From Kineosporia succinea (GTDB lineage Bacteria > Actinomycetota > Actinomycetes > Actinomycetales > Kineosporiaceae), in assembly GCF_030811555.1 (NCBI RefSeq), contig NZ_JAUSQZ010000001.1, positions 310,001-374,000 of the forward strand: a stretch of 64,000 bases of DNA. Direction: 5' to 3'. This document shows positions 1 through 64,000 of the stretch, in pieces. Position 1 is the first letter of the stretch. The number at the start of each line of letters is the position of its first letter. The translations under genes were made by a program, and so were the position numbers. Below the pieces are notes generated by a model. It was not told where the DNA came from and ran no database searches. It saw only the letters and a list, made by a program, of their open reading frames with translations.

Positions 1-2
1 TT

Positions 3-1280
3 TCGCTCGTCGGCGTACACGAAGACGGAGAACACCTTCTCGTCGCGGGGCCGAACGGCCAGCGCTTCCGGTTACGGGTGGACGACGCGTTGCGCGCCGC
101 GATCCGCCGCGACCGCGCCCGTCTGAGCCAGATCCAGATCGAGTCGGAGGGCCGCCTGCGCCCGCGCGAGATCCAGGCGCGCATCCGCGCCGGTGAGACC
201 GCGGAAGAGGTGGCCGAGGCGGCCGGCCTGTCGCTGGAGCACGTGCGCAAGTACGAGGGCCCGGTCCTGGCCGAGCGCGGTTACCTGGCCGAGCAGGCCC
301 GCCGGGTGCGGGTGCGGCGGGGTGGCGGCGCCGAGTCGCTGTCGCTCGACGACACCGTCACCGAACGCCTGCAGGCCCGCGAGGTCGACTCCTCGTCCAT
401 CACCTGGGACGCGTGGCGGGGCGACGACGGCCTCTGGGTGCTCGCGCTCGAGTTCATCGCGGGTTCCACGCTGCGTCAGGCCCGCTGGCTCTACAACGCC
501 AGCCTGCGTCACGTCACCGCCCACAACGACGAGGCCCGCTGGCTCACCGAGGACGAGCCACAGGCCGCCGACCCGGCGCCGCCCACCTCGCCCACCGGCA
601 TGCGCCGCCTGAACTCGGTGAACCCCGGGCGCGGCGGCGACCGCCCGTACGACCAGGAGCAGGGCGTCGTGGCCCGGCCCGCCTACGAGGAACCGGCCGC
701 CGTCAACCTGCTCGACACGCTGCGCGAGCGCCGGGGCCGTCGCAGCCGCGCGCTCAGTGAGGACGACGACCGCACCGGTCACGCCGACCCGGTGCGCGAG
801 GCGATCGACTCGCTGCTCAACCGCACCGACGCGATGGGTGAGCCGCCGGCCGCCCACCCGGCGCGCTCGCGTCCCCAGGACGCACGCGACGGTGAGGTGC
901 TGGTGCTGCCCGACGCCGAGTCGATGTACGACCTCGACAGCATCGACACCGACCCCGACGAGGACGACGCCCCGGTGGCCCGTCCCGAGGCGCGGACCCC
1001 CGAGCGGGGTGACCGCGACAAGCTCGACCGCGACCGTTCCGAGCGGGAACGCTCGGAACGCGAGCGGGAACGCGCCGAGCGGGAACGCCGGGAGCGGGCC
1101 GAACGCGAGCGCGCCGAACTGGAGAACGACGACACCGACGGTGACGCCGCCGCAGAGGCCGCCGAGCCGGAGCAGACCCCGGTGCCCGCCGGGCGCCGTC
1201 CCTCGGCCGGCAGCCGCAAGCAGCGGCGGGCGAGCGTTCCCTCGTGGGACGACATCGTTTTCGGCCAGCGGCGCGACTGA
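3..1280 (+). CDS. sepH: Septation protein SepH (5' end cut by window edge)
   Basis: Cell-division regulator of Actinobacteria that binds FtsZ and promotes its assembly at division sites. The reading frame is open from base 3 and already reads LVGVHEDGEHLLVAGPNGQR, the usual SepH N-terminus, so the true start lies just outside the window; the GTG at 78 is internal. The DUF3071 domain fills roughly the first 170 residues and contains a helix-turn-helix-like stretch (AEEVAEAAGLSLEHVRKYEG). The C-terminal half is low-complexity and charged, with an Arg/Glu coiled-coil-like run of RER/SER repeats near 1020-1130 and a conserved tail SWDDIVFG. The gene converges on the next one across a perfect palindromic terminator. 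Family assignment is firm. That the protein acts at the septum is known for the family and not seen here. Confidence 0.93.
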   Translation, partial: SLVGVHEDGEHLLVAGPNGQRFRLRVDDALRAAIRRDRARLSQIQIESEGRLRPREIQARIRAGETAEEVAEAAGLSLEHVRKYEGPVLAERGYLAEQARRVRVRRGGGAESLSLDDTVTERLQAREVDSSSITWDAWRGDDGLWVLALEFIAGSTLRQARWLYNASLRHVTAHNDEARWLTEDEPQAADPAPPTSPTGMRRLNSVNPGRGGDRPYDQEQGVVARPAYEEPAAVNLLDTLRERRGRRSRALSEDDDRTGHADPVREAIDSLLNRTDAMGEPPAAHPARSRPQDARDGEVLVLPDAESMYDLDSIDTDPDEDDAPVARPEARTPERGDRDKLDRDRSERERSERERERAERERRERAERERAELENDDTDGDAAAEAAEPEQTPVPAGRRPSAGSRKQRRASVPSWDDIVFGQRRD

Positions 1281-1295
1281 GGTTTCCGGAGCCGA

Positions 1296-1333
1296 CCACC
1301 TCCGACGAGGGACGCGTCCCTCGTCGGAGGTGG
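1296..1333. terminator. Bidirectional intrinsic terminator, 38-bp perfect palindrome
   Basis: Both 19-nt arms are perfectly complementary around GACGCGTC. It lies between the stop codons of the convergent sepH (1280) and phosphodiesterase (1335) genes, so it can serve both. There is no clear U-tract, as is common in high-GC actinobacteria. Confidence 0.8.
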
Positions 1334-1334
1334 A

Positions 1335-2438
1335 TCAGTTCTGCGCGACCAGGAGCGGGATCTCGGTCTCGACGCTCGTGCGGGAACCGTGCAGGCCGAG
1401 CAGACGCAGCGTCTGCGGGCGGGCCGTGCGGGAGTCGACCACCGCGACCGGTCCGGTGGCGGCCGTGACCACGTCGCCGATGCGGGGCAGCACGTGCGGC
1501 TCGACCGGGCCGAACCAGCCCGCCTCGACCGCCTCCTCGCGGGTGACCACGGTCATGTCGCCGCCGACCCGGGCGTGCCAGGCGGCCGCCACGTCGTCGG
1601 CCGCACCGGGCTCGCAGTACATCTGCAGCGAGCGCGGTTCTCCGCCGAAATGCCGCACGCCGTCGAGCAGTTCGGGCTCGTGGGCGACGTCGAGACGGTT
1701 CTCGAAGGGCACGTCGACCATGCCGTGGTCGGCGGTGACGGCCAGCACACTGCCGGCGGGCAGGCCGTCGGCGAGCGCCTGCGCGCAGGCGTCGACGCGT
1801 TCCAGCTCGGCGAGCCACTTCCAGGACGAGCAGCCCTGCTCGTGGCCGATCTTGTCGAGGTCGCCCCAGTAGACGTAGATCAGCGCGCCCTTCGACCTCC
1901 GGGCCGCGGCGATCGCCACGTCGACACGTTCCTCGAGCGACCGGGCGGCCACGAACCGGCCCCCGCGCTGCACCGCCTCGGTCAGGCCGGAGCCGTCGAA
2001 GAAGGCCGGGCCGATCCGGATCACGTCTTTACCGGTGCCGGCCACCTGCTCGAACACGGTGGGGGCGGGCTGCCAGCGGCGCGGGTCGACCGCCGGGTCC
2101 CACATCAGCTCGTTGAAGAGCCGGTCGCGGTCGGGGTCGAGCACCTCGAGGCCGACCAGGCCGTGGGCGCCGGGCAGCAGACCGGTGCCGAGCATGCCCA
2201 GGCTGGTGGCCGTGGTGCTGGGGAAGCCGGAGCTCAGCCGGGCGTAGTGCGCGTTCTGCCGCAGGCGGCGCAGGAACGGCGCGTGCCCCGAGTTGGCGGC
2301 CAGCAGCTGGTCGCCGAGCCCGTCGACGAGCATGACCACGACCGTGCGGGCCTTCGGGAGCAGGCCCTTCCTCGTCGCGCCGTTCAGGGCCCGGGCGGCC
2401 GCGGGGAGGACATCGGCGAGGGTTCCGGTGTTGCTCAA
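1335..2438 (-). CDS. Alkaline phosphatase-superfamily nucleotide pyrophosphatase/phosphodiesterase
   Basis: 367 aa, probably a metal-dependent phosphodiesterase of the type I phosphodiesterase/nucleotide pyrophosphatase family. The N-terminal VVVMLVDGLGDQLL carries the first metal-binding Asp. The SGFPSTTATSLGMLGTG stretch holds the nucleophilic Thr motif. YVYWGDLDKIGHEQG and VTADHGMVDVP give the remaining metal-ligand Asp/His residues in the expected order. No signal peptide is visible, so the protein is probably cytoplasmic. The start is a TTG only 4 nt after the stop of the upstream DUF5998 gene, so the two are surely co-transcribed and probably coupled; no good Shine-Dalgarno is seen. The same order next to sepH is common in actinobacteria. 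The physiological substrate is unknown. Confidence 0.85.
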   Translation of the reverse strand: MSNTGTLADVLPAAARALNGATRKGLLPKARTVVVMLVDGLGDQLLAANSGHAPFLRRLRQNAHYARLSSGFPSTTATSLGMLGTGLLPGAHGLVGLEVLDPDRDRLFNELMWDPAVDPRRWQPAPTVFEQVAGTGKDVIRIGPAFFDGSGLTEAVQRGGRFVAARSLEERVDVAIAAARRSKGALIYVYWGDLDKIGHEQGCSSWKWLAELERVDACAQALADGLPAGSVLAVTADHGMVDVPFENRLDVAHEPELLDGVRHFGGEPRSLQMYCEPGAADDVAAAWHARVGGDMTVVTREEAVEAGWFGPVEPHVLPRIGDVVTAATGPVAVVDSRTARPQTLRLLGLHGSRTSVETEIPLLVAQN

Positions 2439-2442
2439 GACG

Positions 2443-3084
2443 TCAGGGCCGGGCCGTCGCCGCCGACAGGGCCCGGGCGAACGCCTTCGCCGCCTTCACC
2501 GCGGCGGCGCCCTCGGCCTCGGCGGACAGGCGCACCGTGATGTCGTCGGCGGCCAGGGTGCCGGTGTAGCCGTGGTCGGCCTCGCAGTCCGGGTCGGCGC
2601 AGGAGGCGGGCTCCAGGTCGACGCGGGTGAGCGAGCCCCAGCCGATGGTGAGGCTGAGCTCGCGGGGCACGGCGCCGCTGCGGTGGTGCTCGGGGGCGGT
2701 GACGGCGTGCGAGAGCACGACCGAGGTGACCTTGCCCAGCGGCACCGCCTCGGTGGAGGCCGAGGCGTAGGGCTCGGGGCTCAGCGCGTCGGGGTCGTGG
2801 TCGTCGGCGTGGGCCACGACCAGGCGGGTGGGGGTCAGGCTCAGCACGGTGACGTGCCGGCGCACCTCCACCCGGTCGAAGGTGGTCTCCTGCTGCACCA
2901 GGTACGAGACCACGGCCTCACCGGCGATGGCGACGTCGAGCGAGTCGAGGACGAGGGACGGGTAGAAACCAGCCCGTTCCACCTCGGCCACCAGCTCTTC
3001 GGGCAGGGCTTCGTCCATCGACTCATCGATCGGCTGGCCGTCCGGCTGGCTCACCGTGGCGTCCGTCCCGGGTCCTTCACGCAT
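2443..3084 (-). CDS. DUF5998 family protein
   Basis: 213 aa, recognised as the actinobacterial DUF5998 family, whose function is unknown. The N-terminus is acidic (residues 1-35). The body has the family's FYPSLVLDSLDVA, a 'QQETTFDRVEVRRH' stretch and the Cys-containing ADPDCEADHGYTG loop. There is no signal peptide or membrane segment. A -10-like hexamer CAAGAT at 3091-3096 (minus strand) lies exactly 6 nt before the ATG, with no Shine-Dalgarno, so the transcript is probably leaderless. It leads a two-gene operon with the phosphodiesterase, 4 nt downstream. Family call good; function not inferable. Confidence 0.83.
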   Translation of the reverse strand: MREGPGTDATVSQPDGQPIDESMDEALPEELVAEVERAGFYPSLVLDSLDVAIAGEAVVSYLVQQETTFDRVEVRRHVTVLSLTPTRLVVAHADDHDPDALSPEPYASASTEAVPLGKVTSVVLSHAVTAPEHHRSGAVPRELSLTIGWGSLTRVDLEPASCADPDCEADHGYTGTLAADDITVRLSAEAEGAAAVKAAKAFARALSAATARP

Positions 3085-3090
3085 TGCCCC

Positions 3091-3096
3091 ATCTTG
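3091..3096 (-). promoter_or_regulatory. -10 element of leaderless DUF5998 transcript
   Basis: CAAGAT on the minus strand, 6 nt upstream of the ATG at 3084, which places the predicted transcription start at the start codon. No -35 consensus is obvious. Confidence 0.45.
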
Positions 3097-3219
3097 TCAC
3101 TCCGCGGTTGCGCCGGCGCAGGGCACGCCCTGATGTTCGCCCACCAGCGTGCACTCCCGAGGTGACCTGACCCACCCGACCCGACCGGCGCGTCCCTCGT
3201 CGGTGCACTGCCGGCCTGC

Positions 3220-5844
3220 TCAGGAGGGCAACTCGCGGCGCGCACTGTCGGAGCGGTCGGGGGTGCGGGCCACCCGGATCTCGGCGTCGAGCACCGCGAG
3301 CCCGTGCTCGGCGACCACCACCGGGTTGAGCTCGAGCCGGCTGATCTCGGGCAGCTCGTCGGCCAGGCAGGCGAGACGGCCGATCAGGTCTTCGAGGGCG
3401 GGCACGTCGACGGGGGCGGCGCCGTTGTGCCCGAACAGCTTGGGCGCGGCGCGCACCGAGCGCACCAGGTCGGAGATGTCGACGTCGGTCAGCGGCGGGA
3501 TGCGGTGGGCGACGTCACCGAGCAGCCCGATCGCGTCACCGCCGAGCCCGAACGAGACGACCGGGCCGAACAGCGGGTCCTCCACCGTCCGCAGCACACA
3601 GGCCACACCGGGCTCGGCCATGGTCTGCACCACCAGTTCGCCCGGCCCCAGACTCGCGCGCATCTGGGCGAAGTCGGCGCGCAGCTCGGCCTCGTCCTCG
3701 ATGTTGAGGCGCACTCCCCCGAGGTCGACGCGGTGACGCAGGTGCGGCGCGGTGGTCTTGAGCACGACCGGGTAACCGATGGTGAACGCGGCGGTGGCCG
3801 CCTCGTCGGCGGTGGTCACCGGGGTACGGGGCCAGAGGGTGATGCCGAACGCCCGCAGCAGCTGGGCGGAGGCTTCGGGGCCGAGGTGCTCCTCGTCCTG
3901 GTCGAGAGCCTGCTGGATGATGCTTCGGGCGGCGCCGAGGTCGAGGTCGGCGGGCTCGAACCGCTCCCCCGGGTCACGGCGGCGCCAGCGGGCGTACCAC
4001 TCGGCCTTGGCCAGGGCGCGCACCGCTTCCTCGGGGGTCGGGTAGGACGGGATGTTGTTCAGCGCCCGGTTGACCCCGTGGACGCCGAGAAAGCAGGCCA
4101 CGACCGGGATCTCGGGCGATCCGGCGGAGACCTCGGACAGCGCCCGGGCCACCTCGCCGGCCTCGGTGGCGATCGGGGGGATGAAGGCGGCGACGACCGA
4201 GTGCACGTCGTCGGCGGCGAAGGCCTCGGTGAGCGCGGCGCGGAACTGCTCGGCACTGGCCTGCGGGTGGAGGGCGACGGGTTTGTGCGCGACGGACAGG
4301 CCCGCGGCCACGCAGGCGTCGGCGATCAGGGTGCTCAGGGCGTCGCTGTTGCCGACGATCGCGACGTTCGGCCCCTTCGGCGGGGGCTGGTGCATGACCA
4401 CCTGGGCCACGTCGAGCATCTCGGCCACGGTGTGCACGCGGATGCAGCCCGACTGCCGCAGCATGGCGTCGAAGGCCTCGCGCGGCGCGGTGCTGGTTCT
4501 GACGGAATGCCCCGGCGGCACCCCGAAACTCGACAGGCCGGACTTGAGCACGATGACCGGTTTGGAGCGGGCCAGGCGACGGGCGATCCGCGAGAACTTG
4601 CGCGGGTTGCCGAAACTCTCCAGGTACAGGCCGACGGCGTCGGTGTGCGGGTCTTCCTCCCAGTACTGCATGCAGTCGTTGCCGGACACGTCGGCCCGGT
4701 TGCCCGCGGACAGGAAGGTGGACACCCCCAGGCCTCGCCGCTCGACCGCGTCGAGCACGGCCACCGCGAGCCCGCCGGACTGCGAGAAGAGGCCCAGGCG
4801 GCCCTCTTTCGGCAGCTCCGGAATCAGCGACATGTTGAGCCGGACGTTCTCACCGGCGTTGATCAGGCCCCAGGAGTTCGGGCCGACCACCCGCATGCCG
4901 TGCGCGCGGGCCGTGCGCACCAGTTCGCGCTGCCGGGCCAGTCCCTCGTCGCCGGTCTCGGCGAAACCGCTGGACACGACCACCATTCCGCGCACGCCGT
5001 GCTCGGCACAGTCGCGCACCACGTCGAGCACGCCCTGCGCCGGGATCGCGATCAGGGCCAGGTCGATGGGGCCCTCGATGTCCTTCAGGTTCTTCACCGT
5101 GGGCAGGCCCAGGAGCTGGTCGGCCTCGTGGTGGACGAGGTGGAGACGCCCCGTGAAGCCGCCGCCGACGATGTTGGCGAGGAGGCGGTGGCCGACGGTC
5201 GCGGTGCGGCGGCTGGCGCCGATCAGCACGACCGACGAGGGGTTGAGCAGGCGCTCCATGCTGCGGGACTCGGCGCGGTGCTCGCGGGCCTCCATCACGG
5301 CCAGGGACTTCTCGGTCGGGTCGATGGTGAAGCGGACCTCGATCACGCCGTCGTCGAAGCGGGCCTTGACCTCGTAGCCGGCCTCCTGGAACACGGTGAG
5401 CATCTTGCGGTTGCGGGGCAGGACGTCGGCGACGAAGCGGCGGATGCCGTTCTCCCGGGCCGCCGCGGCCAGGTGCTCGAGCAGGACGGAGCTGATGCCG
5501 CGGCCCTGGTGCGCGTCGCTGATGTTGAAGGCGACCTCGGCCGCGTCACTGCTCGGGCCCAGGCGGTCGTAGCGGCCGACACCCACGATGTCGTCGCCGA
5601 GGACCGCGATCAGGGCCACCCGGTCGGAGTGGTCGACGTTGGTGAAATGGTGCAGGTCGCGCGGGGACAGGCGGGGCATGGGCGCGAAGAAGCGCAGGTA
5701 GACCGACTCGGGTGACTGGTGCACGTGGAAGCGTTGCAGGGCGTCGGCGTCGTCGGCGGTGATCGGGCGCAGGTGTGCGGTCGCGCCGTCACGCAGCACG
5801 ACGTCGGCTTCCCAGTGCAGGGGGTAGTCGCGGACCACGTTCAC
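3220..5844 (-). CDS. GNAT acetyltransferase fused to ADP-forming acyl-CoA synthetase-like module (Pat-type)
   Basis: About 874 aa from the GTG at 5844. An N-terminal GNAT domain (about residues 10-170; LRPITADDADALQRF, HQGRGISSVLLEHLA acetyl-CoA loop) is followed by a CoA-binding domain (LLNPSSVVLIGASRRTATVG), succinyl-CoA-ligase-like domains (LGLFSQSGGLAVAVLDA) and a C-terminal ATP-grasp subunit (GYPVVLKTTAPHLRHRVDLG). Proteins of this build are protein lysine acetyltransferases that commonly silence acetyl-CoA synthetase; the synthetase half usually senses and does not catalyse. The longer frame up to 6000 would run into the divergent nitroreductase. The GTG at 5844 fits the family N-terminus NVVRDYPLHWEADVVL, although its ribosome site is poor. 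Domain order is clear; the acyl donor and targets are inference. Confidence 0.88.
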   Translation of the reverse strand: MNVVRDYPLHWEADVVLRDGATAHLRPITADDADALQRFHVHQSPESVYLRFFAPMPRLSPRDLHHFTNVDHSDRVALIAVLGDDIVGVGRYDRLGPSSDAAEVAFNISDAHQGRGISSVLLEHLAAAARENGIRRFVADVLPRNRKMLTVFQEAGYEVKARFDDGVIEVRFTIDPTEKSLAVMEAREHRAESRSMERLLNPSSVVLIGASRRTATVGHRLLANIVGGGFTGRLHLVHHEADQLLGLPTVKNLKDIEGPIDLALIAIPAQGVLDVVRDCAEHGVRGMVVVSSGFAETGDEGLARQRELVRTARAHGMRVVGPNSWGLINAGENVRLNMSLIPELPKEGRLGLFSQSGGLAVAVLDAVERRGLGVSTFLSAGNRADVSGNDCMQYWEEDPHTDAVGLYLESFGNPRKFSRIARRLARSKPVIVLKSGLSSFGVPPGHSVRTSTAPREAFDAMLRQSGCIRVHTVAEMLDVAQVVMHQPPPKGPNVAIVGNSDALSTLIADACVAAGLSVAHKPVALHPQASAEQFRAALTEAFAADDVHSVVAAFIPPIATEAGEVARALSEVSAGSPEIPVVACFLGVHGVNRALNNIPSYPTPEEAVRALAKAEWYARWRRRDPGERFEPADLDLGAARSIIQQALDQDEEHLGPEASAQLLRAFGITLWPRTPVTTADEAATAAFTIGYPVVLKTTAPHLRHRVDLGGVRLNIEDEAELRADFAQMRASLGPGELVVQTMAEPGVACVLRTVEDPLFGPVVSFGLGGDAIGLLGDVAHRIPPLTDVDISDLVRSVRAAPKLFGHNGAAPVDVPALEDLIGRLACLADELPEISRLELNPVVVAEHGLAVLDAEIRVARTPDRSDSARRELPS

Positions 5845-5956
5845 CAGGCTACGCAAGGCGGCGGCGTTACGCGCCGGGCCGGAGGTCCTTCGTGGGGGTG
5901 ATCTGGTGCACGCCGCCCCTTCGCGAAGGCAGCGTGGGGGCGGCAGGATCACGGTC

Positions 5957-6583
5957 ATGGAATTTGAGGACGCTGTCCGTCGCCGGCGCATGGTCCGCAC
6001 CTACGACTCCTCCCGCCCGGTGCCCCGCGAGACCCTGCACCGGCTGCTCGACCTCGCGGTGCGGGCGCCCAGTGCGGGGTTCAGCCAGGGATGGGACTTC
6101 GTGGTGCTGAGCACCGCCGGGCAGACCGGTCGTTTCTGGGAGGCCACCGCCGACCCCGATCGTGAGCCCGACCGCTGGCTGCGGGGCATGAGCACGGCGC
6201 CGGCGCTGATCCTGTGCCTGTCCGACCGCGACGCCTATCTCGACCGTTACGCCGAGCCCGACAAGGGCTGGACCGATCGCGACGAGGCACGCTGGCCCGT
6301 GCCCTACTGGGACGTGGACACCGGCATGGCGTCGATGATCATCCTGCTCGCGGCGGTGGACGCGGGACTGGCGGGCTGCTTCTTCGGAGTGCCGCCGCAG
6401 CGCCGCACGCAGGTGCTGGAGGCGTTCGGCATCCCGGCGGGCCGGCGGATCGTCGGGGTGATCAGCCTGGGACATCCGCCCGAGCCGGGGACGGACCGGA
6501 AGTCGCCGTCCCTGAAGCGGGGACGTCGACCGGTCGAAGAGGTCGCCCACGAGGGAACTTTCGGCCAACCGTTCCGGATCTGA
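5957..6583 (+). CDS. Nitroreductase-family FMN oxidoreductase
   Basis: 208 aa, an NAD(P)H/FMN-dependent nitroreductase-fold oxidoreductase. The N-terminal RRRMVRTYDSSRPVPRE motif is the usual FMN-phosphate-binding start, followed by LLDLAVRAPSAGFSQGWDF. The middle has VDTGMASMIILLAAVDAGLAG and the C-terminus GRRIVGVISLGHP, both family hallmarks. The ATG at 5957 starts right at the conserved N-terminus; the upstream in-frame extension to 5906 lacks family similarity. It is transcribed divergently from the GNAT gene across about 110 bp. The natural substrate (nitro compound, quinone or flavin) cannot be told. Confidence 0.88.
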   Translation: MEFEDAVRRRRMVRTYDSSRPVPRETLHRLLDLAVRAPSAGFSQGWDFVVLSTAGQTGRFWEATADPDREPDRWLRGMSTAPALILCLSDRDAYLDRYAEPDKGWTDRDEARWPVPYWDVDTGMASMIILLAAVDAGLAGCFFGVPPQRRTQVLEAFGIPAGRRIVGVISLGHPPEPGTDRKSPSLKRGRRPVEEVAHEGTFGQPFRI

Positions 6584-6654
6584 GACCGGAATCCCCTGTG
6601 CGTCACTGTGTTCGCCGGTCAGACGGGGCTCCCAGGTTCCCCTCCCGGTTCTGC

Positions 6655-6726
6655 CAGGATCGGGGAGCAGAGTTCTTCTCACGACAGCGGAACACACCGC
6701 TTCGCAACACAACTGAGGAGAACACC
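6655..6726 (+). promoter_or_regulatory. Promoter and leader, copy A of a repeated cassette
   Basis: A -10-like CAGGAT (6655-6660) is followed by a leader with GTTCTTCTCACGACAGCG that recurs as GTTCTTCCCACGACAGCG at copy B. A small stem AGCGG/CCGCT (6686-6690 with 6697-6701) precedes the Shine-Dalgarno TGAGGAG, 7 nt before the ATG at 6727. No -35 is evident. Confidence 0.5.
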
Positions 6727-6843
6727 ATGGCGAAGATCATCAAGGCCCGGCACCGTCGTCCCGTCGAGAAGACCGTGACCCCGCCGAAGAAGCGCGACGA
6801 GCGCCCCCAGGCGGAGCCGGCACGGGCCGGTCGCGACAACTGA
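6727..6843 (+). CDS. Small basic protein, cassette copy A (38 aa), unknown family
   Basis: A 38-residue, strongly basic, Pro-rich protein that begins MAKIIKARHRRPVEK and ends PARAGRDN. It has a good ribosome site (GAGGAG, 7 nt spacing) and its own terminator. A paralogue with the same N-terminal KARHRRP block and the same C-terminal PARAGRD block lies 254 bp downstream, while the middle Lys/Glu/Gln part differs. Conservation of both ends with a variable centre argues that it is a real gene. There is no Cys, no Ser-rich stretch, no signal peptide and no membrane helix. I do not recognise the family. A nucleic-acid- or ribosome-binding miniprotein, or a peptide exported by the downstream ABC protein, are both possible and unproven. 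Confidence 0.72.
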   Translation: MAKIIKARHRRPVEKTVTPPKKRDERPQAEPARAGRDN

Positions 6844-6898
6844 GATCCAGCTCCCCCGGAGCTGACCGCTACTGAGCGAGGGGCCTGAGAGCACAGGC

Positions 6899-6935
6899 CG
6901 GGGCCGGTGCACACCACGCGTGTGCACCGGCCCCG
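6899..6935 (+). terminator. Intrinsic terminator of cassette copy A
   Basis: A perfect 15-bp stem (left arm 6899-6913, right arm 6921-6935) with a 7-nt loop, followed by CTGCTTTT. The arm sequence CGGGGCCGGTGCACA is repeated almost exactly in the copy B terminator. Confidence 0.9.
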
Positions 6936-7030
6936 CTGCTTTTCCCTGAGAGAGAACATTTTCCGGAGAGTGACAGGCCAATACGCCTGCATGAACTTAT
7001 GTTTCTCAAAGGTCACGGATCTGTTGCTCT

Positions 7031-7097
7031 CAGGATCGACCGGCAGTGTTCTTCCCACGACAGCGAAACGGTCGCTGGCAACACGAAGGAGCCGAAC
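7031..7097 (+). promoter_or_regulatory. Promoter and leader, copy B of a repeated cassette
   Basis: CAGGATCG (7031-7038) and GTTCTTCCCACGACAGCG match copy A. The stem is CAGCG/CGCTG (7061-7065 with 7073-7077), so both arms differ from copy A while pairing is kept. A Shine-Dalgarno AAGGAG precedes the ATG at 7098. Confidence 0.5.
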
Positions 7098-7217
7098 ATG
7101 ACGAAGATCCTCAAGGCCCGTCACCGTCGCCCCGCCGAGAAGGTCGAGGCGCAGCCGAAGAAGAAGCGCCGCGAGCAGCAGGAGCAGCCGCAGCCGGCGC
7201 GGGCCGGACGGGACTGA
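7098..7217 (+). CDS. Small basic protein, cassette copy B (39 aa), unknown family
   Basis: Paralogue of the 38-aa protein at 6727. It begins MTKILKARHRRPAEK and ends QPARAGRD. The central segment is KKKRREQQEQ-like, more basic and Gln-rich than copy A. AAGGAG lies 7 nt before the ATG, and a strong terminator follows 29 nt after the stop. The conserved leader, ends and terminator show that the whole transcription unit was duplicated. No recognised domain, no secretion signal. Located 196 bp upstream of the ABC exporter gene, which has a similar leader. Function unknown. Confidence 0.72.
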   Translation: MTKILKARHRRPAEKVEAQPKKKRREQQEQPQPARAGRD

Positions 7218-7245
7218 GACTCCCGAGGCGCGTCCAGCCACAGGC

Positions 7246-7279
7246 CGGGGCCGATGCACAGAGATGTGCACCGGCCCCG
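7246..7279 (+). terminator. Intrinsic terminator of cassette copy B
   Basis: Stem 7246-7260 with 7265-7279 (one A/C mismatch) around a GAGA loop, followed by CCGGGTTTTG. Nearly identical in sequence to the copy A terminator. Confidence 0.88.
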
Positions 7280-7350
7280 CCGGGTTTTGCCCGGCCGGGC
7301 GACGACGGTCACGGACACCTCCCAGACTCCGGCCGGACCGCTGTCAGCCG

Positions 7351-7413
7351 GGTCCGGCAGCGTTCCCCCCACGGCGGTGAAAGCCGCATCGCCCCAAGGA
7401 AAGAAGAGACGAC
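7351..7413 (+). promoter_or_regulatory. Third, divergent copy of the cassette leader before the ABC gene
   Basis: GGCAGCGTTCCCCCCACGGCGGTGAAAGCCGC aligns with the leaders of the two small ORFs (GCAG-GTTC-CCACG-GCG order kept). It can form GCGG/CCGC (7374-7377 with 7384-7387). The ribosome site AAGGAAAGAAG follows. The -10 hexamer of copies A and B is not conserved here. Confidence 0.35.
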
Positions 7414-9537
7414 ATGGTGAGCCCGGTCCCGTCCGGCGAGGTTCCCACCCCGGGTGCCGACCCGGTCCCCGACGAGGCGACCGACCCGCCCCGGCTCACC
7501 TGGCCCCAGGTGCTGCGCCGGTTCTGGCCGCTGACCCGGGGCCGCCGGGCGGCCATGGCCGGAGCGCTCCTGGCCTTCACCCTGGCCGTGGTCGCCGACG
7601 CGATCGGCATCGAGCTGCTCTCCACCCTCATCGACGGGGCGGTGGAAGACGCTGACCTGTCCCAGTTCTGGCACCCGGCGGCGATCTGGGCCGGGATCAC
7701 GCTGTGCGCGGCGGCCCTCACCTACCTCGGGTCGGTGCTCACCGCGTCGGCCGCCGAGCGCTTCTCCCGGCGTCTGCGCGCACAGACCCACGACCACCTG
7801 CTCACCGTCGCCCCCGAGGAACTCGACCGCCGGGCCCTGGGTGACGTGCTGTCCCGGGTGGTCGACGACACCGAGGACGTCGAGCACCTCACCGTGACCG
7901 GGATCATCGACGCCGCCGGATCCGCGCTCGCCGTCGTCATCTTCGGGATCGCGGCCTGGCGGCAGAGCTGGATGCTGGCCCTGGTCGTGCTCGCCGCCGC
8001 ACCGGTGATCTGGCTGCTGAACCGCTGGCTCACCGACCGCACCCACCGCTTCTCCATGCGTACCCGGGTGGCGCACGGTGCTCTGACGTCCGCCCTGGAG
8101 CAGAGCCTGACCAATTCGGCCCTGGTGCAGGCCTACAACGCACGGCCCGCCGAACGGCGCCGCCTGTCGCTGGTCTCGGGCCGGCTGATGACCGCCCGGC
8201 TGCGCCAGACGCGGCTCGCGGCCGTGCAGGGGCCGCTCACCGAACTGGTCGAGACGGCCGGGCTTCTCGCGGTCATCGGTATCGGGGTGATCGACATCGC
8301 GACCGGTGACCTGACCGTCGGCGGACTCCTCGCCTTCACCGCGTACCTGACGTTCCTGTACCCGCCGATCACCGCGCTCGGCCAGCTGGGGCTCACCGCG
8401 TCCAGCTCGGGAACCAGTGCGGCGCGGCTCGTGGAGCTGCTCGACCTGACGCCCGCCGTGCGCGAACTCGAGCCGGCCGCCGGAGCCGACCGACGCGTCC
8501 ACCATTCGCCGCCCCCGAACCCGGACCCGACCACGGACCCGACCGCGGCCCTTCGCCCGGTGCCCCTCGCGCGCCCGGACCTGGTCATCGAGAACGTGAC
8601 CGTGCGCTCCCCCGGGCGTGCCGACCGGCTCAGCGACGTGAGTCTGCGCATCCCGGCGGGTGCGCTGGTGATGGTGACCGGGCCGAGCGGTGCCGGGAAG
8701 TCCACCCTGGTGGAGCTTCTCGTGCGGTTCCGTGACCCGGACACCGGCCGGGTGCTGCTCGCGGGCCGCGACCTGCGCGACTTCCCGCTGGAGGAACTGC
8801 GTGACCAGGTGACGTTACTGCCGCAGGAACCGTTCATGTTCGACGAGACGGTGCGCGAGAACATCACCTACGGCGTCGCCCGGGACCCGGGCACCGACGC
8901 CATCCGGATCGCGGCCCAGGACAGCGGCGCCGAGGAGTTCCTGAAGCGGCTGCCCGAGGGCCTGGCCACCCCGGTCGGTCAGCGCGGCCGGGCTCTTTCG
9001 GGAGGTCAGCGCCAGCGTCTGGCGCTGGCCCGGGCACTGCTGCGTGGTGGTCCGGTGCTGGTGCTCGACGAGCCGACCACCGGTCTCGACCCCCAGGCGG
9101 CGGACGACCTGATCACCACCCTGCGCCTCCTCACCGAGCAGGGACGCACCGTGCTGCTGGTCACGCACGACCGCGAACTGACGCGCCGGGCCGACCAGGT
9201 CGTGGAGATCCGGGCCGGCCGGGTGCACCGTTCGAGCGTCTCGCCGCACTCCCGCACCCGCCCGATCCGGGTCGGCCAGAGGCTCGGTCACTCCACCGGC
9301 CTTGTGGCCGTGCCCGACGCGAGCCCCGAACCACGAACCTCCGAACCGCGGATCTCCGAACCACGAACCTCCGAACCATGGACGACCGGGCCACGCACGT
9401 TCGGACACCCGCCGGACGCGAGGCCGAGCCCCGGACGGCGCCGCACCGAACCGCCCAAGGCCACGACGACCCGGTCGCAGCTGATCCGCAGGGAACGCGC
9501 CCAGGAGCAGAACCAGGCCCCCGCCCAGCCGAGCTGA
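7414..9537 (+). CDS. ABC transporter, fused permease and ATPase (exporter type)
   Basis: 707 aa half-transporter of the exporter class, expected to work as a dimer in the membrane. Residues about 25-330 hold the six-helix transmembrane domain (FWPLTRGRRAAMAGALLAFT onward). A Pro/Asp-rich linker of about 40 residues precedes the ATPase. Walker A GPSGAGKST lies at residues 423-431 (Lys429), the signature is LSGGQRQRLALARALL, Walker B is VLVLDEPTT and the H-loop LLVTHD. No C39 peptidase domain is present at the N-terminus. After the ATPase there is an unusual tail of about 110 residues, rich in Pro/Arg/Ser with SEPRT/SEPRI/SEPRT/SEPW repeats, that is not part of the family. A leader resembling those of the two upstream small basic ORFs suggests a shared system. 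The substrate is unknown. Confidence 0.9.
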   Translation: MVSPVPSGEVPTPGADPVPDEATDPPRLTWPQVLRRFWPLTRGRRAAMAGALLAFTLAVVADAIGIELLSTLIDGAVEDADLSQFWHPAAIWAGITLCAAALTYLGSVLTASAAERFSRRLRAQTHDHLLTVAPEELDRRALGDVLSRVVDDTEDVEHLTVTGIIDAAGSALAVVIFGIAAWRQSWMLALVVLAAAPVIWLLNRWLTDRTHRFSMRTRVAHGALTSALEQSLTNSALVQAYNARPAERRRLSLVSGRLMTARLRQTRLAAVQGPLTELVETAGLLAVIGIGVIDIATGDLTVGGLLAFTAYLTFLYPPITALGQLGLTASSSGTSAARLVELLDLTPAVRELEPAAGADRRVHHSPPPNPDPTTDPTAALRPVPLARPDLVIENVTVRSPGRADRLSDVSLRIPAGALVMVTGPSGAGKSTLVELLVRFRDPDTGRVLLAGRDLRDFPLEELRDQVTLLPQEPFMFDETVRENITYGVARDPGTDAIRIAAQDSGAEEFLKRLPEGLATPVGQRGRALSGGQRQRLALARALLRGGPVLVLDEPTTGLDPQAADDLITTLRLLTEQGRTVLLVTHDRELTRRADQVVEIRAGRVHRSSVSPHSRTRPIRVGQRLGHSTGLVAVPDASPEPRTSEPRISEPRTSEPWTTGPRTFGHPPDARPSPGRRRTEPPKATTTRSQLIRRERAQEQNQAPAQPS

Positions 9538-9742
9538 GGAATCCGCGCCGACTCGTCCGCAGGTGACGGGCGGCACCAGCTCACAGGCTCGCTCAGCCGC
9601 GGGCGGCATCACGGCCGGACAGCTGGAGGCAGGGGCCCGGCTTCTGAAATCAGCTGGCCGATGCGTCAAGTCCGCAGGCCAATTCGTTAACGATCGACTC
9701 TTCAGCTGCATACCCGGGCTCTGCTCCAACCTCGGAGGAGCC

Positions 9743-10222
9743 TCAGGCCAGGACGACCCCGCCGATCCAGACGGCGGTGGCGAGCAGGCCGGCAGCCAGC
9801 TCGATGAGCATCGAGAGCCCGACGGCCTTGAGCGCCTGCACCGTGGAGGGCCAGGCCGCCGCGTGGCTCGACAGCCGAAGGAGCTCAGCCAGGTAGACCC
9901 CGAGGATGAATCCGAGGAACAGGCCGACGACCGGGACCAGGAAGAAGCCGAACACACCGAGTAATGCCCCGGCGGCCAACGTGATCCATGGCACACCGCT
10001 CTCGCGCAAGCGTTTTCCGGGCAGGGCGTACTTCACGACCGTGCCCAGCACCAGCACCGCCACCGCGATGCCGAACACCACCCAGCCCGCGACGGAGCCC
10101 TCGGCGAAGGCCCACAGGCCGACCCCGAGGGCCACGAGCACGAGCCCGGGCAGCACCGGCACGACGACACCGGCCAGCCCGACGACGATGAGCACCGCGG
10201 CCAGGACGGTCTCGGTGCTCAT
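9743..10222 (-). CDS. DUF456 family membrane protein
   Basis: 159 aa, almost entirely hydrophobic, with about four to five transmembrane segments. The VVGLAGVVVPVLPGLVLVAL opening and the glycine-zipper-like LGFILGVYLAELL segment are typical of DUF456. The function of the family is not established. The ATG at 10222 starts directly before the first helix; the ribosome site is weak. It ends 205 bp from the convergent ABC gene and lies 42 bp downstream of the DUF7455 gene on the same strand, probably in one transcript. Confidence 0.87.
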   Translation of the reverse strand: MSTETVLAAVLIVVGLAGVVVPVLPGLVLVALGVGLWAFAEGSVAGWVVFGIAVAVLVLGTVVKYALPGKRLRESGVPWITLAAGALLGVFGFFLVPVVGLFLGFILGVYLAELLRLSSHAAAWPSTVQALKAVGLSMLIELAAGLLATAVWIGGVVLA

Positions 10223-10264
10223 CGGGTGGTCTTGGTGATGGTCAGGAAGTCGGGGACGCGGGGA

Positions 10265-10495
10265 TCAGCGCTCGCCCTCGGGGGCGGTCGCGGGAGCGGG
10301 CGACGAGAGGTTCTTCGACTCGTCCTGGATGGACGCCTCAGCGGCCGTCAGCGCGTCTTTGTGCGCGTGCCCGTGATGGGCGCAGAACAGGAGCTCGCCC
10401 CCACCGGGCAGGACGACCCGCATGTAGGCCCGGGCTCCGCAGCGGTCACAGCGGTCGGCCGCGGTCAGCGTTTCTTGAGCAATGGCAGCACCCAC
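10265..10495 (-). CDS. DUF7455 family small zinc-ribbon-like protein
   Basis: 76 aa. The N-terminal half reads CDRCGARAYMRVVLPGGGEL, and the next block has CAHHGHAH; together these Cys and His residues look like a zinc-binding site. The C-terminal part is disordered. This small family is actinobacterial and often lies beside sigma-factor or topoisomerase genes; its function is unknown. The GTG start at 10495 is chosen because a near-perfect AAGGAGGT (10502-10509, minus strand) lies 6 nt away. It is divergent from parE across about 420 bp. Confidence 0.85.
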   Translation of the reverse strand: MGAAIAQETLTAADRCDRCGARAYMRVVLPGGGELLFCAHHGHAHKDALTAAEASIQDESKNLSSPAPATAPEGER

Positions 10496-10835
10496 GAGGT
10501 GACCTCCTTGAACATCCCGCCACGGGAATGAGACGGACCCTGGACGGGAATGGACATCGGTGACACTGAGAGAACAGTCAATCAGGCTTTCGCCTTCCCG
10601 GGGACGTCAGAGCGCCCCGTTCGCTGTCCGCGTAGTCACAGCGAACACACCGGGCGCACATCATCCGTCACACAGCGCTACCGTGAGCACGCCCGCATCC
10701 ACCCCCACGAGACCCTGCGCACCCGGCAGGTCCCGGCGAGTCCATGAACACCACACCGGGCATCCGGGTAATCTGCCCGGAAGCGGGCCGAAAGCACTGC
10801 GCCCGGGACCAGTCATGCCCTCGTCCGTTCGACGC

Positions 10836-10841
10836 TATATT
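10836..10841 (+). promoter_or_regulatory. Candidate parE -10 element
   Basis: TATATT embedded in an inverted repeat and overlapping the LexA-type box by one base. Predicted transcription start near 10848. No clear -35. Confidence 0.45.
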
Positions 10842-10856
10842 CGAACGGACGTTCGA
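10841..10856. promoter_or_regulatory. LexA (SOS) box
   Basis: TCGAAC-GGAC-GTTCGA is a perfect palindrome that matches the actinobacterial LexA consensus TCGAAC-N4-GTTCGA. A further GTTCGA half-site at 10827-10832 forms an outer 11-bp inverted repeat (10822-10832 with 10841-10851). Position over the presumed parE transcription start fits repression. Confidence 0.72.
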
Positions 10857-10918
10857 CCCGACCTATGGTGAACCATCCGACGCACCTGGTGATCCACCCC
10901 GACAGCAAGGAGCCGCCC

Positions 10919-13099
10919 GTGGCCGTGCAACCCAGCGAGACGGCCCGATCCCGCGCCGGCGGCACCGGCAAGCGATCGGCTTCCGCGGGCTCACGCACTT
11001 CCGGCGACTCCGGGTACACCGCGCGTCACCTGTCGGTGCTGGAGGGCCTGGAGGCCGTCCGCAAGCGCCCCGGTATGTACATCGGCTCGACCGACTCCCG
11101 CGGCCTCATGCACTGCCTGTGGGAGATCATCGACAACGCGGTCGACGAGGCCCTGGCCGGCCACTGCCAGCACATCCGGGTGATCCTGCACGCCGACGGC
11201 TCGGTCGAGGTGCACGACGACGGCCGCGGCATCCCGGTCGACGTGGAGCCCAAGACCGGTCTGACCGGCGTCGAGGTGGTCTTCACCAAGCTGCACGCCG
11301 GCGGCAAGTTCGGCGGCGGCTCCTACACCGCCTCCGGCGGTCTGCACGGCGTCGGCGCCAGCGTGGTCAACGCGCTCTCGGCCCGCCTCGACGTGCAGGT
11401 CGACCGGGGCGGCCAGGTCCACGCCATGAGCTTCCGCCGCGGCGAGCCCGGTGTGTTCGCCGGGCTCGACCCCGAGGCCGAGTTCACACCCTTCATCGAC
11501 AACTCCGCCCTGCAGATCGTGGGCAAGGTCAAGCGGGGCGTCACCGGCAGCCGGGTGCGTTACTGGGCCGACCGCCAGATCTTCCTGAAAGACGCCGCGT
11601 TCTCGTACGACGAGCTGGTCACCCGCGCCCGCCAGACCACCTACCTGGTGCCCGGTCTGGAGATCGTGCTGCGCGACGAGCGCGGCCTGCCCGGCACGCC
11701 CGGCGAGCAGGCCCCGGTGGAGGAACGCTTCCTGCACGAGGGTGGCATCGGCGAGTTCGTCGACTTCCTCGCCACCGACCCGCAGGTCACCGATGTGTGG
11801 CGGCTCGAGGGCACCGGCCACTTCAAGGAGACCGTGCCGGTCCTCGACTCCCGCGGCCACATGGCGCCGACCGAGGTCGAGCGCGAGTGCTTCGTCGACG
11901 TGGCGATGCGCTGGGGCACGGGCTACGACACCGAGCTGCGTTCGTTCGTCAACATCATCGCCACGCCCAAGGGCGGCACCCACGTCACCGGTTTCGAGCA
12001 GGCGATGCTCAAGACGCTGCGCACGGTGGTGTCCGAGAACGCCCGCAAGCTCAAGTTCAGCGAGAAGAACGACAAGATCGAGAAGGACGACGTGCTCGAG
12101 GGCCTCACGGCCGTCGTCACCGTGCGCCTCGCCGAGCCGCAGTTCGAGGGCCAGACCAAGGAGGTGCTGGGCACCAACGCGGTGCGCGGCATCGTCTCGC
12201 GGGTCATCGAGCGCGAGCTCACGGCCCACCTCAACGCCACCGGCCGGGCTGAGAAGGCGCAGGCCGGGCTGGTTCTCGAGAAGGTCGTGGGCGCCATGCG
12301 CACCCGCGTCACGGCCCGTCAGCACCGCGAGACCCAGCGCCGCAAGAACGCGCTGGAGACCTCGACGCTGCCGACGAAGCTGAAAGACTGCCGCAGCGAA
12401 GACGTCGACCGCTCGGAACTCTTCATCGTGGAGGGTGACTCGGCGCTCGGTACCGCGAACTTCGCACGCAACAGCGAGTTCCAGGCCCTGCTGCCGATCC
12501 GGGGCAAGATCCTCAACGTGCAGAAGGCGTCCATCGCCGACATGCTCAAGAACGCCGAGTGCGGTGCGATCATCCAGGTGATCGGCGCCGGTTCGGGCCG
12601 CACGTTCGAGCTGCCGGCCGCGCGCTACGGCAAGATCATCCTGATGACCGACGCCGACGTCGACGGCGCGCACATCCGCACGCTGCTGCTCACGCTCTTC
12701 TTCCGCTACATGCGCCCGCTGGTCGAGGCCGGCCGGGTCTACGCCGCGGTCCCGCCGCTGCACCGGGTCGAGGTCATCGGCTCCGGGCGGCAGAAGAACG
12801 AGATGGTCTACACCTACTCCGAGCAGGAGCTCCAGCGGCTGCTGGCCGACCTGAAGAAGCGCGGTCGCAGCTGGAAGGAGAACATCCAGCGCTACAAGGG
12901 CCTGGGTGAGATGGACGCCGACCAGCTGGCGGAGACCACGATGGACCCGCGCCGCCGCACGCTGCGCCGGGTCCGGATGGCCGACCTGGCCGCCGCCGAG
13001 CACGTCTTCAACCTGCTCATGGGCAACGACGTGGCGCCTCGCAAGGACTTCATCATCGAGGGTGCGGCCGGGCTCGACCGCGAGCGCATCGACGCCTGA
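10919..13099 (+). CDS. parE: DNA topoisomerase IV subunit B (ATPase)
   Basis: 726 aa. ATPase subunit that works with ParC to decatenate chromosomes and relax supercoils. The GHKL ATPase (YTARHLSVLEGLEAVRKRPG, GSTDSRGLMHCLWEIIDN, HDDGRGIPVD) is followed by the transducer domain and a TOPRIM domain (EGDSALGTA; DADVDGAHIRTLLL) and ends with the conserved RRTLRRVRM block. GTG at 10919 has AAGGAG at 10907-10912 with 6 nt spacing and is preferred; an in-frame ATG at 10865 would add 18 residues with no family similarity. The parC gene lies about 2.7 kb downstream on the other strand, so this is read as topoisomerase IV and not a second gyrase. A LexA-type box overlaps the promoter, which is unexpected for this gene. 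Confidence 0.93.
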   Translation: MAVQPSETARSRAGGTGKRSASAGSRTSGDSGYTARHLSVLEGLEAVRKRPGMYIGSTDSRGLMHCLWEIIDNAVDEALAGHCQHIRVILHADGSVEVHDDGRGIPVDVEPKTGLTGVEVVFTKLHAGGKFGGGSYTASGGLHGVGASVVNALSARLDVQVDRGGQVHAMSFRRGEPGVFAGLDPEAEFTPFIDNSALQIVGKVKRGVTGSRVRYWADRQIFLKDAAFSYDELVTRARQTTYLVPGLEIVLRDERGLPGTPGEQAPVEERFLHEGGIGEFVDFLATDPQVTDVWRLEGTGHFKETVPVLDSRGHMAPTEVERECFVDVAMRWGTGYDTELRSFVNIIATPKGGTHVTGFEQAMLKTLRTVVSENARKLKFSEKNDKIEKDDVLEGLTAVVTVRLAEPQFEGQTKEVLGTNAVRGIVSRVIERELTAHLNATGRAEKAQAGLVLEKVVGAMRTRVTARQHRETQRRKNALETSTLPTKLKDCRSEDVDRSELFIVEGDSALGTANFARNSEFQALLPIRGKILNVQKASIADMLKNAECGAIIQVIGAGSGRTFELPAARYGKIILMTDADVDGAHIRTLLLTLFFRYMRPLVEAGRVYAAVPPLHRVEVIGSGRQKNEMVYTYSEQELQRLLADLKKRGRSWKENIQRYKGLGEMDADQLAETTMDPRRRTLRRVRMADLAAAEHVFNLLMGNDVAPRKDFIIEGAAGLDRERIDA

Positions 13100-13110
13100 G
13101 GTTCGGCTGA

Positions 13111-13142
13111 TCAGGGCGGTTCCCGTGCGGGAACCGCCCTGA
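13111..13142 (+). terminator. Intrinsic terminator of parE
   Basis: A perfect 15-bp stem (13111-13125 with 13128-13142) starting 11 nt after the parE stop codon, with no U-tract. Confidence 0.85.
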
Positions 13143-13214
13143 CTCATGAGGACCGCCGAGGAATTTCACCCCGACGGGCTCAAGCGGCGCCCACCCCGGC
13201 CCGAAGTTCTGGCC

Positions 13215-14000
13215 ATGAAGCGCCCGAGGTTGTCAACGATCACTCCCTCCAGCCTCAGCCCGCGGGGGAAGTCGGCCGGTAGGTCCGTCAGCAAGTCCGT
13301 GCACACGCTGCAGGAACTGCGGAAACACCTGCCCGCCGACGTGCGCGGACGGCTGCAGGTCCATCTGCCGCACCGGCAGGCCCGGCGCCGTGACCACCGT
13401 CTGCTCATCGCGGGTGGTGTCGCGGTCACGCTGATCGCCGCCGCGGCTGCCGTGTACACGGCCCGCACCCGGCTGAAGCAGCTGCTGGACAAGCGCTCGA
13501 CCGAGAACTCCGAGCGCGGCCTGGACACGCTGACCGGTCTGCCGAACCGCGCCGAGGCGCAGTGGTGGCTGAACACGCGCCTGGCCCGCGCCCGTAACCG
13601 CAATCACCGGCTGGCCGTGATGATCCTCGACATCAACGGTTTCGCGGATCTCAACGAGATCCACGGCCGTGAGGTCGGCGACCACGTGCTGCAGGTGACC
13701 GCGGCGCGCATGCAGTCGCAGCTGCGCACCGGCGACATGGTCTGCCGCGTCGCGAACGACACCTTCATGGTGATCATGGACGCGATCGGCCCCGACCACC
13801 TGATCGCCCGCATCGGCGAGCGCGTCGTGACCACGGTGAGCGAGCCGATCAGCTTCCACGGCGAGCCGATCACCATCTCGGCCAGCGTCGGGTTCGCGAT
13901 CTCGCTCGACAAGGACAAGACCCCGGAACTCCTTCTGGACCGCGCCGACCGGGCGCTGGTGCAGGCAAAAGCGTCGAACCGCAACGTGGTTCAGTTCTGA
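13215..14000 (+). CDS. Membrane-anchored GGDEF-domain protein with degenerate active site
   Basis: 261 aa from the ATG at 13215; the alternative ATG at 13146 touches the parE terminator and is unlikely. One transmembrane helix at about residues 63-82 (LLIAGGVAVTLIAAAAAVYT) precedes a GGDEF-fold domain (LDTLTGLPNRAEAQ, VMILDINGFADLNEIHG, ISASVGFAIS, LDRADRALVQAKA). The signature GGDEF loop is replaced by ANDTF (residues 180-184): both glycines and the catalytic Glu are lost. The protein should therefore not make c-di-GMP; it may bind GTP or partner proteins. The family fold is clear; the sensory role is inference. Confidence 0.85.
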   Translation: MKRPRLSTITPSSLSPRGKSAGRSVSKSVHTLQELRKHLPADVRGRLQVHLPHRQARRRDHRLLIAGGVAVTLIAAAAAVYTARTRLKQLLDKRSTENSERGLDTLTGLPNRAEAQWWLNTRLARARNRNHRLAVMILDINGFADLNEIHGREVGDHVLQVTAARMQSQLRTGDMVCRVANDTFMVIMDAIGPDHLIARIGERVVTTVSEPISFHGEPITISASVGFAISLDKDKTPELLLDRADRALVQAKASNRNVVQF

Positions 14001-14015
14001 TCAGACTCTCACCCC

Positions 14016-14062
14016 CCCATGGTGGACGTTCGTGCGCTCGGGCCGCGGACGTCCACCATGGG
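14016..14062. terminator. Bidirectional terminator between GGDEF and CGNR genes
   Basis: 14-bp perfect stem (14016-14029 with 14049-14062), followed by TGTTTTGG on the plus strand; lies between two convergent stop codons. Confidence 0.8.
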
Positions 14063-14074
14063 TGTTTTGGTGGT

Positions 14075-14605
14075 CTAACGAACCTCTTTCGCGGCCTGCT
14101 GCCGGCGGCGCAGCGCCGCGACGTTCATGCGCGTGCTGCAGCGCGTGGAGCAGAACCGGCGGGAGCGGTTGGCCGAGGTGTCGATGAACGCATTGTCGCA
14201 GTCGGTGGCGGCGCAGCGGCCGATGCGGGTGGCACCGTGCTCGGAGACCAGCATGGCCAGACCGAAAAGGGTCTCGGCGCAGATGGTCTCACTGGCCGAG
14301 GCGGAGTCGTCCTGGATGTGGAGGTGCCAGCTGCTCTCGTCGTGCCCCGAGATCATCGGCCGGATCGGGTGTTTCGCCAGCAGGCCGTTCAGCGTGGCCA
14401 CCACCGCGGCGCCGTCGGTGGCCGCCGACGCGTCGGCCATCTCCTCCAGTCCCGCCCGGAACCCCTGGAGCACGGTGACGTCGTCGTCCCGGACCAGGTC
14501 GGCCACCCAGGTGCGGTGACCCAGGTAGGTGCGCACGTCGTCCGCCGACTCGATCGGCGTGTTCACCAGATCGACGGCGCGTTGTGCGTAAGCGGCGAAG
14601 TCCAC
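14075..14605 (-). CDS. CGNR zinc-finger (ABATE-domain) transcriptional regulator
   Basis: 176 aa. The N-terminal about 120 residues form the putative ligand-binding ABATE-type domain (AQRAVDLVNTPIE, TYLGHRTWV). The C-terminus is a zinc finger, RCAATDCDNAFIDTS, then FCSTRCSTRMNVAALRRRQ, with the four Cys in family order; CGNR itself reads CSTR here. These proteins are presumed DNA-binding regulators. The start is GTG 14605, with TAAGCT (14612-14617, minus strand) exactly 6 nt upstream, giving a leaderless mRNA. It is divergent from a methyltransferase gene, and an inverted pair CACTTGTG/CACAAGTG spans the shared promoter, one copy over the start codon. This is consistent with autoregulation. 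Confidence 0.86.
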   Translation of the reverse strand: MDFAAYAQRAVDLVNTPIESADDVRTYLGHRTWVADLVRDDDVTVLQGFRAGLEEMADASAATDGAAVVATLNGLLAKHPIRPMISGHDESSWHLHIQDDSASASETICAETLFGLAMLVSEHGATRIGRCAATDCDNAFIDTSANRSRRFCSTRCSTRMNVAALRRRQQAAKEVR

Positions 14606-14656
14606 TTGTGCAGCTTACAGCGATCGGGCTAGCGTAATGAGCGCAGTCCACAAGTG
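14603..14656. promoter_or_regulatory. Divergent promoter with inverted 8-mers (possible CGNR operator)
   Basis: CACTTGTG (14603-14610) and its reverse complement CACAAGTG (14649-14656) flank TAAGCT (minus strand, 14612-14617) and TAGCGT (plus strand, 14630-14635) -10 elements. One arm overlaps the CGNR start codon. Confidence 0.4.
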
Positions 14657-14676
14657 CCCATTACAGGGGAGCAGTC

Positions 14677-15462
14677 ATGACCGAGACCGTGACGACCGAC
14701 TGGGAATCCTGGCAGCGTCAGTGGGACGCGCAGCAGGAGGCCTACCTGCCCGACCGCGAGGAGCGGTTCGCGGCGATGCTCGACGCCGTCGAGGCGAGCC
14801 TGCCCGAGGGGGCCGCACCGCGGGTGCTCGACCTGGCCGGTGGCACGGGCTCGATCAGCCGGCGGGTACTCGACCGCTTTCCGCACGCCACGACGGTGGT
14901 GCTCGACGTCGACGCGGCCCTGCTGACGATCGCGCGGGGCACCTTCGTCAACGACGAGCGGGTCGAGGTGCTGGCCGGTGACCTCGAGTTCTCCAGCTGG
15001 GCAGCGGCTTTCGAACCGGCAAGCTTCGACGCGGTGCTCACCGCAACCGCGCTGCACTGGCTGAAGGCCGACCGGGTGGCGGGCGTTTACGCCGAGGCCC
15101 TGCCCCTGCTGAAGCCGGGCGGGCTGTTCGTCAACGCCGACGGGATGCACGACGAGTCGCTGGAGTCACTGCGCGAGGGGCTGCAGCGCGTGGAGAAGCG
15201 GCGCACGCGTCAGCGCTGGGACAGCGGCGTGCCCAGCTGGGAGGGCTGGTGGGACCTGCTGCGCGAAGACCCACTGCTGGCCGGCCCGACCGCCGAGCGC
15301 GACGCCTTCTACGCGGAACGGCGCGGCGACGGGCACACCCAGTCGCTGCCGTCGGTGAACTGGCACCTGGAGGCGTTGCGGGCCGCGGGATATGCCGAGG
15401 CCGGTCTGGTGTGGAGAGGGCTTCTGGACGCGGCGGTCACCGGGCGGGCGTCGCTCGCTTGA
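14677..15462 (+). CDS. Class I SAM-dependent methyltransferase
   Basis: 261 aa. The Rossmann-fold motif I is VLDLAGGTGSISRRVLDRFP, followed by motif II VVLDVDAALL, VLAGDLEFSSW and the LLKPGGLFVNADG segment. The final 90 residues form a substrate cap with no assigned specificity. ATG 14677 has GGGGAG 6 nt upstream. It is divergent from the CGNR regulator, whose product may control it. Tandem 17-bp repeats start soon after the stop. The substrate is unknown. Confidence 0.88.
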   Translation: MTETVTTDWESWQRQWDAQQEAYLPDREERFAAMLDAVEASLPEGAAPRVLDLAGGTGSISRRVLDRFPHATTVVLDVDAALLTIARGTFVNDERVEVLAGDLEFSSWAAAFEPASFDAVLTATALHWLKADRVAGVYAEALPLLKPGGLFVNADGMHDESLESLREGLQRVEKRRTRQRWDSGVPSWEGWWDLLREDPLLAGPTAERDAFYAERRGDGHTQSLPSVNWHLEALRAAGYAEAGLVWRGLLDAAVTGRASLA

Positions 15463-15476
15463 GAGGTCGGCACGGC

Positions 15477-15712
15477 CGAGCGGCTCGCACTCCTGAGCGC
15501 CTCACCCGCCGAGCAGCTCACACGTCCGGGCAACTGATGCCCCCGAGCAGTTCACCCGCCAGAACGGCTCACGCCCCGAGCAGCTCACGCTGGGACGGCT
15601 CGCGCTGGAACGGCTCACGCCCCTGAGCAACTCACGCTGGGACGGCTCACGCGCCAGAACGGCTCACGCGCCAGAACGGCTCACGCGCCAGAACGGCTCA
15701 CGCGCCAGAACG
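15477..15712. repeat. Intergenic minisatellite, degrading GAACGGCTCACGCGCCA array
   Basis: Three perfect 17-bp copies (15657-15673, 15674-15690, 15691-15707) follow older, degenerate copies with core -CGGCTCACG- back to about 15477. It fills the 3' region between the methyltransferase and parC stops. No open frame with coding character; no other feature in this 310-bp gap except the terminator. Confidence 0.85.
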
Positions 15713-15755
15713 CAGAGCACCCCCCTATACCCAACGGGTATAGGGGGGTGCTCTG
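15713..15755. terminator. Bidirectional terminator, 20-bp perfect stem
   Basis: CAGAGCACCCCCCTATACCC (15713-15732) pairs perfectly with 15736-15755 across an AAC loop. It lies between the convergent methyltransferase and parC genes. Confidence 0.88.
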
Positions 15756-15774
15756 CGGTTCAGCTGAAGTTCGG

Positions 15775-18363
15775 CTACTCGTCCGTGGCCGCCTCGGACG
15801 AAGAGTCCCCGGACGAGGGCTCCGCGGCCGTTGATTCCCCGGACTGTGATTCCCCGGACGCCGGGTCATCGGTCTCACCGGTGAACGCGAAAACCGGACG
15901 CGGGCCGCCGATCGCGGTGACCGCGGACTTCAGGGCCAGACCGGAACCGTCGCGGCGCTGGTCGGGGGCGGGCAGCTCGACCGCGGCGCCGGTCGGGCCG
16001 GCCGCGTGCGCCGGGGCCGGGCCGGCCCAGGCGACGAGCAGCGTGTCTTCACCCTTCACGAACCGGTGGCAGCGCACACCGGCGGTGGCCCGGCCCTTGG
16101 CCGGGTACTCGGCGAACGGGGTGACCTTGGCGGCGCCGGTCTGGGTGCCGGGCAGCGCCGAGCTGGATCCGGCGACCGTGACCACGAGGTTGCCCCACTC
16201 GCCGTCCTTCACGCTCAGGTCGATCGCACCGAACCACAGCACCTTCGCCGCGGCCGGGAGGTTGATACCGGCCATGCCGCCGGCCGCGCGACCCTGCGGG
16301 CGCACCAGCTTGGCACTGAACCGCAGCAACTGCGCCTCGGAGCTGATGAACACGAGATCGGCTTCGTCGGTGGGCAGTTCGACCACGCCGACGACCTCGT
16401 CGCCGTCGCGGAGGCTGATGACCTCCCACTCGTCCTTGTTGCCGGGGTAGTCGGTGGTGACGCGCTTGACCACACCCCGGGCCGTGCCGAGCGCCAGGCC
16501 CGCGGTCTCGGTGGACGTCGAGGTCAGCGCCAGCAGCCGCTCGCCCTTGGCCAGGGTGACGAACTCGGTGGCCGGGGCCCCGCCCGACAGCGTCGGGGCG
16601 TTGGACGTGGGCGGCAGCGCGGGCATGTCGACCACCGGCACCCGGATCATCCGGCCGGCGCTGGTGATCGCCGCGACCTCACCGCGCACGCTGGTGCGCA
16701 CGGCCGAGAGCACCACGTCGTGGGCGTGACGCTGGTCGGGGTCGGCGGGCACGAGCGGCTCGACGTTGGTGGTGCGCGCGAGCAGGCCGGTGCTGGACAG
16801 GAGCACCCAGCACGGCGCGTCGGCCACCTCGAGCGGTGTGGCGGCGGCCGCGACCGCGGTGCCCGAGCCCTCGAGCAGCACGGTGCGGCGCGGGGTGCCG
16901 TAGGTCTTGGCGACCTGGGCCAGCTCGCCCGAGATCAGGCGGCGCAGGATCTTGTCGTCGGCGAGGATCTTGGAGAGCTCCTCGATGTCGTGCTCGAGCT
17001 CCGACTTCTCCTTCTCCAGCTCGATCTTGGAGAACTTGGTGAGACGACGCAGCGGCATCTCGAGGATGTAGTCGGTCTGGGTCTGGGTCAGCTCGAACGC
17101 CGCGATCAGCCGGTCCCGGGCCATCGCCGTGTCGTCGCTGGAGCGGATGATGCGGATGACCTCGTCGATGTCGACGATCGCGATGAGCAGGCCGTCGACC
17201 AGGTGCAGCCGGTCCTGCCGCTTGCCGCGGCGGAAGCTGGTGCGGCGGCGCACCACGTCGATGCGGTGGTTGACGTAGACCGTCAGCAGTTCCCGCAGGC
17301 CCAGGGTGCGAGGCTGGCCGTCGACGAGCGCGACGTTGTTGATGCCGAACGACTCCTCGAGCGGCGTGAGCCGGTAGAGGTGCTCGAGCACGGCCTCCGG
17401 GTTGAACCCGGTCTTGACCTCGATCACCAGGCGCAGGCCCTGGGTACGGTCGGAGAGGTCGACGACGTCGGAGATGCCCTGCAGCTTCTTGGCCTGCACG
17501 AGCTCCTTGATCTTGCCGATCACCTTCTCCGGCCCGACCAGGTAGGGCAGCTCGGTGACGACGATGCCCTGCTTGCGGGCCGTGACGTTCTCGATCGCGA
17601 TGGTGGCGCGGGTCTTGAAGCTGCCGCGGCCGTTCGCGTACGCGTCGCGGATGCCGTCGAGCCCGATGATGCGACCGCCGGTGGGCAGGTCGGGACCCGG
17701 GATGAACCGCATCAGCTCCTCGAGGTCGGCGTTCGGGTGCGTGAGCAGGTGCCGCGCCGCCGAGATCACCTCGATCAGGTTGTGCGGGGCCATGTTCGTG
17801 GCCATGCCGACCGCGATGCCGCTCGCGCCGTTCACCAGCAGGTTGGGGAACGCCGCCGGCAGCACCTCGGGCTGGGTCAGGCTGTTGTCGTAGTTGGGGA
17901 CGAAGTCGACCGTGTCCTCGTCGAGCCCGTTCGTCAGCTCGGTGGTCAGCGGGGCCGGCCGGGCCTCGGTGTACCGCGCGGCGGCCGGGCCGTCGTCGAG
18001 CGAGCCGAAGTTGCCGTGCCCGTCGACCAGCGGCGCGCGCATGGTGAAACCCTGGGCCAGTCGCACCAGCGCGTCGTAGATCGCGGTGTCACCGTGCGGG
18101 TGCAGCTTGCCCATCACGTCGCCGACCACGCGGGACGACTTGACGTGCGGACGCTCGGGCCGCAGCCCCATGTCCTGCATCGTGTAGACGATGCGCCGCT
18201 GCACGGGCTTCAGGCCGTCGCGCGCGTCGGGCAGGGCGCGAGAGTAGATGACGGAGTACGCATACTCGAGGAACGCGCCCTGCATCTCCTGCTCGACGTC
18301 GATGTCGACGATCCGCTCGGTGAAGTCCTCGGGCGGTGGTGTGTTGCGCGAACGACTGGCCAT
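15775..18363 (-). CDS. parC: DNA topoisomerase IV subunit A
   Basis: 862 aa. DNA breakage-reunion subunit partnering ParE. The N-terminal [20 protein letters not shown], the quinolone-region [19 protein letters not shown] and the catalytic tyrosine motif [11 protein letters not shown] are all present. The tower and coiled-coil regions follow, then a beta-pinwheel C-terminal domain (about residues 520-820) and a low-complexity acidic tail ([20 protein letters not shown]-like). The ATG at 18363 ([18 protein letters not shown]) is chosen; a longer frame to 18918 would run through the LysR gene. GyrA-box-like sequence is not obvious, in keeping with ParC. Assignment rests on pairing with the parE gene nearby. 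Confidence 0.92.
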
Positions 18364-18425
18364 GCCCGCATTGTCCCCCGTCCGGACACCTGTTCGTACA
18401 CCGGGCGCGCGGGACGTTGCGCAAA

Positions 18426-19319
18426 TTACTCCGCGTCGGCTTCCAGGAACGCCAGAAAGCGGCTCACGGCCGGACTGTGCTGCCCGTGCGAGGGCCGGGC
18501 GATGCCGATGCGGCGCTCCGCGTCCGGGTCCGACAGCGGCACGTGCACGGTGCCGGCCGTGACCGCGGTGCTCATCGGCTGCGGCACCACGGCCACTCCC
18601 AGCCCGGCCGCGACCAGGGCCCGGGCGGTCGCCACCTCCCCCGTCTGCAGGGCGACATCCGGGGTGAAACCGGCACTGTGGCACAGGTGCTCGGTGAGCA
18701 GGCGGAGCTCGGCCCGGGGCCAGAACGTGATGAACCGCTCGGACGCCGCCTCGGCCAGGTCGACGGTGCGGTGCCGGGCCAGACGGTGGTCGGCCGCGAC
18801 GACCAGGCACAGACGCTGCCGTTCGATGGGTGTCCAGGTGATGTCCCGGCGGTCCGGATTCGCCCCCGGACGCAACCGGCCCATCAGGGCCAGGTCCACG
18901 CGTCCTTCCGAGAGCCACGTCGCGATGTCGTTCGAGTGGCCCTCCTGCAGCACGAATCTCACCTCCGGCGCCTGGTTGCGATACCGGTTGAGGACGGCGG
19001 GGACGACCGACTCCCCCAGCGACGCCACGAAACCCATCCGGATCAGGCCCCGCTCGGGATGTCTCAGCTCCGCGATGCGCTCCCGGGCGGTGTCGATCTC
19101 CTGGACCGCCCGCTGCGCGTGGGCCACCGCCACCGATCCACTTGCGTTCAGGCGCAGTCGACCACCCACCCGGTCGAACAGCGGCGCCCCGAGCTCCCGC
19201 TCGAGCCGGGCCAGCGCCCGGGACACCGTGGGCTGCGGCACGCGCAGCTGCGCGGCGGTGAGCGAGACGTTCTCGGTCTCGGCCAGGACGCCCAGCCAGC
19301 GCAGGTCACGGTCGTCCAC
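18426..19319 (-). CDS. LysR-family transcriptional regulator
   Basis: 297 aa. The N-terminal winged helix-turn-helix ([38 protein letters not shown]) is followed by the two-lobe effector-binding domain ([30 protein letters not shown]). GTG 19319 is preferred over the upstream ATG 19343 or start at 19370, because TATAGT lies 6 nt upstream (19326-19331, minus strand) and the HTH normally begins within ten residues. It is divergent from an MFS transporter, the usual arrangement for a LysR protein and its target. The effector is unknown. Confidence 0.9.
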
Positions 19320-19325
19320 CCTGCG

Positions 19326-19331
19326 ACTATA
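19326..19331 (-). promoter_or_regulatory. -10 element of leaderless lysR transcript
   Basis: TATAGT on the minus strand, 6 nt before the GTG at 19319, so transcription is predicted to begin at the start codon. Confidence 0.55.
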
Positions 19332-19400
19332 CGTCTGGCGCATGGCCTCACGCCGACAGATGCATTTCACAGATGGCTGGCACCGGGCGCAGCATGAAGA

Positions 19401-19419
19401 GGTCCCCTCGGCGGGGACC
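19401..19419 (+). promoter_or_regulatory. Leader hairpin upstream of MFS gene
   Basis: GGTCCCC-TCGGC-GGGGACC, a 7-bp stem with a 5-nt loop, 11 nt before the GGAGG ribosome site of the MFS gene and about 75 bp from the divergent lysR start. Could be an operator or an RNA hairpin. Confidence 0.3.
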
Positions 19420-19444
19420 CGTCCCGATCCGGAGGTCGCCGCCC

Positions 19445-20755
19445 GTGCCTCACCCGTCCGGTCCCCCGTCGTTCGCGCGGGCCGCGCTGGCCGCCGCCGG
19501 GATCGCCTCGCTCGGCACCCTTCCGCTGCAGCTGCTGAGCAACCAGTCGGTGCTCATCCGCGGCGACCTGCACTTCGGCGAGGCGCAGCAGGGCCTGCTG
19601 GTCTCGGCCGCCTTCGGCATCGGGGCCCTGGTGTCGGTGGCGGTCAACCGGTTCGGGGAGAAGTACGGACGACGTCCGCTCACCCTGATCGCGGCGGCGG
19701 CCACGCTCTCCTGTGCCCTGGGCATCGCCCTGCTCGCCCGGTCGTACCCGGCGCTGCTGCTGTTCGTGCTGGTCGGCGGGATCGGGCAGGCCGGGCTGAC
19801 CACGGCCGCGAACTTCAGCCTGTCCGAGACCGTGGCCCCCGGACGGCAGGGGCTCGGCTTCGGCGTGAAGCAGTCCGCGCCCCCGGCCGCCGCGCTCATC
19901 GCCGGGCTGGCCGTGCCCGCCGTCGGCCTGTGGCTGGGCTGGCGCTGGACCTACGGAGCCCTGGCCCTCGCCGCGGTCGTGCTGCTCGTGGCCGCGACCC
20001 GCATCCCCCGCACCGCCCCGAATCCCGGCACCGCCCCGAATCCCGGCGCCGCCGCGTCCCCCGTTCGCCCCCACGCGACCTCGCCCAGGACGCCCGGGCC
20101 GACCACCACGTCCCCCATCGGCCGCACCGACACCAGCCTCACCCAGGTGACCGACACCCCGGACACCGCCCCGCGCGGCGCCCTGCTGCTGACCGCCGCG
20201 GCCATGCTCACCGCGAACGGCGCGGCCATGGCCCTGATCGCGTTTCTGCCGCAGTGGGCGCACGTTTCGGGCATGCCCACCTCGGTGGCCGGCTTCTTCG
20301 TGGCCTCGTGCAGCGCGCTCGCGATCGCCGGGCGACTGCTCGTCGGCGCCTCCGCCGACCGTCGTCAGGGCCGCAACCTGCCCGTCGTGACCACGCAGAT
20401 GGCGGTGGGCGCGATCGGCATGCTGCTGCTCGCGCTGGGCACCGGACCGGCCGTGGTGGTGGGCGGCCTCGTGGCGTTCGCGCTGGGCTGGTCGTGGCCC
20501 GGATTGCTGATCTTCGCCGTGGTGCGCCTGGGGCGCGACCGCCCGAACAGCGCCGCCGCCGTGGTGCAGGCGGGGGCGTTCGCGGGCGGGGCGTTCGGCC
20601 CGCTGATCTTCGGGCTGGTCGCGGGATCGGCCGGCTACCCGGCGGCGTGGTTCGGCATGGCCGCCGGCATGGCCCTCGGCGCGCTCATGCTCGCGCTGGC
20701 CCGGCGGATGTTCGTGGCCGACCTGAAGCTGCGCCCGGTCGTGCGCACCGCCTGA
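19445..20755 (+). CDS. MFS transporter (CynX/NimT-like)
   Basis: 436 aa with about twelve transmembrane helices. The loop 2-3 motif NRFGEKYGRRPLTLI is the standard MFS signature. The central cytoplasmic loop (about residues 180-240) is long and low-complexity, with two TAPNPG repeats and many Thr/Pro residues. The GTG at 19445 is chosen because GGAGG (19431-19435) lies 9 nt before it; earlier starts at 19373 or 19394 would add an Arg/Pro-rich leader of low similarity. It is divergent from a LysR gene that probably regulates it. The substrate cannot be predicted. Confidence 0.85.
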   Translation: MPHPSGPPSFARAALAAAGIASLGTLPLQLLSNQSVLIRGDLHFGEAQQGLLVSAAFGIGALVSVAVNRFGEKYGRRPLTLIAAAATLSCALGIALLARSYPALLLFVLVGGIGQAGLTTAANFSLSETVAPGRQGLGFGVKQSAPPAAALIAGLAVPAVGLWLGWRWTYGALALAAVVLLVAATRIPRTAPNPGTAPNPGAAASPVRPHATSPRTPGPTTTSPIGRTDTSLTQVTDTPDTAPRGALLLTAAAMLTANGAAMALIAFLPQWAHVSGMPTSVAGFFVASCSALAIAGRLLVGASADRRQGRNLPVVTTQMAVGAIGMLLLALGTGPAVVVGGLVAFALGWSWPGLLIFAVVRLGRDRPNSAAAVVQAGAFAGGAFGPLIFGLVAGSAGYPAAWFGMAAGMALGALMLALARRMFVADLKLRPVVRTA

Positions 20756-20931
20756 CCCGGGCTCGCGGCAGTCCTCGGGCGGGACGCCCGAAATCCTGGA
20801 CCGCCTCACGAAGCCGGCCGACCGGGACACACTTTCGCGGCCCGTTTCCTCGGGACCCGACCCGATCGCCGGTGAGGAGTGATCCCAGGGCCCCGACGCG
20901 TCCATCATTGACCGCTCGGTGGCCCGCACAA

Positions 20932-20970
20932 CGAAGAACCCCCGGCCGCGAACGGGCCGGGGGTTCTTCG
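20932..20970 (-). terminator. Intrinsic terminator of rpoD
   Basis: 16-bp perfect stem (20932-20947 with 20955-20970), loop GCGAACG, with flanking CGCAC/GTGCG able to extend it. It lies 20 nt beyond the sigma-factor stop codon. Confidence 0.88.
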
Positions 20971-20989
20971 TGCGCTTCAGAGCGGGAGA

Positions 20990-22597
20990 TCAGTCCAGGT
21001 AGTCGCGCAGCACCTGGGAGCGGCTCGGGTGACGGAGCTTCGACATCGTCTTGCTCTCGATCTGCCGGATGCGCTCGCGGGTGACGCCGTAGACCTTGCC
21101 GATCTCGTCGAGCGTCTTCGGCTGGCCGTCGGTGAGACCGAAGCGCATGGAGACCACGCCGGCCTCACGCTCGGACAGGGTGTCGAGCACCGAGTGCAGC
21201 TGTTCCTGCAGCAGCGTGAACGACACCGCGTCGGCCGGGACGACCGCCTCGGAGTCTTCGATCAGGTCACCGAACTCGCTGTCACCGTCTTCACCGAGCG
21301 GCGTGTGCAGCGAGATCGGCTCGCGGCCGTACTTCTGGACCTCGATGACCTTCTCGGGGGTCATGTCGAGTTCCTTGGCCAGCTCCTCCGGGGTGGGCTC
21401 GCGACCCAGGTCCTGGAGCATCTGACGCTGCACACGGGCCAGCTTGTTGATGACCTCGACCATGTGCACCGGGATACGGATGGTGCGGGCCTGGTCGGCC
21501 ATGGCGCGGGTGATGGCCTGACGGATCCACCAGGTGGCGTACGTGGAGAACTTGTAGCCCTTGGTGTAGTCGAACTTCTCGACCGCGCGGATCAGACCCA
21601 GGTTGCCTTCCTGGATCAGGTCCAGGAACTGCATGCCACGGCCGGTGTACCGCTTGGCCAGCGACACGACCAGACGCAGGTTGGCCTCGAGCAGGTGGTT
21701 CTTGGCGCGACGGCCGTCTTCCGCGATCCACTGCATCTCGCGGCGGTTCTTCGGCTCCATCTTCTCGCCGGAGTTGAGCTGCTCCTCGGCGAAGAGACCG
21801 GCCTCGATGCGCTTGGCGAGCTCGACCTCCTGCTCGGCGTTGAGCAGCGCGACCTTACCGATCTGCTTCAGGTAGTCCTTGATCGGGTCGGCGGTCGCAC
21901 CCGCCGTCATGACCTGCTGGGCCGGAGCGTCGTCGTCGTCGTTGTTGGAGAGGACGAACGCGCCCTCCTCCTCCTTCTTCGGCACGACCGGCGCGACCGG
22001 GGCGGCGGCGTCCTTGGCCGCGACCTCGGGCGTCTCCTCGGAGTCGTCGGAGGCGTCATCGGTCGAGTCGTCGCTCTCCTCGACCTCGACCTCCTCGATG
22101 TCCTCGTCGGAGATCTCGACGTCTTCGAGCTCGCCGTCCTCGTCGCCCTCGGAGTCGTCCTTCGGCTTACCGGTGGTGGCCTTCTTCGCCGCGGCCTTCT
22201 TGGCCGTGGTCTTCTTGGCCGGCTTCGGCTTGGCCGCAGCGGGCGTGGCCTCGGTGCCGTCGGCAGCGGCCGGAGCCGTGGTGGTCGTGGTGACGGTCTT
22301 CGTGACCGTCGCCTTGGCCGGGGTCTTGGCGGTGGCCGACGAGACCCGGGAGACGGTCGCGGCAGCGGCGCGACGCGAGGTCTTCGCCTCCTGCGGCACC
22401 TCGATCACGACCCCCGCGTCGTCGAGAGCACGGAGGACCGGGCGCATGCGCGCCATCGGGACGGCCGCCTCCTCGCAGGCGACCCGCACGGCGGCAGCGT
22501 CGACCGAGCCCCGTGTGGCACCGACACGGAGCAGCTCTTGGAGTGCGGGGTGACCGAACTCGGGCGGGAGAGGCCGGGGGGACGGAACCGACGACAC
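20990..22597 (-). CDS. rpoD: Principal RNA polymerase sigma factor (RpoD/HrdB/SigA)
   Basis: 535 aa housekeeping sigma-70. It has region 1.2 ([20 protein letters not shown]), region 2 ([59 protein letters not shown]), region 3 ([20 protein letters not shown]) and region 4.2 ([20 protein letters not shown]). The first 220 residues are an actinobacterial extension with an Ala/Lys part ([18 protein letters not shown]) and a strongly acidic part. GTG 22597 follows AAAGG at good spacing and begins the family's [12 protein letters not shown]-like start. It probably directs most promoters in the cell. Confidence 0.95.
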
Positions 22598-22911
22598 GGA
22601 CTACCTTTCGTCGTGAGCGTATGCGGGCTCGGGTGAACCAGCTGCGCTGTCTACTACGGCTTGGAACTACGTCTGATGAGTGAGTGGGCGACCCAGATAC
22701 TCAACGCAGGAAGGGCCCTGATGATGCCCGGTTAGCGTCGGTGATGTTGGGGGTCAAGCCCAGTCAACTGTTCATTGTTGCACACCTACAGGCAGGATGG
22801 CGAAACCTACCGCGTCATCCAGGGTAAGCCCTCGTGGCCCGCTGACCACGTGAATGACCCGAGGTGGCTCACCTGTGACGTGTCTGTGACTACTTCCCGT
22901 TCACCGGGGAG
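22598..22911. other. Upstream region of rpoD, no gene
   Basis: 314 bp between rpoD and the HhH-GPD gene (both on the minus strand). Base composition is less GC-rich than in the genes. It holds a candidate rpoD promoter on the minus strand, TTGACC (22752-22757) with TAACCG (22729-22734) at 17 nt spacing, giving a long 5' untranslated leader of about 125 nt. Confidence 0.5.
22729..22757 (-). promoter_or_regulatory. Candidate rpoD promoter
   Basis: -35 TTGACC and -10 TAACCG with a 17-nt spacer; the last base of the -10 is off consensus, so this is tentative. Confidence 0.35.
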
Positions 22912-23496
22912 TCACCCTTTGGCCGCCTTCGCCGCCGCCTTGGCGGACTTCTTGAACTCCCGCACCTTCAGCAGCGAGTCGTCGTCGACGACGTCGGCCA
23001 CCGAGCGGAAGCCCTCCAGGCCGTAGTCGCCGGCCGCCTTCTGCCAGCCGTCGGGCGCGACGCCCTTCTGCTTGGCGAGCAGCGCGACGAAGATCTTCGC
23101 CTTCTGCGGGCCGTAGCCGGGCAGGGCGTTCAGCCGTTTGTACAGCTCGGCGCCGGTGGTGACGCCCCGCCAGATCTTCTCGGTGTCGCCGTCGTAGTGC
23201 TCGACCACGGCGCGGGCCAGGTCCTGCACCCGGGCACCCATCGACGTGGGGAAGCGGTGCACGGCGGGCGGACCACTCATGATCTCGGTGAACTGCTCCG
23301 GATCGGCCTCGGCGACGACCTTGGGGTCGAGCCCGTCGGTGCCCAGCCGGTCGGCGATCAGGCGCGGGCCGGCGAAGGCCTTCTCCATCGGGATCTGCTG
23401 GTCGAGCAGCATGCCGGCGAGCAGGGCGAACGGGTCGCGGCCGAGCAGCTCGTCGGCGGCCTCGGCCTGCGCCAGGCGGATCGGGGCGTCGTTCAC
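22912..23496 (-). CDS. HhH-GPD-type base-excision repair protein
   Basis: 194 aa, recognised as the small actinobacterial HhH-GPD family. A helix-hairpin-helix motif reads LNALPGYGPQKAKIFVALLA near residue 130. The N-terminus (FALLAGMLLDQQIPMEKAFA) carries the Q-Q-I-P-x-E-x-A block of the family. It ends in a basic KKSAKAAAKAAK tail. It lacks the iron-sulfur Cys cluster of endonuclease III, and the glycosylase activity is unproven. GTG 23496 overlaps the UspA stop as GTGA, so translation is coupled. Confidence 0.85.
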   Translation of the reverse strand: MNDAPIRLAQAEAADELLGRDPFALLAGMLLDQQIPMEKAFAGPRLIADRLGTDGLDPKVVAEADPEQFTEIMSGPPAVHRFPTSMGARVQDLARAVVEHYDGDTEKIWRGVTTGAELYKRLNALPGYGPQKAKIFVALLAKQKGVAPDGWQKAAGDYGLEGFRSVADVVDDDSLLKVREFKKSAKAAAKAAKG

Positions 23497-23987
23497 CGGA
23501 TGCCCTGGCGCTCGTCGGCGCTGTTCACGCTGAGCGTGTAGACCTCGCCGTCGTGACCGGAGTCGTCGAGAACGGCGCGGGCGTCGACCTTCACCGCGAG
23601 CACCGGGCAGGACGAGTCGAGCAGGATGCGCTGGGCGCTGCCGCCCAGGATGCGCTTGCCCACGCCGGTGCGGCGGCGCAGCCCGATGACGATCAGGTCG
23701 GCGCCGGTCTCCTCGGCCACGGCCAGCACGTCGTCGGCGGGCTCGTAGGCCCCCTCGATCCAGCGGGTCTCGAAAACGTCGTCGGTCAGGCCCAGCTCGC
23801 CGCAGATGCGGCGGACCTCGGCCTCCGACTCGACCGGCGCCGCCCGGCGTTCGCCGTAGACCTCGCCCTGCTGCTGGTCGGAACCGACCACGATCAAGCG
23901 GGTGCCCCGTACGCGGCACTCCTCGACGGCACGGCGAAGCGCCGCCCGGCCCTCGGTGGTGGGCACAAATCCGACCAGTACTGGCAT
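23493..23987 (-). CDS. Universal stress protein (UspA family)
   Basis: 164 aa single-domain Usp fold, expected in the cytoplasm. MPVLVGFVPTTEGRAALRRA opens the fold, ADLIVIGLRRRTGVGKRILG corresponds to the ATP-binding G-2x-G-9x-G(S/T) region, followed by GGSAQRILLDSSCPVLAVK. ATG 23987 has a perfect AGGAGG site 6-7 nt upstream. It is first in a pair with the HhH-GPD gene (4-bp overlap) and divergent from a NUDIX gene, a grouping that suggests a stress or nucleotide-damage theme. That role is inference. Confidence 0.88.
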   Translation of the reverse strand: MPVLVGFVPTTEGRAALRRAVEECRVRGTRLIVVGSDQQQGEVYGERRAAPVESEAEVRRICGELGLTDDVFETRWIEGAYEPADDVLAVAEETGADLIVIGLRRRTGVGKRILGGSAQRILLDSSCPVLAVKVDARAVLDDSGHDGEVYTLSVNSADERQGIR

Positions 23988-24044
23988 AGGAAACCTCCTG
24001 CCTGGGACGTTACCCCACCGGACACGTACGGGGCACCGGCAACG

Positions 24045-24050
24045 TACGGT
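24045..24050 (+). promoter_or_regulatory. -10 element of NUDIX gene
   Basis: TACGGT, 7 nt before the ATG at 24058; consistent with a leaderless transcript. Confidence 0.45.
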
Positions 24051-24057
24051 GATCCCC

Positions 24058-24534
24058 ATGGCCGGCGGTGATGGCAACGACTGGGTGCTCTGTGGGTGTG
24101 GCCATCGGCACTGGGGCCGCCACGGTGCGGCCGGCCTGGCTCTGGTGCGGGCTGGTGCTCGTCCCACCGTGCTCCTGCAGCTGCGTGCTGCGTGGACGCA
24201 CGAGGGTGGTACGTGGGGTCTGGTGGGTGGCGCGCGCGACAGTCACGAGACTGTAGCGGAGGCCGCGCTGCGGGAGGCCGCGGAAGAGGCCGAGATCGAC
24301 CCGGCGCTGGTCACGGTCGCGCGGGAGCTGGTCGGGACCGATCACGGCGACTGGTCGTACACCTACGTCATCGGGCTGGCCGGGCCCGGGCTGACGGTCG
24401 CCGACGCCACCGCCGAGAGCGACGCGCTGGAGTGGGTCGACCTCGACGCCGTGGCCGGGCGGGCGCTGCACTCGGCCTTCGGGGACACCTGGCCGGTGCT
24501 GCACAAGGCGATCCTGGAAGTGCTGGAGGGCTGA
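24058..24534 (+). CDS. NUDIX hydrolase
   Basis: 158 aa. The Nudix box is present as GARDSHETVAEAALREAAEE, followed by AEID, with the metal-binding REAAEE glutamates. The N-terminus WVLCGCGHRHWGRHGAAGLA has Cys and His residues that resemble a small zinc-ribbon lead-in. ATG 24058 is chosen; the in-frame extension to 23902 overlaps the divergent UspA gene and lacks similarity. The substrate (oxidised nucleotide, dinucleotide or other) is unknown. Confidence 0.87.
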   Translation: MAGGDGNDWVLCGCGHRHWGRHGAAGLALVRAGARPTVLLQLRAAWTHEGGTWGLVGGARDSHETVAEAALREAAEEAEIDPALVTVARELVGTDHGDWSYTYVIGLAGPGLTVADATAESDALEWVDLDAVAGRALHSAFGDTWPVLHKAILEVLEG

Positions 24535-24551
24535 TCGGCGCGCGCTCGCCG

Positions 24552-24618
24552 TTTGCCCCGGCCTTGTTGCCCCGGCCTGTTGCCCCGGCCTGTTGCCCTG
24601 GCCTGTTGCCCCGGCCTG
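24552..24618. repeat. Tandem 13-bp repeat TTGCCCCGGCCTG
   Basis: About five near-perfect copies beginning 18 nt after the NUDIX stop codon. No dyad of terminator quality was found inside it. Confidence 0.85.
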
Positions 24619-24720
24619 GCTCTGGGCTTGTTCTGGCTTGGTGTTCTGGTTTCGTTCGGGTTGAGGACGTGCCGGCCGGTTGGGCGCCCGGGCTCGCCTT
24701 TCGAACCTGCTTGCGGACGC

Positions 24721-24850
24721 CTCGGTCGCCCTGCGGGCCTCGGTCACCTCGCGCGCCTTTGGTCGCCCCGCGCGCCTCGGTCGCCCCGCGCGCCTTTGGT
24801 CGCCCCGCGCGCCTCGGTCGCCCCGCGCTCCCCGCGTGCCTCGGTCGCCT
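24721..24850. repeat. Degenerate tandem repeat, core CGCGCCTCGGTCGCCC
   Basis: Six to seven variants of an 18-20 bp unit alternating CGCGCCTTTGGTCGCCC and CGCGCCTCGGTCGCCC. Confidence 0.75.
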
Positions 24851-25061
24851 CGGGTGAAGACCTCCCTCTTACCCAGGGGTGACCTGCACGCGTCGGGTTC
24901 GGGCCGTCGTTCTCCGCCCTTAATTGCGGACGCGCCGGTCGATTTGGCGCCCTCGCTCGCCTTTCGCTCGCTCTCTGCTTGAGGACGTCCGGTCACCTCG
25001 AGCGCGAACCGGCACCTTCCGCCCTACCGTCCCTGCGAGGCGCTCCTGCCCGCTTCCGTGC

Positions 25062-26228
25062 TCAGTGGGCGGCGAGCGCGTGCTGGGCGGGCTCGCCGAG
25101 CAGGTCGACGAGGATCTCGCCGACCCGTTCGACCTCGACCAGGAAACCGTCGTGCCCGTACGGCGAGTCGATGACCCGCAGCGGCGCACAGTCGGGGATG
25201 CCGGCGGCGATCTCGGCGTTCTGCTCGGGGGTGTAGAGCCGGTCGCTGGAGATGGCCGCGATCGCGCTGCGGGCGGTGACGCGGCCCAGCGCGGCGGCCA
25301 CACCGCCGCGGCCCCGGCCGACGTCGTGCGAGTTCATCGTCTCGGTGAGGCGCAGGTACGAGTTGGCGTCGAACCGGTGGGTGAGCTTGTTCGCGTGGTG
25401 GTCGAGGTAGGACTCGACCGCGAAGCGCCCTCCCCCACCGAGCGGGTTCTCGCCCTGCTGCGGGAGCCGCCCGAAACGCAGGTTGATCTCCGCCTCGGAG
25501 CGGTAGGTGGTGTGGGCGATGCGCCGGGCCACGCCGAGGCCGTTGTGCGGGCCCTGGCCGGGGGCGGCGTCGTAGTAGTCGCCGCCGTTGAAATTGGCGT
25601 CGCAGCGGATCGCCATGAGCTGCGCGGAGCACCAGGCGATCTGGTCGCCGGTGGCGGCCGCGGTGGAGGCCAGCACCAGGAGTCGTTCGACGCGGTCGGG
25701 CGCCATGATCGCCCACTCCAGGGCGCGCATGCCGCCCATCGACCCGCCGACCACGAGGGCCCAGTTGTCGATGCCGAGGACCTCGGTGAGCGCCAGCTCG
25801 GCGTTCACCTGGTCGCGAACCGTGAGATACGGGAACCGGCTGCCGTAGGGACGCCCCTCGGGTGAGGACGGGTCGGGGCTGGACGGGCCCGTGCTGCCCT
25901 GGCAGCCGCCGAGCACGTTCGGGGCCACGACGAACCAGCGGTCGGTGTCGAGCTCGCGGCCCGGCCCGATCAGGCCGTTCCACCAGCCCGGCGTGGGATG
26001 GCCGGGACCGGCGTCACCGGTGACGTGACTGTCGCCGGTGAGGGCGTGCAGGACCAGCACCGCGTTGTCGCCCGAGGGTGAGAGCGTGCCCCAGGTCTCG
26101 TAGGCCATTTCGACGTTCTCGAGGCGGCCGGCGCGTTCGAGCGAGACGTCACCGATGCGGGCGAAGCGGCGGCCCCCCGCGGGGTCCCCGGCCCGCCAGG
26201 CACCGGATGCCGGCGGCGTGGCGGGCAC
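25062..26228 (-). CDS. metX: Homoserine O-acetyltransferase
   Basis: 388 aa. Transfers an acetyl group from acetyl-CoA to homoserine in methionine biosynthesis. It has an alpha/beta-hydrolase fold with GGSMGGMRALEWA around the nucleophile (Ser163). The C-terminal SPYGHDGFLVE carries the catalytic His; the Asp is in SSDRLYTPEQ. MNSHDVGRGRGG is a further family block. GTG 26228 is chosen because a perfect AGGAGG (26234-26239, minus strand) lies 5 nt away; a TTG at 26249 would bury this site in coding sequence. It follows metY by 26 nt in one operon, under the SAM-IV riboswitch upstream of metY. Whether acetyl or succinyl transfer is favoured is not certain from the fold alone; acetyl is typical here. 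Confidence 0.93.
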   Translation of the reverse strand: MPATPPASGAWRAGDPAGGRRFARIGDVSLERAGRLENVEMAYETWGTLSPSGDNAVLVLHALTGDSHVTGDAGPGHPTPGWWNGLIGPGRELDTDRWFVVAPNVLGGCQGSTGPSSPDPSSPEGRPYGSRFPYLTVRDQVNAELALTEVLGIDNWALVVGGSMGGMRALEWAIMAPDRVERLLVLASTAAATGDQIAWCSAQLMAIRCDANFNGGDYYDAAPGQGPHNGLGVARRIAHTTYRSEAEINLRFGRLPQQGENPLGGGGRFAVESYLDHHANKLTHRFDANSYLRLTETMNSHDVGRGRGGVAAALGRVTARSAIAAISSDRLYTPEQNAEIAAGIPDCAPLRVIDSPYGHDGFLVEVERVGEILVDLLGEPAQHALAAH

Positions 26229-26254
26229 GGAAACCTCCTGCGTAATCAATGGAT

Positions 26255-27571
26255 TCAGCTGACCTTAACCGCCCGGAACCCGGCCTCGAGGTCGGCGAGG
26301 ATGTCCGCGACGTTCTCCAGGCCGACGGACAGCCGCACCAGCCCCGGCGTGACACCGGTGACCAGCTGCTCCTCGGGGGTGAGCTGGCTGTGGGTGGTGC
26401 TGGCCGGGTGGATGACCAGGCTGCGCACGTCGCCGATGTTCGCGACCAGGCTGTGCAGCTCGAGCGCGTCGACGAAGGCACGCCCCGCGTCCACCCCGCC
26501 GCGGATCTCGAACGCCACGATGGCGCCCGCTCCCTTCGGCGCGTACTTCTGCCCGAGCTCGTACCAGGGGCTGCTGGGCAGGCCGGCGTAGGCCACCGAC
26601 TCCACCTCGTCGCGGCCCTGCAGCCAGGTGGCCACGGCCTGGGCGTTCTGCACGTGGCGCTCGACGCGCAGGCTGAGCGTCTCCAGGCCCTGGGCGATGA
26701 GCCAGGCGTTGAAGGGTGACGCGGCCGGGCCGAGGTCGCGCAGCAGCTGGACGCGCGCCTTGAGGATGTAGGACAGGTTCGCCCCGAGCGCGCTGCCGAC
26801 GCCGAGGTCCCGCCCGTAGACCAGGCCGTGGTAGCTCGGGTCGGGCTGGTTGAAGCCCGGGAACCGCTCGGGGTCGGCCGTGTAGTCGAACCGGCCGCCG
26901 TCGACGATCACACCGGCGATCGCCCCGCCGTGCCCGCCCAGGTACTTGGTGGCCGAGTGCACGACCACGTCGGCACCCCACTCCAGCGGCCGGATCAGGT
27001 AGGGCGTGCCGACCGTGTTGTCGACGATCAGCGGCACCCCGGCCTCGTGCGCCACCCCGGCGACGCCCTCGATGTCGAGCACGTCCTGCTTGGGGTTGGA
27101 GATCGTCTCGCCGAAGAACGCCTTGGTGTTCGGGCGCACCGCGGCCCGCCAGGAGGCCAGGTCGTCGGGGTTCTCCACGAAACTGACCTGGATGCCCAGT
27201 TTCGGGAACGTGTAGTGGAACAGGTTGTAGGTGCCGCCGTAGAGGCTCGGGCTGGCCACGATGTGGTCGCCGGCCTCGGCCACGTTGAGCAGTGCGAGGG
27301 TCTCGGCGGACTGGCCGGACGCCACCAGCAGCGCGCCCACACCGCCCTCGAGGCTGGCCAGACGCTGCTCAACCACGTCGGTCGTGGGGTTGTTGAGCCG
27401 GGTGTAGATGTTCCCGAACTCCTTGAGCCCGAACAGGTTCGCCGCGTGCTCGGTGTCCTTGAACACGTACGACGTGGTCTGGTAGATCGGCAGCGCCCGC
27501 GCGCCGGTCACCGGGTCGGGGGTCTGACCGGCGTGGATCTGCCGGGTCTCGAACGACCAGCCGTCACTCAT
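26255..27571 (-). CDS. metY: O-acetylhomoserine sulfhydrylase (aminocarboxypropyltransferase)
   Basis: 438 aa PLP enzyme of the Cys/Met metabolism family that makes homocysteine from O-acetylhomoserine and sulfide. The start MSDGWSFETRQIHAGQTPD is typical. The PLP lysine sits in VVVHSATKYLGGHG, and YTRLNNPTTDVVEQRLASLE and IVDNTVGTPYLIRPLEWGAD are family blocks. ATG 27571 has GGAGG (27579-27583, minus strand) at 7 nt spacing. First gene of a metY-metX operon. A SAM-IV riboswitch and an expression platform that can hide the ribosome site lie upstream. Confidence 0.95.
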   Translation of the reverse strand: MSDGWSFETRQIHAGQTPDPVTGARALPIYQTTSYVFKDTEHAANLFGLKEFGNIYTRLNNPTTDVVEQRLASLEGGVGALLVASGQSAETLALLNVAEAGDHIVASPSLYGGTYNLFHYTFPKLGIQVSFVENPDDLASWRAAVRPNTKAFFGETISNPKQDVLDIEGVAGVAHEAGVPLIVDNTVGTPYLIRPLEWGADVVVHSATKYLGGHGGAIAGVIVDGGRFDYTADPERFPGFNQPDPSYHGLVYGRDLGVGSALGANLSYILKARVQLLRDLGPAASPFNAWLIAQGLETLSLRVERHVQNAQAVATWLQGRDEVESVAYAGLPSSPWYELGQKYAPKGAGAIVAFEIRGGVDAGRAFVDALELHSLVANIGDVRSLVIHPASTTHSQLTPEEQLVTGVTPGLVRLSVGLENVADILADLEAGFRAVKVS

Positions 27572-27591
27572 CCGTGTACCTCCAAGCTCAG

Positions 27592-27637
27592 GGGCACAGG
27601 TGGCAGACCCGTGCCCTGGCGGGCACGCAGGCCCGCC
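27592..27637 (-). promoter_or_regulatory. Expression platform of the SAM-IV riboswitch
   Basis: The segment 27611-27616 can pair with 27592-27597 (next to the ribosome site) or with 27621-27626, and the latter competes with a 7-bp hairpin 27618-27624/27631-27637. These are mutually exclusive foldings close to the Shine-Dalgarno, which suggests translational control. Confidence 0.4.
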
Positions 27638-27664
27638 GGCATCGAGACGGGTCGACTGGCGTCG

Positions 27665-27774
27665 ACCGCGCTTGCTGTCGCCGCAGCGACAACCTGGTCA
27701 TCACCCGGGGCACCCCACCGCGGAACGAGGGTTGCCGACCAGCAAGCCGGGGCTTGTCGCTGGTACTCATGACC
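27665..27774 (-). ncRNA. SAM-IV riboswitch upstream of metY
   Basis: On the minus strand: GGTCATGAG opens the P1 stem and GGGTGATGACC closes it. Between them are AAGCCCCGGCTTGCTGGTCG, GGCAACCCT and CGCGGTGGGGTGCCCC, the S-adenosylmethionine-binding core shared by SAM-I and SAM-IV. A further hairpin (TGTCGC/GCGACA) and AGCAAGCGCGG follow 3', as in the SAM-IV architecture of actinobacteria. A -10 TACTGT lies at 27784-27789, so the RNA starts within about three bases of P1. Confidence 0.92.
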
Positions 27775-27783
27775 TGGATCTGC

Positions 27784-27789
27784 ACAGTA
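27784..27789 (-). promoter_or_regulatory. -10 element of metY-metX transcript
   Basis: TACTGT on the minus strand, predicted start near 27777, just before the riboswitch. A palindrome GGCACGTGCC (27808-27817) lies near the -35 position and may be a protein-binding site. Confidence 0.5.
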
Positions 27790-27907
27790 ATTGAGCGAAC
27801 GCGGGTTGGCACGTGCCGTCTCAGAATCTGGACCCACCCGCCGGGCACGCGTGATCAACGTCATTTCCCCGCCTTCCCGCCCTCGACCTGGGCCGTCGTC
27901 GTGCTGG

Positions 27908-29176
27908 TCATCCGCCCTGCCGGTCGCCCGGCAGCTCCACCCACGGCGGTGCCGTGCCGGTGATGCAGAGCATCTCGACCAGCTCGGCCAGCCTCGGCAG
28001 GGCGCCCGGCAGGTCCGGGCTCTCCTCGCGCACCCGTTCCATCAGCAGCCGGGTGCGCACGCCGTTGCCCCGGTACCAGGCCAGCAGAGCGAGCACGGTC
28101 AGCACCGGCCCCCGCTCAGCCGCCGTGCTGCGCCGGGCCAGGGCGGCCAGCACTTCCTCGCCCCGGTTCAGCAGCACCCGGTCGGGCTTCTCGCTGAACA
28201 GTTCCTCCCAGTGGTCGGACAGGTTCGGCGCCGCCCGGCCCGCCAGCAGCTGACCGAGCAGCCGTTGACGCAACTCTCCCGGTGCCGCGGCCAGCCGCAC
28301 GAAGATCGCGTCGCGCAGGAACGGGTCGTTCAGCGACCTCACCTGCAGCTCGTCGGAACTCCAGCCCTCGGCGTGGCCCAGCAGCGCGCTCCACGTGCGC
28401 CACCAGAGGCGCCGGGCCCGCTCACCGATGTCGGCCGGCCCGGCCTGGGCACCGCCGCTCTCACCCTCCACCCCGAGGTCGTGCTCCCGCGAGCCACCGG
28501 CTCGCGTCGGCGAAGCCCCCGGATCGTCGGTGGCGCGCCCGATGTCGGCGATCATGTCCTCCTCGCTCGCCGCGAGCTGGTCGCCGCGCAGCACGTGGGC
28601 GACGGCGACCCGGCTCGTCTCCACCTGGCTCAGCGGCCGGCCCGACGACGGGCAGCACGACTCGTCGGGGCAGCGCAGCGACCGGAACCCCGTCGGCGTG
28701 ATGCCGATGACGTCGTACAGCCACAGCCCGGCCTTCAGCATGCGGTGGGGCAGCGCCCGGATCACCGCCGGGGGCGGCACGGACAGCGCGTCGTGCGTGG
28801 CGACGAGCGCGACCACCCGGGGCGGGAGATCCTCGTCGGGATCGGGCGGGAGATCGCCGGACACCCAGTTGTCGTGCACCGGCCGCCCGAAGTGCCCGGG
28901 TGGTGGCGGCTCGCCCTCCGGCTCGGGCGGAACCCCGAACATGGCGGCGGCCGGGCCTTTCAGCGCATCGATCGCCGAGTCGAGCACCTGGACCACCCCG
29001 GCCGGCCCCAGCCAGGCCGGGGTCAGATCGACCCGCAGCATCGAGCCGACCCGCCCGCGCGAGCCGTGCAGCGAGACGAGCACCAGGCTGTTGAGCGGCC
29101 GGAAGCCGAGGGTGTACCAGACGGCCGCGATCAGGTCGGCGGGCCCGGCTTCGTTCACGGTGAGGTCGGAGGACAT
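27908..29176 (-). CDS. DUF4192 family protein
   Basis: 422 aa. DUF4192 is an actinobacterial family of unknown function. It is recognised by the opening VNEAGPADLIAAVWYTLGF, RPLNSLVLVSLHGSRGRVGS, and the C-terminal WYRGNGVRTRLLMERVREES block. No signal peptide or membrane helix. The ATG at 29176 matches the family start; the longer frame to 29236 adds an Arg/Gly leader with no similarity. A hairpin (29233-29241/29250-29258) upstream separates it from the protease gene. I find no catalytic motif. Confidence 0.84.
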   Translation of the reverse strand: MSSDLTVNEAGPADLIAAVWYTLGFRPLNSLVLVSLHGSRGRVGSMLRVDLTPAWLGPAGVVQVLDSAIDALKGPAAAMFGVPPEPEGEPPPPGHFGRPVHDNWVSGDLPPDPDEDLPPRVVALVATHDALSVPPPAVIRALPHRMLKAGLWLYDVIGITPTGFRSLRCPDESCCPSSGRPLSQVETSRVAVAHVLRGDQLAASEEDMIADIGRATDDPGASPTRAGGSREHDLGVEGESGGAQAGPADIGERARRLWWRTWSALLGHAEGWSSDELQVRSLNDPFLRDAIFVRLAAAPGELRQRLLGQLLAGRAAPNLSDHWEELFSEKPDRVLLNRGEEVLAALARRSTAAERGPVLTVLALLAWYRGNGVRTRLLMERVREESPDLPGALPRLAELVEMLCITGTAPPWVELPGDRQGG

Positions 29177-29232
29177 GCCTCGAGACTGGCCGCGCCCACC
29201 TCCCCGGAACCGGCTCCGCAGGCCCTCTGTGG

Positions 29233-29258
29233 ACAACCCGGGGTTCCTGCCGGGTTGT
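29233..29258 (-). terminator. Hairpin between protease and DUF4192 genes
   Basis: ACAACCCGG (29233-29241) pairs with CCGGGTTGT (29250-29258). It lies about 70 nt after the stop of the protease gene on the minus strand and may terminate it. Confidence 0.5.
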
Positions 29259-29328
29259 GGAAAGCCTGGGTGTGGAAGGTCGGGTTGGGGAAGGGCTGGG
29301 TGCGGAAGGTCGCGTCGGGGAAGGTCCG

Positions 29329-30207
29329 TCAGAAGTCGCGGAAGCAGGGGCCGCCCGAGAGCTCGGCGAGACCCCGCCGGTCACCGACCTCGAACCCGTG
29401 GGTGTGCGACTGCGCGGTGGGCGTGCGGTACATCAGCTCCCCCGGGTCGTCGACGTGGTCCAGGCCGATGACGTGCCCGAACTCGTGCAGCACCACGGCG
29501 TCGATGCGTTCCTGCCCGTCGGCCCAGGTCGCCACCTCGGAGAGGTGCTCGGCGTTGAGGTAGACCACACCGCTGACGTAGCGCCGCGAACCGGGGCCGG
29601 AGCCCGTCACCGTGTCCGGGCCGCCCAGACCGGCGTAGCCCTTCATGTGCGGGTACTCGGCCGGGTCGGTCCACGCCACCAGCACCGGTGACCAGCGCTC
29701 GCCGTAGCGCTCGCGGTTCTGGGACGGCCGGTCGACCGTGGGCGGTTCCGCGGTGGTGCCGTCGTAGGTGAACCGCAGGCCGGTGATCCGCTCCACCTCG
29801 GCAACGGCCCGCTCGACCGCCAGCTGCCCACCGGGTGGGGCTCCCTGCGTCCGCACCACGTAGTGCACCGGCCGGCAGGGGTCCCAGCGAACCGGCTCGC
29901 CGGAGCCGTCGTCCTGGTACTCCAGCAGCTTGAAGCCGCCGGTGCCGGAGGGCGCGGGTGCCGGTGAGGCCAGCGGCCCGCTCGCGACGTCCTGGGGCAG
30001 GGCCGGATGTGTCGCGTCACCGCCACCCCGCATCCAGCGCCCGGTCGGGTCGGAGGCGAAGAGCAGCGACAGCGCGAACATCAGCACCAGGCCGAAGGCG
30101 AGCGTGGCCGTCAGGAGGGTGATGGTGCGTGGCGCGCCGGACGGGGCCAGGGCACCCGCCGACGGCTCCCGACGGGCCGTGTCCATACCCCTCAGGTCGT
30201 CCGGCAC
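29329..30207 (-). CDS. Matrixin-like (M10A) zinc metalloprotease, membrane-anchored
   Basis: 292 aa. A short basic N-terminus precedes one hydrophobic helix at about residues 28-50 (TITLLTATLAFGLVLMFALS), so the catalytic part faces outside. The zinc site is HEFGHVIGLDH (HExxHxxGxxH), followed by DPGELMYRT, which supplies the Met-turn of metzincins. WDPCRPVHYVVRTQG is the usual start of the actinobacterial peptidase domain. The GTG at 30207 or the ATG at 30186 could be the start; neither has good spacing. A Pro/Ala linker joins the anchor and the catalytic domain. The substrate is unknown. Confidence 0.86.
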   Translation of the reverse strand: MPDDLRGMDTARREPSAGALAPSGAPRTITLLTATLAFGLVLMFALSLLFASDPTGRWMRGGGDATHPALPQDVASGPLASPAPAPSGTGGFKLLEYQDDGSGEPVRWDPCRPVHYVVRTQGAPPGGQLAVERAVAEVERITGLRFTYDGTTAEPPTVDRPSQNRERYGERWSPVLVAWTDPAEYPHMKGYAGLGGPDTVTGSGPGSRRYVSGVVYLNAEHLSEVATWADGQERIDAVVLHEFGHVIGLDHVDDPGELMYRTPTAQSHTHGFEVGDRRGLAELSGGPCFRDF

Positions 30208-30351
30208 CGCCGGGGACTAGAGGGGTCGAAAGGGTGGAAGGCCGGTCGACGGGAAGGATCACACGGCGGCGAACCGCGAGGAGCCCGAAAAAACCTGCTG
30301 CCCGGTGACAACCGATCCGGCCCTTCGGGCGTGCTTTTCGGTATGGACGCC

Positions 30352-32019
30352 CTAACCGACCATCGCGGAGTCGCCGCCCGCGCGTTTGGCCGCGTACATC
30401 GCCTCGTCCGCGCGGCGCAGCCATTCCTGGTCCTCGATCGGCGCCGTGCGCACCGCCACCCCGATGCTGGCGCTGACCCGCGAGGCCGACGACTGCGGGC
30501 AGTTGCGGATCGTCTCCAGCAGCCGGTCGGCCAGGGCCACGGCACGGGTCTCGTTCAGGGCCGCGATCACCACGAACTCGTCGCCGCCCCAGCGGGCCAC
30601 CACGTCTTCCAGCCGGGCGGCCGTGCGCAGGGCCGTGGAGACCTCGCGCAGCACCACGTCCCCGGCGAGGTGCCCCTGCGTGTCGTTGACCTCCTTGAAC
30701 CCGTCGAGGTCGATGAGCAGCAGCGCCACCGGCTCCCCCACGGTCATCGAGGCGGCCTCGGAGATGGCGTCCGCCCCACCACGCCGGTTCACCAGGTTGG
30801 TCAGCGGGTCGAGCCGGGCGGCCCGGGCCAGCACGCGCCGCTCGTCGGCGCCGCGCAACAGGTCGACGCGGGCCCGGAAGAGAGCGTCGAGCAGGGTGGA
30901 GGTCTCGTCCTCCCGGCGCCCCGCCAGGGTCAGGTACTCGACCGTGCCACTGCCCGGGTCGGCGATCGAGGGGTGCTCGGCGAGCGCCACCTCATAGGCG
31001 AGCACCTGCCGCTCGGAGTCGACCACGTGGTCGCGCACCACGGCCAGGGCCCGGGCCCCGACCGCCGCGCCCTCGGCGGCCCGGCCCAGCCGGCTGAGCG
31101 AGCGCACCACGCCGATCGCCCAGAACACCTGGGCGGAAGCGGCTTCGGGCCCGCGTTCGAGCACGCCCGGGATGCCGGTCAGGCTCGCCAGGGCCCGGGC
31201 GGGGTCACCGGTCATGGCCTCGGCCAGGGCGGTGAGCACCTGGCACTCCAGGTCGACCACCCGATAGGTGAACCCGGCATCGGCTGCCGCGGCCCGGGTG
31301 ATGGTGGCGACGGCTTCGTCGAGCTGCTCGCGGCCGGGTCCGAAGGGCGGGCGGTGAGCGGCGCGCACGCCGCGCTCGGCCTGCTCGAACGCCAGGTTGC
31401 TGAGCCGGGAGACCAGCTGGTGCCGGGGCAGGTGCTGCTCGACGGTGTCGAGGCGGCGCTGGATCTCGTGGGCGCCCTCGCGCACCCCGATCATGCGGTG
31501 CGCGACGATCAGGGCGGCCAGGGCGACCTGCACCTCGGGGTCACGCAGGTCGTCGAGTGCGCCGGCGGCGGCCGCGGCGTGGGCCAGCTGCTCGACGGCC
31601 TGCTCGAGCTGACCCTCGCGGCGCAGCAGCTCCACGAGCAGCGCCCGGGCCTGCACGGCGCCGGCGACGAGGCCGGCGCGGCGGCACAGCGCGATCAACT
31701 CGCGGGCGACCATGACCGCGATCGAGGTCTCGCCGAGCGTCATCAGGCACAGGGCTTGCACGTAGAGAGCGGCCGCGTGGGCGCGCGGCGCCTGCTCGGG
31801 CGTCACCGCCGGCAGGGCCTGCTCGACCTCGGCCAGCACGTCCTCGGCGAAGCCGTCCTGGGCACGCACGACCCAGTCCTGCCGGGCCTCGAGCACGGCG
31901 TCGGGGCTCCACCGCACGTGAGCCCCGCGGCCGGCCCCGGCGAGCGGAACCAGCCCCGTGCCGAACATCGGCGGGGCGTGACGTGCGTGGTGGGCGTCGG
32001 AGGAACTGATGGGGCCCAC
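30352..32019 (-). CDS. Diguanylate cyclase with TPR-like N-terminal region
   Basis: 555 aa. The first about 380 residues are alpha-helical and Ala/Leu/Arg-rich, like a TPR-type repeat array; no transmembrane helix is seen. The C-terminal GGDEF domain is intact: LDPLTNLVNRRGG, LLLIDLDGFKEVNDTQGH, RWGGDEFVV, VSASIGVAV, RADEAMYAAKRAG. RLED lies five residues before GGDEF and fits the RxxD inhibitory I-site, so c-di-GMP should feed back on it. The start at 32019 is a GTG that sits directly on an AGGAG motif, which is poor spacing; a start at 31968 is possible. Contrast with the degenerate GGDEF protein at 13215. Confidence 0.87.
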   Translation of the reverse strand: MGPISSSDAHHARHAPPMFGTGLVPLAGAGRGAHVRWSPDAVLEARQDWVVRAQDGFAEDVLAEVEQALPAVTPEQAPRAHAAALYVQALCLMTLGETSIAVMVARELIALCRRAGLVAGAVQARALLVELLRREGQLEQAVEQLAHAAAAAGALDDLRDPEVQVALAALIVAHRMIGVREGAHEIQRRLDTVEQHLPRHQLVSRLSNLAFEQAERGVRAAHRPPFGPGREQLDEAVATITRAAAADAGFTYRVVDLECQVLTALAEAMTGDPARALASLTGIPGVLERGPEAASAQVFWAIGVVRSLSRLGRAAEGAAVGARALAVVRDHVVDSERQVLAYEVALAEHPSIADPGSGTVEYLTLAGRREDETSTLLDALFRARVDLLRGADERRVLARAARLDPLTNLVNRRGGADAISEAASMTVGEPVALLLIDLDGFKEVNDTQGHLAGDVVLREVSTALRTAARLEDVVARWGGDEFVVIAALNETRAVALADRLLETIRNCPQSSASRVSASIGVAVRTAPIEDQEWLRRADEAMYAAKRAGGDSAMVG

Positions 32020-32358
32020 CTCCTGGTTCGGTGTCTCGTGCGGATCGTCGGTGCCCGCACGCCACGCACAGTGCGACGTACCGGGCGTTCCGTAGTATTC
32101 CGCTCACGGCTGTGCGGCGCTTCCCACCACGCCGATGTTTCGGCACCGAGCGCCAGAATTGGTCCGCACCCGCCGATAAACGACAAAGTATTCGTACGGG
32201 TTTCATCCGGGCCAAGAGTTCACTTGAGACTATTGTCACGATTCGCTACCGACCCGCTGCGGCACGTGTCCGGGCCAACGGCCTGGTCTGAGATGAGCCC
32301 AAGGTCCCCGGATAGGGTTGACACCACATTGCCGTCCGCTTTGCACGGGAGCAGAACC
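32020..32358. other. Divergent intergenic region between GGDEF and phosphofructokinase genes
   Basis: 339 bp with no convincing gene and a locally lower GC content around 32160-32260. TTGACA at 32318-32323 could be the -35 of the kinase promoter, but the matching -10 is poor. No operator-like palindrome of note. Confidence 0.5.
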
Positions 32359-33582
32359 ATGTCCGTACGTCGCGTCGCACTGCTCACCGCGGGGGGTCTG
32401 GCCCCTTGCCTCTCCTCCGCCGTCGGCGGCCTGATCGAGCGCTACACCGAGATCGCACCCGAGGTCGAGATCATCGGCTACCGCAGCGGTTACGCCGGCC
32501 TGCTCGGCGGCGACCACATCGTCGTGACCCCCGAGATCCGCGAGAAGGCCCATCTGCTGCACCAGTTCGGCGGCAGCCCGATCGGCAACAGCCGGGTCAA
32601 GCTCACCAACGTGGCCGACTGCGTGAAGCGCGGCCTGGTGCAGGAGGGCCAGGACCCGCTGAAGGTCGCCGCGGAGCAGCTGACCAAGGACGGCGTCGAC
32701 GTGCTGCACACGATCGGGGGCGACGACACCAACACCACCGCCGCCGACCTGGCCGCCTACCTGCACGAGAACGGTTACGAGCTGACGGTCGTCGGCCTCC
32801 CGAAGACCATCGACAACGACGTGGTCCCGATCCGCCAGAGCCTGGGCGCGTGGACGGCAGCGGAGCAGGGCGCGATCTACGCCCGCAACATCGTGGCCGA
32901 GCACTCCTCGAACGAGCGCATGCTCGTCGTGCACGAGGTCATGGGCCGCAACTGCGGCTGGCTCACCGCCGCCACCGCGGCCAAGTACCACGAGTGGGTC
33001 GGCGAGCAGAAGTACGCCGGTTTCGGCAACGACCCGCGCGCCTGGGACGTGCACGCGGTGTTCGTGCCCGAGCTGTCGGTCGACCTGACGGCCGAGGCCG
33101 ACCGTCTGCGCAAGCAGATGGACGAGGTGGGCGCCGTGAACATCTTCCTGTCCGAAGGTGCGGGGATCGACTCGATCGTCGAGGAGCTCATCGCCCGCGG
33201 CGAGGAGCCCGAGCGCGACCCGTTCGGCCACGTGAAGATCGACACGATCAACCCGGGCCAGTGGTTCGCCAAGCAGTTCGCCGAGAAGGTGGGCGCCAAC
33301 AAGGTGCTCGTGCAGAAGAGCGGCTACTTCTCCCGCTCCGCCGCCGCCAACGCCGACGACCTGCGCCTGATCAAGGGCTGCGTCGACCTGGCCGTGCAGA
33401 GCGCCCTCGAGGGTGTCAGTGGCGTCGTCGGCCACGACGAGGAGCAGGGCAACCGGCTGCGCGCCATCGAGTTCCCCCGGATCAAGGGCGGCAAGCCGTT
33501 CGACACCGAGCAGGCGTGGTTCGGCGAACTGCTGGAGTCCATCGGTCAGAGCAAGGGCGAGAAGGTCACCGCGAGCCACTGA
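32359..33582 (+). CDS. pfp: Phosphofructokinase, pyrophosphate-dependent type by motif
   Basis: 407 aa. Phosphorylates fructose-6-phosphate in glycolysis. The donor-site motifs are GGDDTNT and PKTIDND: an Asp in place of the second Gly of ATP-type GGDGS, and a Lys in place of the Gly of PGTIDND. Both changes mark pyrophosphate-dependent enzymes, which run reversibly. MGRNCGWLTAATA is the substrate-binding MGR block. ATG 32359 has GGGAG 7 nt upstream; the longer upstream frame is antisense to the GGDEF gene. It is alone in its transcription unit; the start of YccF is 130 nt on. The PPi call rests on two residues and family knowledge. Confidence 0.9.
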   Translation: MSVRRVALLTAGGLAPCLSSAVGGLIERYTEIAPEVEIIGYRSGYAGLLGGDHIVVTPEIREKAHLLHQFGGSPIGNSRVKLTNVADCVKRGLVQEGQDPLKVAAEQLTKDGVDVLHTIGGDDTNTTAADLAAYLHENGYELTVVGLPKTIDNDVVPIRQSLGAWTAAEQGAIYARNIVAEHSSNERMLVVHEVMGRNCGWLTAATAAKYHEWVGEQKYAGFGNDPRAWDVHAVFVPELSVDLTAEADRLRKQMDEVGAVNIFLSEGAGIDSIVEELIARGEEPERDPFGHVKIDTINPGQWFAKQFAEKVGANKVLVQKSGYFSRSAAANADDLRLIKGCVDLAVQSALEGVSGVVGHDEEQGNRLRAIEFPRIKGGKPFDTEQAWFGELLESIGQSKGEKVTASH

Positions 33583-33638
33583 TCAGAGGCGAGGTGCGCC
33601 GCCGCTAGATTTCCCGTGCTCGACAACGGACGTCGATG

Positions 33639-33682
33639 CAACCCTCGCCGGTTCTACCGCGTTAGAGAACCGGTGGGGGTTG
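33639..33682 (+). promoter_or_regulatory. Extended hairpin in the pfp-yccF gap
   Basis: 6-bp outer stem (33639-33644/33677-33682), a symmetric 3x3 internal loop, and an 8-bp inner stem (33648-33655/33666-33673) with a 10-nt loop. No U-tract follows. It may be the pfp terminator or a structured yccF leader. Confidence 0.5.
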
Positions 33683-33712
33683 TACCCACCCGCACGGAAG
33701 CTAGGGGGTCCC

Positions 33713-34126
33713 ATGGACGTCATCCGGTTCGTCCTCAATGTGCTCTGGTTCGTCTTCGCCGGGTTCTGGCTCGCGCTCGGATACGCGCTCGCCGGCCTGC
33801 TCATGTTCGTCCTGATCATCACGATCCCGTTCGGCATCGCCTCGTTCCGGCTGGCCGGGTTCGTGCTCTGGCCGTTCGGCCGCACGATCGTCCCGCAGCA
33901 CGACGCGGGCACCCCGTCGCTGATCGGCAACGTCCTCTGGTTCGTGCTCGCCGGTCTGTGGATCGCGATCGGGCACGTCGTCACCGGCGTCACGCTCTGC
34001 CTCACCATCGTCGGCATCCCGTTCGGCTGGGCCAACATCAAGCTCGCCCTGGTGGCGCTGGCCCCGCTCGGCAAGGAGGTCGTCCCCTCCGACTCGCCCC
34101 GGGCCCTGCCCGTCGCCTGGACCTGA
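33713..34126 (+). CDS. YccF-domain (DUF307) membrane protein
   Basis: 137 aa, a tandem repeat of the YccF unit: FVLNVLWFVFAGFWLALGYA with LIITIPFGIASFRLAGFVLWPFG, then IGNVLWFVLAGLWIAIGHVV with LTIVGIPFGWANIKLALVALAPLG. Four transmembrane helices. The function of the family is unknown. ATG 33713 follows AGGGGG at 5-8 nt. The TGA stop codon lies within the first unit of a 19-bp minisatellite. A structured hairpin lies in the upstream gap. Confidence 0.88.
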   Translation: MDVIRFVLNVLWFVFAGFWLALGYALAGLLMFVLIITIPFGIASFRLAGFVLWPFGRTIVPQHDAGTPSLIGNVLWFVLAGLWIAIGHVVTGVTLCLTIVGIPFGWANIKLALVALAPLGKEVVPSDSPRALPVAWT

Positions 34127-34260
34127 TCAGGAACCTTCGACCTGATCAGGAGCCCCGGCCCTGATCAGGAACCCAGGCCCCGATCAGGAACCCAGGCCCC
34201 GATCAGGAACCTCGGCCCCGATCAGGAGCCCTGGCCCCGATCACGAAACCCGGACCTGCT
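34121..34260. repeat. Minisatellite with ~19-bp unit, GATCAGGAACCCAGGCCCC
   Basis: Seven copies at about 19-20 bp spacing (GATCAG at 34125, 34144, 34163 and onward), the last with GATCAC. The TGA stop of yccF (34124-34126) is part of the first unit, ACCTGATCAGGAACC. The short CTGATCAG palindromes could fold in RNA. Confidence 0.88.
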
Positions 34261-34315
34261 CGCGAAACCATCAGCGATTTGGCCGGACAGCCCACCATGC
34301 ACAACGCTTCTCGTC

Positions 34316-35971
34316 ATGTCTGCAACTCTGCTCGCCCGCGACCTGGCCGCCGGTCACGGTGACCGTCAGCTGTTCAGCGGCCTCGACCTGGTCGTCGCCC
34401 CCGGTGACGTGGTCGGCCTGGTCGGGGCGAACGGCGCGGGCAAGTCCACGCTCCTGAAGATCCTGGCCGGGCTGGACGACGCCGAGCACGGCAAGGTGTC
34501 GCTCAGCCCGGAGCAGGCCACGGTCGGCTACCTGCCGCAGGAGCACGAGCGTCGCCCCGACGAGACCGTGCTCGAGTTCCTGTCCCGGCGCTGCGGCATC
34601 ACCACTGCCCAGGCCGAACTCGACGCCGCCACCGAGGAACTCGCGAACGGCGGTGACGGTGACGCCTACTCGGTGGCGCTCGACCGCTGGCTCGCGCTGG
34701 GCGCCGCCGACTTCGACGAGCGCGCCGAACAGGTCACCGACGAGATCGGCCTGCGCACCGGGCTGGTCGACGGGCTGCAGACGCACATGGTCTCGTTGTC
34801 GGGAGGCCAGGCGGCCCGTGCCGGCCTGGCCTCGCTGCTGCTCAGCCGCTATGACGTGATCCTGCTCGACGAGCCCACGAACGACCTCGACCTGGCCGGG
34901 CTCGACCGGCTGGAGCAATTCGTGACGCAGCTGCGCTCGGGGGTCGTGGTGGTCAGTCACGACCGGGAGTTCCTGACCCGCACCGTGACCCGCGTGGTCG
35001 AGCTCGACCTGGCCCAGCAGCAAGTCAGTGTGTACGGCGGTGGCTACGAGGCCTATCTCGAAGAGCGTGAGGTGGCCCGCCGGCACGCCCGCGAGGCCTA
35101 CGACGACTACGCCGACACCAAGGCCGGCCTCGAGGAACGCGGTCGCACACAGCGCAACTGGATGGCGCAGGGGGTGCGCAACGCCCGGCGCAAGGCTCCC
35201 GACAACGACAAGATCGGCGCCGCCCACCGGGCCGAGTCATCGGAGAAACAGGCCGCGAAGGCCCGCCAGACCCAGCGGATGATCGAGCGTCTCGACGTGG
35301 TCGAGGAACCCCGCAAGGAATGGAAGCTCCAGTTCGAGATCGCCACCGCGGCCCGTTCGGGGGCGGTGGTGGCGACACTGGACGCGGCGGTCGCCACCCG
35401 GGGTCAGTTCCGTCTCGGTCCGGTCACCCTGCAGATCGACTGGGCCGACCGGATCGCGATCACCGGCCCCAACGGCTCCGGCAAGACCACCCTGCTGTCC
35501 ATGCTTCTGGGACGCGTCGAGCCCAGCAGCGGACGCGCGGCCCTCGGGTCGGGCGTCGTGGTCGGGGAGATCGACCAGGCCCGCTCGGCGTTCACCGGTG
35601 ACGTCACCGTCGCCCAGGCGCTCGGGGCGCAGGTACCGGACTGGCCCGACGCCGACGTGCGCACGCTGCTGGCCAAGTTCGGGCTCGGGCAGCGGCACGT
35701 GGCGCGTCCGGCCGGCACCCTCTCCCCCGGCGAGCGCACCCGGGCCGGCCTGGCGCTGCTTCAGGCCCGCGGGGTGAACCTGCTGGTGCTCGACGAGCCG
35801 ACGAACCACCTCGACCTGCCCGCGATCGAGCAGCTCGAGCAGGCACTGGAGTCGTTCAACGGCACGCTGCTGCTGGTCTCGCACGACCGGCGCATGCTCG
35901 AGGCGGTGCGGGTGAACCGGCGTTTCGCGGTGTCGGCGAAGGACGGCGTGGGCACGGTCACCGAAGGCTGA
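34316..35971 (+). CDS. ABC-F family ATPase
   Basis: 551 aa with two ATPase domains and no membrane segment, the ABC-F build. First domain: LVGANGAGKSTLLKILAGL, SLSGGQAARAGLASLLLS and DEPTNDLDL. Second domain: TGPNGSGKTTLLSMLLGRV, LSPGERTRAGLALLQ and DEPTNHLDL. The linker between them is long and charged (EEREVARRHAREAYDDYA; NARRKAPDNDKIGAAHRAES). ABC-F proteins act on the ribosome and some protect against antibiotics or other stalls. ATG 34316 (MSATLLARDLAAGHG). The linker is close in length to those of the actinobacterial antibiotic-resistance-like members, but resistance is not shown. Confidence 0.88.
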   Translation: MSATLLARDLAAGHGDRQLFSGLDLVVAPGDVVGLVGANGAGKSTLLKILAGLDDAEHGKVSLSPEQATVGYLPQEHERRPDETVLEFLSRRCGITTAQAELDAATEELANGGDGDAYSVALDRWLALGAADFDERAEQVTDEIGLRTGLVDGLQTHMVSLSGGQAARAGLASLLLSRYDVILLDEPTNDLDLAGLDRLEQFVTQLRSGVVVVSHDREFLTRTVTRVVELDLAQQQVSVYGGGYEAYLEEREVARRHAREAYDDYADTKAGLEERGRTQRNWMAQGVRNARRKAPDNDKIGAAHRAESSEKQAAKARQTQRMIERLDVVEEPRKEWKLQFEIATAARSGAVVATLDAAVATRGQFRLGPVTLQIDWADRIAITGPNGSGKTTLLSMLLGRVEPSSGRAALGSGVVVGEIDQARSAFTGDVTVAQALGAQVPDWPDADVRTLLAKFGLGQRHVARPAGTLSPGERTRAGLALLQARGVNLLVLDEPTNHLDLPAIEQLEQALESFNGTLLLVSHDRRMLEAVRVNRRFAVSAKDGVGTVTEG

Positions 35972-36059
35972 GCCGCTGGTGACTGAGTGCGCGGGACGTG
36001 CGTGCAGGGTGTAGCGCTTCAAGTCGTTCTTGTCGGTGGTCGCGGGCAGAGTAGGTCTC

Positions 36060-37652
36060 GTGCTTCTCGCCGACATCGCGGCGGCCTCCGAGGCCGTCGC
36101 CGCCGCCTCCGCCCGGCGCGACAAGATCGCGTTGCTGGCCGCCTGCCTGCGTCAGGCGTCCGGCACCGATGCGCCCGTGGTGGCGGCGTGGCTGTCCGGG
36201 CGCACCTTCCAGCGGCGCACCGGTCTGGGCTGGGCGTCGCTGCGGTCCGCTCCCCCGCCCGCCGTCTCGCCCTCTCTCACGGTGCAGATGGTGGACGCGT
36301 CGCTCGCCCGCGCCTCTCTTCTCACCGGCCCGGGGTCGAGTGGAGAGCGACAGCAGATCGTGCTCGAGCTGATGACGGCCGCCACCGCGCCCGAGCAACG
36401 GCTCCTGACCGGCCTGATCTCCGGTGAGCTGCGGCAGGGGGCGGCCGCCGGCCTGATCGTCGACGCGGTGGCCAAGGCCGCGGCGGTGCCCCTGGCCTCG
36501 GTGCGGCGGGCTCTGGCCGTGCACGGCGACCTGCCCGACGTGGCCGCCGCCGCGCTCGAGGGCGGTGAGGCGGCGTTGTCCGCGTTCCAGCTCTCGGTCG
36601 GCCGGGCCCTGGCCCCGATGCTGGCCGCGCCCGCCCCCGAACTCGACGCGGCGCTGGCCAAGACCGGCCCGGCCGGCGTGGAGTGGAAGCTCGACGGCGT
36701 GCGCGTGCAGATCCACCGGCAGGGTGACGAGGTGGCCGTGTTCACCCGCACGCTCGACGACATCACCGCCCGGGTGCCCGAAGTGGTGCGGGTCGTGCGC
36801 GAACTCGACGTCGGGCAGGCCATTCTCGACGGTGAGGTGATCGCGGCCACCGCGTCCGGCCGGCCGGCGCCGTTCCAGGTCACGAGTGCCCGGGTGGCCC
36901 GGCGTGACGTCGAGAAGGCGAGCGCCGCAACTCCTCTGAGCCTGACTCTGTTCGACGCGCTGCACGTCGACGGTGACGATCTGATCGACCGGCCCGGCTC
37001 CGGCCGCCGCACCCGTCTGGAGGCGGCGGCGCCGTCGCTGGTGGTGCCCCGGCACGTGGTCGAAGATCCTTCCGAGGCCGAAGACGTGTCGCGGGCGCAG
37101 GCTTTTGCCGCCGACGCCCTGGCCCGTGGGCACGAGGGCGTGGTGGTGAAGTCGCTCGAGGCCGCATACACGATGGGCCGGCGCGGGGCGGGCTGGGTCA
37201 AGGTCAAGCCGCGCATCACGCTCGACCTGGTGGTGCTCGCGGCCGAGTGGGGGCACGGGCGGCGCACCGGCAAGCTGTCGAACCTGCACCTGGGCGCCCG
37301 CGATCCCGACGGCGAGTACGGCCCGCCCGGCGGATTCGTCATGCTGGGCAAGACCTTCAAGGGCCTGACCGACCAGATGCTGGCGTGGCAGACCGAGCGG
37401 TTGCAGGCGCTGGCCGAGCGTGAGGCGAAGTGGGTCGTGCACGTGCGGCCCGAGCTGGTCGTCGAGATCGCGTTCGACGGGGTGCAGCGCTCGCCGCGCT
37501 ATCCGGCCGGACTCGCGTTACGTTTCGCCCGGGTGCTGGCCCATCGTCCGGACAAGTCCGCCGCCGAGGCCGACACCATCACCACCGTGCGCGGTCATCA
37601 CGTCGTCGACGACGAGGCGGCCGCCGAAGCCGAGGAGACGGAGCAGGTTTGA
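36060..37652 (+). CDS. ATP-dependent DNA ligase (LigB-type)
   Basis: 530 aa from GTG 36060. It has a DNA-binding domain, an adenylation domain with nucleotidyl-transfer motif I VEWKLDGVRVQIHRQG (Lys210), motif III LTLFDALHVDG, motif IV HEGVVVKSLEAAYTMGRRGAGWVKVK, and an OB-fold domain (RYPAGLALRFARVLAHRPDK). It seals nicks using ATP, unlike the main NAD-dependent LigA. The start is uncertain: GTG 36060 begins the family-like LLADIAAAS; the alternative at 36030 lacks support. Its TGA overlaps the TTG of the downstream PAP2 gene. Role in replication or repair is not resolved. Confidence 0.88.
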   Translation: MLLADIAAASEAVAAASARRDKIALLAACLRQASGTDAPVVAAWLSGRTFQRRTGLGWASLRSAPPPAVSPSLTVQMVDASLARASLLTGPGSSGERQQIVLELMTAATAPEQRLLTGLISGELRQGAAAGLIVDAVAKAAAVPLASVRRALAVHGDLPDVAAAALEGGEAALSAFQLSVGRALAPMLAAPAPELDAALAKTGPAGVEWKLDGVRVQIHRQGDEVAVFTRTLDDITARVPEVVRVVRELDVGQAILDGEVIAATASGRPAPFQVTSARVARRDVEKASAATPLSLTLFDALHVDGDDLIDRPGSGRRTRLEAAAPSLVVPRHVVEDPSEAEDVSRAQAFAADALARGHEGVVVKSLEAAYTMGRRGAGWVKVKPRITLDLVVLAAEWGHGRRTGKLSNLHLGARDPDGEYGPPGGFVMLGKTFKGLTDQMLAWQTERLQALAEREAKWVVHVRPELVVEIAFDGVQRSPRYPAGLALRFARVLAHRPDKSAAEADTITTVRGHHVVDDEAAAEAEETEQV

Positions 37653-38701
37653 CGACGGGCAAGGAAGACCGGCACGGCGGGAAAGACCTTCGGCACGAGG
37701 GAGACCGCAGCGACGAGGGTGCCGTCGTCGCGAGGAGAGGGCTGGGCGCGCCGGCCGCACACGGTCCGACCGCCGGCACCGGTCCGACCGCGGGTACCGG
37801 TCCGACCGCGGGTACCGGTCCGACCTCCGGTGCCGGTCCGACCTCCGGTGCCGGTCCGACCTCCGGTGCCGGTCCGACCTCCGGTGCCGGTCCGACCTCC
37901 GGTGCCGGTCCGACCTCCGGTGCCGGTCCGACCTCCGGTGCCGGTCCGACGCCGGGCGACAGCCTGGCCGACGACCCGCCCTCCGAGCACGAGGGGCGGC
38001 TGGTCCTCGGCGGGCTGCTGCTGTTCCTCGGTGTCGCGCTGTTCGGCGGGTTCGTGCTGGTGCTGGTACTCGTCGCGACCGGTCTGCCGGGTGTACCGCG
38101 CATCGATCACGACGTCGCGACCGGTCTGCACGGTTACGTCGTCGCCCGGCCCGGGCTGGAGGCGGTGCTCAACTTCGCCGGTCACGCCACCGAGCCGTTC
38201 GTGATCCGGGCGGTGTTCCTGATCCCGGCGTTCGTCCTGTGGCGGCACGGCGCCCGGCGGGCCGTGGCCTGGATGGTCGCCACCCTGGCCATCGGGGGCA
38301 CGCTCAACGCCGTGGTCAAACTGCTCGTCGACCGGGCCCGCCCCGACCTGCCCGATCCGATCTACCTGGCCGCGGGGTCCAGCTTCCCGTCCGGGCACAC
38401 CACCAACGCGGTGATGTTCGCCGGCATCGTGGTGGTGCTGCTCGACCCGAGTCTGCGCCACCACGTGCGTCTGCCCCGCGACGGGCACTTCGTGCGCAGC
38501 ACCCGGGCGCGCGTCGGGTTGTGGGCCGGTGCGTTCACGTTCCCGGTGCTGGTGGCGCTCGACCGCCTCGGACTCGGCGTGCACTACCTGACCGACGTGG
38601 TCGGCGGGTTCTTCTTCGGGCTCTCGGTGCTGATGATCACCCTGGTGGCGTTCAGCCAGAGCAGCACCCTGAAACTCTGGCCGCGAAAAGCCCGGGCCTG
38701 A
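37649..38701 (+). CDS. PAP2-superfamily phosphatase with repetitive N-terminus
   Basis: About 350 aa from the TTG at 37649, which overlaps the ligase TGA as TTGA. The first 110 residues are hydrophilic and disordered, with GPTAGT x3 then GPTSGA x7 hexapeptides (18-bp DNA repeat). Then come about six transmembrane helices and the phosphatase signature: KLLVDRARPDLPD (KxxxxxxRP), SSFPSGHTTNAVMFAG (PSGH) and LDRLGLGVHYLTDVVGGF (SRxxxxxHxxxD-like). It likely dephosphorylates undecaprenyl pyrophosphate or a related lipid at the membrane. No ATG or GTG in frame lies between the TTG and the first helix. A 17-bp minisatellite starts 10 nt after the stop. Confidence 0.84.
   Translation: MTTGKEDRHGGKDLRHEGDRSDEGAVVARRGLGAPAAHGPTAGTGPTAGTGPTAGTGPTSGAGPTSGAGPTSGAGPTSGAGPTSGAGPTSGAGPTSGAGPTPGDSLADDPPSEHEGRLVLGGLLLFLGVALFGGFVLVLVLVATGLPGVPRIDHDVATGLHGYVVARPGLEAVLNFAGHATEPFVIRAVFLIPAFVLWRHGARRAVAWMVATLAIGGTLNAVVKLLVDRARPDLPDPIYLAAGSSFPSGHTTNAVMFAGIVVVLLDPSLRHHVRLPRDGHFVRSTRARVGLWAGAFTFPVLVALDRLGLGVHYLTDVVGGFFFGLSVLMITLVAFSQSSTLKLWPRKARA
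37759..37960. repeat. Coding minisatellite, 18-bp unit encoding GPT(A/S)G(T/A)
   Basis: About ten in-frame copies of GGTCCGACCTCCGGTGCC and variants, inside the PAP2 gene N-terminal region. Confidence 0.9.
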
Positions 38702-38711
38702 AACCGGGGCG

Positions 38712-38865
38712 GCCCGCAAAACGAGGCGGCCCGCAAAACGAGGCAGCCCGCAAAACGAGGCAGCCCGCAAAACGAGGCAGCCCGCAAAACGAGGCAGCCC
38801 GCAAAACGAGGCAGCCCGCAAAACGAGGCAGCCCGCAAAACGAGGCAGCCCGCAAAACGAGGCAG
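38712..38865. repeat. 17-bp tandem repeat GCCCGCAAAACGAGGCA
   Basis: Nine contiguous, almost identical copies beginning just after the PAP2 stop. No spacers, so not CRISPR. The final GCCCGC merges into the terminator stem. Confidence 0.92.
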
Positions 38866-38896
38866 CCCGCGCCCTCGGTGACCCGAGAGGCGCGGG
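38866..38896 (+). terminator. Terminator stem at the end of the PAP2 repeat array
   Basis: CCCGCGCC (38866-38873), CTCGG (74-78), loop TGAC, CCGAG (83-87), one bulged A, GGCGCGGG (89-96). It lies between the PAP2 (+) and DUF397 (-) stops. Confidence 0.78.
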
Positions 38897-38948
38897 CGCC
38901 ACAACGTCCGCAAGCCACAACGTCCGCAAGCCACGACCGCAAGCAGAC

Positions 38949-39149
38949 TCAGACCAGGTGGTCGAACTCGCCCTTCTTCGCCCCGTCGAGCCACGCATCC
39001 CACTCGCCGGGCGTGAACGACAGCACGTCGCCGGTCTCGCCGTCTTTCGAGTAGCGCACCTCGATCATGCCCTCAAGACGCCGCATCTCGACGAACTCGT
39101 CAGCGCCCTCGGCGCCGCTGGCCTTGATCCATCCGCTGTCGATGCTCAT
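38949..39149 (-). CDS. DUF397 protein
   Basis: 66 aa, matching the actinobacterial DUF397 pattern: short N-terminus GWIKASGAEGADEFVEMRRLE, then VRYSKDGETGDVLSFTPGEWDAW. ATG 39149 has GGGGAG 6 nt away. DUF397 proteins are normally encoded beside an XRE-type regulator with which they form a regulatory pair; none is present here, so this copy is an orphan. The longer frame to 39368 is not supported. Confidence 0.85.
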   Translation of the reverse strand: MSIDSGWIKASGAEGADEFVEMRRLEGMIEVRYSKDGETGDVLSFTPGEWDAWLDGAKKGEFDHLV

Positions 39150-39207
39150 CTGCACTCCCCGTGTACCGGAAATCACCGAACGAACAAGCTGCAGCGTAAC
39201 GGACCAA

Positions 39208-40137
39208 TCAGCTGTCGCCGCGCCCCTTGCGCTCGTTCTCCTCGGCCAGGAAGCGCTCGAGTTCGGCCCCCAGCTCGTCGGCGGTGGGCAGCTCACCCGG
39301 ACCGTCGGCCAGCGGCAGCGCGTTGCCCTCACCGGCGACGTAGGCGTCGTACTGCTGCTCGAGCGCACTGACCACGGCGGCGACCTCGGGCTGCCCGGAG
39401 ACCTGCTCCTCGATCGCGGCGCGGGTCTCGATACCCGCCTCGATCAGCGAACCGGTGGGCAGGGTCAGGTCGGCGACGTCGGCCACCGCGTCGACCAGGG
39501 CGACCGCGGCGTCGGGGAACTCGGCCTGCGTCAGGTAGTGCGGCACGTGCACAGCGAAACCGGCCGCGTCCTTACCGGCCTGGCCCAACCGCAGCTCGAG
39601 CAGGCCCGCGACGTTGCCGGGCACCTGCACGTTGCCGGCCCAGACGTTCTTGATGTCGATCAGGTTCTTGCGGGTGGCGTGCGCGGTCATCCCGGACGGG
39701 CGGGTGTGCGGCACGGCCATCGGGATCGCGTGCACCCCGACGGTGAGGCGCACGTCGTAGTGGTCGACGAGCTGGGTGACCGCGGCGACGAAACGCTCCC
39801 ACTGGATGTCCGGCTCGGGGCCCGTCAGCATCAGGAACCCGCGGCCCTCGACGTCCTTGACCTCTTCGAGGATCAGGCGCGGCGCCTCGTAGCTCTCCCA
39901 GTGGTTCTCCATGAACGTCATGGGGGGCCGACGAGCGCGGTAGTCGTAGAGCTGGTCGACGTCGAACTCGGCCAGCACCTTGTGCTCGAGCGAACTGAGC
40001 AGGTGCTCACCGGCCAGCCGGCCGGCATTGCCCGCGTCGATGAAGCCCCCGAGGGCGTGAAGCAGCACGGGCCGCTCGAGCGCTCCTTCTTCGGGCTGCT
40101 CGTCGGCGAGCGTGTAGAGATCCCTCGGATCCAGCAC
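39208..40137 (-). CDS. PAC2-family protein
   Basis: 309 aa. PAC2 is a proteasome-assembly-chaperone-like family; bacterial members have no established role. LHALGGFIDAGNAGRLAGEHL is the conserved N-terminal block, and YLTQAEFPDAAVALVDAV and ETRAAIEEQVSGQPEVAAVV are later ones. GTG 40137 is chosen because a perfect AGGAGG lies 6 nt upstream (40144-40149, minus strand); the longer frame to 40338 reads into low-similarity sequence. Confidence 0.87.
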   Translation of the reverse strand: MLDPRDLYTLADEQPEEGALERPVLLHALGGFIDAGNAGRLAGEHLLSSLEHKVLAEFDVDQLYDYRARRPPMTFMENHWESYEAPRLILEEVKDVEGRGFLMLTGPEPDIQWERFVAAVTQLVDHYDVRLTVGVHAIPMAVPHTRPSGMTAHATRKNLIDIKNVWAGNVQVPGNVAGLLELRLGQAGKDAAGFAVHVPHYLTQAEFPDAAVALVDAVADVADLTLPTGSLIEAGIETRAAIEEQVSGQPEVAAVVSALEQQYDAYVAGEGNALPLADGPGELPTADELGAELERFLAEENERKGRGDS

Positions 40138-40324
40138 GAACGTCCTCCTCCATCGCCGGGCGCGCCAACCACCGTCGCGCACTGTGCTCGTATCGGCCCG
40201 ATCCGCGACGACACCGACTCTGGGGTCGGTGCTCCGAAACGGGCACCCGGCACCTATAACGCTACCGGCCCGTGTCTGAATCCCCGATCCAGATCCACCC
40301 TCAGCGAACAGCGTGCGGGAAACC

Positions 40325-40368
40325 CACGGGAACCGCATCCGGTCGGCACCCCGGACGGGGTTCCCGTG
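40325..40368 (-). terminator. Likely PadR terminator
   Basis: Ten-bp arms CACGGGAACC (40325-40334) and GGTTCCCGTG (40359-40368) close to the PadR stop on the minus strand. Confidence 0.6.
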
Positions 40369-40383
40369 AGCTCTTGACGCCCG

Positions 40384-41382
40384 TCACTCAGCGTCATCCG
40401 CCCCCGCGGAAGGAGCGGCCGACTCGTCCTCGGCGAGGATCCGGTAGATGGCGCGCCGGGCCTCGTCGAGCGCCTGCCGGGTGCGCTCCACCTGCTCGTC
40501 CGAGCCGAGCCGGGCGACCTGCTGCGTCGCCAGACCGAGCGCTCCCATGCCCTCGAACAGGCTCTGCACCCGCTGCCGCTGACCGGGACCGGCCATCGAC
40601 CAGGGCTCGTGGAACTCGGACGGGTTCTGCTGCACGGCTTCGTGACCGGCGTCGGTGATCGAGAAGACCTTGCGGCCGCCCTCGGCGTCCTCGGCCCGGA
40701 TCAGCCCCTCGTCCTGCAACTGCTGCAGCACCGGGTAGACCGATCCCGGGCTCGGGCGCCACAGGCCACCGCTGCGCTTGGTCAGCTCACCCATGATCGC
40801 GTAGCCGTGGTAGCCCTGGCGCGGCTCCTCGTCGAGGAGGGCCAGGATCGCGGCCCGCACGTTGCCCCGCGGGCGGCGACCACCTCGCCCACCGCGCCCC
40901 GGACCCCGGCCGTCACCACCGGGACCGCCCGGTCCCCAGCCGCCGCGGCCGAAACCGCCCCGGCCGAAGCCACCCGGACCGAAGCCACCCGGACCGAACC
41001 CGCCCGGCCCGAATCCCCCGGGCCCGAAACCGCCGGGACCACCGAAGCGACCGAAACCACCACGTCCACCGTGGATGGGGCCGTCGTCCTCCCCCTCCGG
41101 GAAGTCCTCGGGATCGATCCCCGGGCCGGCCGCCCGGGCGCCGAAGGCACCGAAGGCCCCCCGGCGAGGGCCGAAACCGGGACCGAAACCGGGACCGAAA
41201 CCGCGACCGAAACCGCGACCACCGCCGTGACCGTGACCACGACCGGACCGCCGCCCGGGACCGAACGCCCCGGGACCACCTTCGCCGTCCGGCGAACCCC
41301 ACTCGGGCCCGCCCTCGTTCATCTCGTCGGCGTGCTCACGCAGTCGGCGAGCACGCTCCTCGTTCATCTCTGCCTGTTGCAT
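40384..41382 (-). CDS. PadR-family regulator with Gly-rich N-terminus
   Basis: 332 aa from ATG 41382, with GAGGAG 7 nt upstream. The PadR winged helix is near residues 175-265 (ILALLDEEPRQGYHGYAIMG, PSPGSVYPVLQQLQDEGLIR, EDAEGGRKVFSITDAG). The 160 residues before it are Gly/Phe/Arg-rich, with FGPGG-type pentapeptides repeated and acidic patches, far longer than the usual PadR N-terminus. A 34-bp near-perfect palindrome is found upstream of the gene, so autoregulation is likely. The ligand or stress sensed is unknown. Confidence 0.88.
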   Translation of the reverse strand: MQQAEMNEERARRLREHADEMNEGGPEWGSPDGEGGPGAFGPGRRSGRGHGHGGGRGFGRGFGPGFGPGFGPRRGAFGAFGARAAGPGIDPEDFPEGEDDGPIHGGRGGFGRFGGPGGFGPGGFGPGGFGPGGFGPGGFGRGGFGRGGWGPGGPGGDGRGPGRGGRGGRRPRGNVRAAILALLDEEPRQGYHGYAIMGELTKRSGGLWRPSPGSVYPVLQQLQDEGLIRAEDAEGGRKVFSITDAGHEAVQQNPSEFHEPWSMAGPGQRQRVQSLFEGMGALGLATQQVARLGSDEQVERTRQALDEARRAIYRILAEDESAAPSAGADDAE

Positions 41383-41426
41383 CTGTCTGCTCCTCAGGAT
41401 CGGCCGACCGCTCCGTGCGAGCATCG

Positions 41427-41460
41427 GCGATACGTCAACGATATATCGCTAACGTATCGC
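41427..41460. promoter_or_regulatory. PadR operator candidate, 34-bp near-perfect palindrome
   Basis: Arms GCGATACGT(C/T)A(A/G)CGATA, differing at two positions, centred on CGATATATCG. It starts 45 nt before the PadR start codon on the minus strand and is strikingly AT-rich for this genome. Confidence 0.65.
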
Positions 41461-41516
41461 TGTCGACACCGCGACCGAAACGGCCGCCTCCCGTACACCC
41501 GTTGATCCAACGCGAG

Positions 41517-41552
41517 CGGGTGCTGGACGGCGCATGCGCCGTCCAGCACCCG
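41517..41552 (-). terminator. PhoD terminator, 36-bp perfect palindrome
   Basis: A perfect dyad centred at 41534/41535, about 77 nt after the PhoD stop codon and before the PadR operator region. Confidence 0.72.
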
Positions 41553-41628
41553 AACACCTCAGGACGCGAAGTCCCCCATCACGGAAACCCGCGACGGCCT
41601 CGACGAAAGCCCCCGGGGAGAAGCTCCC

Positions 41629-43425
41629 TCAGCGACCCGAGAGGTCGCGGGCGACCTCCACCTCCAGCGGGTAACGCGACGGGTCCCAGTCCTCCTCGCT
41701 CAGCGCCCACTGGTTCTCCGGCTCGTTCCCGGCGGCCGGGATGCTGAGCTGGTTGCGCGGCGGCAGCGGCTTCGCCCGGCGCGTCGACTCCAGCACCACC
41801 CGGGCGGCCCGCCCCTCGAGAACCAGTGTGGAGATGGCGTTCCCGAAGAGCGGGCCCCCGACGGCCCGCCACGTCATCACGGTCTCGGGGATCGTGCGGG
41901 GACGCGTGAACAACAGCCGGGCGAGACGCGTCACCGGAGCGGTCCAGGAGACGCTGAACGCCAGGCGCATCACCCCCGGGATCGTGTTGTGCACCGGCGA
42001 GCAGGTGAGCTGGTAGACCCGGGAAGGGTTTTCGGGCCGGTTCGCCATCAGCGGGGTCACGTCGGCCTCACAGATGTAGCTGTGGTGCACGTCGCCCGAG
42101 AGCACACAGACCGTCGCCGGGGCCTGCGGACCCGACGCCACGTCGGCGATCAGCCGGGCCAGCCGGTCGAACGATCCCCGGAACGCCGCCCAGTGCTCCA
42201 GGTCGGCCGCGCGCCGCATCTGCTCCCCCAGCCACGCCTTTCGCCCGGTGCCCTCGGCGAGATGCTCGTTCCAGGCCTCGATCTGATGCAGCGCCGGGGC
42301 CATCAGCCAGGGCAGGGACGTGCCGATGAGCAGGTGGTCGAAGTCGCCCCGGGCCTTCTCGGCGACCCAGTCGAACTCGGCGTCCGACAGCATCGAGCGG
42401 AAGTCACCGTCGAGCATCCGGCCGCAGCGGGAGTCGATGACCACCAGCCGGGTACGGCCCAGATCTCGCCAGAACGACCAGCGGTAGCCCTTTCCGCCGT
42501 CCGCCTCGGCGTCCGCGAACCGGGCGAACTCGCGCAGGTAGGGCGCCGCGTCCTCACCGGAGTCGGCCATCCCGAGCACGCGCCGGTACACCTCGTCGGC
42601 CGCCAGCTCGTCGGGCGAGAGGTTGCCGATGTGCTGGTAGACCCAGTAGGAGACCAGCCCGCCGACGATGCGCTCGCCCCACCAGCTGGTCTTCTTCATG
42701 TCCTCCCGCCACGAGCGCGAGGTGTTCCAGTCGTCGTGCACGTCGTGGTCGTCGAAGATCATCGCGGTCGGCACGGTCGACATCAGCCAGCGGATCTGCG
42801 GGTCGCTCCACGACTCGTGGTACAGCCAGGTGTACTCCTCGAAGTCGGCGACCTGACCGTGCGGGGGCTGCGAGATGTCCCGGTGCCCGGCGATGCGCTC
42901 ACGGGTCAGCTCGGTGGTCTCGTCGGCGTAGACCTGGTCGCCGAGCATCACCATCAGGTCGGGCCAGCCGTCGTCCGGGTCGTTGGCGATCCGCACCGCG
43001 TAGGCCTCCAGCGCGTCCACCCCGTACTTGCGGCGCCCCTTCACCGTGCGCTGCGTGGCGACCCGGCACGAACCGTAGGCGATGCGCTGGGGACGGCCCG
43101 CCTCCAGCGTGCGGATGCGGGACGGCGGGAGCACACCGGGTGCCCCATCAGGTGAACCCGGCGACACGCCGCCGGAACCGGACTGTTCGGAATCTCGCAC
43201 CGGTGGCCACACGCGTTCACCGTCCAGGCACACGTCGTAGCTCATCGACTGCGCGGGGTCCAGGCCGGTGACCTGCACGAGGGCGTAGTGATGGCCGCTG
43301 ACCTCGAAGGTCTTCTGGGAGGAGCCGAGCACGGAGACGTCACAGCGAGTGTCTGTCTCGACCCAGACCGTGGCGTGGGTGGGGCCGACGTGCCGGAGAA
43401 CGGGACCGAGGATCAAGGAGGGCAC
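41629..43425 (-). CDS. PhoD-like alkaline phosphatase D family protein
   Basis: 598 aa. A beta-sandwich N-terminal domain of DUF7800 type (ILGPVLRHVGPTHATVWVET) is followed by the PhoD-like metallophosphatase (IAYGSCRVATQ, LMVMLGDQVYADETTEL, AMIFDDHDVHDDWNTS, TVCVLSGDVHHSYICEADV). The Asp/His/Asn metal ligands are in place. No signal peptide is evident at the GTG 43425 start, so a cytoplasmic place is likely. It is divergent from a penicillin-binding protein. The substrate (phosphodiester, GDP-mannose-like or other) is unknown. Confidence 0.88.
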   Translation of the reverse strand: MPSLILGPVLRHVGPTHATVWVETDTRCDVSVLGSSQKTFEVSGHHYALVQVTGLDPAQSMSYDVCLDGERVWPPVRDSEQSGSGGVSPGSPDGAPGVLPPSRIRTLEAGRPQRIAYGSCRVATQRTVKGRRKYGVDALEAYAVRIANDPDDGWPDLMVMLGDQVYADETTELTRERIAGHRDISQPPHGQVADFEEYTWLYHESWSDPQIRWLMSTVPTAMIFDDHDVHDDWNTSRSWREDMKKTSWWGERIVGGLVSYWVYQHIGNLSPDELAADEVYRRVLGMADSGEDAAPYLREFARFADAEADGGKGYRWSFWRDLGRTRLVVIDSRCGRMLDGDFRSMLSDAEFDWVAEKARGDFDHLLIGTSLPWLMAPALHQIEAWNEHLAEGTGRKAWLGEQMRRAADLEHWAAFRGSFDRLARLIADVASGPQAPATVCVLSGDVHHSYICEADVTPLMANRPENPSRVYQLTCSPVHNTIPGVMRLAFSVSWTAPVTRLARLLFTRPRTIPETVMTWRAVGGPLFGNAISTLVLEGRAARVVLESTRRAKPLPPRNQLSIPAAGNEPENQWALSEEDWDPSRYPLEVEVARDLSGR

Positions 43426-43459
43426 GCCCCCTTTCGTACCGCAGGCCCGGCTTGACCGC

Positions 43460-43465
43460 TACCGT
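43460..43465 (+). promoter_or_regulatory. -10 element of PBP gene
   Basis: TACCGT, 8 nt before the GTG at 43474; near-leaderless. Confidence 0.4.
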
Positions 43466-43473
43466 CGAGCACC

Positions 43474-45393
43474 GTGAGCCGTCGCGTCCTGATCTCGGTA
43501 CTGGTTGGTGTGCTGGTCATCGCCGGAGGAGGCGGTACAGCCCTGTACCTGCTGCTCCTGCGCGACAGTGACCAGAGCGGGCCCCAGAAGACCGCCGCCC
43601 AGGCCTTCGGGCGGGCCTGGACCGGAGGCAACCTCGGCACGCTGGGCTGGGCGCCCGGCGCGGACGACGCCTCCGGCTCGGTGCAGAAGATCACCGCCGG
43701 CCTCACCTCCGAGAAGACCGACAAGCCGTCCGGGGTCACCGCCGGCGACCCGGTCGCCTCCGACAGCGGCGACACCGCCACCGTGCCTCTGCACGTGACC
43801 TGGACGCTGGCCCGCGACCAGAAGTGGGAGTACGACTCCACGCTCACCCTGGTCCGGCAGGACGATGCCTGGCTGCCGCAGTACGCCCCGACGCTGGTGC
43901 ACCCCGACCTCACCGGTGACCTGGCCACCGCGACGCTCGACGCCGACTCGGTGACCGGGGAGCGCGGCCGGATCCTCGGGGCGAACGACCGGGTGCTCGT
44001 CGAGAACCGGCCGGTGGTCGTGGTCGGGATGCAGAAATCCAAGGCCGGCAACGTGTCCACGTCGGTGGCCCGGGTCGCGAACATCCTCGACGTCGACGAG
44101 GCAGCCCTGCTGAAGCGGGTGAACGCGGCCGGGGCCGACGTCTTCGTCGACGTGATCACACTGCGCCGCGCCGCCTACGACGACGTGAGCGCCGACCTGA
44201 AGAAGGCCGACGGGGTGGTCTACCAGGAGAAGGAACTGCCGCTGACCCCCACCGCCGACTTCGGGCGTCCCCTCTTCGGCAACGTGGGCGCGGCCACCGC
44301 CGACATCGTGAAGGAGTCGGAGGGCCGGGTGCAGGCCGGTGACACGACCGGCCTGTCGGGCCTGCAGCGCCTGTACGACGAGCAGCTGGCCGGCACGCCG
44401 GGCGTCGTGGTCGAGGCCGAGCCCGAGGAGGGGGACGCCAAGGAGCTGTTCCGCGCCGAGGCCACCGACGGCGAGGACCTGAAGATCACCCTCGACGAAG
44501 AGGTCCAGAAGGCCGCGGACAAGGCCATCGCCACCGCGCCGCAGCTGGCCGGGATGGTCGCGATCGACACGAGGACCGGCAACATCCTGGCGGTCGCGAA
44601 CGGCGGGCCGAACGGCAACAGCTACAACCGGGCCCTGCTCGGCCAGTACGCCCCCGGCTCGACCTTCAAGATCGCCTCGGGCCTGGGCCTGGTCGAGTAC
44701 GGCGGGATGAAGGCCGACAAGACCGTGGCCTGTCCCAAGGCCCTGGTGGTCAGCGGCAAGAAGTTCATGAACGCCGAGGACGAGGTGCTCGGCAAGGTGC
44801 CCTTCTCCAGTGACTTCGCCCACTCCTGCAACACCGCCTTCGTCGGCAGCGCCAAGCTGATCAGCCAGGAGGAGCTGGCCGAGGCCGCGGCCTCGCTGGG
44901 TTACGGCCAGAAGAACGCCACCGGGGTCACGGCCTTCACCGGCTCGGTGCCGACCGGCGGCACCGACGTCGACCACGCCGCCGCGATGATCGGCCAGGGC
45001 AAGGTGCTGGCCAGCCCGATGGCCGTGGCGAGCGCCTCGGCCGCGATCGCGAGCGGCACCTGGAACGCGCCGAAGCTCGTGCTGAACGGGCGGGACACCC
45101 CCGAGGTGGAGCCGGTGAAGCTGAACGCCGCGAACGCGAAGACCATCCGGGCCCTGATGCGCGAGGTGGTCACGGACGGAACCGGCGTGGTCATGAAGAA
45201 CACGCCCGGTGGCCCGGTCTCGGGCAAGACCGGCACGGCCGAGTACGGCACCGACGTACCCCCCAAGACCAACGCCTGGTTCACCGGTTTCCAGGGGAAC
45301 ATCGCCTTCGCGGTGCTGGTCGAGGACGGTGACTTCGGGGGCAAGACGGCGGCCCCGATCGCCAAGAAGTTCCTGAGCGATCTCGCGTCGTAA
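43474..45393 (+). CDS. Class B penicillin-binding protein with MecA_N-type domain
   Basis: 639 aa peptidoglycan transpeptidase. One N-terminal membrane helix (LISVLVGVLVIAGGGGTALY) is followed by an NTF2-like MecA_N domain (about residues 35-145), a dimerisation domain and the transpeptidase. Active-site motifs: STFK at residues 396-399, SCN at 451-453 and KTG at 585-587 (GKTGTAEYG). These are the SxxK, SxN and KTG motifs in order. It is the first of three plus-strand genes with short gaps. The NTF2-like domain is shared with low-affinity PBP2a, so beta-lactam tolerance is possible and unproven. Confidence 0.92.
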   Translation: MSRRVLISVLVGVLVIAGGGGTALYLLLLRDSDQSGPQKTAAQAFGRAWTGGNLGTLGWAPGADDASGSVQKITAGLTSEKTDKPSGVTAGDPVASDSGDTATVPLHVTWTLARDQKWEYDSTLTLVRQDDAWLPQYAPTLVHPDLTGDLATATLDADSVTGERGRILGANDRVLVENRPVVVVGMQKSKAGNVSTSVARVANILDVDEAALLKRVNAAGADVFVDVITLRRAAYDDVSADLKKADGVVYQEKELPLTPTADFGRPLFGNVGAATADIVKESEGRVQAGDTTGLSGLQRLYDEQLAGTPGVVVEAEPEEGDAKELFRAEATDGEDLKITLDEEVQKAADKAIATAPQLAGMVAIDTRTGNILAVANGGPNGNSYNRALLGQYAPGSTFKIASGLGLVEYGGMKADKTVACPKALVVSGKKFMNAEDEVLGKVPFSSDFAHSCNTAFVGSAKLISQEELAEAAASLGYGQKNATGVTAFTGSVPTGGTDVDHAAAMIGQGKVLASPMAVASASAAIASGTWNAPKLVLNGRDTPEVEPVKLNAANAKTIRALMREVVTDGTGVVMKNTPGGPVSGKTGTAEYGTDVPPKTNAWFTGFQGNIAFAVLVEDGDFGGKTAAPIAKKFLSDLAS

Positions 45394-45398
45394 CCTCC

Positions 45399-45422
45399 AC
45401 CCATCGGAAGGATGGGTAGAGT
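45399..45422 (+). promoter_or_regulatory. Hairpin and -10 between PBP and GT87-like gene
   Basis: ACCCATC/GATGGGT (45399-45405/45411-45417) and TAGAGT (45417-45422) 9 nt before the ATG at 45432. Could be a weak terminator with an internal promoter. Confidence 0.35.
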
Positions 45423-45431
45423 CCGCTGGCG

Positions 45432-46814
45432 ATGACCGGAATGACCAGCAGATTCGACCGGACCCTGGTGACCTGGCTGGTCGTGATGCTCCTGGCCGGA
45501 GTCGGCCTGGCGGTGGGCTGGGTGGCGAAGGCCCCCTGTGTCGACACCTACCAGGTGGGCGGCGGGCAGGTGGCGCTCGACTGGCGGGACGGGCGGCAGT
45601 ACGCGCTGCACTGCTACTCCGACGCGATCCCGCTCTACGGGGTCGACCGGCTGTCCGACGGCACCCTGCCGTACAAGACCACCTGGCTCGACGACAGCGG
45701 TAACGAGCGCGCCATGGAGTACCCGGTGGTGACCGGCATGCTCCAGTACGGCGTGATGAAGGTGACCAAGGCCTGGGTCGGCTCGGCCGGGTACACCGGC
45801 CCGGAGGTCGTGCCCTACTTCGTGATCATGGCGGTCGTGCTGGCCGTGGCCTGGCTGATCGCCGTCGCCTGCACGCTGCCGCTGGTGACGAAGAAGTGGC
45901 ACGCCGTGCTGATGGCGCTGTCCCCCCTGGTGTTCGTGCACGCCTTCACCAACTTCGACACCCTGGCCGTGGCCCTGGCCGCCGGCGGGATGCTGGCCTG
46001 GGCCCGGCAGAAGCCCGTGCTGGCCGGTCTGCTGCTCGGGATCGGCGCGGCGGCCAAGCTCTACCCGCTCTTCATCCTCGGGCCGCTGCTGGTGCTCTGC
46101 TGGCGCTCGCGCACGCTGGGCCCCTGGTGGAAGGCCACGATCACCGCGGCGGCCGCCTGGATCGCCTGCAACGCGCCGTTCGCGCTGCTCTACCCGCGCG
46201 GCTGGTGGGAGTTCTTCCGCCTCAACTCCACCCGGGTCGCCGACCACGACTCGATCTACAACGCGCTCACCACGTTCACCAGCTGGACGGGCTTCGACGG
46301 CCCGGTCTACGCGGGTGAGTCGCCGGAGAAGCTCAACGCCTTCACCCTCGTCGCCTTCCTGGGCCTGTGCCTGGTGATCGGCGTGATCGGGCTGAGCGCC
46401 CCGACCCGGCCCCGGCTGGCCTCGCTCGTGTTCCTCGTGGTCGCCGCGTTCCTGCTGACCAACAAGGTGTGGAGCCCGCAGTACTCGCTGTGGCTGGTGC
46501 CCCTGGCGGTGCTCGCCCTGCCCCGGGTCTGGATCCTGCTGACCTGGATGCTGGTGGACGCGTGGGTCTGGTACCCGCGGCTCGGTTACTTCCTCGGGCT
46601 GCAGGATCCGGGACTGGGCAACTCGGCCGAGCGCTTCCTCACCGTGGTGCTGCTGCGCGACCTGCTGGTGGTGATCATCTGCGGCATGATCATCCACACG
46701 ATCTACCGGCCCCAGGCCGATCCGGTACGACAAGGCGGTGCGGACGATCCGGCCTTCGGGCCCGTGAGTGATCAGCCGGACCGCAGGCTCGCCCCCGCGC
46801 GAGCCCTGACCTAG
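45432..46814 (+). CDS. Polyprenyl-phosphate-dependent glycosyltransferase-like membrane protein (GT87/DUF2029)
   Basis: 460 aa with about ten transmembrane helices. The first outside loop contains ALHCYSDAIPLYGVDRLSDG and KTTWLDDSGNERAMEYPVVTG, the acidic loop expected for the GT87/DUF2029 mannosyltransferase-like family. KLYPLFILGPLLVLCWRSR and NKVWSPQYSLWLVPL are typical helices. ATG 45432 is 38 nt after the PBP stop. It probably uses a lipid-linked sugar for cell-envelope glycan or glycolipid; donor and acceptor are unknown. Confidence 0.82.
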   Translation: MTGMTSRFDRTLVTWLVVMLLAGVGLAVGWVAKAPCVDTYQVGGGQVALDWRDGRQYALHCYSDAIPLYGVDRLSDGTLPYKTTWLDDSGNERAMEYPVVTGMLQYGVMKVTKAWVGSAGYTGPEVVPYFVIMAVVLAVAWLIAVACTLPLVTKKWHAVLMALSPLVFVHAFTNFDTLAVALAAGGMLAWARQKPVLAGLLLGIGAAAKLYPLFILGPLLVLCWRSRTLGPWWKATITAAAAWIACNAPFALLYPRGWWEFFRLNSTRVADHDSIYNALTTFTSWTGFDGPVYAGESPEKLNAFTLVAFLGLCLVIGVIGLSAPTRPRLASLVFLVVAAFLLTNKVWSPQYSLWLVPLAVLALPRVWILLTWMLVDAWVWYPRLGYFLGLQDPGLGNSAERFLTVVLLRDLLVVIICGMIIHTIYRPQADPVRQGGADDPAFGPVSDQPDRRLAPARALT

Positions 46815-46830
46815 GCGGGAAGTCAGCGGT

Positions 46831-47583
46831 ATGTCAGCGGCAAGATCTGCGGTGGACTCGAATCTGAGCTGGGACAACCTGGGCTGGGACTCGCTGGGCG
46901 ACCAGCGCGTCATGGTGGTGGTCCTGGCGGTCGCGGCGATCGTGCTGACCGGCGAGCGCACCACCTGGCACGTGCTGCGCAACGTGGTGACGATCGCGCA
47001 CGAGGGCGGTCACGCGGTGATCGCGCTGCTGATGGGCCGCGAGCTGGCCGGCATCAAGCTGCACTCCGACACCTCCGGGGTCACGCTCTCCCGGGGCAAG
47101 CCGCGCGGGCCGGGCATGATCTTCACCGCGCTCGCGGGCTATCCGGCGCCGTCGCTGCTCGGGGTGGGGCTGGCCGCGCTGATCGGGCTCGACCTGATCA
47201 CCGTGCTGCTGTGGGTCGTGGTGGCGCTGCTGGCGATCCTGCTCACCCAGATCCGCAACGCGTTCGGGGTGCTGACCGTGGTCCTCACCGGCGGCGCGGC
47301 GGTCGCGGTGATGGTCTGGGGCAACGAGCGCACGGCCCTCGGCTTCGCCTGCGCGGTGACCTGGCTGCTGCTCATCGGCGGTCTGCGCGCGGTGATCGAG
47401 CTGCAGCGCTCACGCCGGGCGCAGGGCAGCGGGCGCCGGGGCGGGCCGCCGGTCACCTCCGACGCCGATCAGCTGGCCTGGCTCAGCCACGTGCCCGGGG
47501 TGCTCTGGGTGACGGTCTTCTTCGTCCTCAGCCTGGTGTGCATCGTGGCCGGCGGCTGGCTGATGCTGAGCTGGAACCCGTAA
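46831..47583 (+). CDS. M50-like membrane metalloprotease
   Basis: 250 aa. HEGGH in TIAHEGGHAVIALLMGR is the HExxH zinc site in the first membrane helix region. The rest is six or so helices. Family M50B-like proteins of this length are common in actinobacteria; unlike site-2 proteases they lack a clear PDZ domain. The expected third ligand (NxxPxxxxDG) is not obvious, so activity is uncertain. It follows the GT87-like gene by 16 nt and is probably co-transcribed. Confidence 0.8.
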   Translation: MSAARSAVDSNLSWDNLGWDSLGDQRVMVVVLAVAAIVLTGERTTWHVLRNVVTIAHEGGHAVIALLMGRELAGIKLHSDTSGVTLSRGKPRGPGMIFTALAGYPAPSLLGVGLAALIGLDLITVLLWVVVALLAILLTQIRNAFGVLTVVLTGGAAVAVMVWGNERTALGFACAVTWLLLIGGLRAVIELQRSRRAQGSGRRGGPPVTSDADQLAWLSHVPGVLWVTVFFVLSLVCIVAGGWLMLSWNP

Positions 47584-47610
47584 GCACTCGTCACGCAGGG
47601 CGCAACCGTG

Positions 47611-47639
47611 CCCCCGACCGGGTGAATTCCGGCCGGGGG
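47611..47639. terminator. Bidirectional terminator between M50 and SRPBCC genes
   Basis: CCCCCGACCGG (47611-47621) pairs with CCGGCCGGGGG (47629-47639), one A/C mismatch, loop GTGAATT. Confidence 0.78.
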
Positions 47640-47653
47640 TCTGAAACCCGCTC

Positions 47654-48100
47654 CTACAGGCACTCCTGGGCGAAGTCGTCCAGGCGGTGCTCCCAGCGCG
47701 ACTGCATCCGGGGCCGCAGCTGCGACGGCAGCCCCTCGTGCCAGAGTCGCAACCGCGTACCGCCCGCCACCGGGGTCAGGTCGAGCTCGACCAGACTGGT
47801 GTCCAGATCGACGCCGGAGTGCCACGACAGCCGCAACTGCTCCAGGGGGTGGAAGCTCTGCACAACACCCGCGTCGCCGTCGTCACTGACGTACGTCTGG
47901 CCCTTACCCTGCAGCACGGCGCCGTGGCCGAGCCATACCGCGGTTCCCGTCGGGCTCACCAGCGCCTGCCAGACGTGACTCGCACTACCCGTGAACACCT
48001 TGCGCACATACACGAACTGCTCGGTCGGTACGACGGCATCGTCGACGAGCGCCGGAGGCAACCCCGCCTCCACCCGACCCAACTGCACGAATGTGGACAT
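47654..48100 (-). CDS. SRPBCC-fold (AHSA1/START-like) protein
   Basis: 148 aa. The C-terminal two thirds read VRKVFTGSASHVWQALVSPTG and SWHSGVDLDTSLVELDLTPVAGGTRLRLWHEG, the AHSA1-like SRPBCC pattern of a ligand-binding cavity. The N-terminal about 25 residues are unmatched. The ATG lies at 48100. It is divergent from prs with a short promoter region. No function can be named. Confidence 0.82.
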   Translation of the reverse strand: MSTFVQLGRVEAGLPPALVDDAVVPTEQFVYVRKVFTGSASHVWQALVSPTGTAVWLGHGAVLQGKGQTYVSDDGDAGVVQSFHPLEQLRLSWHSGVDLDTSLVELDLTPVAGGTRLRLWHEGLPSQLRPRMQSRWEHRLDDFAQECL

Positions 48101-48281
48101 TTCCAGCCCCCTTGCGAATCAGCCATACCGATTCAGCACCCCCTCCCCGAGCCGGAGGGGCCAAATTCGGTCATCGTCGATACTCAGTCGGCGAGAAGGA
48201 AGGGTGCTTCAATCCCCCAAAAGCCTGTCGCACGAAAAGTCTGGGAACATGGCGGCAACACCCCCGTGAGAGGTACCGCTG

Positions 48282-49274
48282 GTGAACACTGTTTCGATAC
48301 AGAGCCGGAAGACGCTCCAGGTCTTCTCCGGCCGGGCATACCCTGAGCTGGCCGAGGAGATCGTCAAGTATCTCGACGTCAGCCTGACGCCGCAGTCGGC
48401 CTACGAGTTCGCGAACGGCGAGATCTTCGTGCGGTTCGAGGAGTCGGTGCGAGGTGCGGACGCGTTCGTCGTCCAGGCCTGCGGCCAGGGCATCAACACC
48501 TGGGTGATGGAGACCCTGATCATGGTCGACGCGCTGAAGCGCGCCTCGGCCGACCGGATCACCGTGGTGCTGCCGTTCTACCCGTACGCCCGGCAGGACA
48601 AGAAGCACAAGGGTCGCGAGCCGATCTCGGCACGGCTCATCGCCGACCTGCTCCACACCGCCGGGGCCGACCGCCTGATGACGGTCGACCTGCACACCGA
48701 CCAGACCCAGGGCTTCTTCGACGGCCCCGTCGACCACCTCTTCGCCATGCGGCTGCTCGCCGACCACGTGGCGTCGAAGTACAAGGGTGAGGACATCACC
48801 GTGGTCGCGCCCGACTCCGGCCGCGTGCGCGTGGCCGAGCGCTGGGCCGACCGTCTGGGGGGCGCGCCGCTGGCGTTCATCCACAAGACCCGTGACCCCC
48901 GCATGCCGAACACCGTGGTCACCAACCGCGTCGTCGGCGATGTCGAGGGCCGCACCTGTGTCCTGGTGGACGACATGATCGACACCGGGGGCACGATCAC
49001 CAAGGCGGCCACCAAGCTGTTCGAGCAGGGCGCCAAGGACGTGATCATCGCGGCCACCCACGGCATCCTGTCCGACCCCGCCACCGAGCGGCTGCGAGAC
49101 TGCGGCGCCACCGAGATCGTGCTCACCAACACGCTGCCGATCGACTCCGACCGGCTGCTGCCCAACTTCACCGTTCTCTCGATCGCCCCGCTGATCGCCC
49201 AGGCGATCCACGAGGTCTTCGAAGACGGCTCGGTCACCTCGCTCTTCAGCCAGGACGAAGTGCCGAACGAATAA
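48282..49274 (+). CDS. prs: Ribose-phosphate pyrophosphokinase
   Basis: 330 aa. Makes PRPP from ribose-5-phosphate and ATP for nucleotide, His and Trp synthesis. FSGRAYPELAEEIVKYLDVS, VVLPFYPYARQDKKHKGREP (ATP and ribose-5-phosphate loops), the DLHTDQTQGFF segment and the PRPP-binding loop VLVDDMIDTGGTITKAA are all intact. The GTG at 48282 has GAGAGG 8 nt upstream. No gene follows in the same operon; a strong terminator is 28 nt on. The usual actinobacterial neighbour glmU is absent here. Confidence 0.95.
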   Translation: MNTVSIQSRKTLQVFSGRAYPELAEEIVKYLDVSLTPQSAYEFANGEIFVRFEESVRGADAFVVQACGQGINTWVMETLIMVDALKRASADRITVVLPFYPYARQDKKHKGREPISARLIADLLHTAGADRLMTVDLHTDQTQGFFDGPVDHLFAMRLLADHVASKYKGEDITVVAPDSGRVRVAERWADRLGGAPLAFIHKTRDPRMPNTVVTNRVVGDVEGRTCVLVDDMIDTGGTITKAATKLFEQGAKDVIIAATHGILSDPATERLRDCGATEIVLTNTLPIDSDRLLPNFTVLSIAPLIAQAIHEVFEDGSVTSLFSQDEVPNE

Positions 49275-49302
49275 CGGACGACGTCCGTACCTTTCACCCG
49301 TC

Positions 49303-49335
49303 CGCCGCCTCAGGGGTCTGTCCCCCGAGGCGGCG
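49303..49335 (+). terminator. Intrinsic terminator of prs
   Basis: CGCCGCCTC-A-GGGG (49303-49316) with CCCC-C-GAGGCGGCG (49322-49335), loop about TCTGT, single mismatch. Confidence 0.88.
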
Positions 49336-49404
49336 ACGTGCGTTTGCCCCCGGCGTCCCGCAGGCTCGGACCTCCTGGCCACCACGCGTTCTGGGGGGAT
49401 CGCC

Positions 49405-51774
49405 GTGCCCGTTCGTCCTGCCGTCACCCGATTACTGATCTGTGCACTCACGGGCGTGGCGGTGATCACCTCCCTGGCGTCACCGGCCCGGGCGGACGAC
49501 GTCTCCCTGACCGTGCCGCTCCACACCCGGGCCACCGACGTCACCCTGATCGGGGCGTCCACGACGGGGGCCGCGGTGCTCCAGACGGCGCCGTCGGCGC
49601 AGGATCCGGACGTCGTGCAGACCGGGGCCTGGGGCGCGACGCTGAAGCCGCGGCCCGAGGTCGTCACCACGCCCGGGTTCCGGGAGTACTTCCAGCAAGG
49701 GGCCGTCAGCGACGGGACGCTGGGCTGGGGCATGGCCTTCGTCGGATCGATCTCCTCCAGCACCCACCTGCACCGCACCGACCTGATCACCGGCGCCACG
49801 ACCACCGACGGCCGGATCTCGGGCCGCTCCTTCACCCTGACCGGGTCGTCGTGGGTGTCGAGCCCGGACCCGTGGTCGGTGCTGCCCTTCGGGAGCCAGA
49901 AGCTGCTGGAGTACCCCCTGTCGAGCCTGCCGAACGGGGAGTGGGCCTCGCTGCCCACCACCTTGTGGAAACCCGGCGTCCCTTCCGGCACCACCCCCGT
50001 CGACACCCTGACCGCGTGGGCTGCGGACACCACCTCGGCCGTCGTCGCGACCCGCTCGATCGACGGCGGCTCGTCCTTCCAGCCCGACGGCCCGCTGCAG
50101 ATCCTCGGCGTGCCGCTGGGCGGCGGCACGCCGCAGCTCCTGGCGACCGGGCCGGCCGCCGGGCTGACCGGTCTGGCGATCGGCGCGTCCACCGTCGCCT
50201 GGGCCACCGACTCCGGCACCACCCGCAGCGTCTCGGCGGTGGCCCGCACCGGCGGCACCCCACTCACCCGCGTCGAGACGGACGCCGACGCCGACCTGGC
50301 CCACCTGTCCGTCACCGACGACGGAACCGTCGGCTACCTCGTCCCCGGCGGCAGCACCGGCGTCACCCTGCGAACCGTGAACGGCTCGACCACCGCGGAT
50401 CTCGCCCTCCCCGCCGGCAGCGCGGGCCTGGACGCGGTCGGCCGCGACTTCGTCACCGCGACCGGCCGGGGCACCGCACCGGGCGTGTACCGGATCAGCC
50501 CCGGCGGCTCCCCCGTGCTCGCGGCTCCACTGACACCGGCCGGATACCCGCTCGGGGCCTGGGATCTCGCGGCCGGGCGCGTCTACTACACCGACCGTTC
50601 CCGGGGCAGCGCCCGCAGCCTTCCGATCTTCAGCCGCGCGGTCGGGGCCGAGCTGGGGGCCGAGACCGAGCTGTCCGCACCGGCGGGCAGCCTGCCGGGC
50701 CCGAGCGGCCGGCCCACCGACCAGATCGAGCTGCCCGTCGCGTTCTCCGGCGCCCGTGGCCTGGTCGGCAGCCCGAGGTACAACCTGCAGTGGGACGTGC
50801 TGGACCGGGGTGAGCGGATCGCGGTCCTGGAACAGACACCGGTGAAAAACCGGGGATACCGGGAGTTTCCCGAGGCCGATCCGCAGATCTCGGGACCGTA
50901 CGTCTCGCTCGGCGGCCAGATCCAGCGCACCGACGGCCAGCCCCTGTTCACACTGCCGGCGGCCGCCCGCACCGCCGCCCAGGTCTCGCTCTTCGGTTCG
51001 CAGGCGCTCTACGGCACCACCGCGTCCCGGCGCGGTCAGGTCTGGCTGGTGAACGCCGAGAAGCCCAGGCCGGTGAAGCTTTTCGAGCAGACCTGCGCCC
51101 ACGCCCCGGCCGTCGCGCTGTGGGGACGCACGGCCGTCTGGCTGAACTGCACGGGCACCCGCGCGGCCGTGCGCGACCTGGTCACCGGCACGACCCGGAG
51201 CGTCGCGACCGGCACCACCGACCCGGATCCGGGCCTGACCCTGGGCGAAGGGGCCCTGGCCTGGCTGACCGGCGGCACGGTGACGGTGCTCGACCTGTCC
51301 GGGCCCGCGAGCGCCCCGGTTCCGCTGGCCGGCACCGGCATCACGTCGCTGGCCCTGGACACCGGCCGGATCGCGACGACGGACGCCTCCGGCCTCACCG
51401 TCGCTCCCCTGCCGTTCGAGGTCGCCTCGCACCCGCGGCTGACCGGCCTGACCCGTCTGCTCGGCTTCAGCCCCGACGGTGACGGGGTGCGCGACGTCTG
51501 GGCGCCCACCTTCGACACCACCGAGGCGCTGGATTCGGCGACGCTGCGGATCACCTCCGAGAAGACCGGCAGGACGGTGTATTCGCAGACCACGCGGGAC
51601 GTGGCCGACGGCGGGATCCGGGACTTGCGCTGGGACGGTTTCCTGGCCTCGGGTCTCGGCGCGCCCCGCGGCTACTACACCTGGAGTCTCACGGCCGAGT
51701 CCCCCACGGGCGCGGCCCTGACCACGGCGGCGGACGGGAAGAAGATCGCCGGGCGGATCGAGCTGAGCCGCTGA
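49405..51774 (+). CDS. Secreted beta-rich protein with C-terminal FlgD-type Ig domain (paralogue 1)
   Basis: 789 aa. The N-terminus is a signal peptide (AVTRLLICALTGVAVITSLASPARADD, cut after ARA). The body is made of repeated short beta segments (AVDTLTAWAADTTSAVVATR; LGLTGLAIGASTVAWATDSG), like a beta-propeller. The last 100 residues form a FlgD-like Ig fold: LLGFSPDGDGVRDVW and ITSEKTGRTVYSQTT, ending GLGAPRGYYTWSLTAE. The GTG at 49405 has GGGGGG 8 nt before it. No LPXTG or lipobox is present. A paralogue follows. Function unknown; a surface or matrix adhesin-like role is only a guess. Confidence 0.78.
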   Translation: MPVRPAVTRLLICALTGVAVITSLASPARADDVSLTVPLHTRATDVTLIGASTTGAAVLQTAPSAQDPDVVQTGAWGATLKPRPEVVTTPGFREYFQQGAVSDGTLGWGMAFVGSISSSTHLHRTDLITGATTTDGRISGRSFTLTGSSWVSSPDPWSVLPFGSQKLLEYPLSSLPNGEWASLPTTLWKPGVPSGTTPVDTLTAWAADTTSAVVATRSIDGGSSFQPDGPLQILGVPLGGGTPQLLATGPAAGLTGLAIGASTVAWATDSGTTRSVSAVARTGGTPLTRVETDADADLAHLSVTDDGTVGYLVPGGSTGVTLRTVNGSTTADLALPAGSAGLDAVGRDFVTATGRGTAPGVYRISPGGSPVLAAPLTPAGYPLGAWDLAAGRVYYTDRSRGSARSLPIFSRAVGAELGAETELSAPAGSLPGPSGRPTDQIELPVAFSGARGLVGSPRYNLQWDVLDRGERIAVLEQTPVKNRGYREFPEADPQISGPYVSLGGQIQRTDGQPLFTLPAAARTAAQVSLFGSQALYGTTASRRGQVWLVNAEKPRPVKLFEQTCAHAPAVALWGRTAVWLNCTGTRAAVRDLVTGTTRSVATGTTDPDPGLTLGEGALAWLTGGTVTVLDLSGPASAPVPLAGTGITSLALDTGRIATTDASGLTVAPLPFEVASHPRLTGLTRLLGFSPDGDGVRDVWAPTFDTTEALDSATLRITSEKTGRTVYSQTTRDVADGGIRDLRWDGFLASGLGAPRGYYTWSLTAESPTGAALTTAADGKKIAGRIELSR

Positions 51775-52120
51775 CGCCTCCGGCGGTGAGCGGGTGGGGC
51801 CGACAGGCGGGTGACGGGGCGGGTGACGGGGCGGGGTGACGGGGCGGGGTGACGGGGCGGGGTGACGGGGCGGGCTGACGGGGCGGGCTGACGGGGCGGG
51901 CTGACGGGGCGGGCTGACGGGGCGGGTGATGGGGCCAAAGCGGCGGGTCCACACCAATTGCGGACGCGCCGGGGCACCTTTCGGTCGTCCCCGGCGATCC
52001 GCAGGCGGCACGACCGGGAACGGTCCCCGCCCGGACCGGTGGTGCTGGTGGGATGCGTGCATCCACACCGATCCGGGGGCACCATGCCGAGGTGTCCGGT
52101 CGCAGGCGGGAGAAGCGCAG
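51775..52120. other. Repeat-rich gap between the two secreted paralogues
   Basis: 346 bp without a gene. It is nearly filled by a minisatellite (51812-51930), followed by AATTGCGGACGCGCCGG (51956-51972), which recurs exactly at 24922-24938. Confidence 0.7.
51812..51930. repeat. Minisatellite of ~14-bp units, GGTGACGGGGCGG / GGCTGACGGGGCGG
   Basis: Nine GACGGGGC copies at 13-14-bp spacing; the last five carry GCTGAC and the first four GGTGAC. It lies 37 nt after the paralogue-1 stop. Confidence 0.9.
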
Positions 52121-54469
52121 ATGGCCCCTGAACCAGTGGTCACGGGCCCGGCGGTCACCGGGGCGAGGGTGGTGCGGCCCCGCAGCGCCCCCGACCTCGA
52201 GGTCCGGATCGAGGCCGACGACACGCTCAGCGTCTCGCGGGACGTCCCCCCTCCCCCGGGTCCTCCCGAGAACCCCGAGACCCCCGGGGCCGGTGGTGGA
52301 CGACCGGCGCACCCGATGCGGCACGTCCGGCTGGTGCCGGGCGTGCTCGCCCTGTCGCTGGTGCTGAGCGGCGCGGTCGACGCGCCCGGCAGCAGCGACG
52401 AGCCGGTGCGCACGCGGGAGCAGGCCCTGACCGCGCGCACGGTCACGCCCGCGGCGTCGCTGGTGCTGTCCGGGCACCCGGCGCCCAGCGCGGTGCGGCT
52501 GATCGGCGCGTCCGAGCACGGGATCGCGATCTGGCAGGGGGCGGCCGGCGGGCTGGACACGGACCTCAGCCGCCCTCAGGCCGTCTACACCGGGGCGCTG
52601 ACCGGCGCCGACGGAACCATGCGGCTCACCGAGCGGCCGGGGGCCGGGGCCTCCACCCGGGCCGGGGCGCTGGTGCGGCTGAGCGTGGCCGGTCCGGTGC
52701 TGACCTGGTACGAGCTCGGCGGTGAGGGCGACACCACGGCCTACCCGCAGGAGAAGCGGCTCGACCTGGCCGGGGGCGCCGACGTCACCGACGACCGCAC
52801 CGCGTCCCTCGCCGTGCGCCAGAAGATCAAGGGCGGCGGGGCGACCACGCCGTACACCCAGATCGACGGGGACGGCACGCTCGCGACCACCGAGCCCGGG
52901 CGCTGGCTGGAGTTCGGCGGCCTGTCGGCGCGGATCGTGGCGCACGAGGGCCGCTGGGTGCTGGAGTCCCGCCGCGGCGGCGAACCCGTCACCCGCGCGG
53001 TGCTGCCCCAGGACATCAACGTCAATTCGGGGCTCGACGCGGTCGGCGACCGGCTCTACACCGTCTCCAGCGGTCTGCACCCGGCGGTCTGGGTGGTGCA
53101 GGGCAGCCGTGTCACCAAGGTCGCCGACGTTCCCGCCGCGCGGTACCCGATCGGCTCATGGGCCCTGTCCGGCGGATCGGTGCACTACACCGACCACTCG
53201 TCGGGCAAGCGCGCGCACGTGTTCTCGAGCACGGTGAGCGGGACGGACGGGAGCATCACCCTGGGCCCCACGAAGCGGGGCGAGCAGGTGGCCGGGACCA
53301 CCGCCGGGGGCACCTCCCCGGCCCGAGGGGCCGGCGGGACCACCATCCCGATCGGCTGGTCGGCGGGCCGTGCCGCCCTGGCCGACCCGCGGGGGCCCGG
53401 CCAGTGGCAGCTGCTCGACCAGGGCCGCACGAACGCGGTGGTGGGGCAGCGGCTGGTGACGCTGAACGGCGAGAAGCAGCGCGTGGACGACGCGACGCCG
53501 GCGGTGTCGGGTTCCTACACGCTGGTCGCGGGGCAGGTGTTCCGCCCCGACGGCGAACTGGTCTGGACCGAGCCGGCGGCCGCCGCGCTGGCCGGGCAGG
53601 ACGACCTGTACGGCGCCGACATCGTCTACTCGGTGCCGGCGGGCGGGCAGGACGACGAGGGCAACGACCTGGCCGGGGTCTGGTCGGTCAACGCCGAGCG
53701 GCCGCTGCCGGTGCGCCTCGACACCGAGAGCTGCGCCACCGCCCCCGAGGTCGCGATCTGGGCGGGTTCGGCGGCCTGGGCCACCTGCGACGGCTCCCGG
53801 ATCACGGTGCAGGACCTGACCACCGGCCAGATCCGCGACGTGGACACCGGTCTGGGCCTCATCGTCGGCTCGGACCCGGCCCCGATCACCGGGCTGACGC
53901 TCGGCGAAGGGCTCCTGGCCTGGAAGGACGGCAACGCGCTGAGCCTGCTCGATCTCTCCGACGCCGGTTCCTCACCGATCGTGCTGCCCGGCGCGACCGG
54001 CCGCTTCACGGTGGACGCCGGTCTGGTGGCCCGCGAGGTCACGACCGGCGGGGCGAGCGAACTGGTCATCGACAAGGCGCCGTTCACGGTGAACCAGCGT
54101 CCCCGGCTGATCGCGGCGGCCGCTCCGCTCGGCTTCACCCCGGACGGCGACGGCCGGCAGGACACCTGGAAGCCGCAGTTCGACGTGACCCGGCCGGTGG
54201 AGAAGGCCCGGCTGCGGATCCTGGCGCCGTCCGGCCGGGTGATGCGCACGTTCGAGATCAAGGGCGGCGGCGACGGCAGTCTGCGCGGCATCACCTGGGA
54301 CGGGCGCTCGAACGCCGGGATGCGGCTGCCCGAGGGTCCCTACGACTGGGAGCTGACCGCGACCGCCACCGACGGCGGGGGCACGCTCACCTCGGCGGAC
54401 TCCCCGGCCCGGGCCCGCGGCACGATCGAGATCAGCGCGGTGGCTCCGGAACGGCCCGGGGCCCGGTAA
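52121..54469 (+). CDS. Membrane-anchored or secreted beta-rich protein with FlgD-type Ig domain (paralogue 2)
   Basis: 782 aa from ATG 52121 (GGGAG 8 nt upstream). A disordered Pro/Glu-rich cytoplasmic N-terminus of about 65 residues precedes a hydrophobic helix (VRLVPGVLALSLVLSGAVDA), which may be a signal anchor. The body shares segment order with paralogue 1 (RLIGASEHGIAIW; WSVNAERPLPVRLDTESCA; EGLLAWKDGNALSLLDLSD). The C-terminus has FTPDGDGRQDTWKPQFDVTR with ITWDGRSNAGMRLPEGPYDW. The pair is adjacent and tandem, so one arose by duplication. Function unknown. Confidence 0.78.
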   Translation: MAPEPVVTGPAVTGARVVRPRSAPDLEVRIEADDTLSVSRDVPPPPGPPENPETPGAGGGRPAHPMRHVRLVPGVLALSLVLSGAVDAPGSSDEPVRTREQALTARTVTPAASLVLSGHPAPSAVRLIGASEHGIAIWQGAAGGLDTDLSRPQAVYTGALTGADGTMRLTERPGAGASTRAGALVRLSVAGPVLTWYELGGEGDTTAYPQEKRLDLAGGADVTDDRTASLAVRQKIKGGGATTPYTQIDGDGTLATTEPGRWLEFGGLSARIVAHEGRWVLESRRGGEPVTRAVLPQDINVNSGLDAVGDRLYTVSSGLHPAVWVVQGSRVTKVADVPAARYPIGSWALSGGSVHYTDHSSGKRAHVFSSTVSGTDGSITLGPTKRGEQVAGTTAGGTSPARGAGGTTIPIGWSAGRAALADPRGPGQWQLLDQGRTNAVVGQRLVTLNGEKQRVDDATPAVSGSYTLVAGQVFRPDGELVWTEPAAAALAGQDDLYGADIVYSVPAGGQDDEGNDLAGVWSVNAERPLPVRLDTESCATAPEVAIWAGSAAWATCDGSRITVQDLTTGQIRDVDTGLGLIVGSDPAPITGLTLGEGLLAWKDGNALSLLDLSDAGSSPIVLPGATGRFTVDAGLVAREVTTGGASELVIDKAPFTVNQRPRLIAAAAPLGFTPDGDGRQDTWKPQFDVTRPVEKARLRILAPSGRVMRTFEIKGGGDGSLRGITWDGRSNAGMRLPEGPYDWELTATATDGGGTLTSADSPARARGTIEISAVAPERPGAR

Positions 54470-54492
54470 GTCAGTTGACTCACCGGGCCCCG
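54457..54492. terminator. Bidirectional terminator overlapping the paralogue-2 stop codon
   Basis: 11-bp perfect outer stem (54457-54467/54482-54492) with an inner GTCA/TGAC; the TAA stop codon (54467-54469) sits at the stem edge. It lies between convergent genes. Confidence 0.85.
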
Positions 54493-54517
54493 GCCGCACA
54501 AGCTGACCTGGAATGAG

Positions 54518-55069
54518 TCAGGCGGTCACGATGTTGCCGTCCTCGACCGAAACCGCGATCGAGGTCAGCGGCGCGTTCGCCGGCCCGGAGACGAAAGCGC
54601 CCGTGTCCTTCTCGAACACCGAATTGTGCAGCGGGCACACCAGCTGGTCACCCTGCACCGCCACGGTTCCGCCCTGGTGCGGGCAGACCGCGGAGAAGGC
54701 GACCGGCTTGTCGGCCTCCGGCATCGCCACGATGATCGGCTTGCCGTCGAGCTCGAAGCCCGCGGCGTCACCGGTGGCGATGTCGTCCACGGCGGCGATG
54801 ACCTTGGCGTCACCCGAGCCGGAACCGGAGTCGGAACCGGAGTCGCTCGAGGCCGAGGGCTGCGGCGCCGAACTGGTCGCCGGTGCACCGGCGGTATCGT
54901 CATCACTCCCGCCACCGCAGGCGGCCAGCCCGGCGGCGCCCAGCAGGGTGAACGAGCAGACCGCCATGGCCCGGCGGCGGCTGAAGCCGTTACCGGCTTC
55001 CTCGGTGGCGACAGAATGGGCCTCAGAAGCCGCCTGCGTCTCTCCGGTGCTGCGGAGGGCTGCAGTCAT
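54518..55069 (-). CDS. Rieske [2Fe-2S] Tat-exported lipoprotein
   Basis: 183 aa. The N-terminal region carries SRRRAMAVCSFTLLGAAGLAAC: a twin-arginine motif, a hydrophobic stretch and a lipobox (LAAC), so it is probably Tat-exported and lipidated. A Ser/Asp/Gly linker follows. The Rieske domain has CPHQGG and CPLHNS, giving the two Cys and two His ligands of the cluster. ATG 55069 has GGAGG 6-7 nt upstream. It is divergent from hrpA by about 90 bp. It is probably an electron-transfer protein at the outer face of the membrane; the partner is unknown. Confidence 0.88.
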   Translation of the reverse strand: MTAALRSTGETQAASEAHSVATEEAGNGFSRRRAMAVCSFTLLGAAGLAACGGGSDDDTAGAPATSSAPQPSASSDSGSDSGSGSGDAKVIAAVDDIATGDAAGFELDGKPIIVAMPEADKPVAFSAVCPHQGGTVAVQGDQLVCPLHNSVFEKDTGAFVSGPANAPLTSIAVSVEDGNIVTA

Positions 55070-55162
55070 GTTTGATCCTCCCGTGAGGTCGTTGAAGGTG
55101 CAAATAGTAGTGACCGAGGCTGTGAACTTCGCAAGTTTCTCTGGCATGTCTGGGATTTCGCG

Positions 55163-58100
55163 GTGACCGACACACAAACCTGGATTTCCGCTGTCAATGA
55201 GCTGCGAGTCGGCCTGAGCGAGGTGCCGCTCAGCGACGAACGCCGCCTGGGCCGGCAGCTCGACTCGGTGCTGCACTCGCGGCGGCGCAGCGACGACGAG
55301 AAGACCGCCGAACTCGCCCGCATCGAGCGGGAGATCGGCATCGGCAGGGCCCGGGTGGAGAACCGCCGGGCGTCCGTGCCGACGATCACCTATCCGGAGC
55401 AACTGCCCGTCAGCCAGCGCCGTGACGACCTGCTCACGGCAATCGCCGAGCACCAGGTCGTGATCGTCGCGGGTGAGACCGGCTCGGGCAAGACCACCCA
55501 GCTGCCCAAGATCTGCCTGGAGCTGGGCCGGGGCGTGCGCGGGCTCATCGGCCACACCCAGCCCCGGCGGCTCGCGGCCCGGTCGGTGTCCGAGCGCATC
55601 GCCGAGGAACTGGGCTCCGAGGTGGGCGAAACCGTCGGTTACACCGTGCGTTTCACCGACCAGGCGAGCGAGGCGACCCTGGTGCGGCTGATGACCGACG
55701 GCATCCTGCTGGCCGAGATCCAGCGCGACCGCCTGCTCACCCGCTACGACACGATCATCATCGACGAGGCGCACGAGCGCAGCCTCACCATCGACTTCCT
55801 GCTCGGCTACCTCAAGCAGCTGCTCCCCCGCCGCCCCGACCTGAAGATCATCATCACCTCGGCCACGATCGACCCGGAGGCGTTCTCCCGGCACTTCGAC
55901 GACGCACCGATCGTCGAGGTCTCCGGCCGCACCTATCCGGTCGAGGTCCGTTACCGACCCCTGGTGCTGCAGACCGAGACCGACGAGGAGGGCGTCACCA
56001 CCGAGGTCACCCGTGACCCGATCGAGGCCGTGATCGAGGCGGTCGACGAGCTCGAGGCCGAGGGCCCGGGCGACGTGCTGGTGTTCTTCAGCGGTGAGCG
56101 CGAGATCCGCGACGCCGCCGAGGCCCTCAACCGGCACGTCGGGAACAACACCGAGGTGGTGCCGCTGTACGCCCGGCTGTCGGCGGCCGAGCAGCACAAG
56201 GTGTTCTCGCCGCACTCCGGCCGGCGCATCGTGCTGGCGACCAACGTGGCCGAGACCTCGCTCACCGTACCGGGAATCCGCTACGTGATCGACCCGGGCA
56301 CGGCCCGGATCAGCCGCTACAGCTTCCGCACGAAGGTGCAGCGGCTGCCGATCGAGCCGGTCTCGCAGGCCTCGGCGAACCAGCGGAAAGGCCGTTGCGG
56401 CCGGCTGAGCGACGGTATCTGCATCCGTCTCTACAGCGAGGAGGACTTCGAGAACCGGCCCGAGTTCACCGATCCGGAGATCCTGCGCACCAACCTGGCG
56501 GCCGTCATCCTGCAGATGACGTCGCTGAATCTCGGTGACGTGGCGAAGTTCCCGTTCCTCGACGCCCCCGACCCGCGCCAGATCAAAGACGGTGTGGCGC
56601 TGCTGCACGAACTCGGCGCGATCGACCCGGAGCAGACCGAGGATCGCAAGCGCCTCACCGGCATGGGCCGCACCCTGGCCCAGCTGCCGGTCGACCCGCG
56701 GCTGGCCCGCATGCTCGTCGAGTCCGACCGGAACGGTTGTCTTGCCGACGTTCTCGTGATCGTGGCCGCCCTGTCGATCCAGGACCCGCGCGAACGCCCG
56801 ACCGACAAGCAGGCCCAGGCCGATCAGTCGCACGCCCGGTTCAAGGACCAGCGCTCGGACTTCCTGGCCTACATCAACCTCTGGAACTACGTCGTCGCCA
56901 AGCAGAAGGAGTACGGCTCCGGGCGGTTCCGCCGGATGTGCCGCGACGAGTTCCTGCACAGCCAGCGCATTCGCGAGTGGCAGGACCTGCACGGTCAGTT
57001 GCGTCAGGTGCTGCGCGGCGCGGGGATCCGAGTGCCGGGTGGGCGGGCGACGTCCAGTTTCGATCCGGAGGCCGAGGTCGACGAACTCGAGGACGCGGTC
57101 GAGCCGGTTTCCGACGCGATGGCGGAAAGCGTTCACCTGTCACTGCTCTCGGGTCTGTTGTCGCAGGTCGGGCTGAAGGAGGGTGAGACGCGGGAGTACC
57201 AGGGCGCGCGCAACGCGAAGTTCGCGATCCAGCCGGGCTCGGCGCTGGCCCGCAGCACCCCCCGTTGGGTGATGGTGGGCGAGCTCGTCGAGACCAGCCG
57301 CCTGTGGGGCCGCACCGCCGCGAGGATCGACCCGCTGTGGATCGAGCGGCTCGGCGGTCACCTGGTCAAGCGGCACTACAGCGAGCCGCGCTGGGAGAAG
57401 AAGCGCGGGTCGGCGGTGGCCACGGAACGCGTGACGCTGTACGGCATTCCGGTGGTGACCGGCCGCACGGTCGGCTACGGCCGCATCGACCCGGAGCTGT
57501 CGCGCGAGCTGTTCATCCGGCACGCACTGGTCGAGGGCGAGTGGCGCACCAGCCACGCGTTCTTCCACGAGAACCGCAAGCTGCTCGACGACGTCGAGTC
57601 GCTGGAGGACAAGGTGCGCCGCCGCGACATCGTGGTGGACGACGAGACCCTCTTCGCCTTCTACGACGAGCGCATCCCGGCCGACGTGGTGTCGGTGGCG
57701 CACTTCGACTCGTGGTGGAAGAAGGCCCGCCGCGACCGGCCCGACCAGCTGAGCTTCTGGACGTCCATGCTCTTCGCCCCCGAGGCCCCCCAGGTCTCGG
57801 CCGAGGACTACCCGGCCACCTGGCGCGCGGGCGGCACCGACCTGAAGGTCACCTACCAGTTCGAGCCGGGCACGGCCGCCGACGGCGTCACCGTGCACCT
57901 GCCGCTGGCCGCGCTGAACCAGGTGCGGGAGCAGGACTTCGAGTGGCAGATCCCGGGGCTGCGGCAGGAACTGGTCACCGAGCTGATCCGGTCACTGCCC
58001 AAGCCGATCCGCAAGGGCCTGTCCCCCGCCCCCGACCGGGCGAAGGCCGTGCTCGAGCGGCTGGCCGACACCGAACCGGGTTCCGAGCCGCTGTTCCCGG

Positions 58101-59173
58101 CGCTCGAGGACGAGCTGTACGAGCTCACCGGCGTCGACGTGCCGGTCGGTTCCTGGGACCTCGCCAAGGTGCCCGAGCACCTGAAGGTCACGTTCCGGGT
58201 GCACGACGAGAAGGGCGCCCGGCTGGCCGAGGACAAGAGCCTCGAGAAGCTGCGCACGAAGCTGAGACCGAAGCTGCGCGAGAAGATCTCGTCGGCGGTG
58301 TCGGGGGTCGAGTCGCAGGGGCTGACGGCGTTCCCGGCCGTGCCGGTTCCGCGGTCGGTCGAGCACCAGGTGGCCGGCCTGACCGTGAAGGGATTCCCGG
58401 CGCTGGTCGACCGCGGCGCCACCGTCGACGTGAAGGTGCTGGAGAGCGCGGCCGAGCAACGGCGGGCCATGAAAGCCGGTACCCGACGGCTGATCCTGCT
58501 GAGCATCGCGTCACCGGCCAAGACCGTGCTGGCCCGGCTCAGCAACCGGCAGAAGCTGGCGCTGGCCCAGGCCCCGCACAAGACGCCGTCCGACCTGTTC
58601 GACGACTGCATGGCCGCCGCCGTCGACGACCTCGTCGACCGGGCCGGCGGCCCGGCCTGGGACCGGGCCGGGTTCGAGCGGCTCCAGCTGGAGGTCCGGC
58701 AGGAGGTCCACCCGACCGTCACGAACGTCCTGACCACCACGTCCACCATTCTGGGACTGGCCCGCGAGATCGAGGTGGAACTGAGGTCGACGTCGAGCCC
58801 GAACCTGCTGCCCGGGCTGACCGACCTGCGCTCACAGCTGGCGGCGCTGGTGTTCCCGGGGTTCGTGACCGCGACCGGCGCCGCGAAACTGCCCGACCTG
58901 GTGCGGTATCTGCAGGCCATGCAGCGGCGGCTGGAGAAACTGCCCGAGCGCTACCAGCGGGACCGGGGCCTGCAGGAGCAGGTTCTGGCCCTGCGGGCGG
59001 AGTTCCAGGGCGCGGTGGCGAAGCTCCCGGTGGCCCGGCGGCACGAGGACGACGTGATCGGCGTGCGCTGGATGATGGAGGAGCTGCGGGTGAGCCTGTT
59101 CGGCGGGGGCCTCAAGACGGCCTACCCGGTGTCGGAACAGCGCGTCCGCAAGGCCATCGCCGACCTGAAGTAG
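55163..59173 (+). CDS. hrpA: DEAH-box ATP-dependent RNA helicase HrpA
   Basis: 1336 aa, the long HrpA type. Walker A GETGSGKT lies at residues 104-111, DEAH at 201-204 with IIIDEAHERSL, then SATIDPEAF, and the QRKGRCGRLSDGICIRLYSE motif VI region. HA2 and OB-fold domains follow, and the long C-terminal DUF3418 part ends the protein. It probably removes stalled ribosomes or structured RNA; in several bacteria HrpA-type helicases act on ribosome collisions. GTG 55163 gives MTDTQTWISAVNEL. It is close to the divergent Rieske gene and precedes a MarR gene on the other strand. Confidence 0.92.
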   Translation: MTDTQTWISAVNELRVGLSEVPLSDERRLGRQLDSVLHSRRRSDDEKTAELARIEREIGIGRARVENRRASVPTITYPEQLPVSQRRDDLLTAIAEHQVVIVAGETGSGKTTQLPKICLELGRGVRGLIGHTQPRRLAARSVSERIAEELGSEVGETVGYTVRFTDQASEATLVRLMTDGILLAEIQRDRLLTRYDTIIIDEAHERSLTIDFLLGYLKQLLPRRPDLKIIITSATIDPEAFSRHFDDAPIVEVSGRTYPVEVRYRPLVLQTETDEEGVTTEVTRDPIEAVIEAVDELEAEGPGDVLVFFSGEREIRDAAEALNRHVGNNTEVVPLYARLSAAEQHKVFSPHSGRRIVLATNVAETSLTVPGIRYVIDPGTARISRYSFRTKVQRLPIEPVSQASANQRKGRCGRLSDGICIRLYSEEDFENRPEFTDPEILRTNLAAVILQMTSLNLGDVAKFPFLDAPDPRQIKDGVALLHELGAIDPEQTEDRKRLTGMGRTLAQLPVDPRLARMLVESDRNGCLADVLVIVAALSIQDPRERPTDKQAQADQSHARFKDQRSDFLAYINLWNYVVAKQKEYGSGRFRRMCRDEFLHSQRIREWQDLHGQLRQVLRGAGIRVPGGRATSSFDPEAEVDELEDAVEPVSDAMAESVHLSLLSGLLSQVGLKEGETREYQGARNAKFAIQPGSALARSTPRWVMVGELVETSRLWGRTAARIDPLWIERLGGHLVKRHYSEPRWEKKRGSAVATERVTLYGIPVVTGRTVGYGRIDPELSRELFIRHALVEGEWRTSHAFFHENRKLLDDVESLEDKVRRRDIVVDDETLFAFYDERIPADVVSVAHFDSWWKKARRDRPDQLSFWTSMLFAPEAPQVSAEDYPATWRAGGTDLKVTYQFEPGTAADGVTVHLPLAALNQVREQDFEWQIPGLRQELVTELIRSLPKPIRKGLSPAPDRAKAVLERLADTEPGSEPLFPALEDELYELTGVDVPVGSWDLAKVPEHLKVTFRVHDEKGARLAEDKSLEKLRTKLRPKLREKISSAVSGVESQGLTAFPAVPVPRSVEHQVAGLTVKGFPALVDRGATVDVKVLESAAEQRRAMKAGTRRLILLSIASPAKTVLARLSNRQKLALAQAPHKTPSDLFDDCMAAAVDDLVDRAGGPAWDRAGFERLQLEVRQEVHPTVTNVLTTTSTILGLAREIEVELRSTSSPNLLPGLTDLRSQLAALVFPGFVTATGAAKLPDLVRYLQAMQRRLEKLPERYQRDRGLQEQVLALRAEFQGAVAKLPVARRHEDDVIGVRWMMEELRVSLFGGGLKTAYPVSEQRVRKAIADLK

Positions 59174-59200
59174 GAGCCGCCGCCCCCGGGGACCGAGCCG

Positions 59201-59698
59201 TCAGGAAGCGCTCGGGGGCGGTGGCACCAGCGTGCCGTCGGGGTCGATCTTCGACAGCACCGCCGTGCAGATCTCGCCCAGCTGCTGCACCTGCTCGGCA
59301 CTCAGCGCGTCGAACACGTAGCGGCGCACCGCGTCGACGTGGCCCGGGGCGAAGTCGACGATGGCCGCCATGCCCTCGTCGGTGAGCGAGGCGACCTGCC
59401 CCCGGCCGTCTTCCGCGGCCCGGCTGCGGCGCACGTAGCCACGGTTCTCGAGGCGGCTGATGGTGTGCGACAGGCGGCTCGGCGAACTGCTCGAGCGGGC
59501 GGCGAGCTCACTCATGCGCAGCGCCCGGTCGGGCGCCTCGGAGAGCATGGCCAGTGCGAAGTAGGCGAAATGGGTGAGCTGCGCGTCGTGCTGCAGCTGG
59601 GCATCGAGGGAGGCCGGGAGCAGGGTGAAGACCGCGGCGAACTTCCGCCAGGCCTTCTGTTCCTCTTCGCTGAGCCACTGCGGTTCACTCACCGGCAC
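59201..59698 (-). CDS. MarR-family transcriptional regulator
   Basis: 165 aa. The winged helix is about residues 55-125: LRMSELAARSSSSPSRLSHT, ISRLENRGYVRRSRAAEDGR, QVASLTDEGMAAIVD. Dimerisation helices flank it. The stop lies 27 nt from the convergent hrpA stop. No adjacent transporter or enzyme points to a ligand; it may regulate itself. Confidence 0.88.
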   Translation of the reverse strand: MPVSEPQWLSEEEQKAWRKFAAVFTLLPASLDAQLQHDAQLTHFAYFALAMLSEAPDRALRMSELAARSSSSPSRLSHTISRLENRGYVRRSRAAEDGRGQVASLTDEGMAAIVDFAPGHVDAVRRYVFDALSAEQVQQLGEICTAVLSKIDPDGTLVPPPPSAS

Positions 59699-59862
59699 AC
59701 CTTATCCAGGGTTTTCGGCCCACCGGTGAGTCAGACTCACGCGTCGTATCCCCACTTCACCAGTGACGCACGACACAACAGTGTGCACACCGTCGAACAG
59801 CCGTTCGAGATTTTGCCGGTGGATGCGTGCGCGTCCGGCCGGATGAGGGCATCCTGGAACGC

Positions 59863-60930
59863 GTGCCCGTTCCCCTGCTGCTGGCTGTCGACGGCAACAG
59901 CCTCCTGCACCGCGCTCATCACGCGATGTCCCAGGGTGATCTGCGCGACTCCACCGGCGCCCCGGTCTGGGCGCTGAAGGGGCTGATCAGTTTCCTGGCC
60001 ACGGCGAGCGCGCGGCTGCGGCCCGACGCGCTGGTGGTGGGCTTCGACTGCGCGGCGGGCGAGTCGGTGCGGCGCGGGGACTACGACGGGTACAAGGCGG
60101 GGCGCCCGGAGAAGTCCGAAGACCTGTGCCTGCAGCTCGACGCGGCGCCCGGTTTCCTGGCCGCGGCCGGGATCACGGTGGTGGTACCGAAGGGGTACGA
60201 GGCCGACGACGTGATGGCGTCGTCGGCGCGGTCCGCGCGGCGGCACGGCTGGCGCAGCACGGTGGTCACCAGCGACCGCGACATGTTCGCCCTGGTCGAC
60301 GACAACACCTCGGTGCTGCGGGTGATGAACGGGGGCATCGACGGCTCGCCGCTGATCGACCCGTCCGGGCTGCACGCCCAGTACGGCGTGCGGCCCGACC
60401 AGTACAAGGACTTCGCCGCGCTGCGGGGTGACGCCTCCGACAACCTGCCCGGCGCGTTCGGTATCGGGCCGAAGCGGGCCGCGAAGCTCCTGGCCGAGTT
60501 CGACACGGTCGAGAACGTCTACGCGGCTCTCGACGACGGGCTGGAAGACGTGGTGGTCGCCCTGGTCGGGCCGGCCGCCACGGCGGCGCTGGGCAGCGAG
60601 GAGGCGCGCGCGAACGTGGCGCGCAACCAGCACCTCATGGAGATGCGCCGCGACCTGCGCATCCCGAAGATCGCCACGATGGCCCTGCCGCTCGACGAGG
60701 CCCGGTTGCAGGCCACGCTGAAAGAGCGGGACATCCGGCTCGGGTCGTCGCTGTGGTCGCTCACCGGGGCCGAGCCGCCGTCGTGGTACGGCGAGCGGGT
60801 CTACGGGCAGGGGCCGCGTCAGCGCCCGGCCGCGCCCGACCGGGTGATCACGCTCCCCCGCCCCCAGATCACGAAGGCTGCGAAACAGGCGGCGGCACTG
60901 GCCGACGCGGGGCAGATGTCGTTGTTCTGA
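59863..60930 (+). CDS. 5'-3' exonuclease (PolA N-domain-like FEN)
   Basis: 355 aa from GTG 59863 (start chosen to begin at VPVPLLLAVDGNSLLHRAHH; another GTG at 59827 exists, with no clear ribosome site for either). It has the flap-endonuclease acidic residues: AVDGNSLLHR, VGFDCAAGESVRRGDYDGYK, PKGYEADDVMAS, VVTSDRDMFALVDD. The H3TH region reads ALRGDASDNLPGAFGIGPKR. As a stand-alone enzyme it probably removes flaps or RNA primers. The 3' end (60869-60930) overlaps the convergent MFS gene by 62 nt. About 35 C-terminal residues are unmatched. Confidence 0.88.
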   Translation: MPVPLLLAVDGNSLLHRAHHAMSQGDLRDSTGAPVWALKGLISFLATASARLRPDALVVGFDCAAGESVRRGDYDGYKAGRPEKSEDLCLQLDAAPGFLAAAGITVVVPKGYEADDVMASSARSARRHGWRSTVVTSDRDMFALVDDNTSVLRVMNGGIDGSPLIDPSGLHAQYGVRPDQYKDFAALRGDASDNLPGAFGIGPKRAAKLLAEFDTVENVYAALDDGLEDVVVALVGPAATAALGSEEARANVARNQHLMEMRRDLRIPKIATMALPLDEARLQATLKERDIRLGSSLWSLTGAEPPSWYGERVYGQGPRQRPAAPDRVITLPRPQITKAAKQAAALADAGQMSLF

Positions 60931-62110
60931 CGATGAGCCTGGTCAGGAGGCCGACGGTGACGAAGACGCCGGCGAGCACCGCCCAGCCGGCGGTGCCGTG
61001 GTCGATGGCGGTAGTGGTCACCACCAGCGGGGCGAGCATGCCGCCGAGGGCGTAGCCGGTCTGGCTCACGCCCTGGTAGGCGCCCGGGCGGCGGGGGTCG
61101 GCCAGTTCGAAGGCCAGGCCCCAGGCCCCGGCCTCACCGCGCATCTCGGCCAGGGCGTGCACGACCCCGGCCAGCACCAGCAGCACCACCGCGCCGAGCA
61201 CCCCGGCCGAGGCGGCACCCGCGTAGAGGGCGCAGGCCAGGGCCAGCAGCAGACCACCGAGGGCCACGGCCCCGGACGCGGCGCCCACGTCGTCGGTGCC
61301 CCTGGCCAGCCGCACCTGCAGCAGCGCGACCAGGGTGGTGTTGAGCAGGAGCAGGCCGGAGACGGTCACGGCCGGGGCGTCGGTGTGGAACACCACCCAC
61401 AGCGGGATCCCGACGTTGGCCAGGCCGAAGTGCATGCTCATCAGGCTGTTCAGGGCGGTGACGGCGAGGTAGCGGCGGTCGGCCAGCGGCGAGCCGTCGA
61501 GGCCGGAGCGGGAAACCGGTTCGGGCGCGGGTAGCTTCAGCGCCCGCAGCGGCAGGCACGAGAACCCGGACAGCACCGCGACGACGACCAGGGCGGTGGT
61601 GTACGCGGCGTGGGTGTCGGCGAGCAGGGCCGCTCCGCCGAGCAGCGAGCCGAGGCCGATGAAGACGTTGGTGACGACCCGCATGCGGGCGCGCACCGGC
61701 ACCCGGTCGGGCCCGGGGAAGGCCACGGCCAGCACGGTCTGCCGCGCGGTGCCCTGCATGGCGCGGGAACCGACCGCGACGCAGGCGATCACGGTGAAGG
61801 TGAGCACGTCCCGGGCGCTGGTGTAGAGCAGCAGCGCGACGGCCTGGGTGGCGGTGACGATGAGCAGGACGCGGTCGGCGCCGAAGCGGTCGCAGAGGCG
61901 GCCGGCGGCGAAAGACGCTGCCACACCGGCCGCTCCGGCGATGGTCAGCCCCAGACCCACGGTGGTGGCGGGCAACCCGGCGACGCGGGTGAAGAACAGG
62001 GCACTCACGGTGTAGAAGACGCCGTTCGCGGTGGCGGACGCCATGGTCGCCAGGGTGAGAGCGCGGACGGTGGGATGGTCGGGACGCAGGATCTGTTTCA
62101 GCCGGTGCAC
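60869..62110 (-). CDS. MFS transporter
   Basis: 413 aa with twelve predicted helices. The loop 2-3 motif is GRLCDRFGADRVLLIV. VVTNVFIGLGSLLGGAALLA and LYAGAASAGVLGAVVLLVLAG are typical helices. ATG 62110 is 57 nt from the divergent DUF5937/ArsR regulator gene, its probable controller. The last 62 nt overlap the convergent exonuclease 3' end. Substrate unknown. Confidence 0.87.
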   Translation of the reverse strand: MHRLKQILRPDHPTVRALTLATMASATANGVFYTVSALFFTRVAGLPATTVGLGLTIAGAAGVAASFAAGRLCDRFGADRVLLIVTATQAVALLLYTSARDVLTFTVIACVAVGSRAMQGTARQTVLAVAFPGPDRVPVRARMRVVTNVFIGLGSLLGGAALLADTHAAYTTALVVVAVLSGFSCLPLRALKLPAPEPVSRSGLDGSPLADRRYLAVTALNSLMSMHFGLANVGIPLWVVFHTDAPAVTVSGLLLLNTTLVALLQVRLARGTDDVGAASGAVALGGLLLALACALYAGAASAGVLGAVVLLVLAGVVHALAEMRGEAGAWGLAFELADPRRPGAYQGVSQTGYALGGMLAPLVVTTTAIDHGTAGWAVLAGVFVTVGLLTRLIVRTTTSAPRRPVPPPVSQPS

Positions 62111-62152
62111 ATCGCAGTTCTTCCAGGCGGGTCAGGCCCGGCGGAAAGCATT

Positions 62153-62158
62153 TAGCAT
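62153..62158 (+). promoter_or_regulatory. -10 element and possible operator of DUF5937/ArsR gene
   Basis: TAGCAT, 8 nt before the ATG at 62167. A small inverted repeat AAGCA-N10-TGCTT surrounds it and could bind the gene product. Confidence 0.4.
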
Positions 62159-62166
62159 TGTGCTTC

Positions 62167-63126
62167 ATGATGGTTCGCTACGAGCTCGCCCCGGCCGATC
62201 TCGCCGAGGTGCGGTTCGCGGTCTCCCCGCTGCACGAGACGGCGCTCTCGCTCAAGGTTTTCCGTGATCCCGGGCGGTTCCCGCTGCACCTGCCGTTCGT
62301 CACGCAGGTGCAGGCGGCGCTGCCCGACCTCGACGGTGAGGTGCTGCTGGCCCTGACCAACGAGGTGATGTCGCTGCCCGACCTGCTCACGCCCCGCCCG
62401 GAGCTGCCGCTGGGCCGCTTCGACCAGCAGCTGGCCGCGCTGGCCGCCCAGCCCCCGCGCCGCCTGCTCGCCGACCTGGCGGCGGTGCACCCGAAAGGCC
62501 TGCCCCCGGCCCTGACCGGGCGCGGGGTGTCCGTGCGGCGGCGGGTGGTGCGGGCGCTGCAGGAGTACTGGGACGCCTGTCTGGCGGCGCACTGGCCCCG
62601 GCTGAAGGCGCTGCTCGAGGCCGACGTGGCCCACCGCGGCCGGGAGATGGTGCGGCACGGGGCCGCGACGATGTTCGGGGGCCTGTCCGACGCGATCCGG
62701 CTGCGCGACGGGGTGCTCGAGATCCGCCGTCACGGCCCGCTCGGATACACCCGCGGCACCGACGGCAGCGGGCTCACTCTGGTGCCGACCACGTTCACGC
62801 GCAACGCGATGACACCCATCTCGGCCGCCGAGGAACCGGCCGTGATGTACGCGGCCCGCGGCGTCGGCACGCTCTGGCAGCCCCCGCGCCCGGTCACGCC
62901 GGAGGCCCTGCGCAACCTGATCGGCCGGGTGCGGGCGGAGCTGCTGGCCGAGCTCGGGGTGCCCGCGTCGTCCACCGAGCTGGCCGTGCGCCGGGGCACC
63001 ACGGCGGCGGCCGTCACCCAGCACCTGCGGGCCCTGCACGACGCCGGGCTGCTGACCTCGGAACGCTCCGGCCGGTCGGTGCTCTACCGGCGCTCCCACC
63101 TGGGTGACGCCCTCATGCGGGCCTGA
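62167..63126 (+). CDS. DUF5937 / ArsR-type winged-helix regulator
   Basis: 319 aa. The N-terminal about 230 residues are DUF5937 (VRYELAPADLAEVRFAVSPL, ALSLKVFRDPGRFPLHLPF). The C-terminal ArsR-like winged helix reads VPASSTELAVRRGTTAAAVT, QHLRALHDAGLLTSERSGRS, VLYRRSHLGDALM. ATG 62167 or the next ATG at 62170 starts the protein; a TTG at 62158 is upstream. It is divergent from the MFS gene and probably represses it. The stop codon lies inside the first unit of a short tandem repeat. Confidence 0.86.
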   Translation: MMVRYELAPADLAEVRFAVSPLHETALSLKVFRDPGRFPLHLPFVTQVQAALPDLDGEVLLALTNEVMSLPDLLTPRPELPLGRFDQQLAALAAQPPRRLLADLAAVHPKGLPPALTGRGVSVRRRVVRALQEYWDACLAAHWPRLKALLEADVAHRGREMVRHGAATMFGGLSDAIRLRDGVLEIRRHGPLGYTRGTDGSGLTLVPTTFTRNAMTPISAAEEPAVMYAARGVGTLWQPPRPVTPEALRNLIGRVRAELLAELGVPASSTELAVRRGTTAAAVTQHLRALHDAGLLTSERSGRSVLYRRSHLGDALMRA

Positions 63127-63270
63127 CCACCACGTCCACCCGACCACCTGACCACCACGTCCACCTGACCACCACGTCCACCACGTCCACCACGTCCACC
63201 ACGTCCACCGTCATGCGCCCGACCACCACGTCCGGCGCCACCCCGACCACCCCGTCCCCTGACCTCCGTC
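63120..63270. repeat. Tandem CCTGACCACCACGTCCA / CCACCACGT repeat
   Basis: The TGA stop of the DUF5937 gene (63124-63126) is within the first unit; about ten short, nested copies of CCACCACGTC and CCTGACCACC follow. The 200-bp gap before GntR holds nothing else except a -10 element. Confidence 0.85.
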
Positions 63271-63317
63271 GCCACCCCGACCACCCCGTGAACCGTTGGC
63301 CCGCCCCAAACCACCGA

Positions 63318-63323
63318 TAGCGT
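63318..63323 (+). promoter_or_regulatory. -10 element of leaderless gntR transcript
   Basis: TAGCGT, exactly 6 nt before the ATG at 63330. Confidence 0.55.
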
Positions 63324-63329
63324 GCGCGG

Positions 63330-64000
63330 ATGAGCCACGGACGGCGTTCACTCCTGCTCGAGGCCCTGGTCCCGCACCGCACGGGCAGCCCGCAGCAGGT
63401 GATCCTCGACGAGCTGCGGCGGGTGATCCTCGAGGGCGGTGTGCCGCCGGGTACCCCGATCCCGCTCGCCGAAGTCGCGAACCTGTTCGGCGTCAGCCCG
63501 ATCCCGGTGCGCGAGGCCCTGAAGACCCTGGTCGGCGAGAACCTGGTGGCCCACCGCCCCAACGCCGGGTACGTGGTGGCCCAGCTGACCCGCCGGGAGC
63601 TGGCCGAGATCTACCTGGTGCGTGGGGTGCTCGAGTCGGCGGCGCTGCGGGCCGCGGTCGAGACGGCGACGACGGACGACGTGGTCGCCGTCCGCGCGGC
63701 CCACGCGGCTCTGGCGGCACTCCAGACCGACTGGGATCCCCGGGCCTACCACCGCGAGAGCCGGCACTTCCACCTCGCCCTGATCGCACCGTGCCGGATG
63801 CGGCGGCTGCTGCGGATGTTCACGTCGGCCTGGAACGTGACCGAGCCGTTCCAGCCGATGCGCTGGCTGGAACGGTCCGAGCGGGAGCGGCTGCACGACG
63901 AGCACACCGCGATGCTGGAGGCGTTCGTCGACCGGGACGGCGAACGGCTGCTGGCGGTGGCGGAACGGCACCACCGGCGGCTGGAGTCGGTGATCGCGGT
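63330..64000 (+). CDS. GntR/FadR-family (FCD) regulator, truncated at window end
   Basis: At least 223 aa; no stop before the window ends. The winged helix begins QQVILDELRRVILEGGVPPG and has VANLFGVSPIPVREALKTLV, followed by NLVAHRPNAGYVVAQLTRRE. The FCD effector domain follows (LAEIYLVRGVLESAALRAAV; HRESRHFHLALIAPCRMRRL). ATG 63330 fits a leaderless start. The regulated genes are beyond the window. Confidence 0.9.
   Translation, partial: MSHGRRSLLLEALVPHRTGSPQQVILDELRRVILEGGVPPGTPIPLAEVANLFGVSPIPVREALKTLVGENLVAHRPNAGYVVAQLTRRELAEIYLVRGVLESAALRAAVETATTDDVVAVRAAHAALAALQTDWDPRAYHRESRHFHLALIAPCRMRRLLRMFTSAWNVTEPFQPMRWLERSERERLHDEHTAMLEAFVDRDGERLLAVAERHHRRLESVIA

Follow-up and report, generated by a model that had tools for sequence, protein, structure and literature searches.

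We analysed a window of 64,000 nucleotides, bases 310001-374000 of an 8.07 Mb single-contig Kineosporia genome (G000), in which two units lie in tandem at 6655-6943 and 7031-7288. Both have the same order of parts, namely CAGGAT, a leader, a 38- or 39-codon ORF and a GC-rich hairpin with a T run, and they are flanked on one side by a gene of the nitroreductase family (5906-6583) and on the other by that of an ABC exporter (7414-9537). The units share direct repeats of 77 nt (81%), 39 nt (82%), 37 nt (78%), 23 nt (87%) and 22 nt (82%), which, with homologues across the genus, bear out the tandem duplication of a leader, mini-ORF and terminator cassette that an earlier note on this DNA had proposed; the pair spans 6655-7288. 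The features of the locus are as follows.

6655..6660, + strand: CAGGAT, -10-like element of unit 1 (seen as sequence; -10 role putative, no -35 found)
6672..6681, + strand: anti-Shine-Dalgarno arm GTTCTTCTCA of unit 1 (pairs with 6714-6723, duplex -14.6 kcal/mol)
6682..6704, + strand: inner hairpin of leader 1 (predicted fold; 0 of 200 shuffles equally stable)
6714..6723, + strand: Shine-Dalgarno arm TGAGGAGAAC of unit 1 (paired with probability 1.0 at 37 C, against a mean of 0.61 for shuffles, none of 60 reaching it)
6727..6843, + strand: mini-ORF 1, 38 aa (family present in 6/6 Kineosporia genomes)
6899..6943, + strand: intrinsic terminator 1 (16-bp stem and T run)
7031..7036, + strand: CAGGAT, -10-like element of unit 2 (seen as sequence; -10 role putative)
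7048..7054, + strand: anti-Shine-Dalgarno arm GTTCTTC of unit 2 (predicted fold; Shine-Dalgarno paired probability 0.96, reached by 2 of 60 shuffles)
7061..7077, + strand: inner hairpin of leader 2 (19 of 200 shuffles equally stable; weak taken singly)
7085..7091, + strand: Shine-Dalgarno GAAGGAG of unit 2 (sequence and predicted fold)
7098..7217, + strand: mini-ORF 2, 39 aa (family present in 6/6 Kineosporia genomes)
7243..7288, + strand: intrinsic terminator 2, separating mini-ORF 2 from the exporter gene (z = -4.0; 1 of 200 shuffles equally stable)
7357..7416, + strand: degenerate third leader, 5' of the exporter gene (match to leader model R1, 26.6 bits, E 1.4e-4 in 136 kb)
7414..9537, + strand: ABC exporter with ABC_membrane and ABC_tran, 707 aa (Pfam; genus-restricted within the genomes searched)

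Six Kineosporia genomes were compared: G000, G001 (Kineosporia rhizophila), G002 (K. mesophila), G003, G004 (K. babensis) and G005. The window's units are called W1 and W2, and the copies in G001-G005 are G1, G2_1, G2_2, G3_1 to G3_5, G4, G5_1 and G5_2. Elsewhere in the window, a protein-acetyltransferase-like gene at 3220-6000 (-) encodes a GNAT domain fused to an acyl-CoA synthetase-like part (ATP-grasp_5, Succ_CoA_lig), and a gyrB-type gene followed by a GGDEF gene occupies 10865-14000; in G001, a gyrB-type gene and a DUF456 gene likewise lie near the mini-ORF locus.

In terminator 1, a stem of 16 bp without mismatches precedes CTGCTTTT; the stem of terminator 2 is similar, as previously described, but has one mismatch and leads into GGGTTTT. 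Their folding energies stand at z = -5.9 and z = -4.0, respectively, and a simple terminator scan lists terminator 1 only. The hexamer CAGGAT, read earlier as a -10 element, occurs at both 6655 and 7031, but a scan of both strands found no sigma-70-type pair, and the nine leaders outside the window have CAGGAA (8) or CAGAAA (1), so the label amounts to a guess. In several outside cassettes, a CTGCC...GGCAG inverted repeat, which is possibly an operator, surrounds CAGGAA; by eye, it is partly kept at 6649-6729 and 7025-7100.

A mini-protein family in the genus Kineosporia

The products of mini-ORFs 1 and 2 read MAKIIKARHRRP...PARAGRDN and MTKILKARHRRP...PARAGRD, and each ORF is preceded by an AGGAG Shine-Dalgarno. 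With mini-protein 2 as the sole query, matches were obtained in G001 (best E 1.7e-8), G004 (3.3e-8), G003 (7.8e-8), G002 (2.1e-4) and G005 (0.035), and all of these single-query matches within the genus fall at one shared locus adjoining the same exporter. Homologues in related genomes, on which the earlier note had made the reality of the ORFs depend, therefore exist: 13 full-length mini-ORFs are spread over all six genomes (two in G000, one in G001, two in G002, five in G003, one in G004 and two in G005). Their profile E-values (7.6e-13 to 1.5e-18) are self-matches, the profile having been trained on the same copies. A leader precedes 11 of the 13, while G2_2 and G3_3, directly behind another mini-ORF, have a Shine-Dalgarno only.

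The family members are basic proteins of 36-40 aa with a net charge of +4 to +9. An N-terminal block, MAKILKARxRRP, is kept with synonymous changes among the copies and includes the invariant residues K6, R8, R10, R11 and P12; the middle diverges freely, and the composition of the tail holds at P, Q, R, K, A, E and D despite drift in its sequence. Of the two conserved ends described from the window copies, the N-terminal one persists, but across the genus the C-terminal one is reduced to RD, present in 11/13 copies. An AlphaFold model has no secondary structure (pLDDT 65).

That the mini-protein belongs to no known family was borne out in the libraries searched: the two window mini-proteins had no match in Pfam, NCBIfam or PADLOC, the 13 members found nothing better than E 0.48 in PHROGs (one of the 13, to one unnamed family), and the profile matched no PDB sequence up to E 10. 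In the seven non-Kineosporia genomes of the family (13 searched; several assemblies fragmented), the best matches (E 0.096 to 0.79) were partial and were judged to be chance, as was the outcome for 52 non-genus genomes searched with the single query, where no match was better than E 0.035. A class-wide profile search, in which 19 candidates were scored per genome, gave one hit among 394 genomes at E 1e-3, namely the window's own. Plasmids yielded no mini-protein match, phages gave seven records at E 5 to 9 that were judged to be chance, and one stretch of the viral contigs fitted the mini-protein pattern, with none confirmed. Literature searches listed no open-access paper that, judged by its title and the start of its abstract, deals with such a family, which is not proof of absence.

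Selection on the mini-ORFs is uneven. Codons 2-12 had a pN of 0.105 and a pS of 0.290 over all pairs (ratio 0.36), and alignment columns 2-15 had a between-genome dN/dS of 0.49, compared with 0.73 for the last eight columns and a pooled 1.83 for the middle, a poorly aligned region; these ratios call for caution, because GC3 is 0.97 after codon 12, which damps synonymous change, and the middle aligns poorly. Whole-ORF values for close pairs, each with few changes, were 1.07 (G2_2/G5_2), 0.38 (G3_1/G3_3) and 2.22 (G3_2/G3_4), and the adjoining exporter had 0.18 between G002 and G005. Some protein-level constraint thus acts on the N block, with the remainder nearly free or diversifying. Selection on a small product, as formerly suggested, is thus seen in the N block (pN/pS 0.36, dN/dS 0.49) but not in the middle (~1.8) or consistently in whole-ORF pairs (1.07, 0.38, 2.22). 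A dN/dS near 1, named beforehand as a sign against these ORFs being genes, is touched on by the whole-ORF values and by the middle, and protein-level constraint is shown for the N block only. From sequence comparison, the mini-ORFs are supported as a real gene family. The family looks young, with tandem expansion under way and between one and five copies in each genome, and most of the mini-protein is less well conserved than its control element.

Type I toxin-antitoxin units have a locked Shine-Dalgarno, tandem copies and a small ORF. The cassettes share these traits, and could be units of a similar kind, with a small peptide, an mRNA locked at its Shine-Dalgarno, tandem copies and a putative antisense RNA. 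Such toxins are hydrophobic, membrane-spanning peptides, whereas the mini-proteins are hydrophilic, basic and strictly linked to an exporter, and with only 4 to 6 LIVMFWYC residues among their 36-40 they would have no membrane helix; we therefore regard this reading as extremely unlikely. A promoter scan gave nothing on the opposite strand, which says little because the coding strand gave nothing either.

The adjoining exporter and the order of parts

The 7414-9537 product passes Pfam cut-offs for ABC_membrane (E 2.8e-34), ABC_tran (E 8.6e-32) and AAA_21 only; it reaches no NCBIfam cut-off among the matches listed, and Pfam detects no peptidase domain in it. With ABC_membrane and ABC_tran in a single chain, it has the make-up of an MsbA/ABCB-type exporter, and its nearest PDB sequences (best 60 listed) include ABCB, MsbA and BmrA chains. 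PADLOC matches map to the ATPase part, and the AlphaFold model is poor (pLDDT 46). The window's copy has a proline-rich linker (8449-8584) and a C-terminal tail (9244-9537) that ends in IRRERAQEQNQAPAQPS and resembles the mini-protein tails in make-up; five of the seven exporter copies are only 611-633 aa long.

At E 1e-80, each Kineosporia genome has one orthologue of the exporter, except for two in G003, and the seven other genomes of the family, several in fragmented assemblies, have none. A pattern scan of genome contigs for the exporter returned 16 relatives, three in Kineosporia at 73-80% identity and 13 others at 24-38%. One to four full mini-ORFs stand directly upstream of all seven exporter copies, and all 13 full-length mini-ORFs sit just 5' of an exporter. 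Synteny of the cassettes with an ABC exporter, which if seen in other genera had been named as support for a system, holds for 7/7 copies in the six Kineosporia genomes but was found nowhere outside the genus (seven other family genomes). The gene on the other side of the locus varies, being of the nitroreductase family in four genomes and a TetR gene in G004, while that of G001 has a weak, sub-cut-off match to periplasmic binding proteins.

The hairpins between mini-ORF and exporter differ among copies. A 3' hairpin with four T follows seven of the 13 mini-ORFs (W1, W2, G2_2, G3_1, G3_3, G4 and G5_2), one with three T follows G3_5, and one without a T run follows G5_1, G1 and G3_4; behind G2_1 and G3_2 the next mini-ORF comes directly, in place of a hairpin. 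At G1 and G3_4 the T-less hairpin lies inside the longest reading frame of the exporter (L047:6730-6800 (-) and L049:6558-6625), and since the T run is lost and the hairpin falls within the longest predicted frame, the mini-ORF and exporter of G001, and those of the first G003 exporter, look like one unit. At the second G003 exporter, the gap from hairpin to start codon is only ~50-60 nt, which favours read-through. The order of peptide gene, hairpin and exporter, the variable copy number and these two one-unit-like cases argue that the exporter and the mini-protein serve one function.

The same order of mini-ORF, terminator and exporter would also suit a regulatory leader peptide, in which case the act of translating the mini-ORF, and not the peptide made, would determine whether transcription continues past the terminator into the exporter gene. 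The freely drifting middle fits this explanation, as does a 14-codon ORF, MVKAPPARHRRAVT or MVKARPARHRRAVT, that lies immediately 5' of the exporter in G002 and G005 and looks like a remnant. We nevertheless think it improbable: as many as four tandem copies precede one exporter, with terminators between some of them; G2_2 and G3_3 each come second after another mini-ORF and lack their own leader; the RD near the end is retained in 11/13 copies; and no antiterminator pairing is evident in whole folds of the two window transcripts.

Leaders with a predicted Shine-Dalgarno lock

The GTTCTTC(T/C) motif noted earlier in the leaders is indeed shared by the two units, but is better explained as one arm of a predicted fold in which the Shine-Dalgarno is sequestered, and leaders of a similar kind are found 5' of two other genes. 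In the predicted outer helix, GUUCUUCUC(A) pairs with (U)GAGGAGAAC, and the two arms enclose an inner hairpin; the outer duplex of W1 comprises 10 bp, one of them U-G. Of the 11 mini-ORF leaders, 10 carry UUCUUC in the arm and the other, G3_5, carries CCUUUC; in ten cassette leaders, GCG(A/G)(A/G)AC occupies the 5' side and the loop of the inner hairpin.

Shuffle tests covered ten distinct cassette leaders, the near-duplicate G3_4 being left out. The arm duplex averaged -9.2 kcal/mol, compared with -6.2 kcal/mol when the arms were shuffled (none of 200 shuffled sets as low), and the inner hairpin -10.2 versus -4.8 kcal/mol (lowest of 200 shuffled sets -6.4). The Shine-Dalgarno had a paired probability of 0.93, compared with 0.56 when the upstream part was shuffled as a control (highest of 60 sets 0.72); a comparison with other genes was dropped, as only five qualified. 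Because the ten leaders are related, these set-level tests are not independent trials. Taken singly, nine leaders had a Shine-Dalgarno occlusion reached by 0 to 7 of 60 shuffles and G5_2 one reached by 17 of 60, and for the inner hairpins 0 to 23 of 200 shuffles were equally stable. The lock is retained in the predicted folds of both whole window transcripts.

Covariation gave a mixed picture. RNAalifold on a MAFFT alignment returned three pairs and no compensatory change, and in the plain alignment the signal was not above shuffles (281 of 500 equalled or exceeded the observed paired cells, and 385 of 500 the covariation). For two model-fitted alignments, paired cells were reached by 0 of 500 shuffles, covariation by 4 and 3 of 500, and both-sided changes by 43 and 37 of 500; in one of them, the structure slid by -3 gave 79.6% paired cells, compared with 74.1% for the structure itself. 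As model-fitted alignments lean towards the structure by construction, we place more trust in the single-sequence shuffle tests. Judging from these predicted folds, the leader resembles a Shine-Dalgarno lock, with an outer anti-Shine-Dalgarno/Shine-Dalgarno helix around an inner hairpin. An Rfam search of the window gave 11 matches in 6600-7500, each below its cut-off; only SAM-IV reaches its gathering score, at 27663-27774 (-), where a SAM-IV riboswitch scores 109 bits.

A leader of this kind might be an RNA thermometer that melts on warming and so frees translation of the mini-ORF. The helix that holds the Shine-Dalgarno is imperfect and includes a U-G pair, and an excerpt of PMC12857270 reports thermometers before ABC transporter genes. 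The arm, however, has no UUUU run and no CUGCU with a bulged G, and in predictions for 20, 30, 37 and 45 C, the Shine-Dalgarno pairing of the ten cassette leaders is still 0.71 to 1.0 at 45 C; we consider a thermometer very unlikely.

Leader model R1 was not trained on the exporter's leader at 7357-7416. In this degenerate leader, neither the Shine-Dalgarno lock (14 of 60 shuffles as high) nor the hairpin rises above shuffles. In the window's own genome, R1 made one unlinked match, at G000:C1:3065386-3065457 (25.9 bits, E 0.013 genome-wide), directly 5' of a gene for a 270-aa protein (L091:1987-2868) with an N-terminal signal-like segment, which we read from its sequence as secreted-type. Next to it lies a gene for a sigma factor of the SigE family (TIGR02983, 145.2 bits with the cut-off at 141.55; tested in G000), and L091:3899-4183 encodes a distant repeat of part of the 270-aa protein.

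Orthologues of this protein (62-67% identity) with a leader of the same design occur in G005 (L095), G002 (L114) and G001 (L121), that is, in four of six genomes with G000. Model R2, whose training set additionally took in the G000 and G005 secreted-type leaders, scores the G002 leader at 38.6 bits (E 3e-7); the G001 leader reaches only 17.8 bits (E 0.81) and so rests on its position and sequence, and R2 matched no secreted-type leader in G003 or G004. The four secreted-type leaders share CGTGTTCTT followed by a strong hairpin. Their inner hairpins are above shuffles (0 or 1 of 200 equally stable), whereas their Shine-Dalgarno lock is so only in G000 (45, 19 and 17 of 60 as high in the other three).

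Exact CGACAGCGAAAC sites number at least 14 in the six genomes, six of them in cassettes; on inspection of eight non-cassette sites, only that at the G000 secreted-type gene (L108) proved to be a leader. Among seven stretches with weak leader-model matches, L095 is a leader, while L093, L094, L097, L098 and L099 are not by eye. L096:657-745, from another genus of the family (G010), has a weak match of 22.1 bits (E 0.075) with a different hairpin; its context is Shine-Dalgarno-like, and the ORF that follows has a start resembling a signal. In a class-wide search, one of 197 genomes, the window's own, had the leader at E 0.01 under strict filters.

Leaders at an unlinked gene bear on a further reading, in which the mini-protein would be an arginine-rich RNA-binding regulator. 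It would attach to the inner hairpin both in its own leader and in the sister leaders at the exporter and secreted-type genes, and so shut or open them; the tail would be a disordered arm, and the exporter and secreted-type protein the output. The basic block with invariant K6, R8, R10, R11 and P12, the net charge of +4 to +9, the inner-hairpin GCG(A/G)(A/G)AC of ten cassette leaders and the AlphaFold model without secondary structure (pLDDT 65) are all compatible with this, and same-design leaders at an unlinked gene in four of six genomes would fit a trans-acting factor; that unlinked occurrence is the strongest reason to prefer a regulator over a cargo. G003, with five mini-ORFs, and G004 had no matched secreted-type leader, however, stem sequence differs among cassettes, and binding is purely putative, so that we rate a regulator as unlikely, if less so than the other alternatives. 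A fuller version, a chromosomal peptide-RNA switch in which the KxRxRRP block binds the inner hairpin and controls its own copies, the exporter and the unlinked secreted-type gene in trans, is doubtful to a greater degree. If true, it would be a small regulon run by two elements, a protein of 38 residues and a leader of 60 nt, each confined to the genus as far as searched.

A candidate peptide-exporter module and its likeness to known systems

The explanation that we favour, tentatively and at somewhat short of even confidence, is a Kineosporia module in which a multi-copy basic mini-protein, most likely cargo, would be paired with a dedicated exporter, and its translation held back by a locking leader. 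The leader fold would keep mini-ORF translation low until opened by a protein, a ligand, RNA or ribosome traffic, and the terminators would give a high mini-protein-to-exporter ratio. The exporter might be reached by read-through or through its own degenerate leader, hence both would respond to the same cue. The mini-protein, as the exporter's partner, would probably be exported as a secreted basic peptide, with recognition falling to its conserved N-terminus and the acting or spacer role to its variable tail. The module is supported by the co-occurrence of mini-ORFs and exporter, which holds while the other-side gene changes, and by both being unfound in the seven other genomes of the family. 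The cargo part is weakened because by eye the mini-proteins have no secretion signal or double-glycine leader, no processing enzyme lies nearby, and the exporter is without a peptidase domain and nearest to ABCB, MsbA and BmrA, a kind of exporter whose substrates are mostly drugs or lipids. Should the peptides prove to be exported, they would represent an actinobacterial peptide class missing from the curated family libraries searched, and if the leader is a true switch, it would offer a test case for the birth of a new translational regulon within one genus.

In fourU thermometers, four U residues pair with the Shine-Dalgarno; the leaders are like these and the ROSE and ROSE-G elements in having a 5' arm that pairs with the Shine-Dalgarno, but their arms carry UUCUUC (10 of 11) or CCUUUC (G3_5) where the fourU class has its U run. 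In an excerpt of PMC12857270, ROSE-like and ROSE-G elements are found before ABC transporter genes, and the ROSE-G motif is a CUGCU that pairs with the Shine-Dalgarno, with a bulged G opposite a bulged G. The Kineosporia arm is GUUCUUC-like instead, and the leader further differs from all these thermometers in showing no predicted opening at 45 C and no match at an Rfam gathering score.

Phage lambda-type N proteins have a short arginine-rich N-terminus, a boxB hairpin in their own leader and terminators downstream. The mini-proteins are alike in all three respects; the P22 N peptide is the subject of PMC11480772, as far as an excerpt shows. They differ in having no phage context, and by sequence the 13 members do not group with phage N-type antiterminators (best E in PHROGs 0.48). 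The actinobacterial ribosomal proteins bS22 and bL37 are also small and basic, but are broadly conserved, whereas the equally short and basic mini-protein occurs in 1/394 sampled class genomes (19 candidates scored in each).

Bacteriocin-type operons combine a peptide gene, an attenuating stem-loop and a dedicated ABC exporter, and the Kineosporia locus resembles them in its small-peptide gene, in one or more copies, followed by a hairpin and then an exporter gene. It differs in that the exporter has no peptidase domain and the peptides, by eye, no double-glycine motif; with no Pfam or NCBIfam peptide match for the two window peptides either, these do not classify as bacteriocin or RiPP precursors. 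Leaders that sequester a Shine-Dalgarno and peptide-exporter pairs are thus already known kinds, and as far as tested it is the mini-protein family and its leader that are new.
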